From Desulfarculus sp. (GTDB lineage Bacteria > Desulfobacterota > Desulfarculia > Desulfarculales > Desulfarculaceae): a stretch of 63,321 nucleotides of DNA. The stretch spans positions 1-63,321 of the forward strand of contig JACRDC010000041.1 of the NCBI GenBank assembly GCA_016218705.1, read 5' to 3'. Below the pieces are notes generated by a model that was given only the letters and a program-made list of their open reading frames with translations, did no database searches and was not told the origin of the DNA. A program made the position numbers and the translations under genes. The first letter of the stretch is position 1; the number at the start of each line of letters is the position of its first letter. Below, in pieces: positions 1-63,321 of this stretch.

Positions 1-61
1 CAAAATGCGCCTCTAAAAACCGCATCTTCCGAACCTCCTGCAACAGCTCTGTCCGCCTCAT
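1..61 (-). CDS. Transposase N-terminus (ISNCY-like), cut by window edge
   Basis: The first 20 codons of a minus-strand gene start at the ATG complementary to 59-61, behind a good AGGAGG-type ribosome site at about 67-72. The peptide opens MRRTELLQEV and continues with RKMRF, an N-terminus I associate with ISNCY-type transposases that carry an early helix-turn-helix. The rest lies outside the window, so intactness cannot be judged. The direct repeats at 91-142 look like the upstream end of this insertion sequence. The family assignment is from memory of the N-terminal motif alone. Confidence 0.55.
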   Translation of the reverse strand, partial: MRRTELLQEVRKMRFLEAHF

Positions 62-90
62 CGGGGCACCTCCATGGACCCCAACTCAAA

Positions 91-142
91 CCGGACAACT
101 CATGTGCTACAAGTCCGGACAGTTTATGTGTCAGCTACAAGT
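91..142. repeat. Imperfect direct repeats at probable IS end
   Basis: Two adjacent units start with CCGGACA and end with CTACAAGT: 91-114 (24 nt) and 115-142 (28 nt, with TCA inserted before CTACAAGT). They lie just upstream of the partial transposase. Subterminal repeats of this kind are common transposase-binding sites, so this is probably the left end of the element. Confidence 0.45.
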
Positions 143-261
143 ACAAGCCACCCCCGTTGCCGCTGGCCGGGATTTGTGCCACACTTTGACGGCTTGCCCA
201 GCCGGCCGGGATGGCCTCTCCCTATAAGAACATCGGCCGTCAAGGCCCCAGGAGAACCGCC

Positions 262-1335
262 ATGACCCAGCCCGCCCCCCTCGCCGATGCCGCCCCGCAA
301 AGCCCTGAGCGCCTGCGCCTGTCCCTGGCCGCGGCCATGACCCTGGGCCTGGCGGGGGGCAGCTTTTACCGCAACGCCCGCCTGGGCTGCATCAATCTGC
401 TGCTCACCTACCCCGGCGGCTGCCGGGCCAACTGCGCCTTCTGCGGCCTGGCGCGGGAAAACCAGCCCCGCCGAGGCGACCCCCGCTACGAGAAGTTCAT
501 CCGCGTCTCCTGGAAGGACTACGCCTTGGAGGAAATCCTGGAGCGCTGCCAGTCCGCTCCGGCCTGGGTGGAGCGGGTCTGCGTCTCCATGATTACCCAC
601 CCCCAGGCCCGGGAAGACGCCGTCACGGTCTGCCGGCGGGTGCGCGCCGCCACCGGCCTGCCGGTGAGCATCCTCATCGCCCCCACCCTGCTGGACGAGG
701 GCGGCCTGGAGGCCATGCATGAGGCTGGCGCCGACCGGGTGGGCGTGGCCATTGACGCGGCCACCCCGGAGCTCTTCGAGAAGCTGCGTGGCCGGCCCGT
801 GGGCGGCCCCCACCGCTGGGAGCACTACTGGCGCATCTTCGAACAGGCGCTCCAGGTCTTTGGCGAGGGCATGGCCGGCGTGCATCTGATCCACGGCCTG
901 GGGGAGACTGAAGAGGAACTGGTGCTGGCCATGGACCGGGCCAAGGGCCTGGGCGGCTGCACCCATCTGTTCTGTTTTTTCCCCGAGCGCTTCAGCGCCC
1001 TGGCGAGTGCGCCCCAGCCCCCGGCCAGCGGCTACCGGCGGGTGCAGATGGCCCGCTGGCTGCTTGACCAGGGCCTGGCCCGCGCCCGCGGCATGGCCTT
1101 TGACCAGGAGGGCAGGGTAGTGGACTTTGGCGTGGCGCCGGAGGTGTTGGAGGCGGCCATGGCCTCGGGCCGGCCCTTCATGACCTCGGGCTGCCCGGGG
1201 GCCTCGGGCCAGGTGGCCTGCAACCGCCCCTTTGGCAACGAGAAGCCCGGCCCGGACCTGCGCAACTATCCCTTTGCCCTTCAGCCCGCCGATCTGGAAC
1301 TGGTCCGCGCCCAGATCGCCGAATACCCGGGCTGA
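262..1335 (+). CDS. Radical SAM protein, BioB/lipoyl-synthase-like
   Basis: A 357-residue radical SAM enzyme. The 4Fe-4S/SAM motif is C54-x3-C58-x2-C61 in the context GGCRANCAFCGLARE. The short NCxFCGLAR version is typical of biotin-synthase-like and LipS-type enzymes rather than of the SPASM class. A beta-strand-rich barrel follows (IHGLGETEEEL near residues 215-225, then FxCFFPE). No second auxiliary cluster motif is obvious. The start at 262 is chosen because GGAG lies 7-11 nt upstream; the in-frame ATG at 211 has no ribosome site. It stands alone, with a terminator at 1433-1471. It could be one half of the split lipoyl synthase (LipS2-like) or another sulfur-inserting enzyme; the substrate cannot be read from sequence. 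Confidence 0.75.
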   Translation: MTQPAPLADAAPQSPERLRLSLAAAMTLGLAGGSFYRNARLGCINLLLTYPGGCRANCAFCGLARENQPRRGDPRYEKFIRVSWKDYALEEILERCQSAPAWVERVCVSMITHPQAREDAVTVCRRVRAATGLPVSILIAPTLLDEGGLEAMHEAGADRVGVAIDAATPELFEKLRGRPVGGPHRWEHYWRIFEQALQVFGEGMAGVHLIHGLGETEEELVLAMDRAKGLGGCTHLFCFFPERFSALASAPQPPASGYRRVQMARWLLDQGLARARGMAFDQEGRVVDFGVAPEVLEAAMASGRPFMTSGCPGASGQVACNRPFGNEKPGPDLRNYPFALQPADLELVRAQIAEYPG

Positions 1336-1432
1336 TCCAAAAATACCGGCACCACGCTTGCAAATTGTCCCGCCAGGCATAACCTTTTAGCCAGAGTGGC
1401 GCCGCCGGCCTGGAACGCGGCGCCCGCGCCGG

Positions 1433-1471
1433 GCCGCCGAGGGGAGAAATCTCGCCCCGGCGGCTGGTTTT
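1433..1471 (+). terminator. Rho-independent terminator after radical SAM gene
   Basis: GCCGCC-GA-GGGG pairs with CCCC-GGCGGC across an AGAAATCTCG loop and is followed by TGGTTTT. It is placed before the tig promoter. Confidence 0.55.
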
Positions 1472-1517
1472 CGGCGGCGGTTGGGCGCCTTGGGGTGCCC
1501 GGCTGGGGAATCTTTGG

Positions 1518-1546
1518 TTGCAGCGCTGGCTTACGGGTGATATAGG
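1518..1546 (+). promoter_or_regulatory. Candidate promoter for tig-clpP-clpX
   Basis: TTGCAG and TATAGG are separated by 17 nt, about 55 nt ahead of the tig start. It is the best sigma70-like pair in the 266-nt gap, and its position fits. Confidence 0.35.
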
Positions 1547-1601
1547 TCTAGAATTTTGGAATAACTGTAAACCACCGCATATTGCCCTAAGGATTGGACC
1601 C

Positions 1602-2927
1602 ATGAAAGTCAGCGTGGAAGAACTCAGTTCGGTGCAGCGCAAGGTGACCGTGGAGGTCCCGGCCCAAGAGGTGGACAAGACCATGGAGACCCTGTACAAA
1701 CGTCTGGCCCGCCAGGCCAGGATCAAGGGTTTCCGTCCCGGCAAGGTGCCGCGCAGCATTCTAGAGAAATACTACGGACCCCAGGTGGCGGCCGAGTCGG
1801 CCGAGAGCCTCATAGGCGACAAGTACCCCGAGGCCCTGGCCGAGACCAAGCTGGAGCCGGTGGCTCGCCCTGACTTTGACTTCGGCATACCCCAGGCCGG
1901 CCAGGACTACGTCTTCAGCGTCACCCTGGACGTCAAGCCCGAGTTCGCCCTGGACGGCTCGATCTACAAGGGCCTGAAGCTCAAGGAGCCCAGGCTGGAG
2001 GTCAGCCAGGCCGAGGTGGACCAGCGCCTTACCGCCCTGGCCGGCCGCCAGGCCGTGCTGGCGCCCCTGGATGAGCCCCGGCCGGCCCAGACCGGCGACG
2101 TGGTCATCATGGACTACCAGTCCTTCAAGGGCGAGGAGCCCGTGGCCGGCGGCCAGGCCGAGAATGTGGAAGTGGAGCTGGGCGGCGGCCAGGTGCAGAC
2201 CGAGATCGAGCTGGCCCTTTTGCGCGCCTCGGTGGGCGACTCGGTGGAGACCACGGTTCACTACGGCCCCGAGGCCACCAACCCCGAGCTCCAGGACCAG
2301 GACGTGCGCTTCGTGATGCAGGTCAAGGACATCAAGAAGAAGCTCCTGCCCGAGATTGACGACGACTTCGCCCGCTCGCTCTCCCCGGAGTTCAAGGACC
2401 TACAGGCCCTCAAGGACCGCATCGTGGCCGACCTGGAGGAGTCCTACCAGGCCCAGCGCGACATGGCCCTGCGCACCCAGATACTGGATCAACTGCGGGA
2501 GAAGGGCGAGTTCGAGGTGCCGGCCACCCTGGTGCGCGCCGAGGTGGAGGGCATGGTGGAGAGCTTCAAGAACCGCATGCGCCAGCAGGGCATGGATCCC
2601 CAGGCCATGGGCCTGGAGGAGGACAAGCTGGCCGAGGGCTTCCAGGAGCAGGCCCAGAAGAAGGTGCGCGCCGGCATCGTGCTGGGGCGCATCGCCGAGC
2701 AGGAAAACGTAGAGGTCAAGGCCGAGGACCTCGACAAGGACCTGGGCAAGATGGCCGAGCGCATGGGGCAACCCCTGGGGGCCATCAAGGAAATGTACAT
2801 AAAAAACAATATGATGCCCACCTTGCAAGCCCGCATTCTAGAAGAAAAGACGTTGCAGGTCATCAGGGCCGATGCTATCATTGAACAAGTGGACCCAGCT
2901 GAATTGGCCAAGGAAACCGAAGCTTAA
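1602..2927 (+). CDS. tig: Trigger factor (ribosome-associated chaperone)
   Basis: A 441-residue trigger factor: a prolyl isomerase/chaperone that binds nascent chains at the ribosome exit tunnel. The N-terminal ribosome-binding domain carries the loop around [17 protein letters not shown] (residues about 40-57). A degenerate FKBP domain follows (about 160-245), then a long helical C-terminal substrate cradle. The start at 1602 has an AAGGA site 9 nt upstream. The length is usual for the family. It heads the conserved order tig-clpP-clpX-(lon), with clpP 35 nt downstream, which links folding of new proteins to proteolysis. Confidence 0.96.
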
Positions 2928-2962
2928 CTACTTAGGCCCCCCAGCGGGGCAAGGCATTCATA

Positions 2963-3553
2963 ATGACGCTCATTCCCTTTGTCATCGAGCAGACCAGCCG
3001 CGGCGAGCGCTCCTACGACATCTACTCGCGGCTCTTGAAAGACCGCATCGTGATGCTGGGCCAGCCCGTGGACGACACGGTGGCCAACGTCATCATCGCC
3101 CAGTTCCTGTTCCTGGAGGCCGAGGACCCCACCAAGGACATCCACCTCTACATCAACTCTCCGGGCGGGGTGGTGACCGCCGGCCTGGCCATCTACGACA
3201 CCATGCAGTACATCAAGCCCAAGGTCAGCACGCTGTGCCTGGGCCAGGCCTCCTCCATGGCCGCCCTCCTGCTGGCCGCCGGCGAGAAGGGCATGCGCTA
3301 CAGCCTGCCCCACTCGCGCATCCTCATCCATCAGCCCATGGGAGGCTTCTCGGGCCAGGCCACGGACATTGACATCCATGCCCGCGAGATACTCAAGCTG
3401 CGCGAGGAGCTCAACCAGATACTGGCCGGCCACACCGGCCAGCCCCTGGACAAGATCAGCCAGGACACCGAGCGCGACTACTTCATGAGCGGCGAGGCGG
3501 CCCGGGAATACGGCCTGGTGGACAAGGTCATCACCCACCGCGAGCTGGCCTAG
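2963..3553 (+). CDS. clpP: ClpP proteolytic subunit
   Basis: 196-residue serine peptidase of the ClpXP/ClpAP complex. The catalytic triad is visible: S98 in GQASSMA, H123 in ILIHQP, and D172 in TERDYF. The oxyanion segment NSPGG is at residues 65-69. The length matches other ClpP proteins with a short propeptide. It sits 35 nt after tig and 39 nt before clpX and is very likely co-transcribed with both. Confidence 0.97.
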
Positions 3554-3592
3554 GACGCAGCGTACCCCGGCCCAACAGGGAGGCCATAGTAC

Positions 3593-4855
3593 ATGACCAA
3601 AAAGACCAACGGCGGCAAGGGCTCGGATCTGGTCTGCTCCTTCTGCGGCAAGAGCCAGGATGAGGTCAAGAAGCTCATCGCCGGCCCCTCGGTGTACATC
3701 TGCGACGAGTGCATCGAGCTGTGCAACGAGATAATCGAGGAGGAGTATCAGAAGGAAGAGGCCGCCAGCCGGGTCTCCATTCCCAAGCCCAAGGAAATCA
3801 AGGCCATCATTGACGAGTACGTCATTGAGCAGGAGCGGGCCAAGAAGATCCTGGCCGTGGCCGTGCACAACCACTACAAGCGCATTGACGCTCGGGTGGA
3901 GATGGGCGGCGTGGAGTTGCAGAAGAGCAACATCCTCCTGGTCGGCCCCACCGGCAGCGGCAAGACCCTGTTGGCCCAGACGCTGGCCCGCATACTCAAC
4001 GTGCCCTTCACCATCGCCGACGCCACCACGCTCACCGAGGCCGGCTACGTGGGCGAGGACGTGGAGAACATCATCCTCAACCTCTTGCAGGCCGCCGACT
4101 ACGACGTGGAGCGCGCCCAGCGGGGCATCGTCTACATTGACGAGATAGACAAGATCGCCCGCAAGAGCGAGAACCCCTCCATCACCCGCGACGTATCGGG
4201 CGAGGGCGTGCAGCAGGCCCTGCTGAAGATCATCGAGGGCACCATGGCCTCGGTGCCGCCCAAGGGCGGGCGCAAGCATCCCCAGCAGGAGTTCGTCAAG
4301 GTAGACACCACCAACATCCTGTTCATCTGCGGCGGGGCCTTCGTGGGCCTGGAAAAGATCATCAAGAACCGCATCGGGGCCAAGACCCTGGGCTTCACCG
4401 CCGACGTGCGCGACAAGAGCCAGGAGTTGCCCCTGGGCGACGTGCTGGCCCAGTGCCAGCCCGAGGACCTGATAAAGTTCGGGCTCATCCCCGAGTTCGT
4501 GGGGCGCCTGCCCGTGGCCGCCACCCTGGACGAGCTAAGCGAAGACGCCATGATCCGCATCCTGCGCGAGCCCAAGAACGCGCTCACCAAGCAGTACGCC
4601 AAGCTGTTTGAGTTCGAGGGCGTGGAGTTGAAATTCACCGACGAGGCCCTGCAGGCCGTGGCCAAGGAGGCCTTGAACCGCAAGAGCGGCGCCCGGGGCC
4701 TGCGCTCCATCCTGGAGTCGGCCATGCTGGACATCATGTACGACCTGCCCTCCCTCAAGGACGTGCAGGAGTGCGTGATCGGCGAGGAGGTCATCACCCG
4801 CGGCGAGCAGCCGATTCTGCTCTACGCCAAGCAGCAGGCCGCCGAATACGCCTAG
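3593..4855 (+). CDS. clpX: ClpX unfoldase, ATPase subunit
   Basis: 420-residue AAA+ unfoldase that delivers substrates to ClpP. The N-terminal zinc-binding domain has C15-x2-C18 and C37-x2-C40. The Walker A motif is GPTGSGKT (residues 118-125), and Walker B is IDEIDK shortly after. The RGVQ-type pore and sensor segments and the C-terminal small domain (LKDVQECVI) are present, so the protein is full length. A strong terminator follows at 4906-4947, so lon is a separate unit. Confidence 0.97.
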
Positions 4856-4905
4856 GACGCGCCCAAAACCGTCCCAGGCCTGCCGCGGACACATAAGCAG
4901 GTGAG

Positions 4906-4947
4906 ACGGGCGCCGCGCCCCGACCGGCGCGGCGCCCGTTGATTTTT
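4906..4947 (+). terminator. Strong intrinsic terminator after clpX
   Basis: A perfect 14-bp G+C-rich stem (4906-4919 with 4926-4939) with a 6-nt loop, followed by TGATTTTT. Confidence 0.8.
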
Positions 4948-5072
4948 GGGGGGACGCCGGCCAGCCCGGGGCCGGCAACCCCGGCGGCGCCAGGCGATAT
5001 TTTTTCCCGTGCCTGCCCGCGCACCCAGTTAAACCATAATGCCCCACCCCTCCTGGGGAGAGAGGCTCATCC

Positions 5073-7469
<2,397 letters not shown>

Positions 7470-7521
7470 CGCTTCGGGGACAACCTCCTGGCCAACCTTG
7501 GCCAAACCAGCGTCCAGGCCC

Positions 7522-7550
7522 TTGACAAGCAGGCGTTCTGTTGATAAATA
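7522..7550 (+). promoter_or_regulatory. Promoter of the tRNA pair
   Basis: Consensus TTGACA and TAAATA with exactly 17 nt between them, about 60 nt before the tRNA-Val gene. It is one of the clearest sigma70-type promoters in the window. Confidence 0.75.
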
Positions 7551-7612
7551 GGAATCCCCTTCGCGGGGTGCGTCAGGTCAGCCGAACCTCATCGTGGTCG
7601 GCCCCGACCAGT

Positions 7613-7688
7613 GGGCGGGTAGCTCAGTTGGGAGAGCATCGGCCTTACAAGCCGGGGGTCACAGGTTCGAGTCCTGTTCCGCCTACCA
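7613..7688 (+). tRNA. tRNA-Val (anticodon TAC)
   Basis: A cloverleaf can be drawn by hand: acceptor GGGCGGG/TCCGCCT with two G-U pairs, D-arm GCTC...GAGC, anticodon loop CTTACAA (anticodon TAC at 7646-7648) and T-arm ACAGG-TTCGAGT-CCTGT. The 3' CCA is encoded. Confidence 0.95.
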
Positions 7689-7760
7689 CCGCTCGAGAAC
7701 CTTGGGTGGCGGGCATGCCGGAGCGAGCCCGGCGCGAAGTTGACAATCAGTAGCCCGTGC

Positions 7761-7838
<78 letters not shown>

Positions 7839-7846
7839 CGAAATAC

Positions 7847-7884
7847 AAAGGGGTCAGCCGCCAGGCTGGCCCCTTTCATTGTTT
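7847..7884 (+). terminator. Terminator of the tRNA operon
   Basis: A 13-bp stem, AAAGGGGTCAGCC with GGCTGGCCCCTTT (one G-U), with a GCCA loop and the T-rich tail CATTGTTT. It may also serve the convergent lipoprotein gene that ends at 7900. Confidence 0.75.
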
Positions 7885-7899
7885 CCGCGAGACCGCGCC

Positions 7900-7992
7900 T
7901 CATCTTTTCTGGGCCAGGGCCTTCTTGACCATCTCCAGGCAAGCCATGACGATGGCCTTGCGCTGGCTGAAGAGATGGGCCTGCTCCACCTG
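7900..7992 (-). repeat. 93-nt 3' end shared by tandem lipoprotein genes, copy A
   Basis: Identical to 8792-8884 except for one base (GACGATGG here, GACAATGG there). It encodes the shared C-terminal VEQAHLFSQRKAIVMACLEM and beyond. Confidence 0.9.
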
Positions 7993-8727
7993 TGTCTGGG
8001 ACACCTGGGTTGGGGCCTGGTTGTCCTGGCCGGGCCGGGGCAGGTAGCGGGCGGCCTCGTCCTGGGCGTCCTTAACCTTCTTGATGTTCAAATCCAGGCG
8101 CAAGAGCGCCGCCTCCAGCTTAATCTGCCAATCCTGTAGCTCCGCGGTGGGGGCGGTCTTGACCAGATTGGGCAGGTCCTTGGTCTTCCAGGTCAGCAGG
8201 ACCAGGTTGTTGCGTTGGGTGATCTGGACGATATCGGCCTTGGTGTTGGGGTTGAGGGTGATGCCCTCCAATATCATCAGGGCAGTTGGCTCGCAGGGGC
8301 GCAATCTAATCGAAACAAGGCGGCTATCGTGTGTCTCCACCTCGGGCGGCTCGTACAGTCTATCGTCCAGGGCCAGGTATTGCCTGGGGCTGCCCGCCGG
8401 CGGCGGAAACAGCCAGAGTCCGATGCTTTGGTCGTAGGCATTGGTATGGGTAGCATAGGTGCCTGGATGGGCCGCGAAGAAGTACAAGGCATGCACGGTG
8501 CCGCCGCCTCCGGCCAGGGGCTCCAGGGTATGCATAATCACCCAATAGGTGCGGCCCCTATCCTCCACCGGCACGGCGGTGGCGTATTCGGCTTGGCGCC
8601 GGGCCTCGGCCTTTTCTTGCTCCATGGCCGTTTCCATGGCTGGGCAGCCGGACAATACCAAGCTGGCCAGGATCATGACCAGGCCCAGGGCGCGCCCAGG
8701 CCACCTCGCAGCCAAATAGCTGTTCAC
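7900..8727 (-). CDS. Predicted lipoprotein, paralogue of next gene
   Basis: A 275-residue predicted lipoprotein with no recognised family. The GTG start at 8727 is chosen because GGGAGG lies 8 nt upstream; it gives a short charged N-terminus, the hydrophobic stretch LGLVMILASLVLS and a lipobox LSGC with C28 as the lipidated residue. The central part is beta-rich (YLALDDRLYEPPEVE). The last roughly 110 residues are helical (LQDWQIKLEAALLRLDLNIKKVKDA) and match the C-terminus of the next gene almost residue for residue. It is the third of a minus-strand trio of envelope proteins. The function is unknown; the exported location and the paralogy are what the sequence shows. Confidence 0.7.
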   Translation of the reverse strand: MNSYLAARWPGRALGLVMILASLVLSGCPAMETAMEQEKAEARRQAEYATAVPVEDRGRTYWVIMHTLEPLAGGGGTVHALYFFAAHPGTYATHTNAYDQSIGLWLFPPPAGSPRQYLALDDRLYEPPEVETHDSRLVSIRLRPCEPTALMILEGITLNPNTKADIVQITQRNNLVLLTWKTKDLPNLVKTAPTAELQDWQIKLEAALLRLDLNIKKVKDAQDEAARYLPRPGQDNQAPTQVSQTQVEQAHLFSQRKAIVMACLEMVKKALAQKR

Positions 8728-8791
8728 GGGCCGTCCTCCCTTGTCCCGCCTGGACTTAGCCTGCTTGCGGTTGGCGGCTTGCATTGCGTGC

Positions 8792-8884
8792 TCATCTTTT
8801 CTGGGCCAGGGCCTTCTTGACCATCTCCAGGCAAGCCATGACAATGGCCTTGCGCTGGCTGAAGAGATGGGCCTGCTCCACCTG
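8792..8884 (-). repeat. 93-nt 3' end shared by tandem lipoprotein genes, copy B
   Basis: The partner of 7900-7992, with one mismatch in 93 nt, while the preceding coding sequence has diverged much further. This points to recent gene conversion or duplication of the 3' end. Confidence 0.9.
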
Positions 8885-10009
8885 CCACGGAGGCACCTTG
8901 GCCGGCGCCGGCCCCGCCTGGCCGGGCTGAGGCAGATAGCGGGCCGCCTCGTCCTGGGCCTCCTTGACCCTCTTGACGCGGGTATCCAGCTCAAGCAAGG
9001 CCGACTCCAGCTTGACCACCAGGTCTTGCAGTTGGGCCTTGCCATAGCCGGGCAGGGCCTCGGCCAGTTCCTTGGTCTTCCACTCCAGCAGGCGCTGGTT
9101 GTGCATCTGGGTGATGCGCAGCAGGGCCTTGTGCTCGCCGGCCGAAAACCTTACCTTGGCTCCCTCCAGGATTTGATCGGGCGAAAGGGGGCTCCAGGGG
9201 GCCAGCCGCAGGCCCTGCAGGGGCGCCCCGCCCCTCATCTGCCCGAACGTGATCTCCGCTATGACCCATGGCTCTTCATCAAGGGCGAAGATTTGGCCCT
9301 CAAAGGTACGTACCAGGACATCTCCTCCCTCTTGCTTCTGCCGGTGACCGATCTCCCAGACGCGCCTGGGCAGCACGAAACCCTGCCGGGGGTCGCGGTC
9401 GTAGACCTCCAAATGGTAGACCTCTGGTGGTTCGGTCTTGAGAAACTGGGCCTGGGGGAAAAACTTGGCGGGCAACTCCGTCAGGCTGGCGGCCCGGTGC
9501 ATGCCGGCCAGCACGAACCAGAAGGTCTGGCCACCCACCTCCAGGGGCAGGGGGACCAGGTAGGGCGAGTTGGCCCTGAAACGCCAGTGCTCGGCCAGGC
9601 CGGGGACGGCGCGCGGGTCGGCGTAAAAAAAGGTCAGCCAGACCCAGCGGGTCTTCTCGCGGTCCACCCAGCGCGACTTGAGCAGGGCGGCCTGGGGCTG
9701 GGCCGGCTGGCCCGGCCAGGCGAACAACACCAGCGAGCCCAGGGTGGGCTCCTCCCAGCCCAGCTTGCTGGACTCGCCCTTGGACCACAGCACGGCCTCC
9801 ATCTCGTTGGGGCCGTAGCCCTCCCACAGCAGGCCATGGCCGGCCCAGAAGGGTCTGCCCGAGCCCTCCTGGGGCTCGGAATAGGCCTGGGGCGGGGCTA
9901 GCCCCACGCAGCCGGCCGCGCAGGCCACCAGGACGGCCAGGAGCCAGGCCGCCAGACCAACGGCCCCCCGGCCGCCTCCATCCCCCGCGCCCCCGCGCCT
10001 TGCCATCAT
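8792..10009 (-). CDS. Predicted lipoprotein, larger paralogue
   Basis: A 405-residue predicted lipoprotein. The start at 10009 follows GAGGGAGG with 7 nt spacing. Residues 16-34 form a hydrophobic signal ending in AAGC, so C34 is the probable lipidated cysteine. The middle contains beta-strand-rich sequence (GGQTFWFVLAGMHRA). The C-terminal third is helical and aligns with the neighbouring 275-residue lipoprotein: ELDTRVKRVKEAQDEAARYLPQPG here against LDLNIKKVKDAQDEAARYLPRPG there. It lies 64 nt upstream of that gene and 13 nt after the exported hydrolase-like gene, so the three are probably one operon. No family is recognised. Confidence 0.7.
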   Translation of the reverse strand: MMARRGGAGDGGGRGAVGLAAWLLAVLVACAAGCVGLAPPQAYSEPQEGSGRPFWAGHGLLWEGYGPNEMEAVLWSKGESSKLGWEEPTLGSLVLFAWPGQPAQPQAALLKSRWVDREKTRWVWLTFFYADPRAVPGLAEHWRFRANSPYLVPLPLEVGGQTFWFVLAGMHRAASLTELPAKFFPQAQFLKTEPPEVYHLEVYDRDPRQGFVLPRRVWEIGHRQKQEGGDVLVRTFEGQIFALDEEPWVIAEITFGQMRGGAPLQGLRLAPWSPLSPDQILEGAKVRFSAGEHKALLRITQMHNQRLLEWKTKELAEALPGYGKAQLQDLVVKLESALLELDTRVKRVKEAQDEAARYLPQPGQAGPAPAKVPPWQVEQAHLFSQRKAIVMACLEMVKKALAQKR

Positions 10010-10022
10010 GGCCGGCCCTCCC

Positions 10023-11393
10023 TCATTGGCCAGGGGCCTTGGGCGTTACCCCAAAGCTCTGGGCCAGGTGGTCCCGGTATACGTTGAACTTGTGCTTGTC
10101 CAGGCTCACCCAGTAGTTGTCTCCGAAGAAACGGTATTCCACCCGCCCCCGGCCCAGCGGGTGGCCGGGAGGAATCAGATGGGGCACGGGGTCGCCGCGA
10201 TTCACCCACACCACCACCCGCTGGACCTTGCCCGCGTCCAGCAGACCCTGAAACTCCAATTCCCGGGACAAGACGCGGTCCCCGGCCAGTATGTGCCACT
10301 CGTCCACCTTGATGACCCCGCGCTGGATAAGGCTTTCGCTGACCGTGGCCCCGTTGCTGTAGGAGATCAGCCTCTTGAAGCTGGTCCCTTGCAGGCGGGC
10401 GATCTGTTCCTGGGCCTGTTCCTTGCTCAGGGTGTAGTTGAGGGGCGAGAGGCTGTCCGCCGCTCCCCGGGCCAGTTCCTTGACCTTGTCCAGGGAGCCG
10501 AAGGCGGTGGTCATGACCTTGCCCTGGGCGGCCATCTGGCGGTAGGCCTGGCCCGTGAAGGGGCTGAAGCCGTTGTTCATCAGCGCTTGGGCGTCCAGGG
10601 GCGTGTCGTTCAGGCCCAGGATCACCCCCTCGTCCACCTGCTTGCTCCACCGATAGGGGGCGGGGGGCTCCTTGACGTTCTTGAGCAGGCCCTCCAGGCT
10701 GCGGTCCAACCGCCGGCGCCCTTCCAGCATCTTCTGTTGAAAATCCACGAAGGCCTGCTCGTCGGCCAGGTCCTGGGAGTCCTGGCCCTGGAGCCTGGCC
10801 AGCGCCTCCTGGGCCTGGTAGGTCTGGGGCCGGCGGGACCCCGGCACCCTGGGTACCTCGCTGTTGGCCTCGCGCAGGTCCACCGGCGAGGGGTCGCTCA
10901 AGGCGGCGGTCAGCTCGTCCTTGACATGGCCCTCCCAGCGGTCGCTCAGGGCCTGGGACATCTGCTCCAGGCTGGCACTTTCCTCGGCGTCGCGCAGGGC
11001 GCGCAGGCGGGCGATCAGCTCCAGGCGCTCATGACGGGCCTTGGCCCAGGCCCGGGCCTCGGCCTGGGCTTTTTCCTGGGCCAGGCGCTGGGCCTTCTGG
11101 GCGGCCTGCTGGTCCTGGGCGGCATTGGTCATGGCTTCGTTGACTATCATGCCCATGATCTGCCCCACCAGCATGCCGCCCACGGCGCCCATGGCCCCGG
11201 CTGGCCCCATGCGCCCGCCGGGGCGCGGCACCCCGGCCCCGCAGGGGAAGTTGTTGCCGGCATAGTCGGTGCACCAGCCGGTGGGACCGGCGGTCCAGGC
11301 CAGGGCGGACGGGGTCTGCCAGAGAGCGGGCCACAGGCAGACCAGTGCTCCCAAGGCCAGGAGGGTAATGAGATGCACGGTGCGCTGGGCCAT
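10023..11393 (-). CDS. Exported protein with alpha/beta-hydrolase-like C-terminal domain
   Basis: About 456 residues. An in-frame ATG at 11411 would add six; 11393 is preferred because GGAG sits 9 nt upstream. The signal peptide runs to about SALA, a glycine-rich PRPGGRMGPAGAMGAVGGML segment follows, then a long Ala/Gln/Lys/Glu-rich coiled coil. Numbered from the longer start, the C-terminal part has S352 in SYSNGA (nucleophile-elbow-like), D407 in NRGDPVP and H448 in YRDHLA. Their spacing fits a Ser-Asp-His hydrolase triad. The fold call is an inference from these motifs only. It is first in the minus-strand trio with two lipoproteins and points away from the secretion operon. Confidence 0.55.
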   Translation of the reverse strand: MAQRTVHLITLLALGALVCLWPALWQTPSALAWTAGPTGWCTDYAGNNFPCGAGVPRPGGRMGPAGAMGAVGGMLVGQIMGMIVNEAMTNAAQDQQAAQKAQRLAQEKAQAEARAWAKARHERLELIARLRALRDAEESASLEQMSQALSDRWEGHVKDELTAALSDPSPVDLREANSEVPRVPGSRRPQTYQAQEALARLQGQDSQDLADEQAFVDFQQKMLEGRRRLDRSLEGLLKNVKEPPAPYRWSKQVDEGVILGLNDTPLDAQALMNNGFSPFTGQAYRQMAAQGKVMTTAFGSLDKVKELARGAADSLSPLNYTLSKEQAQEQIARLQGTSFKRLISYSNGATVSESLIQRGVIKVDEWHILAGDRVLSRELEFQGLLDAGKVQRVVVWVNRGDPVPHLIPPGHPLGRGRVEYRFFGDNYWVSLDKHKFNVYRDHLAQSFGVTPKAPGQ

Positions 11394-11456
11394 GGGCATC
11401 CACTCCACCATTTGGTGCCGGCGGGCGGCCGGAGCAAATGCTTTGGGGTCATTATA

Positions 11457-11885
11457 TTATTGAAACGCGAAAGGCCGCCGGGTTATTTGGACTCCCTTGG
11501 CGGGGGGCGCGGCCAGCAGCTCGAAGGCGGGGTCCCGGCCCTGGGCGGCATAGGGGCCGGAGCAGACAAAGGCCACGTCCAACTCGCCTTTGGCCAGCAG
11601 TTGGTCTATCTGGGCATAGGTCTTGCGCTGCACCAGGCCGATGGGCCGGCCCAGGCGTCCGGCCAGGTACTCCATCACCTGGGCATAGGCCAGGAAGGTT
11701 TCCTGGGGGCTGGTCATGGCCGAGGCGGCCATGGTCAACTGGTCCTGGGCGGTTGTTTCCCGCCCCGGCTTGGCCACGGGCGAGGTGCGCGAGAAATCCA
11801 CCACCTGGGTATCCGAGCCAGAGTCGCAACCGGCCAGCAGCGGAAGCAGGATCAGGACGGCTACACGCATTAGGCCGCGGGTCAT
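11457..11885 (-). pseudogene. Truncated PhnD-like substrate-binding lipoprotein
   Basis: About 142 codons of a periplasmic phosphate/phosphonate-binding-like protein. A lipoprotein signal (VLILLPLLAGC) is followed by the family-typical stretch MEYLAGRLGRPIGLVQRKTYAQIDQLLAKG, split here only for length, and ELDVAFVCSGPY. Family members are about 280-300 residues. This frame ends just after the first lobe (LLAAPPAKGVQ) in ITRRPFAFQ-stop, and no other frame continues the homology in the 60 nt before the next gene. The 3' half is therefore lost, probably by deletion. The start at 11885 is uncertain because no good ribosome site is visible. A TATAAT-like sequence on the minus strand (11451-11456) at the truncation point may serve the hydrolase-like gene. 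Confidence 0.6.
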
Positions 11886-12027
11886 GGGTTTGCACGGCCC
11901 GGCATCTCGATGAAAAAGCATGGCATATCATGAGCCGTGTCCCCGCGTTTGTGGGGCTCATGCCACATCCCTCCGGGTCCCCCGCCATGTTTGCCACATC
12001 CAAGCGCGCGGCGGAAGAAAGGCCAGG

Positions 12028-12117
12028 CGGTTCCTTTTTTTGTCCCCCTAGAGCCGCCCGGCCATACTGGCTTTGCCGATGCGAGTGCCGGCGCGGGGTG
12101 GGCTGCCCGCCCTGGCG
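12028..12117. repeat. Long GC-rich element, copy 1 (inverted relative to copy 2)
   Basis: The core 12053-12117 (65 nt) matches the reverse complement of 20501-20565 with four mismatches. Outside the core both copies also share a T-run segment (GGTTCCTTTTTTT here). It lies in the 334-nt gap between the truncated PhnD-like gene and the secretion operon; no gene was found in that gap. It contains self-complementary parts (GCCATACTGGC and GCCG...CGGC), so it could be a structured RNA or a mobile palindromic repeat. Confidence 0.8.
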
Positions 12118-12219
12118 CTAGGGCGGCGACCCCCATATGGTTACACCGGGTGACCACGCCCGGGATGCTATTATATTAGGGAGGCTGGCCGCCCGCCGGC
12201 CCTGAGCGGGGTTGCCACT

Positions 12220-12588
12220 ATGTTCACCGGGACGGCGCGCCGCATCGTGGACCTGGCCAGGGACCACGCCCGTGGCCAGGGCAGCCAGGACGGGGACCTG
12301 CCAAATCTACTGGCAGCCGCGGCCGGTGGCGTTTCCTGTTGCCCGCGCCTGGCCCAATGCCTTGCCGTGGGCGGCGCCGGCCGCGCCGCCCGCCGCTTGC
12401 CGCAAACCCAGTTCGAGCGCGCCCAGGAGCTGCTGGCCGCCAACCGCCTAATGCTGGACAGCCTGGTGCGGGAGCTTTGGGAGGCCAACCGCCTCGCCCG
12501 CCAGGACCTGGAGCGCCTTTGGGGGCCTGCCCCCTCTGGCAGGCCGCCGCGGGCGCCGGACCGCCGGCAAACCGGGGAGCGGGCGTGA
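12220..12588 (+). CDS. Small helical protein, first ORF of secretion operon
   Basis: 122 residues, starting behind AGCGGGG. Its TGA overlaps the ATG of the M50-HlyD gene (TGATG), which suggests translational coupling. The middle segment RAQELLAANRLMLDSLVREL resembles the helical tail that follows the zinc site in FtsH/M41 peptidases (AxELLxxNRxxLDxLAxxLxE). No HExGH zinc motif and no AAA+ domain are present, so only a domain remnant or an adapter built from that helical tail is plausible. The C-terminus is Arg/Pro-rich. I cannot assign a function; the conserved position ahead of the M50 gene is the main clue. Confidence 0.55.
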   Translation: MFTGTARRIVDLARDHARGQGSQDGDLPNLLAAAAGGVSCCPRLAQCLAVGGAGRAARRLPQTQFERAQELLAANRLMLDSLVRELWEANRLARQDLERLWGPAPSGRPPRAPDRRQTGERA

Positions 12589-14723
12589 TGGCCAACGCCG
12601 AGGTCATGGACCTGCCCCTGCCGGTGATCAGGCCGGACATACAGATACTGGCCGGCCCCCCATCCAGCGAGGGCTCGCCCTCCTTCACCCTCTACGACCC
12701 CCTACGGCACACCTTCTTCAAGGTGGGCTGGGCCGAGGCCATCATACTTGACCTGCTGCGCCGCCCGCGCACCCTCCGCGAGGCCATGGGCTATCTTCAG
12801 GCCCAGACCACCCTGCGGCTCACGCCCCAGGAACTGGCGCTGATGTGCCAACAGGCCCATATGCAGGGCCTGACCCAGGGCGCGCCGGTGCGCCCGGTGG
12901 AAGACCTGTTGCGGGAGGCCCAGGCCCGGCGGGTCAAACCCCTCACCTGGCTTCTGCACCATTACATCTATTTCAGAGTGCCCCTACTCCAGCCGGAGCG
13001 CTTTCTGCGCTGGGCATTGCCCTACGTCAGGCCGCTGGCCAGCCGGCCCGCGCTGTACGTCTACCTGGTCATCTCCCTCTTGGGTCTGGGCATGCTGCTG
13101 CCGCGCGGCGAGGCTTACCTCAAGACCCTGACCTATTTCTTCAATCTGGAGGGCCTTGTTTTTTACGGCGTGGCCCTGACCCTGGTCAAGGTGGTGCACG
13201 AGTTCAGCCACGCCTTCGTGGCCACCCATTATGGCGTGCGGGTGCCGGTGATGGGTCTGGCCTTCGTGGTGTTCTGGCCGCTGGCCTACAGCGACGTGAC
13301 CGACGCCTGGCGGGTGGCCGAGCGGCGCAAGCGCCTGATGATCGCCTTGGCCGGCATCGCCGCCGAGCTGGCCGTCGCCGGGCTCTGCCTCTTCGGTTGG
13401 GCCTTGACCTCTCCCGGCAAGCTCAACAGCGTCTTCTTCGTGCTCTCCTCGGGCGCCCTGCTGGCCACCCTGACCGTCAACCTCAACCCTGGCATGCGCT
13501 GGGACGGCTACTACCTGCTCATGGACTGGTGGGGCATTGACAACCTGCAAAACCGGGCCTTCGCCTTCACCCTGTGGTTTTTGCGCAAGTGGCTATTGGG
13601 GGTGGAAACCCCTTGCCCGGAGGACGCGGCCCCGCCCACGCGCCAGGCAGGCATGATCGTCTATGCCTTCTACACCTGGGCCTACCGGTTCACCCTATTC
13701 GTAGGCATAGCCCTGATTATTTATCACCAGTTCACCAAGACGCTGGGCATCTTCCTGTTCGCCGTGGAGGTGGGCTGGTTCATCGCCTGGCCCGTCATCA
13801 GCGAGGTCCGACAGACCATGGCAATCTGCAAGCTAAAGAAGCCGGGAAAACGGCTGTGGATCACCCTGGGCCTCTTGGGCCTGGCGCTGGCCTGGCTGTG
13901 CCTGCCCCTGCCGCGCCGCTTCAGCGTGCCGGCGGTGGTCATGCCCAGCTTGGCCCAGGTGATCTACGCCCCCTTTTCCGGCGAGATACAGTACCTGGGC
14001 ACCGAGCGCCTGGCCCGGGTGCCCCAGGGTCAGGTCCTGGCGCGTATCGGCTCACAGGAGCTTTTGACCGAGCTACGGTTGCTGGAGCTGGAGGCCAAGC
14101 AACTGCGCATTCAGATGGACGTGCTAAACGTCTCCGGCGAGGACCGCTCCCTGCTGCCCCAAAAGGAGGAGGAACTGGTGGCGGTGGAAACCAAGATCAT
14201 CAAGCTGGGCCAGCAGATATCCCAGAACCAGTTGCTGGCCGAGATAGAGGGCGTGGTCTACGAGTGGGACGATACCCTCTACGCGGGGCGCTTCATCTCC
14301 AAGGACAAGGTGCTGGGACGCATAGCCCGCTCCCAGGACAAGGTGATCTACGCCTTTGTGGGTGAGGAGGATATCAAGCACGTTTCTCCGGAGGACCAGG
14401 GCCTGTTCTTGGCCAGCGATCATGCCTCACGGGCACCGGTGGTGGTGCGCAAGGTCAGCCCGGTGCGCGAGGAAATCGTGCGCCACCCCGCCCTGACCTC
14501 CCTGGCCCAGGGCAGCCTGCCGGTGGTCAAGTCCGCCTCGGGCGAGGCCATGGTCCTCTTGGAAGCCTACTACCTGGTGGAGGCCGCGGTGGAGCCCGGG
14601 GACGCCCAGGAGTTGCGCCTGGGCCAGAGCGGGGAGGTGCGCCTGACCAGCCGTCCCGCCTCCCTGCTGGTGCAAGGGCTGCGGCGGTTCCTGCGCATCC
14701 TGGTCAAGGAAAGCAATTTTTAG
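12588..14723 (+). CDS. Membrane M50 metallopeptidase fused to HlyD-like adaptor
   Basis: A 711-residue fusion. The N-terminal about 130 residues are cytosolic and PqqD-like in length and placement. Several membrane segments follow (about 160-420). They contain the zinc motif HEFSH (204-208) and the second site-2-protease motif NPGMRWDGYYLL, which supplies the third metal ligand. A final membrane helix (WITLGLLGLALAWLCLPLP) leads into a periplasmic barrel/coiled-coil adaptor: VIYAPFSGEIQYL, then LRLLELEAKQLRIQMD, then a second half-motif GVVYEWDDTLYAGRFI. Such fusions usually sit beside TolC-family and adaptor genes and large repeat adhesins, as here. The likely role is export or processing of an exported polypeptide at the inner membrane. 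The catalytic residues look intact. Confidence 0.8.
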   Translation: MANAEVMDLPLPVIRPDIQILAGPPSSEGSPSFTLYDPLRHTFFKVGWAEAIILDLLRRPRTLREAMGYLQAQTTLRLTPQELALMCQQAHMQGLTQGAPVRPVEDLLREAQARRVKPLTWLLHHYIYFRVPLLQPERFLRWALPYVRPLASRPALYVYLVISLLGLGMLLPRGEAYLKTLTYFFNLEGLVFYGVALTLVKVVHEFSHAFVATHYGVRVPVMGLAFVVFWPLAYSDVTDAWRVAERRKRLMIALAGIAAELAVAGLCLFGWALTSPGKLNSVFFVLSSGALLATLTVNLNPGMRWDGYYLLMDWWGIDNLQNRAFAFTLWFLRKWLLGVETPCPEDAAPPTRQAGMIVYAFYTWAYRFTLFVGIALIIYHQFTKTLGIFLFAVEVGWFIAWPVISEVRQTMAICKLKKPGKRLWITLGLLGLALAWLCLPLPRRFSVPAVVMPSLAQVIYAPFSGEIQYLGTERLARVPQGQVLARIGSQELLTELRLLELEAKQLRIQMDVLNVSGEDRSLLPQKEEELVAVETKIIKLGQQISQNQLLAEIEGVVYEWDDTLYAGRFISKDKVLGRIARSQDKVIYAFVGEEDIKHVSPEDQGLFLASDHASRAPVVVRKVSPVREEIVRHPALTSLAQGSLPVVKSASGEAMVLLEAYYLVEAAVEPGDAQELRLGQSGEVRLTSRPASLLVQGLRRFLRILVKESNF

Positions 14724-14927
14724 AGGCCGCCCGCCGGGGCCGGCATAACCGCCGCGCATCTTGGCCGAGGGCACGAGAACTTATTTAATTACTTCAGTAG
14801 ATCACACCCTCTGGCCGTGGACGCGAAAAGGTTTCACCGATCCGGGGTTGAGCAGAATATGGGTAGGCTTCTCCCTCGGGGAGAGTTCTGACGGAAGCAC
14901 TTGGAGGAAGGGCCTGTGCATGCGTGA

Positions 14928-15186
14928 GAGTGTTTATCGCATGTCAGGTGGGACTGTAAATACCATGTGGTATTTGTCCCCAAGTCCCGCGAGAAGGCGT
15001 TGTCCGGGAAGCTTCGACGGCGGCTAGGTCCGGTGTGGAGGTAGTGGAAGGACATGTCATGCCGGCCACATCCACGTGTGCCTGAGCATTCCGCCTAAGT
15101 ACAGTGTCTCGCGGGTGATCGGCTTTTTGAAGGGAAAGAGTGCCGTGCGCATCCACCGTAGCCTGCCAGGGGTGGGCGCCGGTTGA
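14928..15186 (+). pseudogene. Decayed IS200/IS605-type tnpA
   Basis: One frame reads HVRWDCKYHVVFVPKSREKA and continues LSGKLRRRLGPVWR from 14940, then meets a stop. A second frame downstream reads GHIHVCLSIPPKYSVSRVIG and continues FLKGKSAVRIHR before TGA at 15184. Together these are the N-terminal and HUH-containing parts of a Y1 transposase. The residues between them, including the first part of the HUH block, are deleted and frameshifted, and the catalytic-tyrosine region is absent. The upstream 14724-14927 is noncoding and has a small CTCCC/GGGAG hairpin, perhaps the old left end. Confidence 0.75.
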
Positions 15187-15198
15187 CCGGGCCGCGTT

Positions 15199-15498
15199 TT
15201 GGGCCACGGCCGCACCGGCACCCATTGGGGGTATAATAAAAACGATGGAACAGGTTGGCTCGCCTTGGGCGCCCCGAGTAACACCCAGTCCTTGTTGCTC
15301 AAGACGGCCGATCTAATCCACTACGTCAGCACCGATTCCGACACCACCACCGAATACGATTCGTGGGCGCCACAGGCCACCCAGCGTTCCGGCAACACCG
15401 TGGATATCAGCGATGATAGTTCCCGTGGCACTGGCAAGGCCTATGGCTTGGCTGGCGGCCTGGCCCACATCAACACCGCCGAAAACGCCGGTCCCTGA
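15199..15498 (+). pseudogene. Fragment of a repeat-type surface adhesin
   Basis: About 90 residues read YNKNDGTGWLALGAPSNTQS, then LLLKTADLIHYVSTDSDTTT, then EYDSWAPQATQRSGNTVDIS. This follows the pattern of the tandem domains of giant cadherin/VCBS-type exported proteins (…GTxWxALGAVSxTxALLLxATDLIRxVP…WDQTSGTAGxTVD…). One partial domain only, with no start, no signal and no neighbours of its kind, so it is a remnant. It lies directly after the decayed transposase and inside the secretion operon, where a cargo gene would be expected. The match is from pattern memory. Confidence 0.55.
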
Positions 15499-15509
15499 TC
15501 TCCGAAGTC

Positions 15510-15956
15510 TTGCACGGCAGGTATTCGGAGGCGGATTCGGCGAACATGGGCAGGATGATCTTCGGCATGGAAACCAACAACCTCTACCATGGCGGCGACG
15601 CCTCCCCCATTGAGGCCGCGCAGGCCGCCAAGCAGGTGCTTGACATCGCCATTGACGGCATGGCCTTCAGCGGGCCCATCAAGGACGTGCTGCCTACCAC
15701 CAACGACATGATCCTGGACTTGGTGCTCCCGACGCCGGGACAGGGCTCCCTGGACCAGGCCCAATCGTGCCTAGGCGCCCCCAGCACCCGCAGCAGCCCG
15801 GTGTTCGGCGGCGGCGGCGGTCCCCTGGCCCAACGCATGGCCACGGTGCGGGGCAACATCCTGGACAAGATACTGAGGGACCTGGCCGCCAACGGCCTTG
15901 ATACCGCCCAGGCCCGGCGGCAACCGGCGCAGATCAAGCAGAACATTGGCCAATAA
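15510..15956 (+). CDS. Hypothetical ORF, possibly a gene fragment
   Basis: 148 codons from a TTG (15510) or about 136 from the ATG at 15546; neither has a well-spaced ribosome site. The N-terminal part (MIFGMETNNLYHGGDASPIE) looks protein-like. The C-terminal half has a Gly run and a helical stretch (NILDKILRDLAANGLDTAQA). There is no signal peptide and no recognised domain. It follows the adhesin fragment in a different frame, so it may be the shifted tail of the same broken gene rather than an independent one. Confidence 0.35.
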   Translation: MHGRYSEADSANMGRMIFGMETNNLYHGGDASPIEAAQAAKQVLDIAIDGMAFSGPIKDVLPTTNDMILDLVLPTPGQGSLDQAQSCLGAPSTRSSPVFGGGGGPLAQRMATVRGNILDKILRDLAANGLDTAQARRQPAQIKQNIGQ

Positions 15957-16031
15957 GCGCTAACCTGCCGGCGTCGGGCCGTCAGGGATTGGCTCAAGGA
16001 AGAGGCAGATTCAAGAAAGGGTTCAGGGGTC

Positions 16032-17921
16032 ATGAAACGGTACTGGTGGTGGCTCGCAGTCCTGCTATGTCTGGGAGGGGCCGGCAAGGGCTATGCCGAT
16101 TTACTCAGCATTGACATGGCCCCCGCGGTGAACGAGGTGCAAGCCGCTCGACTGGTGGAGCAGCCGCGATCCGCGATCAGCCAACACCGCGACCAGATAC
16201 GCGCCGCCGTGCCCCACGACGGGGGGACGATCATCCTGGCCTCGGCCAGCGCCACGGCTGCCCCCGCGCCTGCCTCCGGCGAGGTCATGACCACCGACAA
16301 GGTGGCTCAGGTCATCAGCCGGCCCGGCCCTGGCCAGAACCTGGTTGATTGGGCCTACCCCGGCCAAAGGGTCTGGGCCAGCAGCCTGGAGGGCGGGTTC
16401 TACCTGGTGCATGACCCCAAGGACGTGGGCAAGGCCCAAGCCAAGGCCCTGGGTTACGTAAAGGCCTCTGACCTGCGCAAGCTCGGCGAGGAGGAGGGCG
16501 CCGCCATGGCCGGCCCAGCCGGCGTGGCCGCGGCCAAGCCCGCCGCCCCCGCCCTGGCGCCGGCCATGGCCATGCAGGATAAGCCAGGCCCGGCCAAGCC
16601 CGCTCCGGGCCAGCCCCTACCCATGGGTGTGCCGGTGACCATGGGCAAGCCGCCCTTGCCCAGGCCCTTGAGCCTCAAGGCGGCCATTGCCCATGCCCTG
16701 GACAACAACCTGGACGCGGCGGTGGCCCGCCAGGAACAAGTGGTGCAGGAGGAGATGCGCACCAGCGCCAGGTGGTCCCTTTTGCCCTCGCTAATCCTGG
16801 AGTCGGAGAACAGTTGGAAAGACCGCGAGGTGGCCACCTCCTCGCGCGCGCTCAAGACCGGCAAGCAGTCCCTGGAACCCTCCATCTCCAGCGACCAGAC
16901 AGTCAACCGCCAGACGGCCATAATGTCCTGGGATCTGCTGAACCTGGCCGTCAACGTCAACCGCTGGATGCAGGCCGACGCGCGGGTCAAGACCAGCGGC
17001 GAGCACCTGCGCCGCATCAAGCAGGACTTGGTGCTGGACATCACCAGGTCCTACATGCAGGCCGCGGTGGCCGAGGCCTCGGCCCAAAACACCCGCGGCA
17101 TCATGGACAAGCTGAAGAACCGCACCAAGCTCGTCAAGCGCCAGGTGCAGGAGCGCACGGTGCCCGAGGTGGCCGGCCTGGAGGCCGAGGCCCACTTCAT
17201 CAGCCTCATCATTCGCTTCAAGCAGCATGAGCGGCGGGCCGAGACCCACCGTGCCGAGTTGGCCCGCCTGCTGGGCACCGGCAGGGTGGACGACATCGAG
17301 ATACCGCCCCTGGCGGTGGATATCCCCCTGCACAAGGAACCCGCGCCCAAGATCGAGACCCTGTGGCGCGAGGCCCAGAACCTGCGGCCCGAGCTGATGG
17401 CCCTGGACCTGGACAAGGAAATCTCCCTGCGCGACGTCACCAACTCCATGGCCCGGCTGCTGCCCGCGCCCACCATCTTCGCCCGCTTCGACCACGACAA
17501 CAACTCCTACCTCTCCGAGAGTGAGTGGTTTACACTGGGGCTGAAGATTTCCTGGGACCTGTTGGGCATACCCCGCAACCTGGCCGAGCGTGGCGCCGCC
17601 CAGGCCCGGGTGCTCATGGTGGACCGGCGCAAGGAGGCCATGGTTACGGCGGTCTTCACACAGGTGCGCCTGGCCACCATCGAGCAGGCCGAGAGCATGG
17701 ATGACATCGAGTTGTTGCGCGACCTCAACGAGAGCCGCTCGCGCCTGCTGACCGCCATGGAAGGACAGGTCAAGCAGGGCAAGTCCCACGAGGGCGACCT
17801 GCTGGACGCCGAGCAGAAGTACCTGGTGGCCAACCATGAGTTCATCAACTCCTATGGACGCTTGGTAACCTCGCGCGCGCGCCTGAACAACAGCGTGGGC
17901 CGCGATTGGAAGGCCAAGTAG
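16032..17921 (+). CDS. TolC-family outer-membrane protein with SH3-like N-terminus
   Basis: 629 residues behind an AGGGG ribosome site. A signal peptide (to about GKGYA) is followed by a segment resembling a bacterial SH3 domain (about residues 88-155: KVAQVISRPGPGQNLVDWAYPGQRVWASS split for length). Then comes an Ala/Pro-rich linker (160-205) and the outer-membrane efflux core (about 212-629), whose long helices begin KAAIAHALDNNLDAAVARQE. It would form the outer-membrane channel of the neighbouring export apparatus; the SH3-like part could contact peptidoglycan. The gene lies 76 nt after the hypothetical ORF and 164 nt before the adaptor gene. Confidence 0.85.
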   Translation: MKRYWWWLAVLLCLGGAGKGYADLLSIDMAPAVNEVQAARLVEQPRSAISQHRDQIRAAVPHDGGTIILASASATAAPAPASGEVMTTDKVAQVISRPGPGQNLVDWAYPGQRVWASSLEGGFYLVHDPKDVGKAQAKALGYVKASDLRKLGEEEGAAMAGPAGVAAAKPAAPALAPAMAMQDKPGPAKPAPGQPLPMGVPVTMGKPPLPRPLSLKAAIAHALDNNLDAAVARQEQVVQEEMRTSARWSLLPSLILESENSWKDREVATSSRALKTGKQSLEPSISSDQTVNRQTAIMSWDLLNLAVNVNRWMQADARVKTSGEHLRRIKQDLVLDITRSYMQAAVAEASAQNTRGIMDKLKNRTKLVKRQVQERTVPEVAGLEAEAHFISLIIRFKQHERRAETHRAELARLLGTGRVDDIEIPPLAVDIPLHKEPAPKIETLWREAQNLRPELMALDLDKEISLRDVTNSMARLLPAPTIFARFDHDNNSYLSESEWFTLGLKISWDLLGIPRNLAERGAAQARVLMVDRRKEAMVTAVFTQVRLATIEQAESMDDIELLRDLNESRSRLLTAMEGQVKQGKSHEGDLLDAEQKYLVANHEFINSYGRLVTSRARLNNSVGRDWKAK

Positions 17922-18085
17922 GGCAGGGGCCCCCCCAGGCCAATGGTGGATGAAAAGGGAGGGCGCCCCTGGCCCCCGCTCAAAGTGCAGCGCCGCGCTC
18001 CAGGGGATTGGCCAAGTCCTCGCGAGGGAGGCCGGGCAGTACAGACCCTGGCGCGTGGCGGTGCCTTAAGGGGAGTTCAAGCAGC

Positions 18086-18862
18086 ATGGTGATATTGCGC
18101 ATGCTATTGCTGCTGGCCGGGCTGGGGCTCCTGGCCGGCGGCCAAGCGTGGGCGGCGGAACCGGCCACCACCTCCCTGATGGCCCCGTCCTCGCGCGACC
18201 AGTTGTCGGTGGTGCTGACCAGCCGCCGGGAGTCGGTGATCTCGGCGGAGGTGCGCGCCCAGGTTAACCGCATCCACCGCGAGTTCGGCCAGTCCTTCAA
18301 CACAGGCCAGGTCCTGATTGAGCTGGACTCCAGCACCTTTCACCGACTTAACCTGGATAAAGCCGAGGTGATGCTGGAGGCAGCCCGCAAGGCCCACGCC
18401 GTGACCCTGCAATTGTTCAACGAGAAGTCCGCCTCTATACTGGAATTGGAGAAGACCAAGGCCGATCTGGCCGTGGCCGAGGTCAACCGCAGGTTCGCCT
18501 TGCGCGGCGTGACCCTGTGCCGCGTCGTGGCGCCCTACGCCGGCAGGGTGGAGAAGCTGTTTGTCAACGAGCACGAGCTGGTGGATGAAGGGCGCCCCCT
18601 GGTGAAGATCGTGGACGACAGCGTGCTGCGCGCCCGCATCATCCTGCCCTCGGACCTGTTCGGCAGCCTGAAGGTCGGCCAACCCATGAACATCCTCATC
18701 AAGGAGACCGGCAAGGAGGTGGCGGCCAAAATCTCGCACATCAGCGCCGTGCTGGACCCGGCCAGCGGCACCTTTGAGGTGTACGCCGAGGTGGACAACG
18801 CCGGCGGCGCCATGCGCAGCGGCATGACCGGCCGCCTGCAAATGGCCGGCGGCCGGCGCTGA
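18086..18862 (+). CDS. Periplasmic adaptor (RND/HlyD-type membrane fusion protein)
   Basis: 258 residues. The start at 18086 follows AAGGGGAG at a normal distance. A signal peptide ends near QAWA. The adaptor then reads in order: lipoyl half-motif VNRIHREFGQSFNTGQVLIE, short helical hairpin (SASILELEKTKADLAVAEVN), lipoyl second half (VVAPYAGRVEKLFVNEHELV) and beta-barrel (ARIILPSDLFGSLKVGQPMN). It is short for an RND adaptor and has no RND pump beside it. The next gene starts 1 nt after its stop, so the two adaptors are translationally coupled and probably act together. Confidence 0.85.
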   Translation: MVILRMLLLLAGLGLLAGGQAWAAEPATTSLMAPSSRDQLSVVLTSRRESVISAEVRAQVNRIHREFGQSFNTGQVLIELDSSTFHRLNLDKAEVMLEAARKAHAVTLQLFNEKSASILELEKTKADLAVAEVNRRFALRGVTLCRVVAPYAGRVEKLFVNEHELVDEGRPLVKIVDDSVLRARIILPSDLFGSLKVGQPMNILIKETGKEVAAKISHISAVLDPASGTFEVYAEVDNAGGAMRSGMTGRLQMAGGRR

Positions 18863-18863
18863 G

Positions 18864-20279
18864 GTGGCCGAGGGCCAGCACAACCCGCCGTCCCCCGGCC
18901 AGGGGCCTCCGGCCGCCGCCGGCGCCTTGCCCCCAGGCGAGGAGGCCCTCAAGGTGCTGGTGGTGCTGCACCAACTGACCCTGGAGTGCTTCCTCAGCCA
19001 GAACCAGCGTGAACTCTCCTTCCGCCTGCTCAACCGCACCATCAAGCTGGTCGCTTACGACCGCGCCGTGCTCTGGGATTTCGGGGGCCGCAAGCCCAGA
19101 TGCCTGGGCGTCTCGGGCCACAGCAAGGTGGAGGGGCATTCCGAGCAGATGCGCCGCTGGCTCGACCTGGTGCGGGTCATGACCCAGCGGGCCGAGCACC
19201 AGGTCCTGGCCGAGGGGGCCTTCCCGCCCCAGGCGGCCGAACCCTGGCGCGCCCTGGCCGGACAGAACGGCGGCACCGCCGTGCTGTGGCTGCCCATCCT
19301 GGAGGACGGCCGCCTGTTGGCCGGCTTGTGGCTGGAGAGATGGAACGGCCGGGCTTGGTCCCTGCCCGAGCTGAAGCTCACGGCCTCGCTGGCGGTGTCC
19401 TACGCCGCCGCCTGGCGCGCCCACCACCGGCCGCCCAAGTGGGGCCTGCTGGCCCGCCGGCTGCTTAAGCCCAACCGCGTGGGCCTGGCCGCCCTGGCCG
19501 TGCTCTTGTTTTCGCTTTTGTGGCAGGTACCCCTGCGGGTGGTGGCCCCCTGCGAGGTGGTGCCCAAGGACCCCTGGGTGGTCACCGCCCCTGTCAACGG
19601 CGTCATCGCCGAGGTGGCGGTGCAGCCCGGCCAGGAGGTCAATCCCGGGGATGTGCTCTTTTCCTATGACAAGCGCACCGCCCTGGAGGAATTGAAGGTC
19701 GCCCGCCAGCAGGTGGAGATCATCCGCTCTGGCTTGAACCGGGCCAAGCTGCAGGCCTTCGTGGATCCCAAGCCGCGGGCCGAGGTGGGCCTGTTGGAGC
19801 ACCGCCTGGAGCAGGAGGAGACCCGCCTGCAGATGGCCCAGTACACGGTGAGCAAGCTGGAGGTGAGCGCCGAGACCAAGGGCCGCGTGGTGCTGGACGA
19901 TCCCCACCGTTGGCGCGGCCGGCCGGTGGCCCTGGGCGAGATGGTGCTGATGATCGTCAACCCCCAGCGCAACAAGGTGCGCATCTGGCTGCCCGAGACC
20001 GACAACGTGGACTTCGACCGCGACCACGCCTTGAAGGTGGTGCTCAACGCCTTTCCCGAGAAGGAGCACCAGGCCCGCCTGACCTACGTGGCCCAGAACG
20101 TGGTCACCAACCCCGAGGGCGTGGCCAGCGTGCTGGCCGAGGCCCAGTGGCAGACCGAGCAGCCCCAGATGCGCATCGGGCTCAAGGGCATGGCGGTGCT
20201 CTACGGCCGCCAGGTCTCCCTGGCCTACTGGCTGTTGCGCAAGCCCCTGGCCAACACTCGCAGCTTCCTGGGTTGGTAG
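18864..20279 (+). CDS. GAF-domain HlyD-like adaptor
   Basis: 471 residues from a GTG that follows the upstream stop by 1 nt. An N-terminal GAF-like domain (about 25-185) lies in the cytosol, followed by one membrane helix (VGLAALAVLLFSLLWQVPL, about 208-226). A periplasmic HlyD-type adaptor follows: VVTAPVNGVIAEVAVQPGQE, helical hairpin about 275-330, barrel VRIWLPETDNVDFDRDHALK. A small-molecule-sensing GAF joined to a secretion adaptor suggests that export is gated from the cytoplasm. This architecture occurs together with the M50-HlyD type and is the last gene of the operon. Confidence 0.82.
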   Translation: MAEGQHNPPSPGQGPPAAAGALPPGEEALKVLVVLHQLTLECFLSQNQRELSFRLLNRTIKLVAYDRAVLWDFGGRKPRCLGVSGHSKVEGHSEQMRRWLDLVRVMTQRAEHQVLAEGAFPPQAAEPWRALAGQNGGTAVLWLPILEDGRLLAGLWLERWNGRAWSLPELKLTASLAVSYAAAWRAHHRPPKWGLLARRLLKPNRVGLAALAVLLFSLLWQVPLRVVAPCEVVPKDPWVVTAPVNGVIAEVAVQPGQEVNPGDVLFSYDKRTALEELKVARQQVEIIRSGLNRAKLQAFVDPKPRAEVGLLEHRLEQEETRLQMAQYTVSKLEVSAETKGRVVLDDPHRWRGRPVALGEMVLMIVNPQRNKVRIWLPETDNVDFDRDHALKVVLNAFPEKEHQARLTYVAQNVVTNPEGVASVLAEAQWQTEQPQMRIGLKGMAVLYGRQVSLAYWLLRKPLANTRSFLGW

Positions 20280-20500
20280 GTACGCCGCCCAAGGCGGCCC
20301 GTCTCATACCAATTTAATGACAATCATACAGTATTAGGTTGTTGCCCCTTGATCCGGGCATCCTCTGGCCGGCGAGGTTTGGTTTTCCGGCCGCCCAAGC
20401 CCCGTGTCCCGCTCTTAGCCCGGCCATTCTTAGGGCACCGGCAGGGGGCTGCTATGATCCAACCCGGCAAAGAATACGGGATACCTGCGGCCCCTGCCCA

Positions 20501-20587
20501 CGCCAGGGCGGAGAGTCCACCCCGCGCCGGCACCCGCATCGGCAAAGCCAGTATGGCCGGGCGGCCGAGCGGGACACAAAAAAACCG
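20501..20587. repeat. Long GC-rich element, copy 2 (inverted relative to copy 1)
   Basis: The core 20501-20565 is the reverse complement of 12053-12117 with four mismatches in 65 nt. The shared flank here is ACACAAAAAAACCG. On this strand it contains CGCATCGGCAAAGCCAG followed by a GGCC-GGGC-GGCC hairpin and GGGAC. Confidence 0.8.
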
Positions 20588-20637
20588 CTTAGGCTTTCTT
20601 GGGCCGCCTATACCGTAAGGACTGTACCCAGAGGAAA

Positions 20638-20663
20638 CCTGACGAGAAAACCTGACGAGAAAA
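20638..20663. repeat. Tandem 13-nt duplication
   Basis: CCTGACGAGAAAA occurs twice without a gap (20638-20650 and 20651-20663), just after the PP2C gene's 3' end. Confidence 0.85.
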
Positions 20664-20688
20664 CCATACGTCTGATCTGAAATGCGTA

Positions 20689-21627
20689 TCAGTTATTGCT
20701 GAAATACCACCATAACCCCAAGGCGGCCGCCGCCAGCGGGACCAGGTAGACAAAGGGCTTGGTCATGGCGGAGCCGCCGGCGGCCGGGTCCTGTTGGCTG
20801 GCCGGGCCGCCAGGCAGCTTCTCGGTCAGGTCGCCGGTGACGTTGGCCATCTCTCCGGTGGTGGCTTTGTTGTCCACCCGCACCAGGATGACCGAGATAT
20901 TGTCCGGGCCGCCGGCCTGGTTGGCCTGCTTGAGCAGCTCCCCCACCTGGTCGGTCAGGGGTTGCCGGGATGAGAGCACCTTGGCGATCTGGGCTTCCTC
21001 CACGGGGCCATGCAGGCCGTCCGAGCACATCAGCAGGATGTCGCCATCCTCCAGGTGCTCGTGGAAGACATCGGGTTCCACGTTGGGCATGGCCCCGGCG
21101 GCCTTGGTGATTATATGGCGCAGGGGAGAGGATTTGGCCTCCTGAAGGCTGAGAAGGCCCTGGCGCACCTGCTGGGCCACCAGCGAGTGGTCCTCGGTGA
21201 TCTGCCGCAGACGGCCGCCGCGAAAGATGTAGGCGCGGCTGTCGCCCACATTGGCCACCACGGCCAGGCCATCCCGGATGGCCAGGGCCACGATGGTGGT
21301 GCCCATGCCTTGCAGTTGGGGTTCGTCCTCGGCTTTCTGAAGGATGGCCAGGGAGGCCTTTTGCACGCCTTTCCTGAGCGTCTGGCGCGGGTCGCGGCTT
21401 TCATCTCTAGCGAAGTGCTCCTGCAAGGTGGCGACGGCCATGCGGCTGGCCAGGCCGCCGCCCTGGCGCCCCCCCATGCCATCGGCCAGGACGAACAGGG
21501 GCACGCCATCCCCGGAAAGAGGGTGGTGGGGTAGCCCGATGGCGTCCTGGTTCTCCTCGCGCACGCGGCCCACGTCGCTGGCGCCGGCATAAGAGAGCTG
21601 CAATGTGGCCTCCGCATTAATAACCAT
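20689..21627 (-). CDS. PP2C-family Ser/Thr phosphatase with C-terminal membrane anchor
   Basis: 312 residues from the ATG at 21627; the upstream extension is low-complexity and has no start signal. PP2C motifs are clear: RVREENQDA (about 19-27), VLADGMGG (metal-binding Asp), VANVGDSRAYI and the late GGPDNISVILVR. A linker then leads to a single C-terminal membrane helix (VYLVPLAAAALGLWWYF). It would dephosphorylate Ser/Thr-phosphoproteins at the inner face of the membrane. No kinase gene lies nearby. It is transcribed toward the secretion operon. Confidence 0.9.
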   Translation of the reverse strand: MVINAEATLQLSYAGASDVGRVREENQDAIGLPHHPLSGDGVPLFVLADGMGGRQGGGLASRMAVATLQEHFARDESRDPRQTLRKGVQKASLAILQKAEDEPQLQGMGTTIVALAIRDGLAVVANVGDSRAYIFRGGRLRQITEDHSLVAQQVRQGLLSLQEAKSSPLRHIITKAAGAMPNVEPDVFHEHLEDGDILLMCSDGLHGPVEEAQIAKVLSSRQPLTDQVGELLKQANQAGGPDNISVILVRVDNKATTGEMANVTGDLTEKLPGGPASQQDPAAGGSAMTKPFVYLVPLAAAALGLWWYFSNN

Positions 21628-21793
21628 ACTACAAGCTGGTACTTTGGGGGGCAAGCACGGCGGCGCCCGACCACGGCGGCGCCCGCGCCTTATTTGTTCA
21701 AGTGCCCCACGCGAATGGCCGATAACGGGGCAAAGGCCTAGGCATGACCGAAGCCCCCAGCGGCCAGGGACGGCCGGAAAGCGCGAAATCGGC

Positions 21794-22060
21794 ATGGGCA
21801 AGAGAATGGCGAAGTGGTTGGCGGCGGCGGCCCTGGTCTTGGCTTATGCCGCCATGACCCAGGCCCAAGGCCCCCGGACCTGGTGGGACAAGGAGCCGCA
21901 TCCGGCCCCGCTGACGGTCCAGGCGCGGGGCGGCCCGGGGCAGGGGGGGATGGGCGGCGCCGATTATCAGCGCCTGTTGGCGGCGGTGGAGGAAAACAGC
22001 CGCTCCCTGCGCCACGAGCAACTGTATCGGCTGATGCACCAGCAGCGCCGCGGCCACTAG
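21794..22060 (+). CDS. Small exported protein
   Basis: 88 residues: a signal peptide (AKWLAAAALVLAYAAMTQAQ) and a short mature part with a glycine-rich stretch and the helical end DYQRLLAAVEENSRSLRHEQ, which is rich in Arg and His. No family is recognised. A GGAAAG-like site precedes the ATG. It is divergent from the PP2C gene and ends at a clear hairpin terminator. Confidence 0.6.
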   Translation: MGKRMAKWLAAAALVLAYAAMTQAQGPRTWWDKEPHPAPLTVQARGGPGQGGMGGADYQRLLAAVEENSRSLRHEQLYRLMHQQRRGH

Positions 22061-22069
22061 GTGTGTGTC

Positions 22070-22095
22070 GGAGAAAGCCTTCCATGGCTTTCTCC
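22070..22095. terminator. Bidirectional terminator
   Basis: A perfect 10-bp stem, GGAGAAAGCC with GGCTTTCTCC, loop TTCCAT, between two convergent genes (ends at 22060 and 22127). Confidence 0.7.
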
Positions 22096-22126
22096 TCTTG
22101 GCGCCCCGGGGCGCGCCCGGGCGGGG

Positions 22127-22645
22127 CTATTTGAGCTCCAGGCCCAGCAGGTAGTCGTTTTGCCAGGCGGTCTGGTGACACTTGATGCACTCGGTCAAGG
22201 CGCCGGAATCACGCACCTGACCAGTGCCGCTGTAGCTGGCCCAAAACCAGTCACCGCCCTTGGGGTTGAAGCCCCGCACCTTGTACATCACGGTGTAGGC
22301 CCTTATCTGGCCGTTGGGGGCGTAGGTGTTGGTGCCCATGCCCTGGCCCTCGCGCACCACGATGGAGCCCGGGGGCAGGGGTGCGCCCTTGGCCTTGAGG
22401 GCTACGTCGTTGGCATAGACGCGGGCGAAATAGCCGTAGGCCGTGGCGCAGCGGCTGCGGCGCGACTCGCGCAGGGCCGACCAGGTGCCCCACTTGTAGA
22501 AGCCCGGCGGCTGGGTGATGTGCTGCCACAGGGCCTGGGCCTCGGGGGGCGGGGCCTGGCCGGCCGAGAGCGGGCAGGCCGCCGCCCACTGCCAGGCCAG
22601 GGCCAGACAGCAGAAGGCTATCCATGGCTTGACGCGCTTCAGCAC
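22127..22645 (-). CDS. Cytochrome P460-like exported c-type cytochrome
   Basis: 172 residues with a signal peptide (IAFCCLALAWQWAAA). The mature part matches the cytochrome P460 pattern: WGTWSALRESR, YGYFARVYANDVALKAK, PLPPGSIVVREG, VRGFNPKGGDWFWA, and a near-C-terminal heme site C153-x2-C156-H157 (CIKCH). Relatives oxidise hydroxylamine or bind NO in the periplasm. Whether the lysine cross-link of true P460 is made cannot be seen. The gene is monocistronic. Confidence 0.85.
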   Translation of the reverse strand: MLKRVKPWIAFCCLALAWQWAAACPLSAGQAPPPEAQALWQHITQPPGFYKWGTWSALRESRRSRCATAYGYFARVYANDVALKAKGAPLPPGSIVVREGQGMGTNTYAPNGQIRAYTVMYKVRGFNPKGGDWFWASYSGTGQVRDSGALTECIKCHQTAWQNDYLLGLELK

Positions 22646-23033
22646 AGCTCGAAGTTGACCTTGACCTTGAGGTCGTTGTGCGGACCCCGGCCCAGGTTGG
22701 CCACCGGGTACCCAGGAATGACTATAACAAAAGATTCAGAGCATGGTTCAACCATTTGAGCGAGGCCGCCCCGCCCTGGCCAATGCGCGTCCCAGGTTGG
22801 GCCATGCCTGCCGACCTTTGTGAATATCTGTGAATTAAATCAAGAGATGAAAGGAGCGTCCGCGTAGCCATGGAACTATAACACTGATTATAATAGTAAA
22901 TAAAATAAGAGCTACTGTGAAAAATATTTGCATAAATTATGCGGTGTGCTAAACAGCAAGGGCCTTGCCCCGGCTGACGGGTACCTGCCCTTAGATCCTT
23001 TTCCTGGCTCTCTTTCGGGGGGAGAGAGAGTTC
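22646..23033. other. Intergenic region with AT-rich segment
   Basis: No gene seen. From about 22810 to 22945 the sequence becomes strongly A+T-rich (for example AATAGTAAATAAAATAAGAG), unlike the surroundings. It may hold promoters for the divergent genes at 22645 and 23034. Confidence 0.5.
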
Positions 23034-23462
23034 ATGCCTCCACGGCGTTGCCCTTGGCTAGGCCTGGTTCTGCTGGCCCTGCTGTCCCTGCCCTGTGGCT
23101 GCGCCCTGCGGGGCGTCCAGCCGGCGCCCCACCATGTCCCTCCGCCCCACACCTGCGCCGCCCTTGCTCCCGGGGCCTTCTGGGGCCTGTCCGGCGATCA
23201 GGGCATGCTCATCGGCGCCTACCTGGGCTGCCTGGCGGCCCTGGCCCTGCTCTGGCGGAGCGGCCAGCGGCGCCGGGGGCGGCGGGCCAGGCCCAGGCGT
23301 CAATCCCCGCCGCTTGTCTTGCTGGCGCGCCTGCGCTTCCTGCGGTGGGAGATCAACAAACTTATGGCCCAGGGACGCCGCCAGGCTCAGGTGGTGGAGC
23401 TTGTCTCACGGCGCCGCGCTGGCCATCAGCCGCCTCCTGGCCGGGGCCAAGGCGGCTTGTAG
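23034..23462 (+). CDS. Small membrane/lipoprotein, unknown
   Basis: 142 residues behind the strong site GGGGGGAGAGAG. A hydrophobic N-terminus ends in LPCGC, which could be a lipobox or a signal-peptidase-I site. A second hydrophobic segment (MLIGAYLGCLAALALLWRSG, about 58-77) is followed by a very Arg-rich tail (RRRGRRARPRR). No homologue is recognised. The last roughly 25 residues are Gly/Pro-rich and may be a poor 3' boundary. Confidence 0.45.
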   Translation: MPPRRCPWLGLVLLALLSLPCGCALRGVQPAPHHVPPPHTCAALAPGAFWGLSGDQGMLIGAYLGCLAALALLWRSGQRRRGRRARPRRQSPPLVLLARLRFLRWEINKLMAQGRRQAQVVELVSRRRAGHQPPPGRGQGGL

Positions 23463-23609
23463 CTATAAATCGGCTATTTAGGTGGGGCGGCCGCGCAGGC
23501 GGGACTGGATAAGCGGCGCCGCCCGTGTTATAGGTGAAATCCTTACAAGCCCTGTCAGGCGATTTCTTACCCAGGCCTGGGTCCTAGGCGTCATTAAGGG
23601 AGGCGAGCG

Positions 23610-25160
23610 ATGGATTGGCCGGCCAACGACAACCTGCGCGCCCTGGGCGGCATGCGCGAAGAGGCCGTGGCGGGCGGCGGTGACCAGCGGGTGGCCGAGC
23701 AGCACCAAAAGGGCAAGCTCACCGCCCGGGAGCGCATGGACCTGCTTCTGGACGAGGGCTCCTTCGAGGAGTTCGACCTGCTGAAATCGGGCCGGGGCAA
23801 CTCCCTGGGGGAGCGCGGCTATCCCGGCGACGGGGTCATCACCGGCCATGGCACCATAGACGGCCGCGAGGTCTTCATCTTCAGCCAGGACTTCACGGTG
23901 GTGGGCGGCTCCCTGGGCGAGGCCCACTCCCAGAAGATCTGCAAGGTGATGGACCACGCGGTGCGCGTGGGGGTGCCCATCATCGGCCTCAACGACTCGG
24001 GCGGGGCGCGCATCCAGGAGGGCGTGGACGCCCTGGCCGCCTACGGCGAGATCTTCAACCGCAACGTGCTGGCCAGCGGCGTGGTGCCCCAGATATCGTG
24101 CATCATGGGACCCTGCGCCGGCGGCGCCGTGTACAGCCCGGCCATGACCGACTTCGTGTTCATGGTGGACGGCCCCTCCTACATGTTCGTCACCGGCCCC
24201 AACGTGGTCAAGACGGTCACCCACCAGGACATCAGCTTCGACGACCTGGGCGGGGCGGGGGTGCACGGCCGCAAAAGCGGCGTGTCCCACTTCATCGTGC
24301 CCAACGACATCATGTGTCTGCGCGAGGTGCGCCGGCTGATCAACTACCTGCCCTCCAACAACCGCCAGCACGCCCCCATCCTGGACCTGCGCGACCCCTT
24401 GGACCGCACCGACCCGGCCCTGGACTACCTGGTGCCGCCCAACCCCAACCAGACCTACGACATGAAGATACTGATCAACAGCATTCTGGACGGGGCCGAG
24501 TTTCTGGAGATACAGTCCCATTTCGCGCGCAACATCCTCTGCGGCTTCGGCCGCCTGGGCGGCCAGACCATCGGGCTCATCGCCAACCAGCCCGCCGTGC
24601 TGGCCGGTGTGCTGGACATCCACGCCTCGGCCAAGGCCGCCCGCTTCGTGCGCTTCTGCGACGCCTTCAACATCCCCCTGGTCTGCCTGGTGGACGTGCC
24701 GGGCTTCATGCCCGGGCCGGAGCAGGAGCACGGCGGCATCATCCGCCACGGGGCCAAGCTGCTCTACGCCTTCGTGGAGGCCACGGTGCCGCGCATCACG
24801 GTGATCCTGCGCAAGGCCTACGGCGGGGCCTACGTGGTGATGAACTCCAAGCACATCCGCTGCGACATCAACTTCGCCTGGCCCACGGCCGAGATCGCGG
24901 TCATGGGACCCAAGGGCGCCGCCGAGGTGATCTACCGCAACGAAATAAGAAAGTCCCCCGACCCCGAGGCCACCTTGGGCCAGCGCACCGAGCAGTACCG
25001 CCGCACCTTCGCCAACCCCTTCCTGGCGGCCCAGCGGGGCTACATTGACGACGTGATCCAGCCCAGCGAGACCAGGCACCGCCTGATCCGCAGCCTGCAA
25101 TTCCTGGAGGGCAAGACCATGGAAAAGCCCTTCCGCAAGCACGGCAACATACCGTTGTGA
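23610..25160 (+). CDS. pccB: Acyl-CoA carboxylase carboxyltransferase subunit (propionyl-CoA type)
   Basis: 516 residues, typical length for the PccB/MmdA family. The start follows GGGAGG. The N-terminal crotonase-fold half has HQKGKLTARERMDLLLDEGS and the acyl-CoA oxyanion segment GGARIQEGVDAL. The C-terminal half has DVPGFMPGPEQEHGGIIRHG and GGAYVVMNSKHI. It transfers the carboxyl group between carboxybiotin and propionyl- or methylmalonyl-CoA in the cytosol. The biotin carboxylase/carrier gene is 58 nt downstream, so this is a two-gene carboxylase. No sodium-pump beta subunit is nearby, which argues against a decarboxylase pump. Confidence 0.92.
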   Translation: MDWPANDNLRALGGMREEAVAGGGDQRVAEQHQKGKLTARERMDLLLDEGSFEEFDLLKSGRGNSLGERGYPGDGVITGHGTIDGREVFIFSQDFTVVGGSLGEAHSQKICKVMDHAVRVGVPIIGLNDSGGARIQEGVDALAAYGEIFNRNVLASGVVPQISCIMGPCAGGAVYSPAMTDFVFMVDGPSYMFVTGPNVVKTVTHQDISFDDLGGAGVHGRKSGVSHFIVPNDIMCLREVRRLINYLPSNNRQHAPILDLRDPLDRTDPALDYLVPPNPNQTYDMKILINSILDGAEFLEIQSHFARNILCGFGRLGGQTIGLIANQPAVLAGVLDIHASAKAARFVRFCDAFNIPLVCLVDVPGFMPGPEQEHGGIIRHGAKLLYAFVEATVPRITVILRKAYGGAYVVMNSKHIRCDINFAWPTAEIAVMGPKGAAEVIYRNEIRKSPDPEATLGQRTEQYRRTFANPFLAAQRGYIDDVIQPSETRHRLIRSLQFLEGKTMEKPFRKHGNIPL

Positions 25161-25218
25161 GGACAGGCTGGCCCAGCCAGGAGAGGCCCTAATTTTTTGC
25201 GGCAAGGTGGTGTGAGCC

Positions 25219-27231
25219 ATGTTTGAAAAGGTGCTGATCGCCAACCGCGGCGAAATAGCGGTGCGCATAATACAGACCTGCCGGCGCCTGGGTATCGGCA
25301 GCGTGGCGGTTTACTCGGAGATAGACGCCCGCTCCCTGCACGTGCGCCAGGCCGACGAGGCGGTGTTCTTGGGGCCGCCGCGCTCCGACCAGTCCTACCT
25401 GGTCAAGGAAAAGCTCATCGAGGCGGCGCTCAATACCGGCTGCCAGGCCGTGCACCCGGGCTACGGCTTCTTGTCCGAGAACCCAGGCTTCGCCGACCTG
25501 GTGGCCTCGGCCGGGCTGGCCTTCGTGGGTCCCAAGGCGGCGGTGATCGCCACCCTGGGCGACAAGATCGCCTCCAAGGAGCTGGCCATGGCCGCCGGCG
25601 TGCCGGTGGTGCCGGGCCACAACCAGGCCCTGGGGGAGATTGACGAAGTGCTGGCCCTGGCCGGCGGCGTGGGCTTCCCCCTGCTCTTGAAGCCGGCGGC
25701 CGGCGGCGGCGGCAAGGGCATGCGCGTGGTGTTCAGCGCCGAGGAACTGCCCGGGGCCTTGCGGGCCTGCCAGGAGGAGACCAGGAAGGCCTTCGCCGAC
25801 AACCGCATCTTCATCGAGCGCTACCTGGCCAGCCCCCGCCACGTGGAGATACAGATCATCGCCGACCACCACGGCAACGTGGTGCACCTGGGCGAGCGCG
25901 AGTGCTCGGTGCAGCGCCGCCACCAGAAGATCATCGAGGAGACGCCCAGCCCGGCCGTGGACGCCGTCCTGCGCCGGCGCATGGGCGACATGGCCGTCAG
26001 CTTGGTGCGCAAGGTGGGCTACACCAACGCCGGCACCGTGGAGTTCCTGCTGGACCCGGCGGGGGATTTCTTCTTCCTGGAGATGAACACCCGCCTGCAG
26101 GTGGAGCACCCGGTGACCGAGATGGTCACCAACCTGGACCTGGTGGAGCTGCAACTTCGGGTGGCGGCGGGGGAGCCCCTGCCCATCAGCCAGGAGGACC
26201 TGCGGCCCCAGGGCTGGGCCATGGAGGCCCGCATCAACGCCGAGGACCCGGGGCGGGGCTTTCTGCCCTCCACGGGCATCATCACCCGCTATGCCAAGCC
26301 CCGGGGCCGGCACATCCGCCTGGACAGCGGCATCGAGGCCGGCAGCCAGGTGGGCGTGTTCTACGACTCCATGCTGGCCAAGGTCATCGCCTGGGGCCAG
26401 GACCGGCCCGAGGCCATCCAGCAACTGGTGCAGGCCCTGAACCGCTACCACATCGAGGGCGTGGTCACCAACATGGACTTTGTCAACGCCATCCTCAACC
26501 ATCCGGCCTTCGCGCGTGGCGAATTGTCCACCGGCTTCGTGGAGGAGCACTTCGAGGACGGCCAGATGAAGCTGGAGCCGGCCCAGGACAAGCTGCACAT
26601 CATGGCCATCGCCGCCACCCTGATCTATCACGCCCGGCAGAACCTGGTGCGCGACTCCCTGAAGCCCATGGCCGCCAAGCTGGGTCAGGCCCATGAGCAG
26701 AAGGAGCCGCCCCGCTACATGGTCAAGAACGAAAAGTGGGTCTACGGACTGCGGCTCTCGCAGCAGGACCAGACGCGGGCCTGGCTCATCTGGGTGGGCG
26801 ACCGGGCATATCAGGTCTTGACCCCGGAGTTGGAGTTTTTCCGGCGGCGCCTCAAGCTGACCATTGACGGCCAGGACCACTATCTGCGTCTGCAATACCG
26901 CGAGAACTCCATCATCACCGCCTATTGCGGCATCGTCAGCCAGTTCGACATCTACAGCCCCAAGGAGTGGGAGTTGGCCCATTTCATGCCCCAGTCCAAG
27001 GCCGAGGCCAACCTGGACGAGCTGTGCTCGCCCATGCCCGGCCTGGTGGTGGAGGTGCGCGTGAAGCCCGGTGACCGGGTCTACCGGGGCCAGGACTTGG
27101 TGATTATCGAGTCCATGAAGATGGAGTGCGGCGTCTCCTCGCCCCGGGACGGCGAGGTGGACCAGGTCAAGGCCAGCCAGGGGCAGGCCGTGGAGACCGA
27201 CGACGTGCTCCTGACCTTCAAGGAGGCTTGA
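25219..27231 (+). CDS. pccA: Biotin carboxylase / biotin carrier subunit of acyl-CoA carboxylase
   Basis: 670 residues. The N-terminal biotin carboxylase (about 1-450) begins FEKVLIANRGEIAVRI, has the ATP-grasp glycine loop PAAGGGGKGMRV and the catalytic EMNTRLQVEHPVTE. A linker region about 470-600 follows, then the biotinyl domain with ESMKME (biotin on K634). It carboxylates its own biotin with ATP and bicarbonate and hands it to the carboxyltransferase encoded upstream. Together they give propionyl-CoA to methylmalonyl-CoA flux or the reverse. Confidence 0.93.
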   Translation: MFEKVLIANRGEIAVRIIQTCRRLGIGSVAVYSEIDARSLHVRQADEAVFLGPPRSDQSYLVKEKLIEAALNTGCQAVHPGYGFLSENPGFADLVASAGLAFVGPKAAVIATLGDKIASKELAMAAGVPVVPGHNQALGEIDEVLALAGGVGFPLLLKPAAGGGGKGMRVVFSAEELPGALRACQEETRKAFADNRIFIERYLASPRHVEIQIIADHHGNVVHLGERECSVQRRHQKIIEETPSPAVDAVLRRRMGDMAVSLVRKVGYTNAGTVEFLLDPAGDFFFLEMNTRLQVEHPVTEMVTNLDLVELQLRVAAGEPLPISQEDLRPQGWAMEARINAEDPGRGFLPSTGIITRYAKPRGRHIRLDSGIEAGSQVGVFYDSMLAKVIAWGQDRPEAIQQLVQALNRYHIEGVVTNMDFVNAILNHPAFARGELSTGFVEEHFEDGQMKLEPAQDKLHIMAIAATLIYHARQNLVRDSLKPMAAKLGQAHEQKEPPRYMVKNEKWVYGLRLSQQDQTRAWLIWVGDRAYQVLTPELEFFRRRLKLTIDGQDHYLRLQYRENSIITAYCGIVSQFDIYSPKEWELAHFMPQSKAEANLDELCSPMPGLVVEVRVKPGDRVYRGQDLVIIESMKMECGVSSPRDGEVDQVKASQGQAVETDDVLLTFKEA

Positions 27232-27294
27232 CCCAGGCGGGCCAGGCGGTTACTCTCGGGCCATTCTTGGCGTGCCATATGTTGTGAGGCCCCC

Positions 27295-27495
27295 ATGCCC
27301 GAACACCGCCAGCATCCCGACTGCTTCCGCTGCCGGCACCTGGAGATAACCTGGGAACAGGGGCGGGCCTATGCCTGCCGGGGCATGGGGTTCAAGTCCA
27401 AGGAGATACCCTGGCGGGTGGTGCTGGCCAACTCGGGCAAGCCTTGCCTGCTGTTTTCCCCCAAGCCGCCGCGGCCAAGCCGCGCGGGCGGTTGA
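27295..27495 (+). CDS. Small cysteine-containing conserved protein
   Basis: 66 residues behind a TGAGG site. The pattern C-x2-C (DCFRCRHL), then YACRGMGFKSKEIPW, then SGKPCLLF gives four cysteines that could bind one zinc or iron ion. I recall this motif as a conserved small hypothetical in deltaproteobacteria; the role is unknown. It lies 63 nt after the carboxylase operon. Confidence 0.65.
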   Translation: MPEHRQHPDCFRCRHLEITWEQGRAYACRGMGFKSKEIPWRVVLANSGKPCLLFSPKPPRPSRAGG

Positions 27496-27566
27496 GGCGC
27501 GCGGCCTGGCCAAAAAACCAGCCCCGGCCAGGGGGCCAGGGCCTAGGGGCGCGGCGGGCGAGGCGG

Positions 27567-28103
27567 CTAGTCGGTGATGAGGGCGCGCTTGTTGGTCTTG
27601 CCGCGCTTGCCGGTCTTCTGGGCCTTGGCCTTGGGCTTTAGGGCCTTGGGCTTGGCCCCCAGGGATTGTCCGGCCTTGGGGGCGGCATAGGCCTGGCCGG
27701 CCTTCTTGCCCTTCTTAGCCTTGGAGGCCTTGGCCTGGGACGTTTTGCCGGCGGCGCCGGGCAGCTTGCCGGTTTGGGGTGTGGCCTCGGCGGCGAACCT
27801 TTTACCGCCGCGGGGCTTGCCGGCCTTGGCGGCGGCCTTGCCGGCGGGGGCTTGTCCGAGGCCGGCGGAGCGCTTGGCCTTCTTGCCTTTTTTTACCTTG
27901 CCCGGGGCGGGGACGGGAGCGGGGGGGGCCTCGTCGCTAAAGGTCTTCACCGGCCTGGGCTTGGGTGATTCCTGGTAGGCCGGCGGCTCGCTGGCCATGA
28001 GGCCCTGGGCCTCCTCGGCGCCAGCCGGCAGGGGGGCGGCGGCCAGGGACAGGGCGGCGGCGCCGGCAATACTGGCCCAAAGCCAGCGTTTAGGCAACTT
28101 CAT
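27567..28103 (-). CDS. Exported Lys/Ala/Pro-rich basic protein
   Basis: 178 residues: a signal peptide (WASIAGAAALSLAAAPLPAG) and a mature region that is almost entirely Lys, Ala, Gly and Pro with repeated KAKKGKK/KAGKPRGGK-like stretches. It has no globular domain. The strong positive charge suggests binding to peptidoglycan-linked acidic polymers, lipopolysaccharide or nucleic acid outside the cytoplasm; this is inference. Its start overlaps the end of the upstream gene by 14 nt, so the two are co-transcribed. Confidence 0.65.
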   Translation of the reverse strand: MKLPKRWLWASIAGAAALSLAAAPLPAGAEEAQGLMASEPPAYQESPKPRPVKTFSDEAPPAPVPAPGKVKKGKKAKRSAGLGQAPAGKAAAKAGKPRGGKRFAAEATPQTGKLPGAAGKTSQAKASKAKKGKKAGQAYAAPKAGQSLGAKPKALKPKAKAQKTGKRGKTNKRALITD

Positions 28104-28359
28104 CCTGCTCGCCTCGCCTGGTCAGCCGGTAGCTTTGTACCTGGATGCGCTTGGTGCCGTCGGCCGGCTGGGTGACGCGCCCCCGGACCTCCACCTCCTG
28201 CTGCACCAGGCCGATTAGTTCGCTGGCCAGAGGTCCGCGCTCCAGGAGGTATTCCTCCTCGTCATTGGCCGAGATGCCCACCGTGACGATGCGGCCCTCC
28301 TGGTCCCAGGCCGTGGGGATGATGACACCGCGAATGGTTTTTTCCCCGCCTGTGGTCAT
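28090..28359 (-). CDS. Small beta-rich protein, OB-fold-like
   Basis: 89 residues from the ATG at 28359 (AAGGGG upstream). The sequence alternates beta-strand segments (IRGVIIPTAWDQEGRIVTVG; VEVRGRVTQPADGTKRIQVQ). This resembles small OB-fold cytosolic proteins, with a VRGRV core strand like those of nucleic-acid-binding domains. There is no signal peptide, in contrast to the overlapping basic exported protein downstream. The function is unknown. Confidence 0.55.
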   Translation of the reverse strand: MTTGGEKTIRGVIIPTAWDQEGRIVTVGISANDEEEYLLERGPLASELIGLVQQEVEVRGRVTQPADGTKRIQVQSYRLTRRGEQDEVA

Positions 28360-29117
28360 GGAGCAAGCCCCTTGTCTGGCACTTTGCCGGCCGCCGGGTT
28401 TTCCGGGTGGTTGTTTCCCTGGGGAGCAACATGCAGGCCACATGGTAAACTATTGCAATGTAAGTATTACTTGCCGAGCCTCCCTAAAAAAGGAACCTAT
28501 GGTTCCGCAGGTTTTAAGATGCTTGCCAGGCCCAGCCAAAGGCCATTTGGGTATGCTCTAAAGGTAATATATTGAAAAACCGCCGCAAATTAAAATAGCG
28601 GACCTTATAATTCCTATTACTGGCAACTATGAACTAGCTATTCCGGTTAAACGAAGCCAAACTGAAAACCCCTGAAGCTTCCAGAAGATATAGTTTTCGC
28701 CTTCAGGCGCGCCTGGAATGACTCCCAATAATTACGGAACTGTTTATTCCTAAAAAATGAATTAGTGAATCAGGCGTTCCGTTTTGTTATTTAAGTTTGA
28801 AAAGACAACGTGTTAACTTGGAAAACCCAGAGGGACAAGCCCCAGCGTTCCTGGTTGCTGGTAGGCAAATACCGGAACACATAGTTCTGGATACCATGAA
28901 AACCTGCCTACAATATGCAATACAAACAGTATGTTAACTAAATGGCAAGGCCATTGCTGTAGTCGTGGCCAGGAGTGAGGCAAGGCTGACCTGGTCGAGG
29001 GGCTAGTGAGCCCTACTGACCGGACGAGGGTGACTGACCCACGGGGGAGAGGGATTCAGACCTCAACCAGAGCCAGCACAGTACTTAAAACCGCTGATTT
29101 TGACCAGGAGGCTTGCA
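28360..29117. other. Large AT-rich noncoding stretch
   Basis: About 760 nt without a credible gene. From about 28440 to 28960 the base composition drops well below the rest of the window and all frames are broken. From about 28965 it becomes G+C-rich and purine-rich again, with a foldable segment: GGTC (28993-28996) pairs with GACC (29018-29021) around AGGGGCT/AGCCCT. This may be the 5' leader of the small gene at 29118. Confidence 0.55.
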
Positions 29118-29318
29118 ATGAAAAAACTGGTGATCCTTGTGGCCATGGCCTTCGCCCTGAGCTGCGCCCCCTTCGCCTTCGCCGCCGACCAGGCCGCCCC
29201 CGCTGACAAGCCGGCCATGGAGAAGGAGACCAAGAAGGTCAAAAAGACCAAGAAGGCCGCCAAGAAGGCCCCCAAGAAGGACAAGAAGGCGGCTGACAAG
29301 CCCGCCGAGACCAAGTAA
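29118..29318 (+). CDS. Small exported lysine-rich protein
   Basis: 66 residues behind a perfect AGGAGG (29106-29111). The signal peptide is KKLVILVAMAFALSCAPFAFA. The mature 43 residues are mostly Lys, Ala, Pro and Asp/Glu (KKVKKTKKAAKKAPKK), with no domain. It resembles a miniature of the basic exported protein at 27567-28103. A strong terminator follows, and the ribosome site and leader suggest it is well expressed. Confidence 0.7.
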   Translation: MKKLVILVAMAFALSCAPFAFAADQAAPADKPAMEKETKKVKKTKKAAKKAPKKDKKAADKPAETK

Positions 29319-29362
29319 GCCTTCTTGCCGCGTGGTTGTCGGCTTTAGCGCCGGCAACTGGG

Positions 29363-29399
29363 CATGGGCCGCGAGCCATCGCGGCCCATGTTCATTTTT
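29363..29399 (+). terminator. Intrinsic terminator after small exported gene
   Basis: A 12-bp perfect stem, CATGGGCCGCGA with TCGCGGCCCATG, loop GCCA, tail TTCATTTTT. Confidence 0.8.
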
Positions 29400-29484
29400 G
29401 GCCTGCCCTGGCGGCCGCCGAAACCCCAGCCTGCCGCCCTATCCCTGCCAGCCCGCCTGGGGCGAAGTTTTTTTCGCCGGGGGG

Positions 29485-29512
29485 TTGACAGGGCGCTAAA
29501 AATAAGTATTCT
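29485..29512 (+). promoter_or_regulatory. Promoter of the rrf2 redox cluster
   Basis: TTGACA (29485-29490) and TATTCT (29507-29512) with 16 nt between, about 30 nt before the rrf2 start. The -10 element lies inside the inverted repeat. Confidence 0.65.
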
Positions 29513-29525
29513 AGTACCAGAATAC
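29506..29525. promoter_or_regulatory. Probable Rrf2 operator
   Basis: A perfect inverted repeat GTATTCT-N6-AGAATAC overlaps the -10 box, placed 17 nt ahead of the regulator gene. Occupancy would block initiation, so autorepression relieved by cluster loss is the simple reading. Confidence 0.65.
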
Positions 29526-29541
29526 ACCTAAGAGGGGAATC

Positions 29542-29976
29542 ATGGCCAACGTACTGAAGATCTCCGACGCCGCATCCCTGGCCCTGCACACCATGGTGCT
29601 CTTGGCGGCCAACCCGGGCAAGATCATGTCCACCAAGGACATCGCTGGGGTGCTCAAGGTCTCCGAGGCCCACCTGGCCAAGGTGCTGCAACGCCTGGGG
29701 CGGGCTGGCCTGGTGACCTCCCAGCGCGGCCCCAAGGGCGGTTTCAGCCTGGGCCGCGACAGCCGCCAGGTCAGCCTGCTGGAGGTCTACGAGGCCGTGG
29801 AAGGCCCCCTGGAGACCAAGACCTGCCTTTTGGGCAAGCCGGTCTGCGGCGGCAAATGCGTCCTGGGCGGCCTACTGCACAAGGTGGGCAGCGAGGTAAC
29901 CGACTACTTCACGCAAACCAGGCTTTCGGACCTTACCTTCCCCCTGCCAAGCGAGGAATGCCATGCGCAAGCTTAG
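29542..29976 (+). CDS. Rrf2-family Fe-S transcriptional regulator
   Basis: 144 residues. The winged helix spans about 1-75 (SDAASLALHTMVLLAANPGK; VSEAHLAKVLQRLGRAGLVT; GPKGGFSL). The wing is followed by a cysteine cluster C95-x6-C102-x3-C106 that would hold an Fe-S cluster, as in IscR/NsrR-like members. It probably senses NO, oxygen or redox state. Its stop overlaps the ferredoxin gene by 14 nt, and the palindrome at its promoter is the likely target. This makes it the local regulator of the downstream redox genes. Confidence 0.9.
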   Translation: MANVLKISDAASLALHTMVLLAANPGKIMSTKDIAGVLKVSEAHLAKVLQRLGRAGLVTSQRGPKGGFSLGRDSRQVSLLEVYEAVEGPLETKTCLLGKPVCGGKCVLGGLLHKVGSEVTDYFTQTRLSDLTFPLPSEECHAQA

Positions 29977-30802
29977 AAACATCATCCAAATTGACGAGGA
30001 AAAGTGCACCGGCTGCGGTCAGTGCATCCTGGACTGCGCCGAGGGGGCCTTGCAACTGGTGGACGGCAAGGCCAAGCTGGTGGGTGAGATATTCTGCGAC
30101 GGTCTGGGCGCCTGCCTCTCCGGCTGCCCCACCGGGGCCTTGCAGGTGATCCAGCGCGAGGCCGACGATTTTGACGAGAAGGCCGTGGAGGATCTCCTGC
30201 GCTCCCAGGGGCGTGAGTTGCCCCCCACCGGCCAGCAACCCCAGCACAGCCACCATGAGCACGGCCATCACGGTCACCATGGCCATGAACATGGCCACGG
30301 CCATCATCACGGCCTGGCGGCCGCGCCCCAGCCGGCCCTGGCCTGCGGCTGCCCCGGCTCGGCGGCCATGAGCCTGGCGCCCGGCGCCGCCCCGGCCACG
30401 GCCTCTGGCCTGGCCGCCTCCCAGTTGGGGCACTGGCCCATCAAGCTGCAACTGCTCAACCCCCAGGCCCCCTTCCTCAAGAACGCGGACCTGCTTTTGC
30501 TGGCCGACTGCGCCGGCGCCTCCCTGCCCGACCTGCACGGCCGTCTGCTGCGTGGCCGGGCCATCGCCCTGGCCTGTCCCAAGCTGGACGACGCCCAGGC
30601 CCACATTGACAAGCTGGCCCAGGTGCTGGCCACGGCCCAGCCACGCTCGCTGACCACGGTCATCATGGAGGTGCCCTGCTGCCGGGGCCTGGAGTACATC
30701 GCCCAGCAGGCCCTGGCCAAGGCCGGCGTGCAGCCCCAACTGGGCAGCCTGGTGGTGGCCCGCGACGGCCGGGTGCTGGAGAGCCACCTGCCCTGGGAAT
30801 AG
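29963..30802 (+). CDS. His-rich ferredoxin-type protein
   Basis: 279 residues. Cluster 1 is complete: C15-x2-C18-x2-C21-x3-C25. Cluster 2 has only three cysteines (C45, C51, C55), because the usual second cysteine is L48 (CDGLGACLSGCP), so it may be 3Fe-4S or use another ligand. Residues 94-117 contain 14 histidines among Gly/Glu, a likely metal-binding loop. The C-terminal half has scattered cysteines (CGC near 128-130, LLLADCAGAS, EVPCCRGLEYI). It overlaps rrf2. The family is met beside Rrf2 regulators in anaerobes; the reaction is unknown. Confidence 0.75.
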   Translation: MRKLRNIIQIDEEKCTGCGQCILDCAEGALQLVDGKAKLVGEIFCDGLGACLSGCPTGALQVIQREADDFDEKAVEDLLRSQGRELPPTGQQPQHSHHEHGHHGHHGHEHGHGHHHGLAAAPQPALACGCPGSAAMSLAPGAAPATASGLAASQLGHWPIKLQLLNPQAPFLKNADLLLLADCAGASLPDLHGRLLRGRAIALACPKLDDAQAHIDKLAQVLATAQPRSLTTVIMEVPCCRGLEYIAQQALAKAGVQPQLGSLVVARDGRVLESHLPWE

Positions 30803-30893
30803 TCACCCCAATAAAACTGTGTTTTCTCGGGGACCCCGATGGCCACCCCAAGAAAATTGCTCTGATGGCGGCGAAAAGACGGAGAGCGAGGAC

Positions 30894-31721
30894 ATGGGTC
30901 AGGTGAGTTGGGATAGCGCCGCCGCCGCGGCCCTGGGCAAGGTGCCCTTTCTGGTGCGGCCCCTGGCCCGGCGCAAGGTGGAGGATCGGGTGGCCGCCCA
31001 GGGGCGCCAGCGGGTGCTTTTGAGCGACTTCGCCGAGGCCGAGGCCCGCTTCCGGGCGGTGATGGGAGGGCGCTCCGAAAAGGAGCTGCAAGGGCTACTG
31101 CCGCAGGACAACCGCCCCGGCGCCGGCCTCACGGTGCTGGAGGCCTGCCGCAGCGAGCTCTCCGGCTGCCCGAACCGCCTGATTGACGTGGAAGCCTGGC
31201 GCCAGGCCCTGCAAGAGTGGCTGGATAGGGACCAGGTCTCCGAGCGCCTGCGGGCGCGGGTCAGCGACCCCCAGGTGCTCTATCACCACAAGCTGCGCCT
31301 GGCGGTGGCCGGCTGCCCCAACGGCTGCTCGCGTCCCCAGATCGCCGACCTGGCCCTGGTGGGCTTTGTGCGCCCCGAGTTTTACCTGGACCACTGCCAG
31401 GGCTGCGGGGCCTGCGCCCGCGACTGCCCGGACCAGGCCATCGTTATGGTTGAGGACCGCCCGGTGTGGGACCAGGCCGCCTGCCAGGGCTGCCTGGCCT
31501 GCTCAAAGGCCTGCCCCACGGAGTGCATCATCACCAGCCAGCCGGCGGCGCGCCTGTTGATGGGCGGCAAGCTGGGCCGCCACCCCCATCTGGCCCAGGC
31601 GGTGGGCGAGGCCAGCGACCCCGCGCAGGCGGTGGAGGACTTCAAGGCAGTGGTGGAGAATTACCTGAACACGGCCAACCCCGGCGAGCGCTTCGCCGCC
31701 TGGTGGACGCGCACGCACTAG
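30894..31721 (+). CDS. Small sulfite/nitrite-reductase-like protein with two 4Fe-4S motifs
   Basis: 275 residues from the ATG at 30894 (GGAGAGCGAGG upstream). Siroheme/4Fe-4S ligand cysteines are C85-x6-C92 and C141-x3-C145 (GCPNGCSRP). An inserted ferredoxin follows: C168-x2-C171-x2-C174-x3-C178 and C197-x2-C200-x2-C203-x3-C207. This matches the small single-module Dsr-like proteins rather than DsrA/B or a full assimilatory enzyme, which are larger. The substrate could be sulfite, nitrite or another small oxyanion. It follows the ferredoxin gene by 91 nt in the Rrf2 cluster. Confidence 0.8.
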   Translation: MGQVSWDSAAAAALGKVPFLVRPLARRKVEDRVAAQGRQRVLLSDFAEAEARFRAVMGGRSEKELQGLLPQDNRPGAGLTVLEACRSELSGCPNRLIDVEAWRQALQEWLDRDQVSERLRARVSDPQVLYHHKLRLAVAGCPNGCSRPQIADLALVGFVRPEFYLDHCQGCGACARDCPDQAIVMVEDRPVWDQAACQGCLACSKACPTECIITSQPAARLLMGGKLGRHPHLAQAVGEASDPAQAVEDFKAVVENYLNTANPGERFAAWWTRTH

Positions 31722-31736
31722 AAGGGAGCTAGAACT

Positions 31737-32483
31737 ATGGGCAACACCATGTGCCCCGGACAGGACACGGCCTTCTGGAAGCCGGGCGACATCTTCGAGG
31801 TGCCTTGCAGCCACTGCGGCCAGGAGATGGAGTTCTTCAAGGACGACGCCAGCCGCCGTTGCACCGGCTGCGGGGCCCGGGTGCAGAACCCCAAGCTCAA
31901 CCTGGGCTGCGCCCAGTGGTGCGAGCACGCCAAGGAGTGCCTGGGCTACGACCCCAAGGAGGTCATGCAGGCCGAGGGCGAGGAAACCCCCCTGGTGGAC
32001 CGCCTGGTGGAGGCCATGAAGCGCACCTTTGGCAACGATCAGAGGCGCATCACCCACGCGCTCACCGTGCTGGAGCGGGCCAAGGAGATCATGCGCGCCG
32101 AGAAGGGCGCCGACCCCAAGGTGGTGCTGGCCGCGGCGGTGCTGCACGACATCGGCATCCAGGAGGCCGAGCGCAAGCACGGCTCCAACGCTGGCCGCTG
32201 GCAGGAGATAGAGGGACCGCCCATCGCGGAGCCCATCATGAAGGACCTGGGCCTGGACGAGGAGACCCGCGACCACGTGGGACGCATCATCGCCAACCAC
32301 CACAGCGCCCGCGGCATAGACACCCTGGAGTTTCGCATCCTGTGGGACGCCGACTGGCTGGTGAACATCCCCGAGGAGTACCCCGGCCACACCCCGGAGA
32401 AGCTCACGGCCCTGATCCACAAGGTCTTCAAGACCAAGAGCGGCCGCAAGCTGGCCCTGGAGCGCCTGCTGCCCCAGGCCTAG
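31737..32483 (+). CDS. HD-domain protein with N-terminal zinc ribbon
   Basis: 248 residues. A zinc-ribbon-like N-terminus (C-x2-C in PCSHCGQE, C-x2-C in RCTGCGAR) is followed by C-rich GCAQWCEHAKEC and then an HD phosphohydrolase core: RITHALTVLERA (first His), AAVLHDIG (HD), IANHHSA and ILWDADWL (last Asp). It probably hydrolyses a nucleotide or a phosphodiester. The gene starts 15 nt after the reductase-like gene, so it is in the same unit; the ribbon suggests protein or metal contact. Confidence 0.82.
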   Translation: MGNTMCPGQDTAFWKPGDIFEVPCSHCGQEMEFFKDDASRRCTGCGARVQNPKLNLGCAQWCEHAKECLGYDPKEVMQAEGEETPLVDRLVEAMKRTFGNDQRRITHALTVLERAKEIMRAEKGADPKVVLAAAVLHDIGIQEAERKHGSNAGRWQEIEGPPIAEPIMKDLGLDEETRDHVGRIIANHHSARGIDTLEFRILWDADWLVNIPEEYPGHTPEKLTALIHKVFKTKSGRKLALERLLPQA

Positions 32484-32524
32484 CCCCGAGCCCCGACCCC
32501 GCGCACCCGATTATTTTTAACCTG

Positions 32525-32553
32525 CCAGGCCCCCGGCCCTGCCGGGGGCCTGG
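32525..32553 (+). terminator. G+C-rich hairpin between HD and polyferredoxin genes
   Basis: A perfect 13-bp stem, CCAGGCCCCCGGC with GCCGGGGGCCTGG, loop CCT. The T-run lies on the 5' side (32511-32518) and none lies 3', so it may attenuate rather than terminate plus-strand transcription. Confidence 0.4.
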
Positions 32554-32618
32554 CCAGCAGTCCGCCCGCCGGTCCTGGCCAAGGGCGATATGACGCAAGC
32601 CTGAGCGGATGGGTTGAT

Positions 32619-33626
32619 ATGGCGCAAGGCAATTGGTGGCAAAGGGTCAGCGCCTGGCGCGCTTTGGCGCAGTGGGGCTTTTTCCTGTGGGTGGTCTACC
32701 TCGGCGTCAACTTCGGCCTTTTCGTGCGCCATTTCGAGAGCGGCGGGGCGGCCCCCCTGGTCTCGCGCCCGCCGGGGGTGGAGGGGTTTTTGCCCATCGG
32801 CGCCCTGGTCAGCCTCAAGCACTGGCTGGCCTCGGGGACCATCAACCCGGTGCACCCGGCGGCCCTGGTCATCTTCCTCGCCATCGTGGGCATGAGCCTC
32901 TTGGCCAAGAAATCCTTCTGCTCCTGGCTGTGCCCGGTGGGCACTCTCTCCGAGGCCGCCTGGAAGCTGGGCCGGCGCCTCATGGGGCGCAACTTCCGCC
33001 CCTGGCCCTGGCTGGACGTGACCCTGCGCGCGGCCAAGTACCTGCTGCTCTTCTTCTTCGTGAAGATCATACTGCTGGACATGCCGGCCTACGCCTTGGC
33101 CGCCTTTCTCAACACCCCCTACTGGGCGCTGAGCGACGTGAAGATGCTCCATTTCTTCACCCGCATGTCAACCACCACCATGGCGGTCCTGGCGGTGCTC
33201 ACCCTGTTCTCGCTGATCTATGCCAATTTCTGGTGCCGTTATCTCTGCCCCTACGGCGCCCTGCTGGGTTTGGCCAGCCTGCTCAGCCCCTTCAAGATTA
33301 GGCGTGATCCCGAGGGCTGCACGGGATGCCGCAGTTGCAGCCGGGCCTGCCCGGCGGGCATGCCGGTGCATGGCAAGCAGACCATCCGCTCGCCGGAGTG
33401 CAGTGGCTGCCTGACCTGCGTGGACAGTTGCCCGCAGAAGGGCGTCCTGGCGATGGAGCTCGGCGGCGGGCGATTGGGGCTGCCGGCCTGGGTCTTCCCG
33501 GCGGCGGCGGTGGCGCTCTTTGCCGTGGGGGTGGGCGCGGGCATGGCCAGCGGCCATTGGCAGAGCTCCCTGGGTTATGCCCAGTATCGGATGCTCATCC
33601 CCATGGCGTTCATGTTCAGCCATTAA
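32619..33626 (+). CDS. NapH-like membrane polyferredoxin
   Basis: 335 residues with about five membrane helices and two CxxxCP-type membrane-edge motifs (FCSWLCPVGTLSE and FWCRYLCPYGALLG), as in the NapH/CcoG/RdxA family. Two cytosolic 4Fe-4S motifs follow: CTGCRSCSRACP and CSGCLTCVDSCP. A final membrane helix follows (VFPAAAVALFAVGVGAG). It would carry electrons from the quinone pool or membrane to a soluble partner, plausibly the upstream reductase-like and ferredoxin proteins. It lies 135 nt after the HD gene. Confidence 0.88.
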   Translation: MAQGNWWQRVSAWRALAQWGFFLWVVYLGVNFGLFVRHFESGGAAPLVSRPPGVEGFLPIGALVSLKHWLASGTINPVHPAALVIFLAIVGMSLLAKKSFCSWLCPVGTLSEAAWKLGRRLMGRNFRPWPWLDVTLRAAKYLLLFFFVKIILLDMPAYALAAFLNTPYWALSDVKMLHFFTRMSTTTMAVLAVLTLFSLIYANFWCRYLCPYGALLGLASLLSPFKIRRDPEGCTGCRSCSRACPAGMPVHGKQTIRSPECSGCLTCVDSCPQKGVLAMELGGGRLGLPAWVFPAAAVALFAVGVGAGMASGHWQSSLGYAQYRMLIPMAFMFSH

Positions 33627-33673
33627 AAAGGGGCGGGCTCCGGCCAGCCCCTCTCGGCCTTCGAGGGCTTCGG

Positions 33674-34492
33674 CTACAACAGCCGGTTGGGCTCCATCTC
33701 CTTGAGCCAGCCCGCGTCCTTGAACCAGCGCTGGTTCAGGAGCTCCTGGCGGCCGGTGCCCCGAAGCGTCAGCAGGAAGTTCTCCAGCCAGTTGACCAGG
33801 TGCGCGTCCTCGCCCAGGGCAATGCCCAGGGGCTCGAAGGTGAAGGGCTTGTCCAACAGCGACAGCCCCTGCTCGTCGCCAAAGCGCAGCACCGCCAGCA
33901 CGCAGAAGGCGTGCTCGGCCACCAGCACGTGGGCCTTGTTCTCCAGCACGGCCTTGAGCCCCTGCTCCTGGTTGTCCACCTCCAGGATGTGGGCCTGGGG
34001 CATCAGTTCCTTGACCGCCGCCAGGCTGGTGGTGTCCTTGGCCGCGGCGATAATCACCCCCGGCTGGTTGAAGTCGCTGGGCTGGTTGAGGCGCTGGGCT
34101 GTCTCCGCCCGGGCCAATAGCGACTGGCCCGAGACCAGGTAGGGTCCCACGAACAGGCAGCGGGTGTTGCGCTGGGCGGACATGGTCATGCCGCTGATGA
34201 TCAAATCCAGCTTGCCCTGCTCCAGGGCCGGCAGCAGTTCAGGGAAGGGCAGGGGCACCAGCCTGAGCTTGACCCCCATGGCCTCGGCCAGCAGGGCCGC
34301 CAGGTCTATGTCGTAGCCCATGAGCTTGTTGTCCCGGGAGCGCAGGGACAGGGGCGGGTTCTCGGGGGCGGTGCCCACCCGCACCTCGCCGCGCTGCAGG
34401 ATGCCCTGCAATATCTCGCCGGCCGAGGCCGCGCCCGCCAAAGTCGCCATCAAGGCCGTTAGCACCAGCCCCACAACAATTATGCGTCTCAT
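33674..34492 (-). CDS. Family-3 extracellular solute-binding protein
   Basis: 272 residues from the ATG at 34492 (GAAAGGGCGGGGG upstream). A signal peptide (VVGLVLTALMATLAGAASA) leads into the amino-acid-binding fold: GEVRVGTAPENPPLSLRSRD, then LMGYDIDLAALLAEAMGVKL, and LDLIISGMTMSAQRNTRCLF. It would bind a small solute such as an amino acid in the periplasm. No permease or ATPase gene is adjacent, so it is an orphan binding protein or a sensor. A short GGGGC/GCCCC hairpin (33629-33652) separates it from the convergent polyferredoxin gene. Confidence 0.85.
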   Translation of the reverse strand: MRRIIVVGLVLTALMATLAGAASAGEILQGILQRGEVRVGTAPENPPLSLRSRDNKLMGYDIDLAALLAEAMGVKLRLVPLPFPELLPALEQGKLDLIISGMTMSAQRNTRCLFVGPYLVSGQSLLARAETAQRLNQPSDFNQPGVIIAAAKDTTSLAAVKELMPQAHILEVDNQEQGLKAVLENKAHVLVAEHAFCVLAVLRFGDEQGLSLLDKPFTFEPLGIALGEDAHLVNWLENFLLTLRGTGRQELLNQRWFKDAGWLKEMEPNRLL

Positions 34493-34571
34493 GCCCCCGC
34501 CCTTTCTGGTTGGGTGTTTAGCCACGATTGTAGCCCCTGGCGGGGGGGCATGGCAAGGCGGCCAGGCGCCC

Positions 34572-34589
34572 GGTAGTGTCTCAGTTTGA
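34572..34589. repeat. IS1-family left terminal inverted repeat
   Basis: 18 bp, perfect partner of 36983-37000. The transposase stop codon lies inside it. Confidence 0.9.
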
Positions 34590-35429
34590 TTCTTGAAGCC
34601 GGGCTTCCCGCTCGTCGATCATTCGCACTATGTCTTCAAGGTCCATAGGGCTGGCGACAAGGCCGGCTTCCATGGCGGGCGTGACTCTGAGCGACTTATG
34701 GATACGAACGAAGTTGTAGTAGACGAAGTAGAGGGCCAGAGCGTGGCAGTGGTTCTCTAACTTCTTGCTGAATCCATTGGTCAGGCGCGTGAACCGCCGC
34801 ATGCTCATACGCATTGTTAAATTCTGGCGTTCCACGTAGCTCGTGCTGATATGCTTGCTGTCGGGCTTGCCGGTGATAACCGACTTGGCGCAGGCCACTA
34901 TCTCCGGCGGGCTATAACGCTTCTCGGCCTCGGGTGGCGTGCCGTACATCTTGACCAGCATGCCGTAGTCAATATCGGCCCCAAAGGCCCCCTCAACTGC
35001 TACCAGATAAGCCTTGTGGCCATCAGTGGTCAACTGGACGCGGCCTGCCAGCCTGGAAGCCAGGTCTTGCATGAAGAACGAGGCTGTTTCCGCGTTGCGG
35101 TCCCCAACCATCCAACCGCAAATCAGCTTGGAGTCAGCATCTATCGCGGTCCAGGTCCAAACGTCCCCGGCTTCATCCTTCTTGTGGTCAGGCGTGTTCT
35201 TTTGCTTGGAGTAGCAGAAGGACCAAATCTCGTCGCACTGGACGCGGCGGGCGGTCAGGCCCCGCACCATCTGGTCATGGAATTCAGCGCAGGTGTTGCC
35301 GGCGTCCACCAGGAGCTTGGTCACGGTGTTGATAGAGCAGCCCACCACACGGGATATTGCCCGCATGGAAGACCCCTCTACCAGCATGTGCAGGATTTGG
35401 ACCCGCTTCTGTAGTGGCAACCTGTTCAT
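34581..35429 (-). CDS. IS1-family DDE transposase
   Basis: 282 residues in one frame, without the programmed frameshift of classical insAB. An N-terminal helix-turn-helix (RAISRVVGCSINTVTKLLVD, about 23-42) is followed by the catalytic core D66 (QCDEIWSF), D136 (LTTDGHKAY) and E200 (SYVERQNLTMRM). All catalytic residues are present. The gene ends inside the left terminal repeat, as usual for a compact IS. It cuts and joins the element ends. Confidence 0.9.
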   Translation of the reverse strand: MNRLPLQKRVQILHMLVEGSSMRAISRVVGCSINTVTKLLVDAGNTCAEFHDQMVRGLTARRVQCDEIWSFCYSKQKNTPDHKKDEAGDVWTWTAIDADSKLICGWMVGDRNAETASFFMQDLASRLAGRVQLTTDGHKAYLVAVEGAFGADIDYGMLVKMYGTPPEAEKRYSPPEIVACAKSVITGKPDSKHISTSYVERQNLTMRMSMRRFTRLTNGFSKKLENHCHALALYFVYYNFVRIHKSLRVTPAMEAGLVASPMDLEDIVRMIDEREARLQESN

Positions 35430-35503
35430 GCCCCTACAGTAGCAGGAGCCAGGCTAGATAGCAAGCATTTTTTTCAGTTTAAGCAAACTTTGTTTTGCTC
35501 GAC

Positions 35504-36439
35504 CTAGTTGCTTGGCGAGGCAGATGCCACACTCATTTTTACCATTGCGGTACCAAGGTGGTTTTCTATGATCTTGTGTGCAGGGGAATTCATCAGCGTA
35601 TTAATAAAGCAGTGATGAACGCTTAGCACCAAGTCCTGAAAAACTTGGTCATCCTCTAACTGCTCCACTACAAGACCCATTTCTCTACACTCAGCAAGGT
35701 GAATATGCTTACCGTGGCTTCTATTTAATTTATAGTCGGTCAATTTTTTTATTATATTTTTTACGACCCTATCTCTTTTAACTTTTGGCATACTGGCAAA
35801 CATCACATTTTCTAGCTCATGCTTTACAAATCCTTCAGACCATTTTACTGCGTCTTCGCATTGGCGTAAAAAGGTTGGGCGGTATTGCCCGACAATTAAC
35901 GACCACAATGGCAGCATGGCCGGGTCTTTCTTGACCTCCTTTAATGCTCTCTTAAATTCGTCAACCACGCCCTGCGCGGGTATGCCGTTTAAATGTGGAT
36001 CAATTGGCCCTAAATTTGATTGTTTACCCAATACGATGGCCTTGCAACTACATGCCAACATTGTACCGGCGGACATTGCGATTTGCGGGACTATGGCCCT
36101 GATATCATTGCCAAACATCTGCCTAAGGTAATTTACGATCGACTCGGTAGCCGCAATACTGCCCCCTTCGGTATGCAGTATTAAATCCAAGCCTTTGCTG
36201 CGGTCAAGATGATGGACGCCCATCATAAAGCCGTTTTTGTCTTCATCATTAATCTCTGTGCCACGGATATTTGGCTTAGACAGCCAGCCAGAATAATACG
36301 CAATTATGTTTCTTCCTGTGTATTCATGAAGTTGTGATAAATACTTTCTCCTAATAATGTTGACAGCGCTATTCGCCTCAGTGCTAGCCTGAATGCGCTT
36401 GTTGTGAATTTCGTTGAGTATGTCGTGCCAGTTTGGCAT
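35504..36439 (-). CDS. SDH-type Clp-fold serine proteinase (IS passenger)
   Basis: 311 residues. The Clp/crotonase-fold core shows LDLILHTEGGSIAATESIVN (oxyanion GGS at 92-94), S123 in QIAMSAGTMLA as the probable nucleophile and NLGPIDPHL (D147/H149) after it. This matches the serine dehydrogenase proteinase (SDH) family and differs from ClpP in lacking the ClpP barrel-contact motifs. There is no signal peptide. Its start shares one base with the stop of the upstream small gene. It is lower in G+C than the chromosome and lies inside the IS, so it travels as cargo. Host benefit or defence could be its role; both are inference. Confidence 0.8.
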   Translation of the reverse strand: MPNWHDILNEIHNKRIQASTEANSAVNIIRRKYLSQLHEYTGRNIIAYYSGWLSKPNIRGTEINDEDKNGFMMGVHHLDRSKGLDLILHTEGGSIAATESIVNYLRQMFGNDIRAIVPQIAMSAGTMLACSCKAIVLGKQSNLGPIDPHLNGIPAQGVVDEFKRALKEVKKDPAMLPLWSLIVGQYRPTFLRQCEDAVKWSEGFVKHELENVMFASMPKVKRDRVVKNIIKKLTDYKLNRSHGKHIHLAECREMGLVVEQLEDDQVFQDLVLSVHHCFINTLMNSPAHKIIENHLGTAMVKMSVASASPSN

Positions 36440-36636
36440 TATTGATGGCTATTCTGCATGAACAAAGCAACATCAGCGACATTATTGGCTGCCGTGCTCG
36501 GGACATCTCGCAACACGGTGGGCATTGTAAAGTAATCTGGCTCGTTATTGGGCTTGATGTTGGCCTTATTCAACAAGGCACGATGTAGTTGCTCAAGCGT
36601 TTGTGGCTTAGTGGTCAACTTCTTGGCCTTCGGCAT
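36439..36636 (-). CDS. Small passenger protein, unknown
   Basis: 65 residues from the ATG at 36636 (AGAAGGAGAAG upstream); an in-frame start 17 codons further up is possible. It begins with a Lys-rich stretch (MPKAKKLTTKPQTLEQLHRA). No domain is recognised. Its stop overlaps the proteinase start by one base (TAATG), so the two are translationally coupled and probably work as a pair. Confidence 0.6.
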   Translation of the reverse strand: MPKAKKLTTKPQTLEQLHRALLNKANIKPNNEPDYFTMPTVLRDVPSTAANNVADVALFMQNSHQ

Positions 36637-36665
36637 GGTTTCTTCTCCTTCTGCAAGAGGGACAC

Positions 36666-36896
36666 CTAAGTATCCACCTTCTCCCATCTAGCTCGGGCCG
36701 CTAGCCTGGCGATCTCTTGCCGCTGTTCCTCAGTTAGGCTTTCTGCCCTTGCCTTCGCCCCTGCCTGCCCGGACCTGACTCTCCCGGACTTGTCCGGTAG
36801 AATCTCCTCTACCTCGCCCGTAGCGATCTTGGCCACGGCGATAGCGCAACCAATTACGTCCGCCGGGCGATTCTCTCCCCGTGGACCCTTGGGCAT
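36666..36896 (-). CDS. Small basic passenger protein, RNA/DNA-binding-like
   Basis: 76 residues from the ATG at 36896, preceded by GAGGAG. MPKGPRGENRPADVIGCAIA and the C-terminal KARAESLTEEQRQEIARLAA plus RARW follow a pattern I know from small proteins on mobile elements (GGKARAxxLSPExRxEIAxxAAxARW). It is the first gene of the passenger set and may be its regulator. Confidence 0.6.
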   Translation of the reverse strand: MPKGPRGENRPADVIGCAIAVAKIATGEVEEILPDKSGRVRSGQAGAKARAESLTEEQRQEIARLAARARWEKVDT

Positions 36897-36982
36897 CCCC
36901 TGCTCCTCGCTAGTAGTTTCCTCCATCCAAAAGGTAGCACAGCGTAGCCCAGAGGGGAAGAGGCTTGTATCACTTAGTACTT

Positions 36983-37000
36983 TCAAACTGAGACACTACC
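36983..37000. repeat. IS1-family right terminal inverted repeat
   Basis: The perfect complement of 34572-34589, followed directly by the AGGCGCCC target duplication. Confidence 0.9.
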
Positions 37001-37122
37001 AGGCGCCCCGGCGGATGTTAACGAACCTGGCCAAGCGGCCAGGCAACCCCAAAAAGGGGCCGGGCGGGGTTGGCAGTCCCGCCCGGCCTGGTCTGGGGGA
37101 TGGAGAAGAGAGGGGAGAGGCC

Positions 37123-37512
37123 TTACTTATTGCCCTTGCGCATGTCAATGTCGTCGGGGTACATCACCGCCTCGTGGCCGCGCTCGCCGGTGCGGATGCG
37201 CACGACCTCCTCCACGGGGTAGATGAAGATCAGTCCGTCGCCGGCCTCGCCGTTGGTGCCGGTCTTGCCGGCCTTGACGATGGCGTTGACCGTCTCCTCC
37301 AGGTTGTGGGAACTCAGCACGATGTTGATCTGGATCTTGGGCAGCAGGTCCACCTGGTAGGAGCCCGAGCGCCCCGAGAGCAGGATGCCGCCCTGCCGGC
37401 CGTGGCCGCGTATCTCGAAGATGTTCATGCCCACGATGCCGATGGCCCTTAGCGCGTCCTTGACGTCGTTGAGCTTGTCTTCCCTGATTATGGCTTCAAT
37501 CTTCCTTAACAT
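37123..37512 (-). CDS. glnK: PII nitrogen regulatory protein (GlnK/GlnB type)
   Basis: 129 residues, slightly longer than the usual 112. It begins MLRKIEAIIREDKLNDVKDA. The T-loop is atypical (GRQGGILLSGRSGSYQVDLL) but keeps the tyrosine in the uridylylation position before QVDLLPK. The B-loop TGTNGEAGDGLIFIYPVEEV is intact. It binds ATP/ADP and 2-oxoglutarate and plugs the ammonium channel. It lies 18 nt after amt, the usual amt-glnK pair, and shares the sigma54 promoter upstream of amt. Confidence 0.93.
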   Translation of the reverse strand: MLRKIEAIIREDKLNDVKDALRAIGIVGMNIFEIRGHGRQGGILLSGRSGSYQVDLLPKIQINIVLSSHNLEETVNAIVKAGKTGTNGEAGDGLIFIYPVEEVVRIRTGERGHEAVMYPDDIDMRKGNK

Positions 37513-37530
37513 TTCCCTATTCTCCGTTTC

Positions 37531-38763
37531 TTACGAGTAGGCCCGCTCGCCATGCTCGGACAGGTCCAGGCCGACTTCCTCCTCGGGCTGGGTGACCCGA
37601 AGCCCCATCAGGGCGTCCAGGACCTTGGCCAGTACGAAGGTGACCACGAACACGAAACCGATGGTGGTGGCGCAGGCCACGATCTGGGTCCACAACTGGG
37701 CGGCGTTGCCGTAGAACAGGCCGTCGGCCCCCGCTTCGTTGACACTCTTGGTGGCCAGCAGGCCGGTCATCAGGGCGCCGGTGAGTCCGCCCATGCCGTG
37801 GCAGGCCCAGACGTCCAGGGAGTCGTCCAGCTTCATCTTCTGGCGCAGGCGGATGGCGTAGAAGCTGATGGGCGCGGCCACGGCGCCGATGAGCATGGCG
37901 CCCATGGGGGTGACGAAGCCGGCCGCCGGGGTGATGGCCACCAGGCCCACCACCGCGCCGGTGGCGATGCCGAGCACGCTGGGCTTGTTGTCGCCCCAGG
38001 CGCAGAGCATCCAGGCCAGGGCCGCGGCGGCCGTGGCGGTGTTGGTGTTGACGAAGGCGTAGGTGGCCAGGCCGTCGGCGGCCAGGGCCGAGCCGGCGTT
38101 GAACCCGAACCAGCCGAACCACAACAGGCCGGCGCCCAGCACGGTGTAGGGGATGTTATGCGGCTCCATGGGGGCGCTCAGGTAGGCCTTGCGCGGGCCG
38201 ATGGCCAAGGCCATGGCCAGGGCGGAGAAGCCGGCCGCGATGTGCACCACGGTGCCACCGGCGAAGTCCAGGGCGCCCATGGTCTTGAGCCAGCCGCCGT
38301 CGCCCCAGACCCAGTGGGCCAGGGGATCATAGACCAGGGTGCTCCACAGGATGCTGAAGACCAGGAAGGTCTTGAAGCGCACGCGGTCCACGATGGTGCC
38401 GGTGATGAGCGCTGGGGTGATGATGGCGAACATCATCTGGAAGGCGCAGAAGAGCAGGTGGGGGATGGTCTTGGAGTAGGTTTCGAAGGGGCTGCCGTCC
38501 ACTCCCTTGAGCCCGGCCCAGGAGAGATCGCCGATGAGGCCCTTGACATCGGGACCGAAGGCCAGCGAGTAGCCGAAGAGCACCCACTGCACGCTGATGA
38601 GCCCGATCATGATGAAGGAGAGGTTCAAGGTGGAGAGCACGTTCTTCTTGCGTACCATGCCGCCGTAGAAGAAGGCCAGGGCTGGAGTCATCAAGAGCAC
38701 CAGGGCCGTGCTGACCAGCACCCAGGCGGTATCACCAGGGTTGATGGCGAGGGGGGGATTCAT
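37531..38763 (-). CDS. amt: Ammonium transporter
   Basis: 410 residues with about 11 membrane helices. The start at 38763 has AGGAGG 7 nt upstream. Family marks include FFYGGMVRKKNVLSTL (about 31-46), the channel-lining FAGGTVVHIAAGFSAL (first conserved His), the LLWFGWFGFNAGS block and DVWACHGMGGLTGALM (second His). It moves ammonium/ammonia across the inner membrane and is gated by the PII protein encoded next. A sigma54 element about 105 nt upstream points to nitrogen control. Confidence 0.95.
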   Translation of the reverse strand: MNPPLAINPGDTAWVLVSTALVLLMTPALAFFYGGMVRKKNVLSTLNLSFIMIGLISVQWVLFGYSLAFGPDVKGLIGDLSWAGLKGVDGSPFETYSKTIPHLLFCAFQMMFAIITPALITGTIVDRVRFKTFLVFSILWSTLVYDPLAHWVWGDGGWLKTMGALDFAGGTVVHIAAGFSALAMALAIGPRKAYLSAPMEPHNIPYTVLGAGLLWFGWFGFNAGSALAADGLATYAFVNTNTATAAAALAWMLCAWGDNKPSVLGIATGAVVGLVAITPAAGFVTPMGAMLIGAVAAPISFYAIRLRQKMKLDDSLDVWACHGMGGLTGALMTGLLATKSVNEAGADGLFYGNAAQLWTQIVACATTIGFVFVVTFVLAKVLDALMGLRVTQPEEEVGLDLSEHGERAYS

Positions 38764-38865
38764 CGGGGACCTCCTGTTTGCGGTTGACTGTGCCCCCTGC
38801 CACCAGGGGACTGGTTTAATGCTTTGCCGCGCGCCATACCCGCGCACGGGCTTGCCAGGGGCTAG

Positions 38866-38882
38866 AGCAACCACGGTGCCAA
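38866..38882 (-). promoter_or_regulatory. Sigma54 promoter of amt-glnK
   Basis: On the minus strand TTGGCAC-CGTGG-TTGCT has the -24 GG and -12 GC at the exact sigma54 spacing. The start point would lie near 38855, giving a leader of about 90 nt. Confidence 0.75.
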
Positions 38883-39137
38883 AAGAGACCTTGTGGGACA
38901 ACATGCTTAATTTGCAGGCTAAAAACTGGCAAAGCCCGCGAGAGGGGCGCAAGAGGACTTACAGCGCGGTAGGCTTGTCCCAGGCCGGCGGGGCGGCGCG
39001 AGGGGCACTGGCGGGTGGGAACAGGAAGGGCTGGGAGCGGGCCGCGCGGGGTTTCGGGGGTGTTATGCCAGTAAATTTAACTTGTTGGCTTGGATAGGCC
39101 CCTGGCGCCTACGAAAGGGTATACATAAACTTACAAA

Positions 39138-39153
39138 CATACCCGTGGGTATG
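39138..39153 (-). terminator. Weak hairpin after pbpC
   Basis: CATACC-CACG-GGTATG is followed on the minus strand by TTTGTAAGTTT, 16 nt past the pbpC stop. Confidence 0.35.
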
Positions 39154-39168
39154 AATTGCTGTGCGAAG

Positions 39169-41367
39169 CTACGGCGCCAGCACGGTGAAGCGGGCCACGG
39201 CCCGCTGCCGGCCGCCCGGGCCGCTGGCCAAGACCTCTATAAGGTGGTGGCCGGGGCTCAAGGGTACCCGGTGGCGCAGGGGGTCTGGGCCGGGGGGCAG
39301 CTCGCGGCCGTTGAGCAGCCAACTGGCCCGGCTCACCGGTCCGGCGGCGGCAGCCCGGCAGGCCAGCACCTGCAGGCTGGGGTCCAGGTCCGGGTCCAGG
39401 GCGTAGACCGCCTCCGGGGCCGGAGTGACCAGGCAGAGGGCCGGGGAGGCCGGGGCGGCGGCCTCCAGGCGGGGGGCGTGCAGGGGACAAGGGCCGCTGG
39501 GCGGGGCCGAGGCCAGGAACAGCTCCTCCATGGCCGCCGGGCAGGCCGGGCCGGCCAGGGTGCCGCTGCCGGCGCAGACTTGGTGCCTGACCAAGCCCGC
39601 CGGTGGGGCGGGCAGGCGTCCCGGCTCCTGGCGGTGCAGGTAGAGCATCACCTGGCGCCACAGGGGCGCGGCCCCGCTGACCCCGGAGATGCCCCGCATG
39701 GGCAGGCCCTCGAAGTTGCCGGCCCACACCCCCACGGTGTAGTCACTGGTGTAGCCCAGGCACCAGTTGTCGCGGTGCTGCTGGCTGGTGCCGGTCTTGA
39801 CCGCCGTGGGGAAGGGCAGCTCCAGCAGCCCGTGGCGGCCAAAGCCGGCGGCGCGGGCCTGGTCGTCGGCCAAGACCGAGGTGACCAGCCCGGCCACGGC
39901 CTCGCTGAAGGCCCGCCGGGGAGGGGCGCCCTCCTGGCCTTGCCACAGGCGGGCCGGGCTCCACAGGCCGCCACTGGCCAGGGCCGCGTAGGCCTGGGTC
40001 AGCTCCAGGAGGCTCACCTCGCCGTCGCCCAGGGCCAGGCCCAGGCCGTAGTGGCTGGCCTCCCGGGGCAGGCCCAGGCCGGCCAGGCGCAGGCGCTCCA
40101 GCACCGCAGCCGGGGTCAGTTCCTCCACCAGGCGCAGGGCCGGCAGGTTCAGCGAGCTGGCCAGGGCCACCCGCAGGCTCACCAGGCCCCGGTGCTGGCC
40201 GTCGTAGTCCACGGGGCGGTAGGCGCCGTCCGCCAGGCCCCGGCTCAGGGGCTCGTCGGCGACGCGGCTGGCCAGGGTGCGCCCTTGCTCCAGGGCCAGG
40301 GCGTAGATGAAGGGTTTCAAGGCGCTGCCCGGCTGGCGGCGGGCCAGCACCCCGTCCACCTGGCCGTTCAGCGGCCCCCGGAAGTCCTGGGAGCCCACCC
40401 AGGCCAGCACCGCGCGGTCGCGGTTGCGCAAGACCAGCACGGCGGCCTGCCTGAGGCCCTGGCTCTGGCGCTCCCGGCAGGCCTGGCGCACCAGATCGGC
40501 CAGGGCCTGTTGCAGGGTTGGGTCCAGGTCGGTGGCGATGACCTCCGGGGCCTGTCCCTCCAGGCGGCTGGCCAGGGCGGCGGCGAAATGGGGGGCCGCT
40601 GGCGGAGGCGGCGGGGCCGGGGCCATCTCCAGGGGCGCGGCCAGGGCGCGGGCCAGGGCCGGCGCATCCAAGGCCCCGGCCATGGCCATGCCCCGCAGGA
40701 TGGCGTCGCGCCGGGCTTGGAGCCGGGGGCGGTTGGCGGGTTGCAGCAGGCGCGAGGGGTCCTGGGGCAGGGCCATGAGCAGCGCCGCCTCCTGGGGGGC
40801 CAGGCGCTGGGGCGTGGCGCCCAAGAGTTCGCGGCTGGCGGCCACGATGCCCACCAGGGGGCCGCCAAAGGGCGCCCGGTTGAGGTACTGGCAGAGCACC
40901 TCGTCCTTGCCCAGGCGGGCCTCCAACCACAGAGCCCGGGCCGCCTCCTTGAGCTTGGCCCCCATTGAGCGGCGCGAGGGGCTTTCCAGGCGGGCCACCT
41001 GCATGGTGATGGTGGAGCCGCCCTGCACTACGCGGCCAGCCAGGAGGTTGCGCCAGGCCGCCCGCGCCAGGGCCACGGGGTCCACGCCGGGGTGGTCATG
41101 GAAGCGGCGGTCCTCGGCGGCCAGGGCCGCGGCCCTCACCAAGGGCGGTATCTCCCCGGCCGCCAGCCAGGGGCCGGCCCGGCGCTCCGGGTGGGTCAGG
41201 CTGGCTAAAATCTGGCCATCGCCGGCCAACACCCGGCGCTCCACCTGGGGGCCGTAACCGTGCTGGGGTAACTGGCCAGGCCCAAGCACCGCCAGACCCC
41301 ACAGCAAGAGGGGCGCCAGCGCCAGGCTCGCGCCGGCCAGCAGGAGCCCTCGATGGACGCCTTTCAT
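39169..41367 (-). CDS. pbpC: Penicillin-binding protein 1C
   Basis: 732 residues, one N-terminal membrane helix (about 8-30). The glycosyltransferase domain (about 60-230) shows EDRRFHDHPGVDPVALARAA and GGSTITMQVARL. The transpeptidase domain has GSALKPFIYAL (SxxK), SSLN (SxN) and VKTGTSQQHRDNW (KTG). A C-terminal PBP1C-specific beta domain follows (about 620-732). It polymerises and cross-links peptidoglycan. Its ATG overlaps the macroglobulin stop by 4 nt. The pairing of pbpC with a bacterial macroglobulin is well known and links wall repair to protease trapping. Confidence 0.93.
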   Translation of the reverse strand: MKGVHRGLLLAGASLALAPLLLWGLAVLGPGQLPQHGYGPQVERRVLAGDGQILASLTHPERRAGPWLAAGEIPPLVRAAALAAEDRRFHDHPGVDPVALARAAWRNLLAGRVVQGGSTITMQVARLESPSRRSMGAKLKEAARALWLEARLGKDEVLCQYLNRAPFGGPLVGIVAASRELLGATPQRLAPQEAALLMALPQDPSRLLQPANRPRLQARRDAILRGMAMAGALDAPALARALAAPLEMAPAPPPPPAAPHFAAALASRLEGQAPEVIATDLDPTLQQALADLVRQACRERQSQGLRQAAVLVLRNRDRAVLAWVGSQDFRGPLNGQVDGVLARRQPGSALKPFIYALALEQGRTLASRVADEPLSRGLADGAYRPVDYDGQHRGLVSLRVALASSLNLPALRLVEELTPAAVLERLRLAGLGLPREASHYGLGLALGDGEVSLLELTQAYAALASGGLWSPARLWQGQEGAPPRRAFSEAVAGLVTSVLADDQARAAGFGRHGLLELPFPTAVKTGTSQQHRDNWCLGYTSDYTVGVWAGNFEGLPMRGISGVSGAAPLWRQVMLYLHRQEPGRLPAPPAGLVRHQVCAGSGTLAGPACPAAMEELFLASAPPSGPCPLHAPRLEAAAPASPALCLVTPAPEAVYALDPDLDPSLQVLACRAAAAGPVSRASWLLNGRELPPGPDPLRHRVPLSPGHHLIEVLASGPGGRQRAVARFTVLAP

Positions 41368-44300
41368 CTCACCTCCAGCATCCCGGCCGCCGTGGCGCCC
41401 ATGACCTCGGGGCTGTACATCTCCTCGGCCGTGGCCGGCCGCTGGCCAAAGGCCCCCGGGGCCACGGCGCGCAGGGTGTAGCGGTAGGTGTAGACCCCCG
41501 GGTCCAGGCGGGGGGCGTAGAGCAAGAGTCCTGTCTTGCGCAGCTCCTTGAAGCGCCAGGGCTGCCAGGAGGCCTGCTCCTGGCCGTCCTCGGAGGGCTC
41601 GGCCGCCGGGGCGTTCAGGGGCTCCAGGCCAGCCGGGTAGGGGTCGCTGACCAGCACGTGGTGGCGCGTCTGGCTGACCAGGAGGGTCAGCAGGCACTCC
41701 ATGGTGTCGCCCACCTGGGGCGGCCCCTGGCTTTTTAGCGGCCGCAGCACCCGGGCCAGCAGGAAGCCGGCGTTGACCGCATTGGCCGGAGGCTGGCCGG
41801 GGGCGTGGCTCAGGCGCACCGACCAGTGGGGACGCCCCTCTTGGGCCGCCAGGGCCAGTTCCTGGGCCTGACCGGGGGTCAGGCGCTCGCGGGGCACCGC
41901 CAGGCTGGCCGGCTGGTCCGTGGGGCCGGCGAAGCGCTGGGCCATGATTTCCCGGCCATCCAGCTTGACACCCACATTGGCCGGGCCGGAGGCGCCGGGG
42001 CGGCCCAGGTAGGCCGCCAGGCCCCACAGGCCAAAGACCGCCTCTTGGGTGGACAGCGTCTTGCTCTCGCCCAGGCGGGCCGCCACCCAGGCGGCCAGGC
42101 CCTCCAGGCGGGGATAAGCCGGCTGGGTCTGGGTCAGCACCCACAGCACCAGGGCGTTGTCGCGCAGGGTGGAGCCCATGATTTCCTTGAGGCCGCCGGG
42201 CTCCACGCCAGCGAAGTGCAGATGCTGGGCGCTGGCCACCGCCGAGGCCTCCAGGCGGGTCAAGAGCTCGGCCACCGCCCCGGGCATCTGGCTGAGCTGG
42301 GCGGCGCGCAACAAGGCCGCCAGGCCCATGGGCGAGAGCCCCTGGGAGCGGGTCAGGGCCGCCTCCAGGGCTGGACGCATGGGCCGCCCCTCCTGGGCCA
42401 GGGCCATGAGCGCCAGGGCCTCGGCCAGGCGGCGGGCCTGCTGGTTGGCCTTGGGCAGCGGTCCCTTGCGCAGGTTGTCATGCAGATAGTCCAGGGCGCG
42501 CTTCTTGACCTCGGGCTCCAGCACGGCCCCGGCGGCCTTCATCTGCTGGGCGGCCAAGAGGGCGTAGGCGGTGACGAAGAAGTCGGAGCGGCGCTGGCCG
42601 GGCCACAGCCCCAGGCCACCGTCGCCGTGCTGGAAGTCGGCCACCTGGTCCAAGGCGGCCTGCACCGCCGAGCGCTCGATACCAGCGGAGGGCAGGCCCA
42701 GGGCCGGGCCGTGGGCCAGGATCAAGGCCCGGGCCGCGGCCTTGCTCAGACGCTGCTCCAGGCACTCCCAGGGGTAGTCCAGGAGCACCGCCGTGGGCGT
42801 GCCCAGCACGGCGGCCAAGGAGGGTGCCACCACCACCTCCAGCCTGTTGCGCTGGGGGTCGGCCCCGGCGGGGATGGCCAGGGGCACCGCCACGCTGCCC
42901 CGCCCGCCGGCCGGGTCCAGCTCGCCGGCCATGGCCGCGGTCTCCAGGTTGGTCAAGGGCAGCACCGGCAGCTTGAACAGGGCGGCGTCTTGCTCGCCCT
43001 CCAGGCTGGCCTGCAGGGTGAGGCTGGCCGCGCCGGCTGCTCCGGCCTTGACCAGGAAGTCCATGGGCCGGCTTTGGCCCGGGGCCAGCTCCAGGGTCTG
43101 CCGGTCCGGACCCTCCAGGCTCAGGCCCGAGGCCTGGGCGGTCACCGTCACCTGGCCACCACGGCTGCCCAGGTTCTGCACCAGCACCCGGGCGGCGAAG
43201 CGGTCGCCGCTGACCGCGAAGCGCGGCAGGGCCGAGAGCATCTGCAAGGGCCGGCTGGCCCGCACGACCGCCTTGCCCAGGCCGAAGTCCCCGCCCTGGC
43301 CGGCGGCCACGGCCACCAGGCGGTAGGCGGTGAGGCTGTCGGGCAGCTTGAATCCCACCTCCAGACGGCCCGAGGCGTCGGTCTGGCCCTGGGCCAGCCA
43401 GTACACGGCGGGGTGGAAGTCCTGGCGTAAAGCCTGGCCCAGGCCGCCGCCGCCAGCCGAGTCCTCGCCCTTCTGCCCCTGGAAGCGCTGCCCCACCACC
43501 TGGGTGCGTCCGTCGGCGCTCAGCACGCTCAGCGGGCGGGGCTTGTCAAAGGTGGCCCGGGGGTCGTAGGAGTCCTGCCCGCCGGCCGCCGTGAGCACAC
43601 GCTCATCCACGGCCAGGAAGGTCACCTGGCACTGGCGGGGCCGGTCGTCCAGGCCGCTGACCGCCACCTTGGCCGCCACCTCCTGCCCCGGCTTCAGTTC
43701 GCTCTGGCTGGGCTCCACCTTGACCTTGAGCCCGGCCTGGGGGTCGTGCACCTTGACCACGGCGTAGCCGATGCGCACCTGGGGCCGGCCCAGGTCCGGG
43801 CCGGCGGAGGAGCCGGGACCCACCCGGCCGCGCACCAGGAGCACGCCCAGGTAGGCGTTGGGCGCGTCCTCGGCGCCGATGGGCACCTCGATCACCGGCG
43901 CTGGTCCCTCTACCTGGCGCACGATGGTGCGCCGCACCCCCAGGCCCTCCACGCTGACCAGGGCCGTGGCCTGGGCAAAGGGGTTCTTGATGAGCAGGCG
44001 GGCGCTCTGGCCGGGGCGCAGGCTGGCCGAGTCGGCCACGATCTCCAGGCGGTGGTCGTCGAAGCGCTGCCATCCGGCCAGGCCGGCCCCGCTGGCGTAG
44101 AGATAGGCGCCGCTTCGGTTCAGGCGGCCCTCGTGGTCCTTGACCTCGGCCAGCAGGGCGTAGGTGCCGGCCTCGGGCGGGGTGAAGTTCAGGGCCGCGC
44201 CGGCCGTGGGCAGGTCCAGGCCCTGCTGCCATACCTGCTCCCGCCGGGCCTGGGCCAGGTGGCGGTAGAAGCCGCCCGGCCCGCGCTCTCGCACCGTCTC

Positions 44301-46928
44301 CCATATCTCGCGATAGGCCGTGACCGTCACCCGGCAGGGCGGGGCCGGCTGGCCGTCGTGGGTGGCGGCCTTGATCTCCAGGCTGGCCGGCTGGCCGGCC
44401 TGCGCCAGGCCCGGGGCCTTGAGCCCCAGGTACAGGGCCGCCGGGTGAGCTGTGTAGCGGGCGCGGCCGCCCACCACCAGGCCAGTGGCGTCGGCCACCG
44501 AGGCCTCCACCGCCACCTCCACCGGCTGGCCGGGCTGGGGCTGGGCGGCGGGCAGCTTCAGGCCGGCCTTGCCCGCCGCGTCCAGGGTGGCCTCCAGGCT
44601 GCCCAATACCTTGACCCGGCTCATGGGCTCGTCCTCGGAGGGCAGGGGCAGATCGCCCACGGCATAGCCCTCCAGGCTGGCCGGGGCAAAGGCTTGGTCG
44701 CGCTGCTCCACCTTGACCTTGGCCTGGCCGCCGGCCACCGGCGCGCCGAAGAGATAGCCCGCCTCCAGCCCGGCGGCCTGGGCCTGGGCGCCCAGCACGT
44801 TGGCCGGGGCCTCCAGGCTCACCTTGAAATCCGGCGGCCGGAAGGAGGCCACCCGGAAGCCGCCGGCGGCGATCTCCTGGCCGCCGGCCTTGAGGCTGAT
44901 CTGGTACTGGCCCAGGCGGGCCTGGCTGGCCAGGGTCAGCTCGCCTTCCAGCGAGCCATAGGCGTTGGGCTTCTGCTCGAAGTGGGCCAGCAGGCGGCCC
45001 ATGGGGTCCTTGACCTCCACGCGCAGGGGCTTCTGACCCGGCGCGGTCAGGCCCTGGGGCGTCTGCTGGCGCAGGTAGACCACCAGGCGCACGGTCTGCC
45101 CTGGCTGGTAGAGGGGTAGTTGGGTGATGGCGTGGGCCAACAGCGGCGAGTGCTGGTCGGGGTTCTGGAACTCCACCGTGGAGGGCAGGGAGTACATCAG
45201 GTCATTGGACCAGGTGCTGGGCAGCACCGCCAGGTCGCCCTCATGGCGTGCCAGCACAAAGACCTGGGGACCCTGCCAGGGCTTGTTCTTGTCCGCCTGG
45301 GGGGCCAGGGCCGCCAGGGGCGGCAACTGGGCCAGGCCCTGGGCATCGCTCTTGCCCTGCCACAGCATCTTGTTGGCGCGGTCGCGCAGTTCCAGGTCCA
45401 CCCCGGCCAGGGGCTGGCCCGTGGAGAGCCGGCTGACCCACACCAGGCCCGGGCCGGTGGCCAGCTTGCACGCCAGGCCCAGGTCGGTGACCTGCACCAT
45501 GGCCCGCTGCACCTGCTCGCGGGGGCGATTGCGCTCGTCGGGCAGATCGGCGCGCAGGTCCAGGAGCGTCACCCCGCCCCGGGGCGGCCGGCCCAGGAGC
45601 CCCGCCAGGTCCAGGGGGCGCAGCAGGGTCTGGTTGGGGGGCAGGTTGAGGTTGAGGTCGCTCAATACCGCGCCCTCCTGGAGGGTGGGGCGGGCTGGCC
45701 GGCGGTTCCAGGGCAGGTCGGCCTCGGCCACCAAGGCCGGCACGACCTCCTCGGGCGTGAGCAGGCGCGCCGCCGCCCGCACCGGGCCCAGGTTGCGCGC
45801 CCTTAAGGGGTAGAGCCCCTTCTCGGCCGCCTCCAGCACGCCCTTGCCGCCCATGAGCGAGAAGACCGGCGCCATGTCGCCGGTCTTCAGCGCCAGGCTG
45901 ATGGGCTCGGCCAGGGTGGTGCCGTAATCGTCGGGCAGTCCGGCGGCGATCCTAAGCTGATAGGCGCTGTTGGGCTTGAGTCCCAGGTCCAGGTATATCC
46001 AGCGGGTGGGCTCGCGGCCCTTGACGTCGTCCAGGGGCTTTCCCTGGGGGCTGAGCTTGAGGCGGCCATGGAGCTCCTGGGGCGAAACCGGGTTGTTGAA
46101 CTCCAACAACAGGCTGGCGCTGGGGTCCAGGCGGCCCTTGCTGTCTTTCCGCTGCTCCCATTTGACCAACTGGAGCGGCTCGAAGCTGCGGTAGGCGGCG
46201 TGAAAGGTGCGCTGGGAGGTCAGGTGACCCTGGGCGGGCTTGATGCCCGGCTCCAGCACCACCTGCACCTCCTGGCTGGGCGGCAGTTTGCCGGCGGCCT
46301 CCAGGGCGTAGACCCGGGCCAGGTGGCTGCCCTGGGCGCGCCACTGTTCCTGGGGCACCTCCACGGCCTTGAGCGGCAGGCGCTGGCCAGCCACCTCCAA
46401 AAAGGCGTGGGCCGCCAGGGAGGCCGCGTCCACGGCCTGGTTGAGGATGACCCGGAGCTCGGGCCTCGGCCCCAGGGGGCTGTCGGGCGAGGGCGAGAAC
46501 TCCAGGGCCTCGATCTCCGGGGTGTGCAGCAGCGCCCGCGCCGGCTGGGCCAGGGTGGCGCCGTCCAGGGCGCGCGCTCCGGCGGCCACGCTGGCCTGCA
46601 AGCGGGTGGCCCCGCTCAGGGGCTCGTCCAGGATGAAGGCCAGGGTCTGGGGGTCCAGCCAGCGGTAGGAGCCGGGCAGCCGGGGAGTCACCTTCAGCGG
46701 CGAGTCTCCTTCGGTCTGCTCCATGGCCCCCAGGGGACGCATGGGCCGCGAGAAGCTGGCCACCACCTGGGTCAGGCGCTCCACCCGGCCCTGGGGCATC
46801 AGCTTGACCGTGAGGGCCTCGGCGGCCCAGGCGGGCGGGGCCGAAAGGCTCAGGCAGAGCAGGATGGCCAGGAGCCAGGCCTGGGGCCAGGCGGAGGGGC
46901 ACGGAAGGGCCAAGGGACGCGGGCTCAT
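41364..46928 (-). CDS. Bacterial alpha-2-macroglobulin (thioester protease trap)
   Basis: 1854 residues, comparable in size to E. coli YfhM (about 1650). The start at 46928 has GGGAG upstream. The signal peptide WLLAILLCLSLSAPPAWA has no clear lipobox, so the mature protein may be soluble periplasmic rather than lipid-anchored. Macroglobulin domains fill the first 1300 residues. The thioester motif is C1389-LEQ in YPWECLEQR, in the complement-like helical domain. It would trap proteases that enter the periplasm and couple them covalently. It is the first gene of the pair with pbpC. Confidence 0.93.
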   Translation of the reverse strand: MSPRPLALPCPSAWPQAWLLAILLCLSLSAPPAWAAEALTVKLMPQGRVERLTQVVASFSRPMRPLGAMEQTEGDSPLKVTPRLPGSYRWLDPQTLAFILDEPLSGATRLQASVAAGARALDGATLAQPARALLHTPEIEALEFSPSPDSPLGPRPELRVILNQAVDAASLAAHAFLEVAGQRLPLKAVEVPQEQWRAQGSHLARVYALEAAGKLPPSQEVQVVLEPGIKPAQGHLTSQRTFHAAYRSFEPLQLVKWEQRKDSKGRLDPSASLLLEFNNPVSPQELHGRLKLSPQGKPLDDVKGREPTRWIYLDLGLKPNSAYQLRIAAGLPDDYGTTLAEPISLALKTGDMAPVFSLMGGKGVLEAAEKGLYPLRARNLGPVRAAARLLTPEEVVPALVAEADLPWNRRPARPTLQEGAVLSDLNLNLPPNQTLLRPLDLAGLLGRPPRGGVTLLDLRADLPDERNRPREQVQRAMVQVTDLGLACKLATGPGLVWVSRLSTGQPLAGVDLELRDRANKMLWQGKSDAQGLAQLPPLAALAPQADKNKPWQGPQVFVLARHEGDLAVLPSTWSNDLMYSLPSTVEFQNPDQHSPLLAHAITQLPLYQPGQTVRLVVYLRQQTPQGLTAPGQKPLRVEVKDPMGRLLAHFEQKPNAYGSLEGELTLASQARLGQYQISLKAGGQEIAAGGFRVASFRPPDFKVSLEAPANVLGAQAQAAGLEAGYLFGAPVAGGQAKVKVEQRDQAFAPASLEGYAVGDLPLPSEDEPMSRVKVLGSLEATLDAAGKAGLKLPAAQPQPGQPVEVAVEASVADATGLVVGGRARYTAHPAALYLGLKAPGLAQAGQPASLEIKAATHDGQPAPPCRVTVTAYREIWETVRERGPGGFYRHLAQARREQVWQQGLDLPTAGAALNFTPPEAGTYALLAEVKDHEGRLNRSGAYLYASGAGLAGWQRFDDHRLEIVADSASLRPGQSARLLIKNPFAQATALVSVEGLGVRRTIVRQVEGPAPVIEVPIGAEDAPNAYLGVLLVRGRVGPGSSAGPDLGRPQVRIGYAVVKVHDPQAGLKVKVEPSQSELKPGQEVAAKVAVSGLDDRPRQCQVTFLAVDERVLTAAGGQDSYDPRATFDKPRPLSVLSADGRTQVVGQRFQGQKGEDSAGGGGLGQALRQDFHPAVYWLAQGQTDASGRLEVGFKLPDSLTAYRLVAVAAGQGGDFGLGKAVVRASRPLQMLSALPRFAVSGDRFAARVLVQNLGSRGGQVTVTAQASGLSLEGPDRQTLELAPGQSRPMDFLVKAGAAGAASLTLQASLEGEQDAALFKLPVLPLTNLETAAMAGELDPAGGRGSVAVPLAIPAGADPQRNRLEVVVAPSLAAVLGTPTAVLLDYPWECLEQRLSKAAARALILAHGPALGLPSAGIERSAVQAALDQVADFQHGDGGLGLWPGQRRSDFFVTAYALLAAQQMKAAGAVLEPEVKKRALDYLHDNLRKGPLPKANQQARRLAEALALMALAQEGRPMRPALEAALTRSQGLSPMGLAALLRAAQLSQMPGAVAELLTRLEASAVASAQHLHFAGVEPGGLKEIMGSTLRDNALVLWVLTQTQPAYPRLEGLAAWVAARLGESKTLSTQEAVFGLWGLAAYLGRPGASGPANVGVKLDGREIMAQRFAGPTDQPASLAVPRERLTPGQAQELALAAQEGRPHWSVRLSHAPGQPPANAVNAGFLLARVLRPLKSQGPPQVGDTMECLLTLLVSQTRHHVLVSDPYPAGLEPLNAPAAEPSEDGQEQASWQPWRFKELRKTGLLLYAPRLDPGVYTYRYTLRAVAPGAFGQRPATAEEMYSPEVMGATAAGMLEVR

Positions 46929-47113
46929 GGTTCTGCACTCCCTGGGAGTTGGCCATGGATGGGCGCGGCGCCCGCCTGGGCACCAGCGAATATAAACAGT
47001 GTAGTACGGTGGGCCGGCGCAAGGCCAGGCAGCAATTGGGCCTGGCGCCCCGGCTGCCCAGGGGGGCCGGGAGCGGCTCGTGCGGTGAATGGCGGGCGGG
47101 GCGCCTGGGGGGT

Positions 47114-48061
47114 TCACAAAAAGACGCGGAACCCCTGGGCGAAGCGCGACTGGCGGTGGAAGAAGGTCAGGTTGATGCTCTGGCGCTCCACGCCCTCGCG
47201 CCCCTTGGCGATGACCAGGCGCTGGAAGGCCAGGCCCATCTGCCGCATCTGCTCGCGGGCCGTGCGGGGGTCGCCGCCGATCTCGCGCAGGGCCTCCTCC
47301 TCGCCCAGGGCTTGCAGCAGAAAGACCATGTCCGGGGTGTACACCGCCCGGGACGACCCGCGCACCTCCTGCAGGGAGGCGGTCCAGGGCTGGCCCGGCC
47401 CGGGCTTGTCGGCCTCGCTGATGACCAGCACCGCCTCGCCGCTTCTGTCGCGCAGGGTCTTCATGGCCCCCACCCGCCAGTGGTCGGCCTCCTCCTGGCC
47501 GGCGGTCCAACCGGGGGGCAGGGGGAAGACCTGTAGGTAGTCCACCAGGAGCAAGGCCCGGCGGGCGCCGCTGTCTTGCTTGAGGCGGACCAGGGCCTCC
47601 AGGATGTTCTCCACCGTGGGCCGGGGGAAGTTCTGGTCATCCAGGATCAGGATGCGCCGGCCCAGGACGGCCAGCTCCTGGCGGGCCTCGTCCAGGGCCT
47701 GGCGGTCGGCCTGGCCGGAGAGCTCCAGGGTCAGGTTCCTCCACTCCAGACGTGAGAGGTTGCACAACAGGCGGCGCAAGAGGTCCAGGCGGGGCATCTC
47801 CAGGGAGAGCACCAGAAAGCAGGTCTCGGGATCCTGACGCACCACGTCCAGGCCCAGTTGGCAGGCCAGGGCGGTCTTGCCCACGTTGGGGGCAGCGGCC
47901 AGGAGCATCAGCCCCCTGAGCCCCAGGGTGGCGGCGTCCAGGCGGGGCAGGGTGGCCTGCAAGAGCCCCATGGCCGTCCGGCCGCGCAGGAGCTCCAGGC
48001 GGCGGCTGTCCTCATCCAGCTCATGGTTCAGGGTCAGCGGGGGCGCTGTCTGCTCATCCAT
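47114..48061 (-). CDS. DnaB-type RecA-fold ATPase, orphan
   Basis: 315 residues resembling only the C-terminal ATPase half of replicative helicase DnaB. Walker A is AAPNVGKTAL (about 56-65). Next come FLVLSLEMPRLDLLRRLLCN (the DnaB SLEM motif), LLLVDYLQVFP (Walker B) and EVRGSSRAVYTPDMVFLLQA (the late RGS/D motif). The N-terminal primase-interaction domain is missing. It might be a small accessory helicase or a KaiC/DnaB-like ATPase. It is upstream of the macroglobulin gene (185 nt) and 35 nt downstream of the lipoprotein gene. Confidence 0.75.
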   Translation of the reverse strand: MDEQTAPPLTLNHELDEDSRRLELLRGRTAMGLLQATLPRLDAATLGLRGLMLLAAAPNVGKTALACQLGLDVVRQDPETCFLVLSLEMPRLDLLRRLLCNLSRLEWRNLTLELSGQADRQALDEARQELAVLGRRILILDDQNFPRPTVENILEALVRLKQDSGARRALLLVDYLQVFPLPPGWTAGQEEADHWRVGAMKTLRDRSGEAVLVISEADKPGPGQPWTASLQEVRGSSRAVYTPDMVFLLQALGEEEALREIGGDPRTAREQMRQMGLAFQRLVIAKGREGVERQSINLTFFHRQSRFAQGFRVFL

Positions 48062-48096
48062 GGCGGTCTCCTATTGGCCTGGCCGCCGTTGTTGGG

Positions 48097-48696
48097 TCAG
48101 GGGCGCTGCCCCTGGCCGTCCTCCTGGCTGGCCTCGGGGTTCTCCAGGTGGAACCGGAAGCGGTAGATGGACGTCCGGCCGTTCATCTCCAGGGGCAAAT
48201 CAATGCGTAGGCGCAACTCCGGCGGGCCGCCGGGGCCGCGGCCGCCGCTCAGGGGGGCCAGCCGCCAGACGTCTTCCTCCAGGACCGCCTTGGCCGGCAG
48301 CAGCAGGTCGCCCAGGGTGGCGCCGGTCTCCACCGAGGTGGGCGTCAGGGCCTCCAGGGGCTGGCCATGGGCCACGCCCTGATGAATCAGGTGCTGGGCG
48401 TTGCCCGAGGCGTCCAGAAAGACCGCCTGGTCCCAAAGCACCCGCAGGGGCGCGCCGGTCTTGTTGGCCAGGGTCAGCACAAAGGCCAGGGGGCGCTCCT
48501 CCCTGACCAGCAGGCTGAGGTCCAGGAGGTCGTCGCTGAAGCAGGCCTCGTTGTATTCACCCTCGAAGGCCACCTGGGGGGCCATGGCCGAGGGCGTGGC
48601 GCCATCGCCTTCCGGGGCGGGCGCGGTCCCGGCACAGCCGGCCAGAAGGGGCAAAAGCATGAGCCAGCGCGTCCATCCACGGGTCAGGCCTTTCAT
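48097..48696 (-). CDS. Predicted lipoprotein, unknown
   Basis: 199 residues from the ATG at 48696 (GGAGG upstream). The signal WLMLLPLLAGC has C21 as lipidation site. The mature part starts Gly/Ala/Pro-rich and then becomes beta-rich (EERPLAFVLTLANKTGAPLR; RTSIYRFRFHLENPEASQED), like an immunoglobulin-fold domain. No family is recognised. It lies upstream of the DnaB-like gene on the same strand. Confidence 0.65.
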   Translation of the reverse strand: MKGLTRGWTRWLMLLPLLAGCAGTAPAPEGDGATPSAMAPQVAFEGEYNEACFSDDLLDLSLLVREERPLAFVLTLANKTGAPLRVLWDQAVFLDASGNAQHLIHQGVAHGQPLEALTPTSVETGATLGDLLLPAKAVLEEDVWRLAPLSGGRGPGGPPELRLRIDLPLEMNGRTSIYRFRFHLENPEASQEDGQGQRP

Positions 48697-48830
48697 GACG
48701 TCCTCCAAGCTTGCGATAGGGACCCGTCACCGAGGGTAGCCCAGGCCAGGGCTTCTGCAAAGACATTTGTGCGCACTACCGGCCCTGGCCCCGGCTTGTG
48801 GCCGGCGCCAGCCTTGTGATAGCGTGGGCC

Positions 48831-49475
48831 ATGGCGCGGCTAATGGTCAGCGAGCTGTTCGTGAGCATCCAGGGCGAATCCTCCTTCGCGGGCTGGCCGT
48901 GCGCCTTCGTGCGCCTGGCCGGCTGCCCCCTGGCCTGCCGCTGGTGCGACAGCCTCTACGCCCGCCAGGGCGGCGAGCCCCTGGCCCTGGACCAGGCCGT
49001 GGCCTGGGCCGCCGGCCAGGGCGTGGAGTTGGTGGAGGTCACCGGCGGCGAGCCCCTGGCCCAGCCGGCCAGCCTGGAGCTGATTAGCCGGCTGTGCGAC
49101 CTGGGGCGCACGGTGCTGGTGGAGACCAGCGGCGCCCTGGACATCGCGCCGGTGGACCCCCGGGCGCGGGTCATCATGGACGTCAAGTGCCCCAGCTCGG
49201 GCATGCATGAGCGCCTGCACCGGCCCAACCTGGAGGCCCTCCAGCCCCGCCACGAGGTCAAGTTCGTGCTGGCTGGCCGGGCCGACTATGAGTACGCCCG
49301 CGCCATGCTGACCGAGCACGGCCTGGCGCGGCGCTGCCAGGTGCTCCTGTCCACGGTGCACGGCCAACTCGCGCCGGCCCAGGCCGTGGAGTGGATGCTA
49401 AGCGACCGCCTGCCCGCCCGCTTCCAACTGCAACTGCACAAGTACATCTGGCCCGGCCAGGAGCGGGGGGTATAG
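48831..49475 (+). CDS. queE: 7-carboxy-7-deazaguanine synthase
   Basis: 214 residues. It begins MARLMVSELFVSIQGESSFA, and the substrate segment IQGESSFAGWPCAFVRLAGC leads to the cluster site C32-x3-C36-x2-C39 (CPLACRWCD), then EVTGGEPL (SAM-binding GGE) and VMDVKCPSSG. QueE closes the 7-deazaguanine ring in queuosine biosynthesis. The ATG at 48831 is used; the one at 48843 is also possible, and neither has a strong ribosome site. No other queuosine gene is nearby. Confidence 0.9.
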   Translation: MARLMVSELFVSIQGESSFAGWPCAFVRLAGCPLACRWCDSLYARQGGEPLALDQAVAWAAGQGVELVEVTGGEPLAQPASLELISRLCDLGRTVLVETSGALDIAPVDPRARVIMDVKCPSSGMHERLHRPNLEALQPRHEVKFVLAGRADYEYARAMLTEHGLARRCQVLLSTVHGQLAPAQAVEWMLSDRLPARFQLQLHKYIWPGQERGV

Positions 49476-49510
49476 GCCCCGCCGCGCGGCGCCTGGGCCG
49501 GCCCGCCCCG

Positions 49511-50041
49511 CTAGATGGTCAGATCGGGGGGCATGACGAACTGGCGGGCGCACATGTCCTTGTCCAGCAGGAACATGCCGCCTGGAGTCTCGTTGACCAG
49601 CTTGAGCTTGCCGATGACCTCTGAGACGCTGGCCTCCTCCTCCACCTGCTCCTTGACGAACCATTGCAGGAAGTTCTCGCTGGCGTAGTCCTGTTGCTGG
49701 CGGGCCAGGCTGACCAGCTTGTTGATGAGCCCCGTGACCAGGCGCTCGTGCTTCAGCACCGCCTCCAGGCAGGCCAGGGGCGAGGCCCAGGTGGTCTCGG
49801 GGGCCTTGATGGCCTTGAGGGTGACTTGGCCGCCGCGCTCGTGCACGTGGTTGAAGAAGCGCAAGGCGTGGGTCATCTCCTCCTGGACCTGCACCTTGAA
49901 CCAGTGGCTGAAGCCAGGCAGTTGCAGGCCCTCGAAGTAGGCGGCCATGGACATGTAGAGGTAGGATGAATAAATCTCGGCGTTGATCTGCTCGTTCAGG
50001 GCCTTGTTCATCTTGTCGGAGTAGCCGTGGGTGGCTGCCAT
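49511..50041 (-). CDS. ftnA: Ferritin (non-heme, FtnA-like)
   Basis: 176 residues. The start at 50041 follows GGAGGAG at good distance. The four-helix ferroxidase pattern is present: NEQINAEIYSSYLYMSMAAY (Glu and Tyr ligands), VQEEMTHALRFFNHVHERGG (E-x2-H pair), and QWFVKEQVEEEASVSEVIGK. It stores iron and limits oxidative damage in the cytosol. Single gene, convergent with queE. Confidence 0.93.
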   Translation of the reverse strand: MAATHGYSDKMNKALNEQINAEIYSSYLYMSMAAYFEGLQLPGFSHWFKVQVQEEMTHALRFFNHVHERGGQVTLKAIKAPETTWASPLACLEAVLKHERLVTGLINKLVSLARQQQDYASENFLQWFVKEQVEEEASVSEVIGKLKLVNETPGGMFLLDKDMCARQFVMPPDLTI

Positions 50042-50239
50042 GCTCATCTCCTCCTTGCCGGGATTGACGCACAACCGCCCGTGGCCCGGCCAGCGGCCCG
50101 GGGGCCGCCAGCCTGAAGCCGGGCATGATACTTGTAGGGTACATTCTGTCCTGGGGGGAGTCCAGCCCGGCCTGACGAGGCCGGGGCGAGGCGAACTGCC
50201 AAGGATTCATCCGATGTGGTCTTCATTCAAACAAAAGAC

Positions 50240-50260
50240 GGGCGGGGATAAACCCCGCCC
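50240..50260. repeat. GC hairpin of the dispersed type
   Basis: GGGCGGGG-ATAAA-CCCCGCCC, a perfect 8-bp stem. I recognise this motif as one scattered in intergenic regions of related bacteria. Here it may also terminate the small gene ending at 50328. Confidence 0.55.
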
Positions 50261-50327
50261 CTACGAAATCCAAGGCAAGAACCGCTGGTTGCTTCGTGGA
50301 AGGCCAGCGCTGGCGCCAACGCCCGGC

Positions 50328-50537
50328 CTAATCCACCCTGACCACCTTGACGGTCTTGCCCACCCATTCCAGCGGCAAGTAGACCCGGCCGCTCTTGCCG
50401 CTCTTGGTCACCTTCTTGTAGATCAACTCCTTACCCATGATTGTCAGGTGCACCTTGCTGGTGGCCGTCTCCAGGCCGGGATCGGGCCCCTGGCCCACCG
50501 GTCCGCCAACCGCCTTGGTGCCTCGCTGGGTCTGCAT
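50328..50537 (-). CDS. Small DUF2080-like protein
   Basis: 69 residues, start at 50537 behind GCGAGG. The C-terminal half GKELIYKKVTKSGKSGRVYL then PLEWVGKTVKVVRVD follows the DUF2080 pattern (transposon-encoded, AbrB-like strand-turn motif), mostly known from archaea. The N-terminal half is unstructured (GGPVGQGPDPG). It starts 46 nt after the acyl-CoA ligase stop and may be the last gene of the uptake operon. A DNA-binding role is possible. Confidence 0.55.
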   Translation of the reverse strand: MQTQRGTKAVGGPVGQGPDPGLETATSKVHLTIMGKELIYKKVTKSGKSGRVYLPLEWVGKTVKVVRVD

Positions 50538-50583
50538 GGGCTCAACCTCGCCGGGCTGGGGGTGGCTGGGGCGCGGCCTGGCT

Positions 50584-52227
<1,644 letters not shown>

Positions 52228-52241
52228 CGGGGTCCTCCCGC

Positions 52242-52988
52242 TCAGTTGCCGAAATAGGCGGCGCGCACGTCGGGGTTGTCCATCAGGTCTCCCCGTCCGC
52301 CCTCCACCACCGCCGAGCCGTTTTCCAGGATGTAACCATAGTCAATGATGGGCATGATGGGCCGGGCGTATTGTTCGGCCACGATGATGGCCGTGCCGCG
52401 CTGGTCGCGTATGTCCTTGATGGACTTGGCCAGCCAGTATTGGATGGCGGGCGACAGGCCCAGGAGTGGCTCGTCCAAGAGCAAGAGCTTGGGCTGGGCC
52501 ATGAGCGCGCGGCCGATGGCCAGCATCTGCTGCTCGCCACCGCTCAAGAACCCGCCCAGGCGGTCCTTGAGCTTGGTGAGCGGCGGAAAGATGCTGAAGA
52601 CGTAGTCCAGGGTCTCGCGGGCCTGGACCGGCGTGGCCAGGTAGCCGCCGATCTTCAGGTTCTCCAGCACGCTGCTCTCGGGGAAGATGCGCCGGCGCTC
52701 CGGGCAGAGCACGATGCCGGCCTTGGCGCGGGCCGCCGGCTGGTAGGCCATGATCTCGTTGCCCAGGTAGTTGACCTGCCCCCGGATGGTGATGCGCTCA
52801 CCGCCCTGCATCTGCTCCTTGCGCTGGATGTCGAGCATCAGCCCCGACAGGGCGTACATCAGGGTGGACTTGCCGGCGCTGTTGGCCCCGAAGACGCCGA
52901 TGATCTGGCCGTCGCCGCAGGTCAGGCTGACGTTGTTCAGCGCCAGCATGTTTTCGTAGAAGACCATCAGGCCCAGGGCTTCAAACAT
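52242..52988 (-). CDS. livF: Branched-chain-type ABC transporter ATPase (LivF)
   Basis: 248 residues. Walker A is GANSAGKST, signature LSGGEQQMLAIGRAL and Walker B LLLLDEPLLG. The gene overlaps livG by 8 nt. It powers uptake through LivH/LivM together with LivG. Confidence 0.92.
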   Translation of the reverse strand: MFEALGLMVFYENMLALNNVSLTCGDGQIIGVFGANSAGKSTLMYALSGLMLDIQRKEQMQGGERITIRGQVNYLGNEIMAYQPAARAKAGIVLCPERRRIFPESSVLENLKIGGYLATPVQARETLDYVFSIFPPLTKLKDRLGGFLSGGEQQMLAIGRALMAQPKLLLLDEPLLGLSPAIQYWLAKSIKDIRDQRGTAIIVAEQYARPIMPIIDYGYILENGSAVVEGGRGDLMDNPDVRAAYFGN

Positions 52989-53760
52989 ACTCGAAGACCT
53001 CCTCGCTGCCGAAATAGGCCCGTTTGACCTCCTCGTTGGCCATCACCTCCTCGGAGTTGCCCTCGCAGACCTTGGCCCCGAAGTTGAGCACCATGACCCG
53101 GTTGGCCAGGGAGAACAGCTCGCGCAGGCGGTGCTCCACCATGATGAGCGTCACGCCCTCGGCCCTGAGCTTTTCCATCAGGGGCAGCATGGAGGCCATC
53201 TCGCTCATGGATAGGCCGCTGAAGACCTCGTCGCAGATGATGAGGTCGGGCCTGAGCGCCAGGCAGCGGGCCAGTTCCAGGCGCTTCAAGTAGCCGGTGG
53301 GCAGGCTGGAGGCGGTCTTGTAGGGCACGTAGGAGTCGCGCTCGAAGCCGATCTCCTCCAGGATGTCCACGGCCACGGTATTGCGGTCGCCCATGCGGCC
53401 GCCGCCCCGCCAGCCGCCGGTGCGCCGGGCCCGTGGCGAGAACAGCGGCACGATGAGGTTCTTGTAGGCCGCCAGGCTGTAGTAGGGGCGCATGACCTGG
53501 AAGGTGCGGGTGAGACCCAGATCGGCGATCTTGTGGGGCGGCCAGCCGGTGATGTCGCGCCCCTGGAAGATCACCTGGCCTTGGTCGGGGCGCACGAAGC
53601 CGGTGATGCAGTTGACCAGGGTGGTCTTGCCGCAGCCGTTGGGGCCGATGATCCCCAGGATATCGCCCCTTCTCACCTCCATGTCCACCTCGGTGAGCGC
53701 CTGCACGCCGCCGAAGCGCTTGGTGACGCCCTTGAGGCTGAGCATCGTCTCGGCGCTCAT
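52981..53760 (-). CDS. livG: Branched-chain-type ABC transporter ATPase (LivG)
   Basis: 259 residues from the ATG at 53760, overlapping the livM stop by 4 nt. Walker A GPNGCGKTT and Walker B LIICDEVFSG are normal. The signature is SLPTGYLKRLELARCLA instead of the usual LSxGQQRxLEIARAL, so the LSGGQ-type Ser/Gly pattern is altered. An Arg/Gly-rich insertion (RARRTGGWRGGGRMGDRN) follows the Q-loop. It pairs with LivF. Confidence 0.9.
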   Translation of the reverse strand: MSAETMLSLKGVTKRFGGVQALTEVDMEVRRGDILGIIGPNGCGKTTLVNCITGFVRPDQGQVIFQGRDITGWPPHKIADLGLTRTFQVMRPYYSLAAYKNLIVPLFSPRARRTGGWRGGGRMGDRNTVAVDILEEIGFERDSYVPYKTASSLPTGYLKRLELARCLALRPDLIICDEVFSGLSMSEMASMLPLMEKLRAEGVTLIMVEHRLRELFSLANRVMVLNFGAKVCEGNSEEVMANEEVKRAYFGSEEVFEYV

Positions 53761-54779
53761 ATCTGGACCCACCTTTCGAACTGCTGGTACTTGCGGCTGC
53801 CGTAGACCATCAGCCCCTCGCTCTTGAACACGATGAAGGCGCACAGGATCACCGCGTAGACGGCGATGCGCAGGGTGCCGAAGTCGCGCAGGAGCTCGCT
53901 GATAGGCACCAGGAGCAGGCAGCCCAGCACCGGCCCGGCCAGGGTGCCGCCGCCGCCCACCACGGTGGCCGCGATGGGGATGATGGAGAAGTCCAGCGCG
54001 AACTGGCTGATGCCGGCCCACATGTAGAGGTGGCTGAGCATGGCCCCGCCCAGGCAGCCCATGGCGCTGGCGATGAACACCCCCAGGGCCTTGAACGTGA
54101 TGATGTTGATGCCGCTGGCCTTGACCGCCTGGTCGTTGTCCTTGACGCCGCGGAAGACCAGGCCCACGTCCTCGTTGACCAGGCGGCGCAGCCCAAAGAG
54201 GATGATGAGCACCGCCCCCAGCAGCACGTACATCTCCACCCACTTGTTGGGTAGCCCCGCCACGCCCAGGATACCGTCGGTGCCGCCGAAGATGTCCAGG
54301 GCCTCGATGACCCGCGCGGCCAAGAGCGGGAACATCAGGCTGACAATGGCGAAGTAGACGCCCCGAAGCGGCAGGCAGGGCCACAAGAGCAGGGTGCAGA
54401 TGCCCCCGCCCAGGATGGTGGCCAGGGGGATGGTTAGTATGGGCGGCAGGCCCAGGTGGGTGTTCAAGAGGGCGGCGGTGTAGGCGCCGATGCCGATGTA
54501 CAAGGCCCCGCCCAGACTGACCAGACCCACGAAATGGGCCAGGAAGTCGAAGCTGATGGCCAAGAGCGAGTAGATGCAGATGATGGAGAGCACCTTCTGC
54601 CAGTAGGGCACGGCGCTGAACATCAGGGGCAAGAACACCAGGCCGCCGATCAAGAGCAGGCGAGGGGCCACCAGATAGGTTATCTCGCGCCAGGAGCTGA
54701 CCGCGTACACACCGTCGGTGCGCACCTTGATGCCACGGTCCACGCGCTCCTTGCGCCGCGATTGCATTACGGCTTCCAT
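53757..54779 (-). CDS. livM: Branched-chain-type ABC transporter permease (LivM)
   Basis: 340 residues, about nine membrane helices. The N-terminal tail (1-35) is Arg-rich and cytosolic. The core shows GLVSLGGALYIGIGAYTAAL and the EAA-like loop GVKDNDQAVKASGINIITFK. Its start is one base after the livH stop region, and its stop overlaps livG. Confidence 0.9.
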   Translation of the reverse strand: MEAVMQSRRKERVDRGIKVRTDGVYAVSSWREITYLVAPRLLLIGGLVFLPLMFSAVPYWQKVLSIICIYSLLAISFDFLAHFVGLVSLGGALYIGIGAYTAALLNTHLGLPPILTIPLATILGGGICTLLLWPCLPLRGVYFAIVSLMFPLLAARVIEALDIFGGTDGILGVAGLPNKWVEMYVLLGAVLIILFGLRRLVNEDVGLVFRGVKDNDQAVKASGINIITFKALGVFIASAMGCLGGAMLSHLYMWAGISQFALDFSIIPIAATVVGGGGTLAGPVLGCLLLVPISELLRDFGTLRIAVYAVILCAFIVFKSEGLMVYGSRKYQQFERWVQI

Positions 54780-54780
54780 G

Positions 54781-55647
54781 TCAGACCCTTTCCTCCAGCT
54801 CCTTCTGCCGGCCGAACAGACCGCTGGGCCGGGATATCAGGGTGACGATGATGGCCAACAGCGCCACCACCACCTGGAAGTGGGGACCCATCCAGGCCGT
54901 GGTGAGTATCTGCGCGAAGCCGATGATGAAGGCCGCCAGGACGGCCCCGGTCCAGGAGCCCAGGCCGCCCACGATGCACACCGCCACGGCCATGATGAGC
55001 ACATGGTAGCCGCTCTCCACCACGATGTTGCCCAAGGGCAAGAGCACCAGGGCCGCCAGGCCGGCCATGACCGCGCCCAGGGCCATGGAGAAGACGGCCA
55101 TGCGGTCGCTGTCTATGCCCAGGGTGAGCGCCGCGCGCTCGTCTTGGGCCATGCCCTTCAAGGCCAGGCCCAGCTTGGTGTGGTTGACAAAGAGCCACAG
55201 CCCGCCCACCAACAGCGCCCCCAAGAGGATCACCAGCAGGCGGTGGAAGTCCACGGTCACGCCCAGGATGTCCACGCTGCCCTGGGCGAAGACCGGCAGG
55301 GTCAGGGTGGTGCCCTTTAGCCCACCCCAGCGCAGGCCCTCCAGGATGGCCAGGCCGATGGCGTAGGAGGCGATGATCTCGCTGATGGCCATGCCCCGGA
55401 TGCGCACCAGGATGAAGTTGTAGGTGGCCGCCCCCACCAGGGCGATCAGGCCCAGGGAGATGAGCATGGCCACGGGGTAGGGCAGGCCCAGGCGGTTGAG
55501 CAACAGCCAGGTGATGAAGCCCACCGTGACGTACAGCGAGCCGTGGGCGAAGTTGGGCAGGCGGCTGACCCCGTAGACCAGGGTGAAACCCAGGGCCATC
55601 AGGGCTAGGGAGACGCTGTTGATGAGGCCGTAGATCAGGATTTCCAT
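54781..55647 (-). CDS. livH: Branched-chain-type ABC transporter permease (LivH)
   Basis: 288 residues from the ATG at 55647; the upstream extension is Arg-rich and unlike the family. The core shows VYGVSRLPNFAHGSLYVTVG and the EAA loop GMAQDERAALTLGIDSDRMA. About eight membrane helices. It is separated from livK by 81 nt containing a strong hairpin. Confidence 0.92.
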   Translation of the reverse strand: MEILIYGLINSVSLALMALGFTLVYGVSRLPNFAHGSLYVTVGFITWLLLNRLGLPYPVAMLISLGLIALVGAATYNFILVRIRGMAISEIIASYAIGLAILEGLRWGGLKGTTLTLPVFAQGSVDILGVTVDFHRLLVILLGALLVGGLWLFVNHTKLGLALKGMAQDERAALTLGIDSDRMAVFSMALGAVMAGLAALVLLPLGNIVVESGYHVLIMAVAVCIVGGLGSWTGAVLAAFIIGFAQILTTAWMGPHFQVVVALLAIIVTLISRPSGLFGRQKELEERV

Positions 55648-55667
55648 GCCGGGTACCTTTCGCGAAG

Positions 55668-55695
55668 GGCGCCGCCGTGCTTGGCGGCGGCGCCC
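55668..55695 (-). terminator. Hairpin between livK and livH
   Basis: GGGCGCCGCC pairs with GGCGGCGCCC, loop of 8 nt. There is no T-run, so it is more likely an attenuator or mRNA stabiliser that keeps livK mRNA more abundant than livHMGF. Confidence 0.5.
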
Positions 55696-55728
55696 GCCAC
55701 CGGCTTCAGCCGTCATGCTGGTTCAGGG

Positions 55729-57024
55729 CTACTTGGCGTCCTTCATCCAGGGGGGCAGCAGTATCTCGCCCGTGGCGATCTTGGGCGGGAAGACCACCAC
55801 GCGCTTGCCGGCCTGCCACTGGAAGATGGTGCCCACGGCTCCCTCCTGGGGGTCCAGGCTGGGGATGACCTGGTGGGTCTTGGGGTCGAACTTGACGCGG
55901 CCATAGACGCCCATCAGGTCGGTGGCCTTCATGGCCTCCACCAACTTGTCGCTGTCCATGCTGCCGGCGCGCTCGATGGCGTCCTTAAGGGTGTAGACGG
56001 CCATGTAGCTAGAGGAGGCGCCGTAGCCCTCGGGCTCCACGCCCCACATCTTCTGGTAGGCCTCCACGAACTTCATGGTCCAGGGGGTGGCCTGGCTAGG
56101 GGCGTTGCCAGCGTTGACCACGTTGGCCAGGCAGTACTCGCCCTTGCCCTCGGTGGCGGCCCAGAAGCTGGGCTGCTCGGCGGCGGAGATGATGGAGCCG
56201 AAGGGCAGGGCCGGTATCTTCATGTCATGCCATTGCTTGAGCAGGATGGAGGTCTCGGGCATGTCCATCCAGATCAGGATGACCTGGGCCTGGGCGTTTT
56301 TGGCCTTGGACAGGCCCAGGGAAAAATCGGTAGCCCCGGTGGGATAGACCTCGGGAGGCAGGACCTTCCAGCCCTTGTCGGCCATGACCTTGGCGATGAT
56401 GCCACCGCCGGCCCGGGCGTGGGCCACGTCCTGGACCATGATGGCCAGGCGCTCCAGCTTGTATTTCTTGCCGATCTGCTCCAGGCAGGGGATGATCTCG
56501 CCGCTGACCATCCACTTGGCCTCGCCGGAGATGCGGAACAGGTACTTGAACTGGTCGGGGTTCTGGGCCACGGTCTCGCCGTACTTGGGCGTCAGCGAGC
56601 CGCTGGTGAGGATGCTGATCTTCTTGGCCTTGGCGATGAGCGGCATGGCCGCCAGGGCCGCCTCGGAGCGCACCGGCCCGCCCACGATGAAGTCGGCCTT
56701 CTTCTCCAACAGGAGCTTCTCCACGCCCAGGAGGGCCTCGGATACCGGCACGCCGGGCTCCAGGTCGCGGGTGTCTATCACCTCCACGCTGAAAGGCCGC
56801 GTCTCGTTGCCGACCTTCACCCCGCCCGCGGCGTTGATCTCGCTCACGGCCAGCTTGATGCCGCGCTCGGCGTCCCAGCCGTAGAGAAAGGCCGTGGACA
56901 GGGGGCAGCCCAGGACGATGGGCTGGGCGGCCTGGGCGGCCGGGGCGGCCAGCAGGGGCGCCAGCATAAGCAGGCAGGCCGCCAGGACCGGCAATAGAGA
57001 CATACGCGCCAGCAATTTTTTCAT
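55729..57024 (-). CDS. livK: Branched-chain-type ABC substrate-binding protein (LivK)
   Basis: 431 residues. The signal peptide (LLPVLAACLLMLAPLLAAPAAQA) has no lipobox spacing at its end. The mature part is a type-I periplasmic binding fold with GWDAERGIKLAVSEINAAGG, then FIVGGPVRSEAALAAMPLIA and ILTSGSLTPKYG. The length and second-lobe sequence fit binders of carboxylic acids or amino acids. It starts just after the small HTH gene stop, whose TGA lies in its ribosome-site region. Confidence 0.9.
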   Translation of the reverse strand: MKKLLARMSLLPVLAACLLMLAPLLAAPAAQAAQPIVLGCPLSTAFLYGWDAERGIKLAVSEINAAGGVKVGNETRPFSVEVIDTRDLEPGVPVSEALLGVEKLLLEKKADFIVGGPVRSEAALAAMPLIAKAKKISILTSGSLTPKYGETVAQNPDQFKYLFRISGEAKWMVSGEIIPCLEQIGKKYKLERLAIMVQDVAHARAGGGIIAKVMADKGWKVLPPEVYPTGATDFSLGLSKAKNAQAQVILIWMDMPETSILLKQWHDMKIPALPFGSIISAAEQPSFWAATEGKGEYCLANVVNAGNAPSQATPWTMKFVEAYQKMWGVEPEGYGASSSYMAVYTLKDAIERAGSMDSDKLVEAMKATDLMGVYGRVKFDPKTHQVIPSLDPQEGAVGTIFQWQAGKRVVVFPPKIATGEILLPPWMKDAK

Positions 57025-57028
57025 GGCC

Positions 57029-57229
57029 TCACTCCTCGTCGTCTGGGGTTCTGGAAGGCCGGTCCGGCGGGGCCACCGGTTCCAGGCCGTGGGTGGCCAA
57101 GAGCTTGGGCAGGTCCTGGGGCTCTATGCCCAGGATGCGGCAGGCCAGGTCCAAATCTCCCTTGGCGTGGTCCAGCACCTGCCGGATATGGCCCTTGCGG
57201 ACCTCGTTGAGCGGCTCGATGGTCGCCAT
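57029..57229 (-). CDS. Small Fis/NtrC-type HTH protein
   Basis: About 66 residues from the ATG at 57229; starts at 57241 or 57259 are equally possible because the GAGG sites are poorly spaced. The core RKGHIRQVLDHAKGDLDLAC then RILGIEPQDLPKLLA matches the Fis-type HTH that ends NtrC-like activators. There is no receiver or ATPase domain. It is the first gene of the liv operon, 4 nt before livK, and could modulate the operon or the neighbouring two-component system. Confidence 0.6.
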   Translation of the reverse strand: MATIEPLNEVRKGHIRQVLDHAKGDLDLACRILGIEPQDLPKLLATHGLEPVAPPDRPSRTPDDEE

Positions 57230-57421
57230 GGAAAGCGGCATACCTCGGTGACGGTTCATACCTATAGGGGCAAGAACCATGCCGCGGCCGGCTTGGCGGC
57301 GGCCCAAGGATGAATCACTGGAGGATTGGAGGGTTAAGGCCGGCGGTCAGCCCTGCCGGCCCTGATGGCCCCACGGGGCCGGCAAGCGGAACTGGCAAGG
57401 GGGTGGAAAGAAACTTTACAC

Positions 57422-58780
57422 CTAAACCTTGCGCAGGAGGCTGAAGTGCCCCATGCGCTTGCGCAGGGTGGGGCGGGAGATGCCCAGGGCGCGGGCGGTG
57501 GCCGAGATGTTCCAGTCGTTCTCGTTGAGGGCAAAGAGTATGTGCTGGTGCTCCACCTCCTCCAGGGTGGAGAGCTTGCGGCTGGGGGCCGGCGCCGGCT
57601 CGGACAGGGCCAGGGCCTCGGACACGGCCTCGGCCAGGAGCACCGGCCCCCGGGAGTCCATGGCCGCCTTGGTCAGCACGTTCTTCAGCTCGCGCACGTT
57701 GCCCGGCCAGGCATAGGCGGCCAGGCGGTCCATGGCTTGGCGTTCCACGCGGTTGACCCCGGTGCCCAGTTCCTCGTTTATGCGCGCCAGGAAATACTGC
57801 ACCAGCTTGGGCAAGTCGCCGGCGCGGTCACGCAAGGGGGGCACCTGGATGGTGACCACCTTGAGCCTGAACAACAGGTCCTGGCGGAAGCGCCCCTGCT
57901 GCACCAGTTCCTGGAGGTTGCGGTTGGTGGCGGCGATGATGCGGGCCTGGGAGCGCTGCACCTGGGTGCCGCCCACGCGGGTGAACTCGCGGTTCTCCAA
58001 AAAGCGCAAGAGCTTGGCCTGTAGGAGCAGGGGCAGCTCGCCTATCTCGTCAAAGAAGATGGTCCCCTGGCCGGCCAACTCCAGGCGGCCGCGCTTGTTC
58101 TCCACCGCGCCGGTGAAGGCCCCGCGCTCGTGGCCGAAGAGCTCAGACTCCATGAGGTTGCCCACCAGGGTGGTGCAGTCCACGGTCACGAAGGGCTGCT
58201 GGCCGTGCTGGGAGGAGTCGTGGATCACGCGGGCGATCAGTTCCTTGCCGCTGCCGGTCTCGCCGGTGATCAAGACCGTGGCCCGGTTGCGCGTGAGCAG
58301 GCCGATGGTCTTGAAGATGGCGTTCATCTCCCCGGTGTCGCCGATGATGCGCCGCCGGGCGTCGTGGACCAGGCTGGGGGCGATCACCGGCTGGTGGGCC
58401 AGGGTGGCGTCGGCGATGTGCAGGGCCTTGGCCACCACCCGGGCCAGGTCCGGGGCCTTCAAGGGCTTTTGCAGATAGTCGTAGGCCCCCAGGCGCATGG
58501 CCTCGATGGTGGTCTCCATGTCGTGGAAGGCGGTGATGACGATCACCTTGGCCTCGGGGTCCTGGCTGACGATGCGCGGCAGCAGCTCCAGGCCCGAGAT
58601 GTCGGGCAGCTTGATGTCCAGGATGATGACCGCCGGACGGCTGCGCCGCCACAAGTCCAGGCCGCCTTCGCCACTGCCGGCGGTCACGACCTCGTAACCC
58701 TGCTCCTTGAGGAACATCTCCAGGGATTCGCGCAGGGAGTCGTCGTCCTCCACGATCAGGATGGGCTTCACGCCTGGCAT
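57422..58780 (-). CDS. NtrC-family sigma54 response regulator
   Basis: 452 residues. The receiver has phosphoacceptor D55 (VIILDIKLPD) and acidic EDDD at 11-14. The sigma54 activation module has Walker A GETGSGKE, GAFTGAVENKRGRLE (the sigma54-contact loop is intact) and Walker B TIFFDEIGELP. A Fis-type HTH ends the protein (NWNISATARALGISRPTLRK). It overlaps the kinase gene by 13 nt, so the two form a pair. The liv operon upstream of it is the obvious target, but no sigma54 promoter is clear in 57230-57421. Confidence 0.93.
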   Translation of the reverse strand: MPGVKPILIVEDDDSLRESLEMFLKEQGYEVVTAGSGEGGLDLWRRSRPAVIILDIKLPDISGLELLPRIVSQDPEAKVIVITAFHDMETTIEAMRLGAYDYLQKPLKAPDLARVVAKALHIADATLAHQPVIAPSLVHDARRRIIGDTGEMNAIFKTIGLLTRNRATVLITGETGSGKELIARVIHDSSQHGQQPFVTVDCTTLVGNLMESELFGHERGAFTGAVENKRGRLELAGQGTIFFDEIGELPLLLQAKLLRFLENREFTRVGGTQVQRSQARIIAATNRNLQELVQQGRFRQDLLFRLKVVTIQVPPLRDRAGDLPKLVQYFLARINEELGTGVNRVERQAMDRLAAYAWPGNVRELKNVLTKAAMDSRGPVLLAEAVSEALALSEPAPAPSRKLSTLEEVEHQHILFALNENDWNISATARALGISRPTLRKRMGHFSLLRKV

Positions 58781-60387
58781 GGCAGCCTCATGATGAAGGC
58801 CACGCCGATGCCGTGGCGGCCCTTGACCGTCATGCCGCCGCCATGGGCCTCCAGGATGCGTTGGACGATGCTCAGGCCCAGGCCGGTGCCCCGGTTCTTG
58901 TTGGTGTAGAAGGGCGTGAAGAGGTTGTCGCGGGCCTCGGCGTCCAGGCCCTGGCCGTTGTCGTGCACGCCCAGCTCCACCCAACGGGCGCCTTGGTGGG
59001 CCACCTGGCGGGTCCACACGGTGATGCGTCCGCCGGCCTCCAGGCTCTCCAGGGCGTTGAGCATCAGGTTGAGCACCGCCTGCTCCATCTTGCCCAGGTC
59101 GGCCTCGGCCAGGGGCAGGCCGGCTGGGTGGCGCTGGCGCACGCGCACGCCCGCGGCCTGGATCTTGTCGGCCAACAGCTCCACGCAGTCCCGGGCGGCC
59201 AGGGACAAATCCACCGGCCCGGGCACGATGTTCATGGGCCGGGCCATGTCCAATAGCTGGTGCAGGATGCTGTCTAGGCGGGTCAGCTCGCGCACGGTCA
59301 TCTCCAGGCGCCGGCGGTCGAAGCCCTCCAGGTGCAGCTTGTCCTGCAGGATCATCATGTTCAGGGTGCAGGTGGACAGGGGGTTGCGTATCTCGTGGGA
59401 CAGCGAGGCGGCGATCTGGCCCACGTAGGCCATGCGCTCGTTTTCGCGCAGGCGGTTCTCCATGGCCACGCGTCCGCTGATGTCGCGGCAGATGCCAATG
59501 GTCACCGGCACCTGGCCCAGCTCCACCACCTTGTAACGCATCTCCGTGGGGGCCTCGGACAGGGGGCAGCCGGCCCGGGTGTACTCCATCTGCCCGCCCG
59601 GGGAGCGGCTGCTCAGAGCGCTGCGGAAGGCCTGGATGACCCGGGAGCGGCCTTCGCTGGTCACGAAGTCGGCGAAGGGCCGGCCGGCCACGTTCTCGGG
59701 GTCGGCCCCGTGCATGCGGCAAAAGGCGTGGTTGGCAAAGGCCACGCGCTCGCCTTGCACGATGAAGTAGCCGTCGTTGATCTCGTTGACCAGGGTCTTG
59801 TAGCGCTGCTCGCTCTCGGCCAACTCGGCGGTGCGTATGCGCACCGTGCGCTCCAGGCCCTGGGCGTGGGAGCGGATGGCCTTCTCGGCCATCTGCTGGA
59901 ACATGTCGGAGAAGCGGTGGATGGTGAAGGCCAGGCACTGGTTGAGAGGCTTTACGCACACCGGCAGCAAATGGGCCAACTCCGGCGCCTCCAGCCTCTC
60001 GACCACGATGGTGCGAAAAAGCTCGAAGGCCCTTTGCACATCGGAGAGCGGAAAGCCGGCCTGCAGACGCATCTGGGTGATGTGGCGGATGAACCTTTCT
60101 ATGCGCTCCAGGGCGCCGGAGTGCAGCACCTCCAGGTTGGCCCGGAAGGCCTCGTTGACGGTGACGTAAAGCTCGCTGGTGGGGCGCACGCTGTAGCTGG
60201 GCGAGAGGGTGGCCAGCCTGACGACCCACTCGTCAATAAGGTCGTCGGTCTGCTGGTCCAGCCACTGCAAAAAGGCCTGGTAGGCTGGCGACCCCTGGGG
60301 CAGGGCCAGGCTGGGCCGGGGCGGCAATCCAGTCTGTTGGTCAGGGGAGGACCGCGCGGTCGGTTCTGCTGGCCGGTCGGCTGGCAT
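58768..60387 (-). CDS. Cytosolic PAS histidine kinase with RsbR-like N-terminus
   Basis: 539 residues. The N-terminal helical part (about 35-185) resembles RsbR/globin-like sensor halves with no membrane helix. A PAS domain follows (about 190-312), then HisKA with phospho-H331 (SLSHEIRNPLST) and HATPase_c (VLNLMLNALESLEAGG; HDNGQGLDAEARDNLFTPFY; GTGLGLSIVQRI). With no membrane segments it should sense a cytosolic signal, perhaps the CoA ester made by the ligase. It is the first gene of the pair. Confidence 0.9.
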   Translation of the reverse strand: MPADRPAEPTARSSPDQQTGLPPRPSLALPQGSPAYQAFLQWLDQQTDDLIDEWVVRLATLSPSYSVRPTSELYVTVNEAFRANLEVLHSGALERIERFIRHITQMRLQAGFPLSDVQRAFELFRTIVVERLEAPELAHLLPVCVKPLNQCLAFTIHRFSDMFQQMAEKAIRSHAQGLERTVRIRTAELAESEQRYKTLVNEINDGYFIVQGERVAFANHAFCRMHGADPENVAGRPFADFVTSEGRSRVIQAFRSALSSRSPGGQMEYTRAGCPLSEAPTEMRYKVVELGQVPVTIGICRDISGRVAMENRLRENERMAYVGQIAASLSHEIRNPLSTCTLNMMILQDKLHLEGFDRRRLEMTVRELTRLDSILHQLLDMARPMNIVPGPVDLSLAARDCVELLADKIQAAGVRVRQRHPAGLPLAEADLGKMEQAVLNLMLNALESLEAGGRITVWTRQVAHQGARWVELGVHDNGQGLDAEARDNLFTPFYTNKNRGTGLGLSIVQRILEAHGGGMTVKGRHGIGVAFIMRLPCQA

Positions 60388-60658
60388 GCCGTTACCCTTA
60401 AATAACCCGTGGCGCCGGGGTGCAAGGGGCCGGCGCGGCCCCGGCGGCCACGTCAGCGTAGCTATAATCTAGCTTATTGAAAAATAATAACACAGGGCTC
60501 TGGCGGCCGGCAAGGCCCACCGCCCCCAGGCCCACCGCCCCCAGCCCCTGGCGGAATGGTGGACTGGCCGGTTGTGGATCGCCGCGCATAAATGCTATCT
60601 TTGATGCAACCGGTCGCGCCGGCGCGGTTGTCACAGTTGTGAAAGGCCTCTATCGCCC
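60388..60658. other. Intergenic region with tandem repeat
   Basis: No gene. Two perfect tandem copies of AGGCCCACCGCCCCC occupy 60513-60542. Divergent promoters for the kinase and the DHH gene should lie here; an A+T-rich patch at 60465-60495 is the likely one for the kinase. Confidence 0.6.
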
Positions 60659-61684
60659 ATGCCTCACGCCTCAGCCACGAACCGGCCCCGCAACATGGCC
60701 GAGCAGGTGCGCCGGCTGTTGTCCCTGTTCGGACCCGAGGACCGGGTGCTCATCTCCATCGCCGCCGATCCCGACGCCCTGGCCTCGGCCCTGGCCTTCA
60801 AACGCCTTTTGTGGCGGCGGGTGGCCGGGGTGACCATAGCCAGGGTCAACGAGATCAGCCGCCCCGACAACCTGGCCATGGTGCGCCTGCTCAAGATTCC
60901 CGTGGAGCCCCTGGCCAGCCTGCGCCCCGATGACTACAGCAAGCGGGTACTGGTGGACAGCCAGCCGCGCCACCACAAGGCCTTCGCCAGGGCGGCCCAG
61001 CACGTGGTCATAGACCACCACCCCCTGGGCGAGGAACTGGAAAGGGCCTGCTTCAGCGACATCCGCCCCCGCTACGGCGCCACGGCCAGCATCCTGACCG
61101 AGTACCTGCGGGCCGCCGGCATCAAACCCTCGGCCCGCCTAGCCACGGCCCTGGTCTATGGCATCAAGAACGACACGGCGGGCTTCCAGCGCCCCAGCCT
61201 GGAGCAGGACGTCAAGGCCTTCCAGTTTTTGTTCCCCAAGGCCAACCAGTCGGTGTTGCGCAACATTGAGTTCAGCGAGATGCGGCTGAAGGACCTGGAG
61301 GTGTTGCACCAGGCCCTGGAGGTCTACCTGGTGCGCCGGCACTGCATCTTCGCCCACCTGGGGCAGATCAAGAACCCCGACAATTTGGTGCAGATCGCCG
61401 ACTTTTTTCTCAAGGTGGACAGCGTGGACATGAGCGTGGCCAGCGGCGTGCACCACAACGGCCTGATAATCGTGGTGCGCAACGCCGGCCTGCGCAACAA
61501 CGCCGGCAAGCTGGTGGAGCAGGCCTTCGGCCACCTGGGCTCAGCCGGTGGGCACAAGTCCATGGCCCGCGCCGAGATACCACTGCCGGTCTTGCAGGAC
61601 CACCTGCGCGGTCTGGACCAAGAGGCCGTGGGCGAGTTCATCAGAAAAAGTCTGCAACGCCCCGCCGGCCGCTCCCGCAGCTAG
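60659..61684 (+). CDS. DHH/DHHA1 phosphoesterase, NrnA-like
   Basis: 341 residues. Motifs in order: ISIAADPDALASALA (about 33-47, DxD-type), VLVDSQPRHH (D100), VIDHHPLG (D119-H120-H121), and the DHHA1 motif GSAGGHKSMARAEI near 300. It is a Mn-dependent phosphodiesterase of the NrnA/RecJ-like superfamily that would cleave nanoRNA, pAp or cyclic dinucleotide products. The N-terminal first motif is AADPDALAS where relatives often have DADGLGS. The ATG at 60659 is preferred, with M13 as the alternative. Confidence 0.87.
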   Translation: MPHASATNRPRNMAEQVRRLLSLFGPEDRVLISIAADPDALASALAFKRLLWRRVAGVTIARVNEISRPDNLAMVRLLKIPVEPLASLRPDDYSKRVLVDSQPRHHKAFARAAQHVVIDHHPLGEELERACFSDIRPRYGATASILTEYLRAAGIKPSARLATALVYGIKNDTAGFQRPSLEQDVKAFQFLFPKANQSVLRNIEFSEMRLKDLEVLHQALEVYLVRRHCIFAHLGQIKNPDNLVQIADFFLKVDSVDMSVASGVHHNGLIIVVRNAGLRNNAGKLVEQAFGHLGSAGGHKSMARAEIPLPVLQDHLRGLDQEAVGEFIRKSLQRPAGRSRS

Positions 61685-62027
61685 CCGCCCGGAGAACGGC
61701 CCCGAGTTTTCAACGAAGTACAGGACCTGCTCAAAGGCGTCTTCTTCACCACGGCCGTAACCCACCTCTCCTGGAAATACCTGCCTGGCCAGGGGCCGGG
61801 CCAGCGGGCACCCAGCCGGAGCCGTCTGGCGCAGCTATTTAATAGCGCCTCAGAAACCTTGCATCTTGGCGCTTTTTTTGGAAACATGGGGCACCGCACG
61901 ACCCGCCGGCCCTCCGGCCTGTCGCTATCCGTTCCTTCCCACCTCGGGCGGGAGCCGTTTGACAGCCGGTGATGCCGCCACCCAGCAAGGCCGCCCGCGG
62001 GCCGCAACCGGGAAGAGCATTCGCCAT
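61685..62027. other. Intergenic region before ppsR
   Basis: 343 nt without a startable gene. One long open frame exists after the DHH stop but has no start codon. No clear promoter was seen. Confidence 0.45.
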
Positions 62028-62828
62028 ATGAGTCCCCCCAAGATTCAATTGCCGGTGCACGTGGTCTCCGACGCCACCGGCATCGCCGCCGAGCGCATGG
62101 CCCGTTCGGTGCTGGTGCAGTTCCACAAGCTCATCTCCCCCCACTTCATCCGCCATCCCTTCGTCAAGACCACCAAGGATCTGCGCCAGGTGCTGGACCA
62201 GGCCGAGGCGAACGGGGGCATCCTGGCCTACACCCTGGTGGACAAGAGCCTGAGGGCCTACCTGGAGCGGGAGGGCAAGAAGCGCGGCATCGAGATGGTG
62301 GACTTCCTGGGACCCATGCTGGGACAGATGATCTCCATGTTTCGGGTCAACCCCATCCTGGACAAGGGCCTCTTGCGCCGCATCCTGGGCGAGGCTTCCC
62401 TCAACCTGGCCGAGGCCATAGAGTTCACCCTGCGCCACGATGACGGCCAGGGACTGGAGACCCTGGGCCAGGCCGACGTCATCATCCTGGGGGTTTCGCG
62501 CACCTCCAAGACACCCACCAGCCTGTACCTGTCGTGCAACAACAACCTCAAGGTGGCCAACGTGCCCATCATCCTTGACATGGAGTTGCCCAAGAAGGTC
62601 TTCACCCTCAAGAAGCCCCACATGGTGGGCCTGACCATCGCCCCCGAGAAGCTCTGCACCATCCGCCGCAACCGTTTTCAACAGGCCAGGCTGAGCGCCT
62701 ACCACGACCTGGCCACGGTCAACCGCGAACTTAGCTACAGCCACGATATTTTCGGGCGCATCAAGGGCCTGCAGATCATTGACGTCAGCAACCGCTCCAT
62801 CGAGGCCGTGGCCAACCTGATCGCCTAG
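62028..62828 (+). CDS. ppsR: PEP synthetase / PPDK regulatory protein (kinase-pyrophosphorylase)
   Basis: 266 residues of the DUF299 family. VHVVSDATGIAAERMARSVL opens the protein, the P-loop is G155VSRTSKT162 and DMELPKKVFTLKKPHMVGLT follows. It phosphorylates and dephosphorylates a Thr of PEP synthase or pyruvate phosphate dikinase to switch gluconeogenic flux. GGAAGAG precedes the start. The malic enzyme fragment next to it also sits at the pyruvate node, so the two may belong together functionally. Confidence 0.93.
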   Translation: MSPPKIQLPVHVVSDATGIAAERMARSVLVQFHKLISPHFIRHPFVKTTKDLRQVLDQAEANGGILAYTLVDKSLRAYLEREGKKRGIEMVDFLGPMLGQMISMFRVNPILDKGLLRRILGEASLNLAEAIEFTLRHDDGQGLETLGQADVIILGVSRTSKTPTSLYLSCNNNLKVANVPIILDMELPKKVFTLKKPHMVGLTIAPEKLCTIRRNRFQQARLSAYHDLATVNRELSYSHDIFGRIKGLQIIDVSNRSIEAVANLIA

Positions 62829-62859
62829 GGCCAGCCCTCAAGGCAAGTACCAAATGAGC

Positions 62860-62887
62860 GGGCCGCCGGAATCGCTTCCGGCGGCCC
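62860..62887. terminator. Bidirectional terminator between ppsR and maeB
   Basis: A perfect 12-bp stem, GGGCCGCCGGAA with TTCCGGCGGCCC, loop TCGC, between convergent stops at 62828 and 62910. Confidence 0.75.
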
Positions 62888-62909
62888 GTGGCATTGACCA
62901 GGGGAGGCC

Positions 62910-63321
62910 TCAACGGTCGTTCTGACGCGCCTTTTTTTCCATGTCCTGGGCCTGGGCGACGGTGATGGCGATGACGTTGACCACGTTTTCCATGTCGGCG
63001 TCGCGTTGCAGCACGTTGAAGGGCTTGGTCAGGCCCATGAGCAAGGGACCCACGGCCTTGGCCCCGCCCAGGCGGTCCAGGAGCTTGTAGGAGGTGTTGC
63101 CCGCGGCCAGCTCGGGGAAGATGAGCACGTTGGCCGGGCCGCCCAGCTTGTTGAAGGGAAACAGCCTGGCCTGCACCTCGGCCGATACCGCCGTGTCGGC
63201 CTGCATCTCGCCGTCCATGACCAGGTCCGGCCGCGAGGCTTGGGCCAGGGCCAGGGCCTTCTGCACCCTGTGCGCGTCGGGGTGGGGCGTGCCGCCGAAG
63301 TTGCTGAAGGAGAGCATGGCC
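62910..63321 (-). CDS. maeB: Phosphotransacetylase-type C-terminus of malic enzyme (partial)
   Basis: The last 136 codons are in the window; the 5' part lies beyond 63321. The segment MLSFSNFGGTPHPDAHRVQK, then LVMDGEMQADTAV and NVLIFPELAAGNTSYKLLDR, is the C-terminal lobe of the Pta-like domain. Bifunctional malic enzyme carries it as a regulatory domain. A free phosphate acetyltransferase would look similar here, so the identification as MaeB is likely but not proven; the N-terminal malic enzyme part would settle it. Confidence 0.8.
   Translation of the reverse strand, partial: AMLSFSNFGGTPHPDAHRVQKALALAQASRPDLVMDGEMQADTAVSAEVQARLFPFNKLGGPANVLIFPELAAGNTSYKLLDRLGGAKAVGPLLMGLTKPFNVLQRDADMENVVNVIAITVAQAQDMEKKARQNDR

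Follow-up and report, generated by a model that had tools for sequence, protein, structure and literature searches.

Hcp is a major NO scavenger of anaerobes, and its partners outside the enterobacteria are poorly known. The hcp-frdX pair forms the core of the HcpR regulon (PMC545781, PMC1274295), and knockdown of either hcp or frdX in C. difficile leads to NO sensitivity (PMC12915319). In D. vulgaris, the predicted HcpR regulon also takes in 206515-206516, a nitrite-induced pair encoding a putative sulfite/nitrite reductase and a polyferredoxin (PMC545781). Other relevant precedents are NsrR, an NO-sensing repressor of the Rrf2 family with its consensus operator gATGyAT-N5-ATrCATc (PMC1274295), the HPP proteins, which transport nitrite (PMC4137279), and a relative of the coenzyme F420-dependent reductase Fsr that acts as a nitrite/hydroxylamine reductase (PMC9295563).

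The locus described here lies in a 63,321-nucleotide stretch of Desulfarculus sp. DNA (the window). It resembles the HcpR regulon of Desulfovibrio, Geobacter and Clostridium in its targets (hcp and a FrdX-like ferredoxin) and in a nitrite/NO response, predicted for the cluster here, and resembles that of Desulfovibrio also in combining a polyferredoxin with a gene akin to those of sulfite/nitrite reductases. The regulator differs: HcpR is a CRP/FNR activator with TGTGA/TTGAC sites, whereas here an rrf2 gene stands at the sites and the operator GTATTCTnnnnnnAGAATAC lies over the -10 box, a repressor geometry. No CRP/FNR-type gene was found beside hcp-frdX; in the window, at the hcp locus on contig C112 of the same genome and at the family sites, the neighboring regulator gene is rrf2 or none. 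The best CRP homologue of the genome (36% identity) is on another contig, and a CRP protein may act on the cluster from a distance. From these sequence comparisons we consider it probable that the cluster is an operon belonging to a small regulon for nitrogen-oxide stress, with a distinct Rrf2 protein as its repressor. This regulon of a group of anaerobic bacteria is apparently undescribed so far; a literature search that left out most subscription journals turned up no report of an hcp regulon controlled by Rrf2 in this group.

A conserved palindrome and its Rrf2 gene

The features of the cluster are as follows.

29485..29512, + strand: sigma-70-type promoter read from the sequence (-35 TTGACA, 29485-29490; 16-bp spacer; -10 TATTCT, 29507-29512)
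29506..29525, no strand: operator-like 20-bp palindrome GTATTCTAGTACCAGAATAC over the -10 box, 9 of 10 pairs matched
29542..29976, + strand: predicted Rrf2-family repressor, 144 aa (PF02082, E 2e-30)
29963..30802, + strand: FrdX-like protein (FDX), 279 aa, with a 2x[4Fe-4S] ferredoxin, a His-rich linker and a C-terminal alpha/beta domain
30894..31721, + strand: half-size siroheme-type protein (SIR), 275 aa (NIR_SIR, E 6e-13), with a PCP_red domain (6-49) and an inserted 2x[4Fe-4S] ferredoxin (166-212)
31737..32483, + strand: HD-domain protein (HD), 248 aa, with an N-terminal zinc ribbon (C24, C27, C42, C45) and C58-x3-C62-x5-C68
32484..32618, + strand: 135-bp gap with a strong hairpin, GGCCCCCGGC-CCT-GCCGGGGGCC, without a T-run; core kept in the relative L005
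32619..33626, + strand: NapH-like membrane polyferredoxin, 335 aa, accessory

As an earlier note on this DNA had recognized, the -10 box falls inside the palindrome, which occurs as a single perfect copy in the 4.2-Mb genome. The genome search which that note proposed, for GTATTCT-N6-AGAATAC, led to a second-best site with one mismatch (C112:42541) ahead of an rrf2 paralogue (63% identity) and then hcp. Two other matches in this genome were set aside: a 3-mismatch palindrome (C3:11656) adjoins no related gene, and a 1-mismatch match (C121:48077) is likewise without related neighbors and does not contain the TACC core that marks the family pattern. In the family to which the window belongs, 20 genomes gave 22 distinct exact sites for the pattern GTATTnTnRTACCnnAATA, against none for the reversed pattern used as a control in the same genomes. 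All 22 share the promoter geometry TTGAC-N~16-TATTnT, and the operator therefore covers the -10 box; conservation of the palindrome with this same geometry is far beyond chance. Its retention upstream of orthologous rrf2 genes and of hcp in family genomes supports a predicted operator-like site that has been kept along with rrf2, and so the Rrf2 control of the cluster first suggested in the earlier note.

The regulator scores 106 bits against PF02082 (cut-off 30), placing it in the Rrf2 family, and falls below the cut-offs for NsrR, IscR and RirA. It shares with NsrR the family, three conserved cysteines and hcp among its targets, but scores only 46.5 bits against the NCBIfam NsrR equivalog (cut-off 182), has the cysteine spacing C95-x6-C102-x3-C106 (all three invariant in 13 aligned relatives), and has at its promoter an operator of the form GTATTnT-N6-AnAATAC in place of the NsrR consensus; judged by sequence, it is a subfamily distinct from NsrR. 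At what we take to be the position of the NsrR Asp8 ligand (aligned by eye), the protein carries Ser. With this residue and a cysteine spacing unlike that of NsrR, NO sensing does not follow from family membership. The gene for the Fe-S Rrf2 protein of the earlier note is confirmed; the cluster of this protein is putative, and its DNA binding and effector are likewise predictions.

Targets of the operator and recurring gene partners

Fourteen of the 22 exact sites precede rrf2-ferredoxin-SIR, seven precede hcp (six directly, one through an rrf2 paralogue, rrf2'-hcp), and one precedes a CBS-HPP operon. In one family genome (G404), operator, rrf2, FDX, SIR, HD and hcp form a single run of genes. 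Sites with at most two mismatches were found at 5 of 9 HPP loci in the family, compared with none in a shuffled control. Because the operator is common to hcp and (CBS-)HPP, we infer nitrogen oxides as the substrate class, a point that the earlier note had left open.

The same links could be read as assimilatory nitrite reduction, in which HPP would import nitrite, SIR, drawing electrons from FrdX, would convert it to ammonium, and hcp would handle leaked NO/NH2OH within a regulon for nitrogen supply. HPP under the same operator fits this reading, as do the PII and Amt genes that follow HD at a short distance in several relatives and lie 4 kb off in the window, and the restriction of NrfA, within the family, to the window's genus. 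In Acididesulfobacillus, moreover, a small siroheme protein and a ferredoxin are induced with hcp on nitrate (PMC10949509). That protein, DEACI_1836, is like SIR a small NIR_SIR protein beside a ferredoxin, but carries PF03460, with no PCP_red reported (PMC10949509). However, more exact operator sites precede hcp, a stress gene, than HPP, and the PII/Amt genes are on the opposite strand with no exact operator site before them; we regard this reading as unlikely, though it is the strongest of the alternatives. A regulon for general Fe-S/redox (oxygen) stress, in which cluster loss would be the signal and Hcp and SIR would scavenge several oxidants, would suit a gene set rich in Fe-S proteins and a family whose redox- and iron-sensing members include IscR and RirA (PMC9338935), yet every exact operator site precedes the nitrogen-oxide set of hcp, frdX-SIR-HD or HPP, which makes it very improbable.

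Elsewhere in the phylum, genes for Hcp, the FrdX-like ferredoxin, SIR and HD are repeatedly found in clusters. Among 70 genomes outside the family with SIR, hcp is present in 61 and HD in 63; distances of at most 10 kb separate SIR and HD in 39 of 63 genomes, HD and hcp in 33 of 57, and SIR and hcp in 29 of 61; for hcp and the FrdX-like ferredoxin the count is 17 of 38 genomes outside the family. Unlinked SIR genes occur in 22 of the 70 genomes, some of them on short contigs. Four of the five genes of the earlier note thus co-occur in many genomes, where a lack of co-occurrence was to have counted against the cluster. HD, which had seemed an unusual partner, is a frequent neighbor of hcp in genomes holding both.

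Domain content of SIR and its partners

The window SIR carries the NIR_SIR motif C85-x6-C92 ... C141-x3-C145, and the four cysteines of the siroheme-[4Fe-4S] motif (C-x5-C-n-C-x3-C) are kept in 44 of 44 members, with a first spacing of five residues in 29 and six in 15 (window included). Its closest solved relatives are Fsr (7np8), DsrB and the PCP_red of DPOR. SIR shares with the Fsr C-terminal domain, Dsr-LP and AsrC the C-x5/6-C ... C-x3-C cysteines, the inserted 2x[4Fe-4S] ferredoxin and the GGKxGR and ER motifs. It differs from them in that PF03460, the half domain of siroheme reductases, was found in 0 of 32 members, and in having at its N-terminus PCP_red (PF08369; 32 of 32), a domain of dark protochlorophyllide reductase (ChlB/BchB; profile matches 2kru and 2ynm) here fused to a siroheme-type reductase, without the nitrogenase-like domains of ChlB/BchB. 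The earlier description of a 275-residue Dsr-like protein and small siroheme-type reductase is therefore borne out by NIR_SIR and the cysteine motif, but had missed that PCP_red stands where the half domain would be expected.

Two of the Arg residues that bind sulfite in Dsr presumably lie within PF03460, absent in SIR. Dsr-LP is defined by at least three of the four Arg/Lys that bind sulfite (PMC3448663), the first two positions of which cannot be aligned in SIR. Position 133 (Lys in the window), matched with 135 to Fsr YKFK, carries E or Q in 26 of the 44 members, and 135 is R/K in 41 of 44. With PF03460 absent and Lys133 mostly E/Q, catalysis by SIR is uncertain. If active, SIR would most likely use a siroheme-[4Fe-4S] centre to reduce nitrite, hydroxylamine or NO; cofactor, reaction and electron donor are all predicted. 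A sulfite or sulfur-stress cluster, with SIR as a detoxifying ferredoxin-dependent sulfite reductase, is suggested by the solved relatives Fsr and DsrB but is highly improbable given the missing PF03460, the mostly replaced third sulfite-site Lys and the operator links to hcp and HPP, after which we dropped it as the main reading.

The ferredoxin gene starts 14 nt before the end of the rrf2 stop codon, and the shared operator places it in a regulon with hcp, as expected of a FrdX; in other genomes the FrdX-like gene adjoins hcp and a CRP-family gene. C183, C205, C239 and C240 of its C-terminal domain are invariant. The His-rich stretch noticed earlier is present but confined to the window and the relative closest to it, L005; on this distribution it was dropped as a core part. 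Profile matches of FDX in the PDB were confined to the ferredoxin part. Predicted structures of SIR (pLDDT 54) and FDX (pLDDT 53), from alignments of 3-4 rows, were too poor as wholes for use as evidence, with only the FDX C-terminal domain reaching ~80. At an E cut-off of 0.001, fold searching found nothing similar to SIR; for the FDX C-terminal domain it returned common alpha/beta arrangements with tied top rows (best Z 7.5, beta-carbonic anhydrase), from which no function was read.

HD has the metal ligands of an HD phosphohydrolase (PF01966, H...HD...D) at H107, H137, D138 and D204 in 12 of 12 members of one set (A4), and several distant members have lost catalytic residues; its role in the operon would be that of a candidate partner. 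All elements of the cluster, the zinc-ribbon HD and NapH-like genes included, lie where the earlier note had placed them. The hairpin between the HD and NapH-like genes is only a possible terminator because it lacks a T-run. The NapH-like protein scores 91 bits against TIGR02163 (NapH/MauN cut-off 213), sharing the domain type only, and only species from the genus of the window have its gene behind HD; the NapH-like gene is a genus-level add-on and was dropped as a core part. An electron path from membrane to ferredoxin to small reductase is not supported as a general feature, since nearly all orthologous clusters lack NapH and the His-rich linker is local.

A proposed nitrogen-oxide regulon

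The mechanism that we propose for the operator site, its conservation and targets, the gene co-occurrence and the domain content observed here would run as follows. An Fe-S Rrf2 repressor would sit on the 20-bp palindrome over the -10 box and block transcription until NO, or nitrite-derived NO, damages its cluster and releases it. Three arms would then be expressed: rrf2-frdX-like ferredoxin-SIR-HD (-napH); hcp, at times with an rrf2 paralogue ahead of it; and, in some family members, the (CBS-)HPP nitrite-transporter gene. Hcp would remove NO and the FrdX-like ferredoxin would supply low-potential electrons. More tentatively, SIR may represent a new siroheme-enzyme architecture, its substrate-side half domain replaced by the tetrapyrrole-associated PCP_red, that works as a compact nitrite/hydroxylamine/NO reductase with Hcp and FrdX, the zinc-ribbon HD joining them as a fourth, conserved part of the defence of anaerobes against nitrogen oxides.

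The survey names a recurring set of Hcp partners across the phylum (FrdX-like ferredoxin, PCP_red-type SIR and zinc-ribbon HD), and SIR adds an unexplained domain swap among siroheme-type enzymes. Because the repressor-operator system is compact, with two to three targets, the nitrogen-oxide question is directly testable. The Rrf2 repressor most likely takes the role known for HcpR or NsrR. The survey also suggests that in the window's family hcp, once controlled by a CRP/FNR activator, came under an Rrf2 repressor.

The rrf2 cluster and its candidate operator

Re-reading of the sequence recovered every element of the earlier note, which had proposed an Rrf2-controlled redox cluster under a palindrome over the -10 box and had left the substrate open; Pfam and NCBIfam confirmed the protein classes. 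On the + strand, genes encoding Rrf2, an FrdX-like ferredoxin (overlapping the end of rrf2 by 14 nt), a 275-aa half-size siroheme-type protein (SIR), a zinc-ribbon HD-domain protein (HD) and a NapH-like protein follow these promoter elements, read from the sequence:

29485-29490 (+), -35 box TTGACA
29507-29512 (+), -10 box TATTCT, 16 bp from the -35 box
29506-29525, palindrome GTATTCTAGTACCAGAATAC, overlaying the -10 region of the promoter

NCBIfam scores put the Rrf2 protein well under the cut-offs of NsrR, IscR, RirA and CymR, so it falls outside all four of these groups. The cluster's operator differs from that of NsrR (PMC1274295). Judged by its sequence, the palindrome at 29506-29525 behaves as an operator (candidate site). 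In the genome-wide search that the earlier note had suggested, the window copy proved the sole perfect one in its own genome, and the next-best by content, found on contig C112 with one mismatch, lies 5' of a paralogous rrf2 (63% identical), directly after which comes hcp, encoding the hybrid cluster protein. In related genomes the site is retained at equal distance upstream of orthologous rrf2 genes.

Searching 20 genomes of the family with the pattern GTATTnTnRTACCnnAATA yielded 22 distinct sites, compared to none for the reversed pattern used as a control. Fourteen of these lie just 5' of rrf2-ferredoxin-SIR, six precede hcp, one precedes an rrf2 paralogue plus hcp, and one precedes genes that encode a CBS-domain protein and a membrane protein of the HPP family. 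TTGAC stands ~16 bp ahead of the operator's TATTnT at these sites, an arrangement with the geometry of a repressor. One genome, G404, has a single consecutive run of operator, rrf2, ferredoxin, SIR, HD and hcp.

HPP genes occur in 9/20 family genomes, and a site is found at five of these loci with ≤2 mismatches and at seven with ≤3, mostly upstream of CBS or HPP; shuffling the sequences left no loci with two mismatches and an average of 0.1 with three. In the window's own genome, a two-mismatch site adjoins the start of the CBS-HPP genes. Two loci carry such genes with the same operator:

L105, about 1500-2705 (-), CBS-HPP genes
L124, about 2440-3640 (-), CBS-HPP genes

The regulator probably has these genes as its third target. 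HPP proteins have been reported to act as nitrite transporters in cyanobacteria and chloroplasts (PMC4137279, citing Maeda 2014).

Surroundings and co-occurrence across the phylum

Upstream of the cluster lie small Lys/Ala-rich, secreted-looking orphan ORFs (29118-29318, +; 27567-28103, -) with no confident Pfam family. An IS1/DDE-type transposase-like gene (34581-35429, -) separates the cluster from a serine-protease-like gene (35504-36439) and hints at recent insertion downstream. Genes for a PII protein (37123-37512, -) and an Amt ammonium transporter (from about 37534, -) follow; in relatives L039-L043, a convergent PII gene closely follows HD, with Amt adjoining in several. A full-length NrfA-type cytochrome c nitrite reductase (G000:C125:6735-8048) is confined, within the family, to the window's genus.

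SIR relatives were found in 149/395 sampled Desulfobacterota genomes (E 1e-12, a count that takes in more distant siroheme proteins), and the ferredoxin C-terminal domain in 286/395. Outside the family, 70 genomes gave a SIR match; of these, 61 contain hcp and 63 contain HD. In a co-occurrence survey of the kind proposed earlier, pairs among SIR, HD, ferredoxin and hcp recur within 10 kb: SIR-HD in 39/63 genomes, HD-hcp in 33/57, SIR-hcp in 29/61 and HD-ferredoxin in 30/40 with listed positions, where we estimate, from 20 kb in a genome of about 3 Mb, that chance would place a pair so close in <1% of genomes of this size. Gene order varies among loci, an argument that the genes are tied by function rather than inherited together as one unchanging block. 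A CRP-family gene adjoins hcp at several of these loci, an arrangement like the known neighbourhood of HcpR.

Features of the encoded proteins

All 32 aligned SIR members contain PF01077 and PF08369, and none contains PF03460 by Pfam. Four siroheme-[4Fe-4S] motif Cys, eight ferredoxin Cys, His131, Asp152, GG-K-GR and Arg266 are (nearly) invariant. Among solved structures, the main part best matches Fsr and DsrB, whereas the N terminus best matches the PCP_red domain of protochlorophyllide reductase. Whereas Fsr carries YKFK, SIR has H-(E/K/Q)-(F/L)-R, and alignment against Fsr revealed that most members have lost the third of the basic residues that form the sulfite site in Dsr-like proteins; assignment as Dsr-LP was therefore set aside. 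SIR is a variant of siroheme-type proteins with putative cofactor and reaction, structure prediction being too weak to decide.

In the ferredoxin, Cys183, 205, 239 and 240 are invariant; they lie in a C-terminal alpha/beta domain for which no relative was found in Pfam, nor in PDB by sequence. The ferredoxin's His-rich linker (residues about 95-116; gene 29963-30799), present only in the window and locus L005, may bind metal and is a local, not conserved, feature. HD has an invariant N-terminal zinc ribbon and a further invariant C-x3-C-x5-C. Several distant members (L052, L062, L034, L037, L068, L069) have lost the metal-ligand HD residues while retaining the ribbon and C58/C62/C68, which suggests that it is perhaps the N-terminal region that is essential. 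NapH adjoins HD in the window, L005 (genome G400) and genome G403, all of one genus; in genomes G340 and G398 its homologues are located elsewhere, apart from the cluster.

A predicted nitrogen-oxide regulon

The nitrogen-oxide response and its core genes are already known. Hcp and frdX form the HcpR regulon core in delta-proteobacteria and clostridia, and the predicted Desulfovibrio regulon includes a nitrite-induced putative sulfite/nitrite reductase with polyferredoxin (PMC545781, PMC1274295). Knockdown of hcp or frdX confers NO sensitivity in C. difficile (PMC12915319), an acidophilic sulfate reducer on nitrate induces, together with Hcp, both AsrABC and a small siroheme protein that neighbours a ferredoxin (PMC10949509), and nitrite and hydroxylamine are substrates of an Fsr relative (PMC9295563). 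Within the literature searched, whose coverage is incomplete, we found no description of Rrf2 control with this operator, nor of the two-to-three-operon regulon, the PCP_red-type SIR or the HD partner.

The shared sites indicate that rrf2-ferredoxin-SIR, hcp and HPP genes very probably form one regulon, and we strongly infer that its signal is likely a nitrogen oxide; with moderate confidence, and chances about even, SIR may be a siroheme nitrite/hydroxylamine/NO reductase. In the proposed mechanism, the Fe-S Rrf2 protein would repress its own operon, hcp and HPP until released by NO or nitrite-derived NO, upon which Hcp would reduce NO, the FrdX-like ferredoxin would supply electrons and SIR would reduce another nitrogen oxide, e.g. 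nitrite or hydroxylamine.
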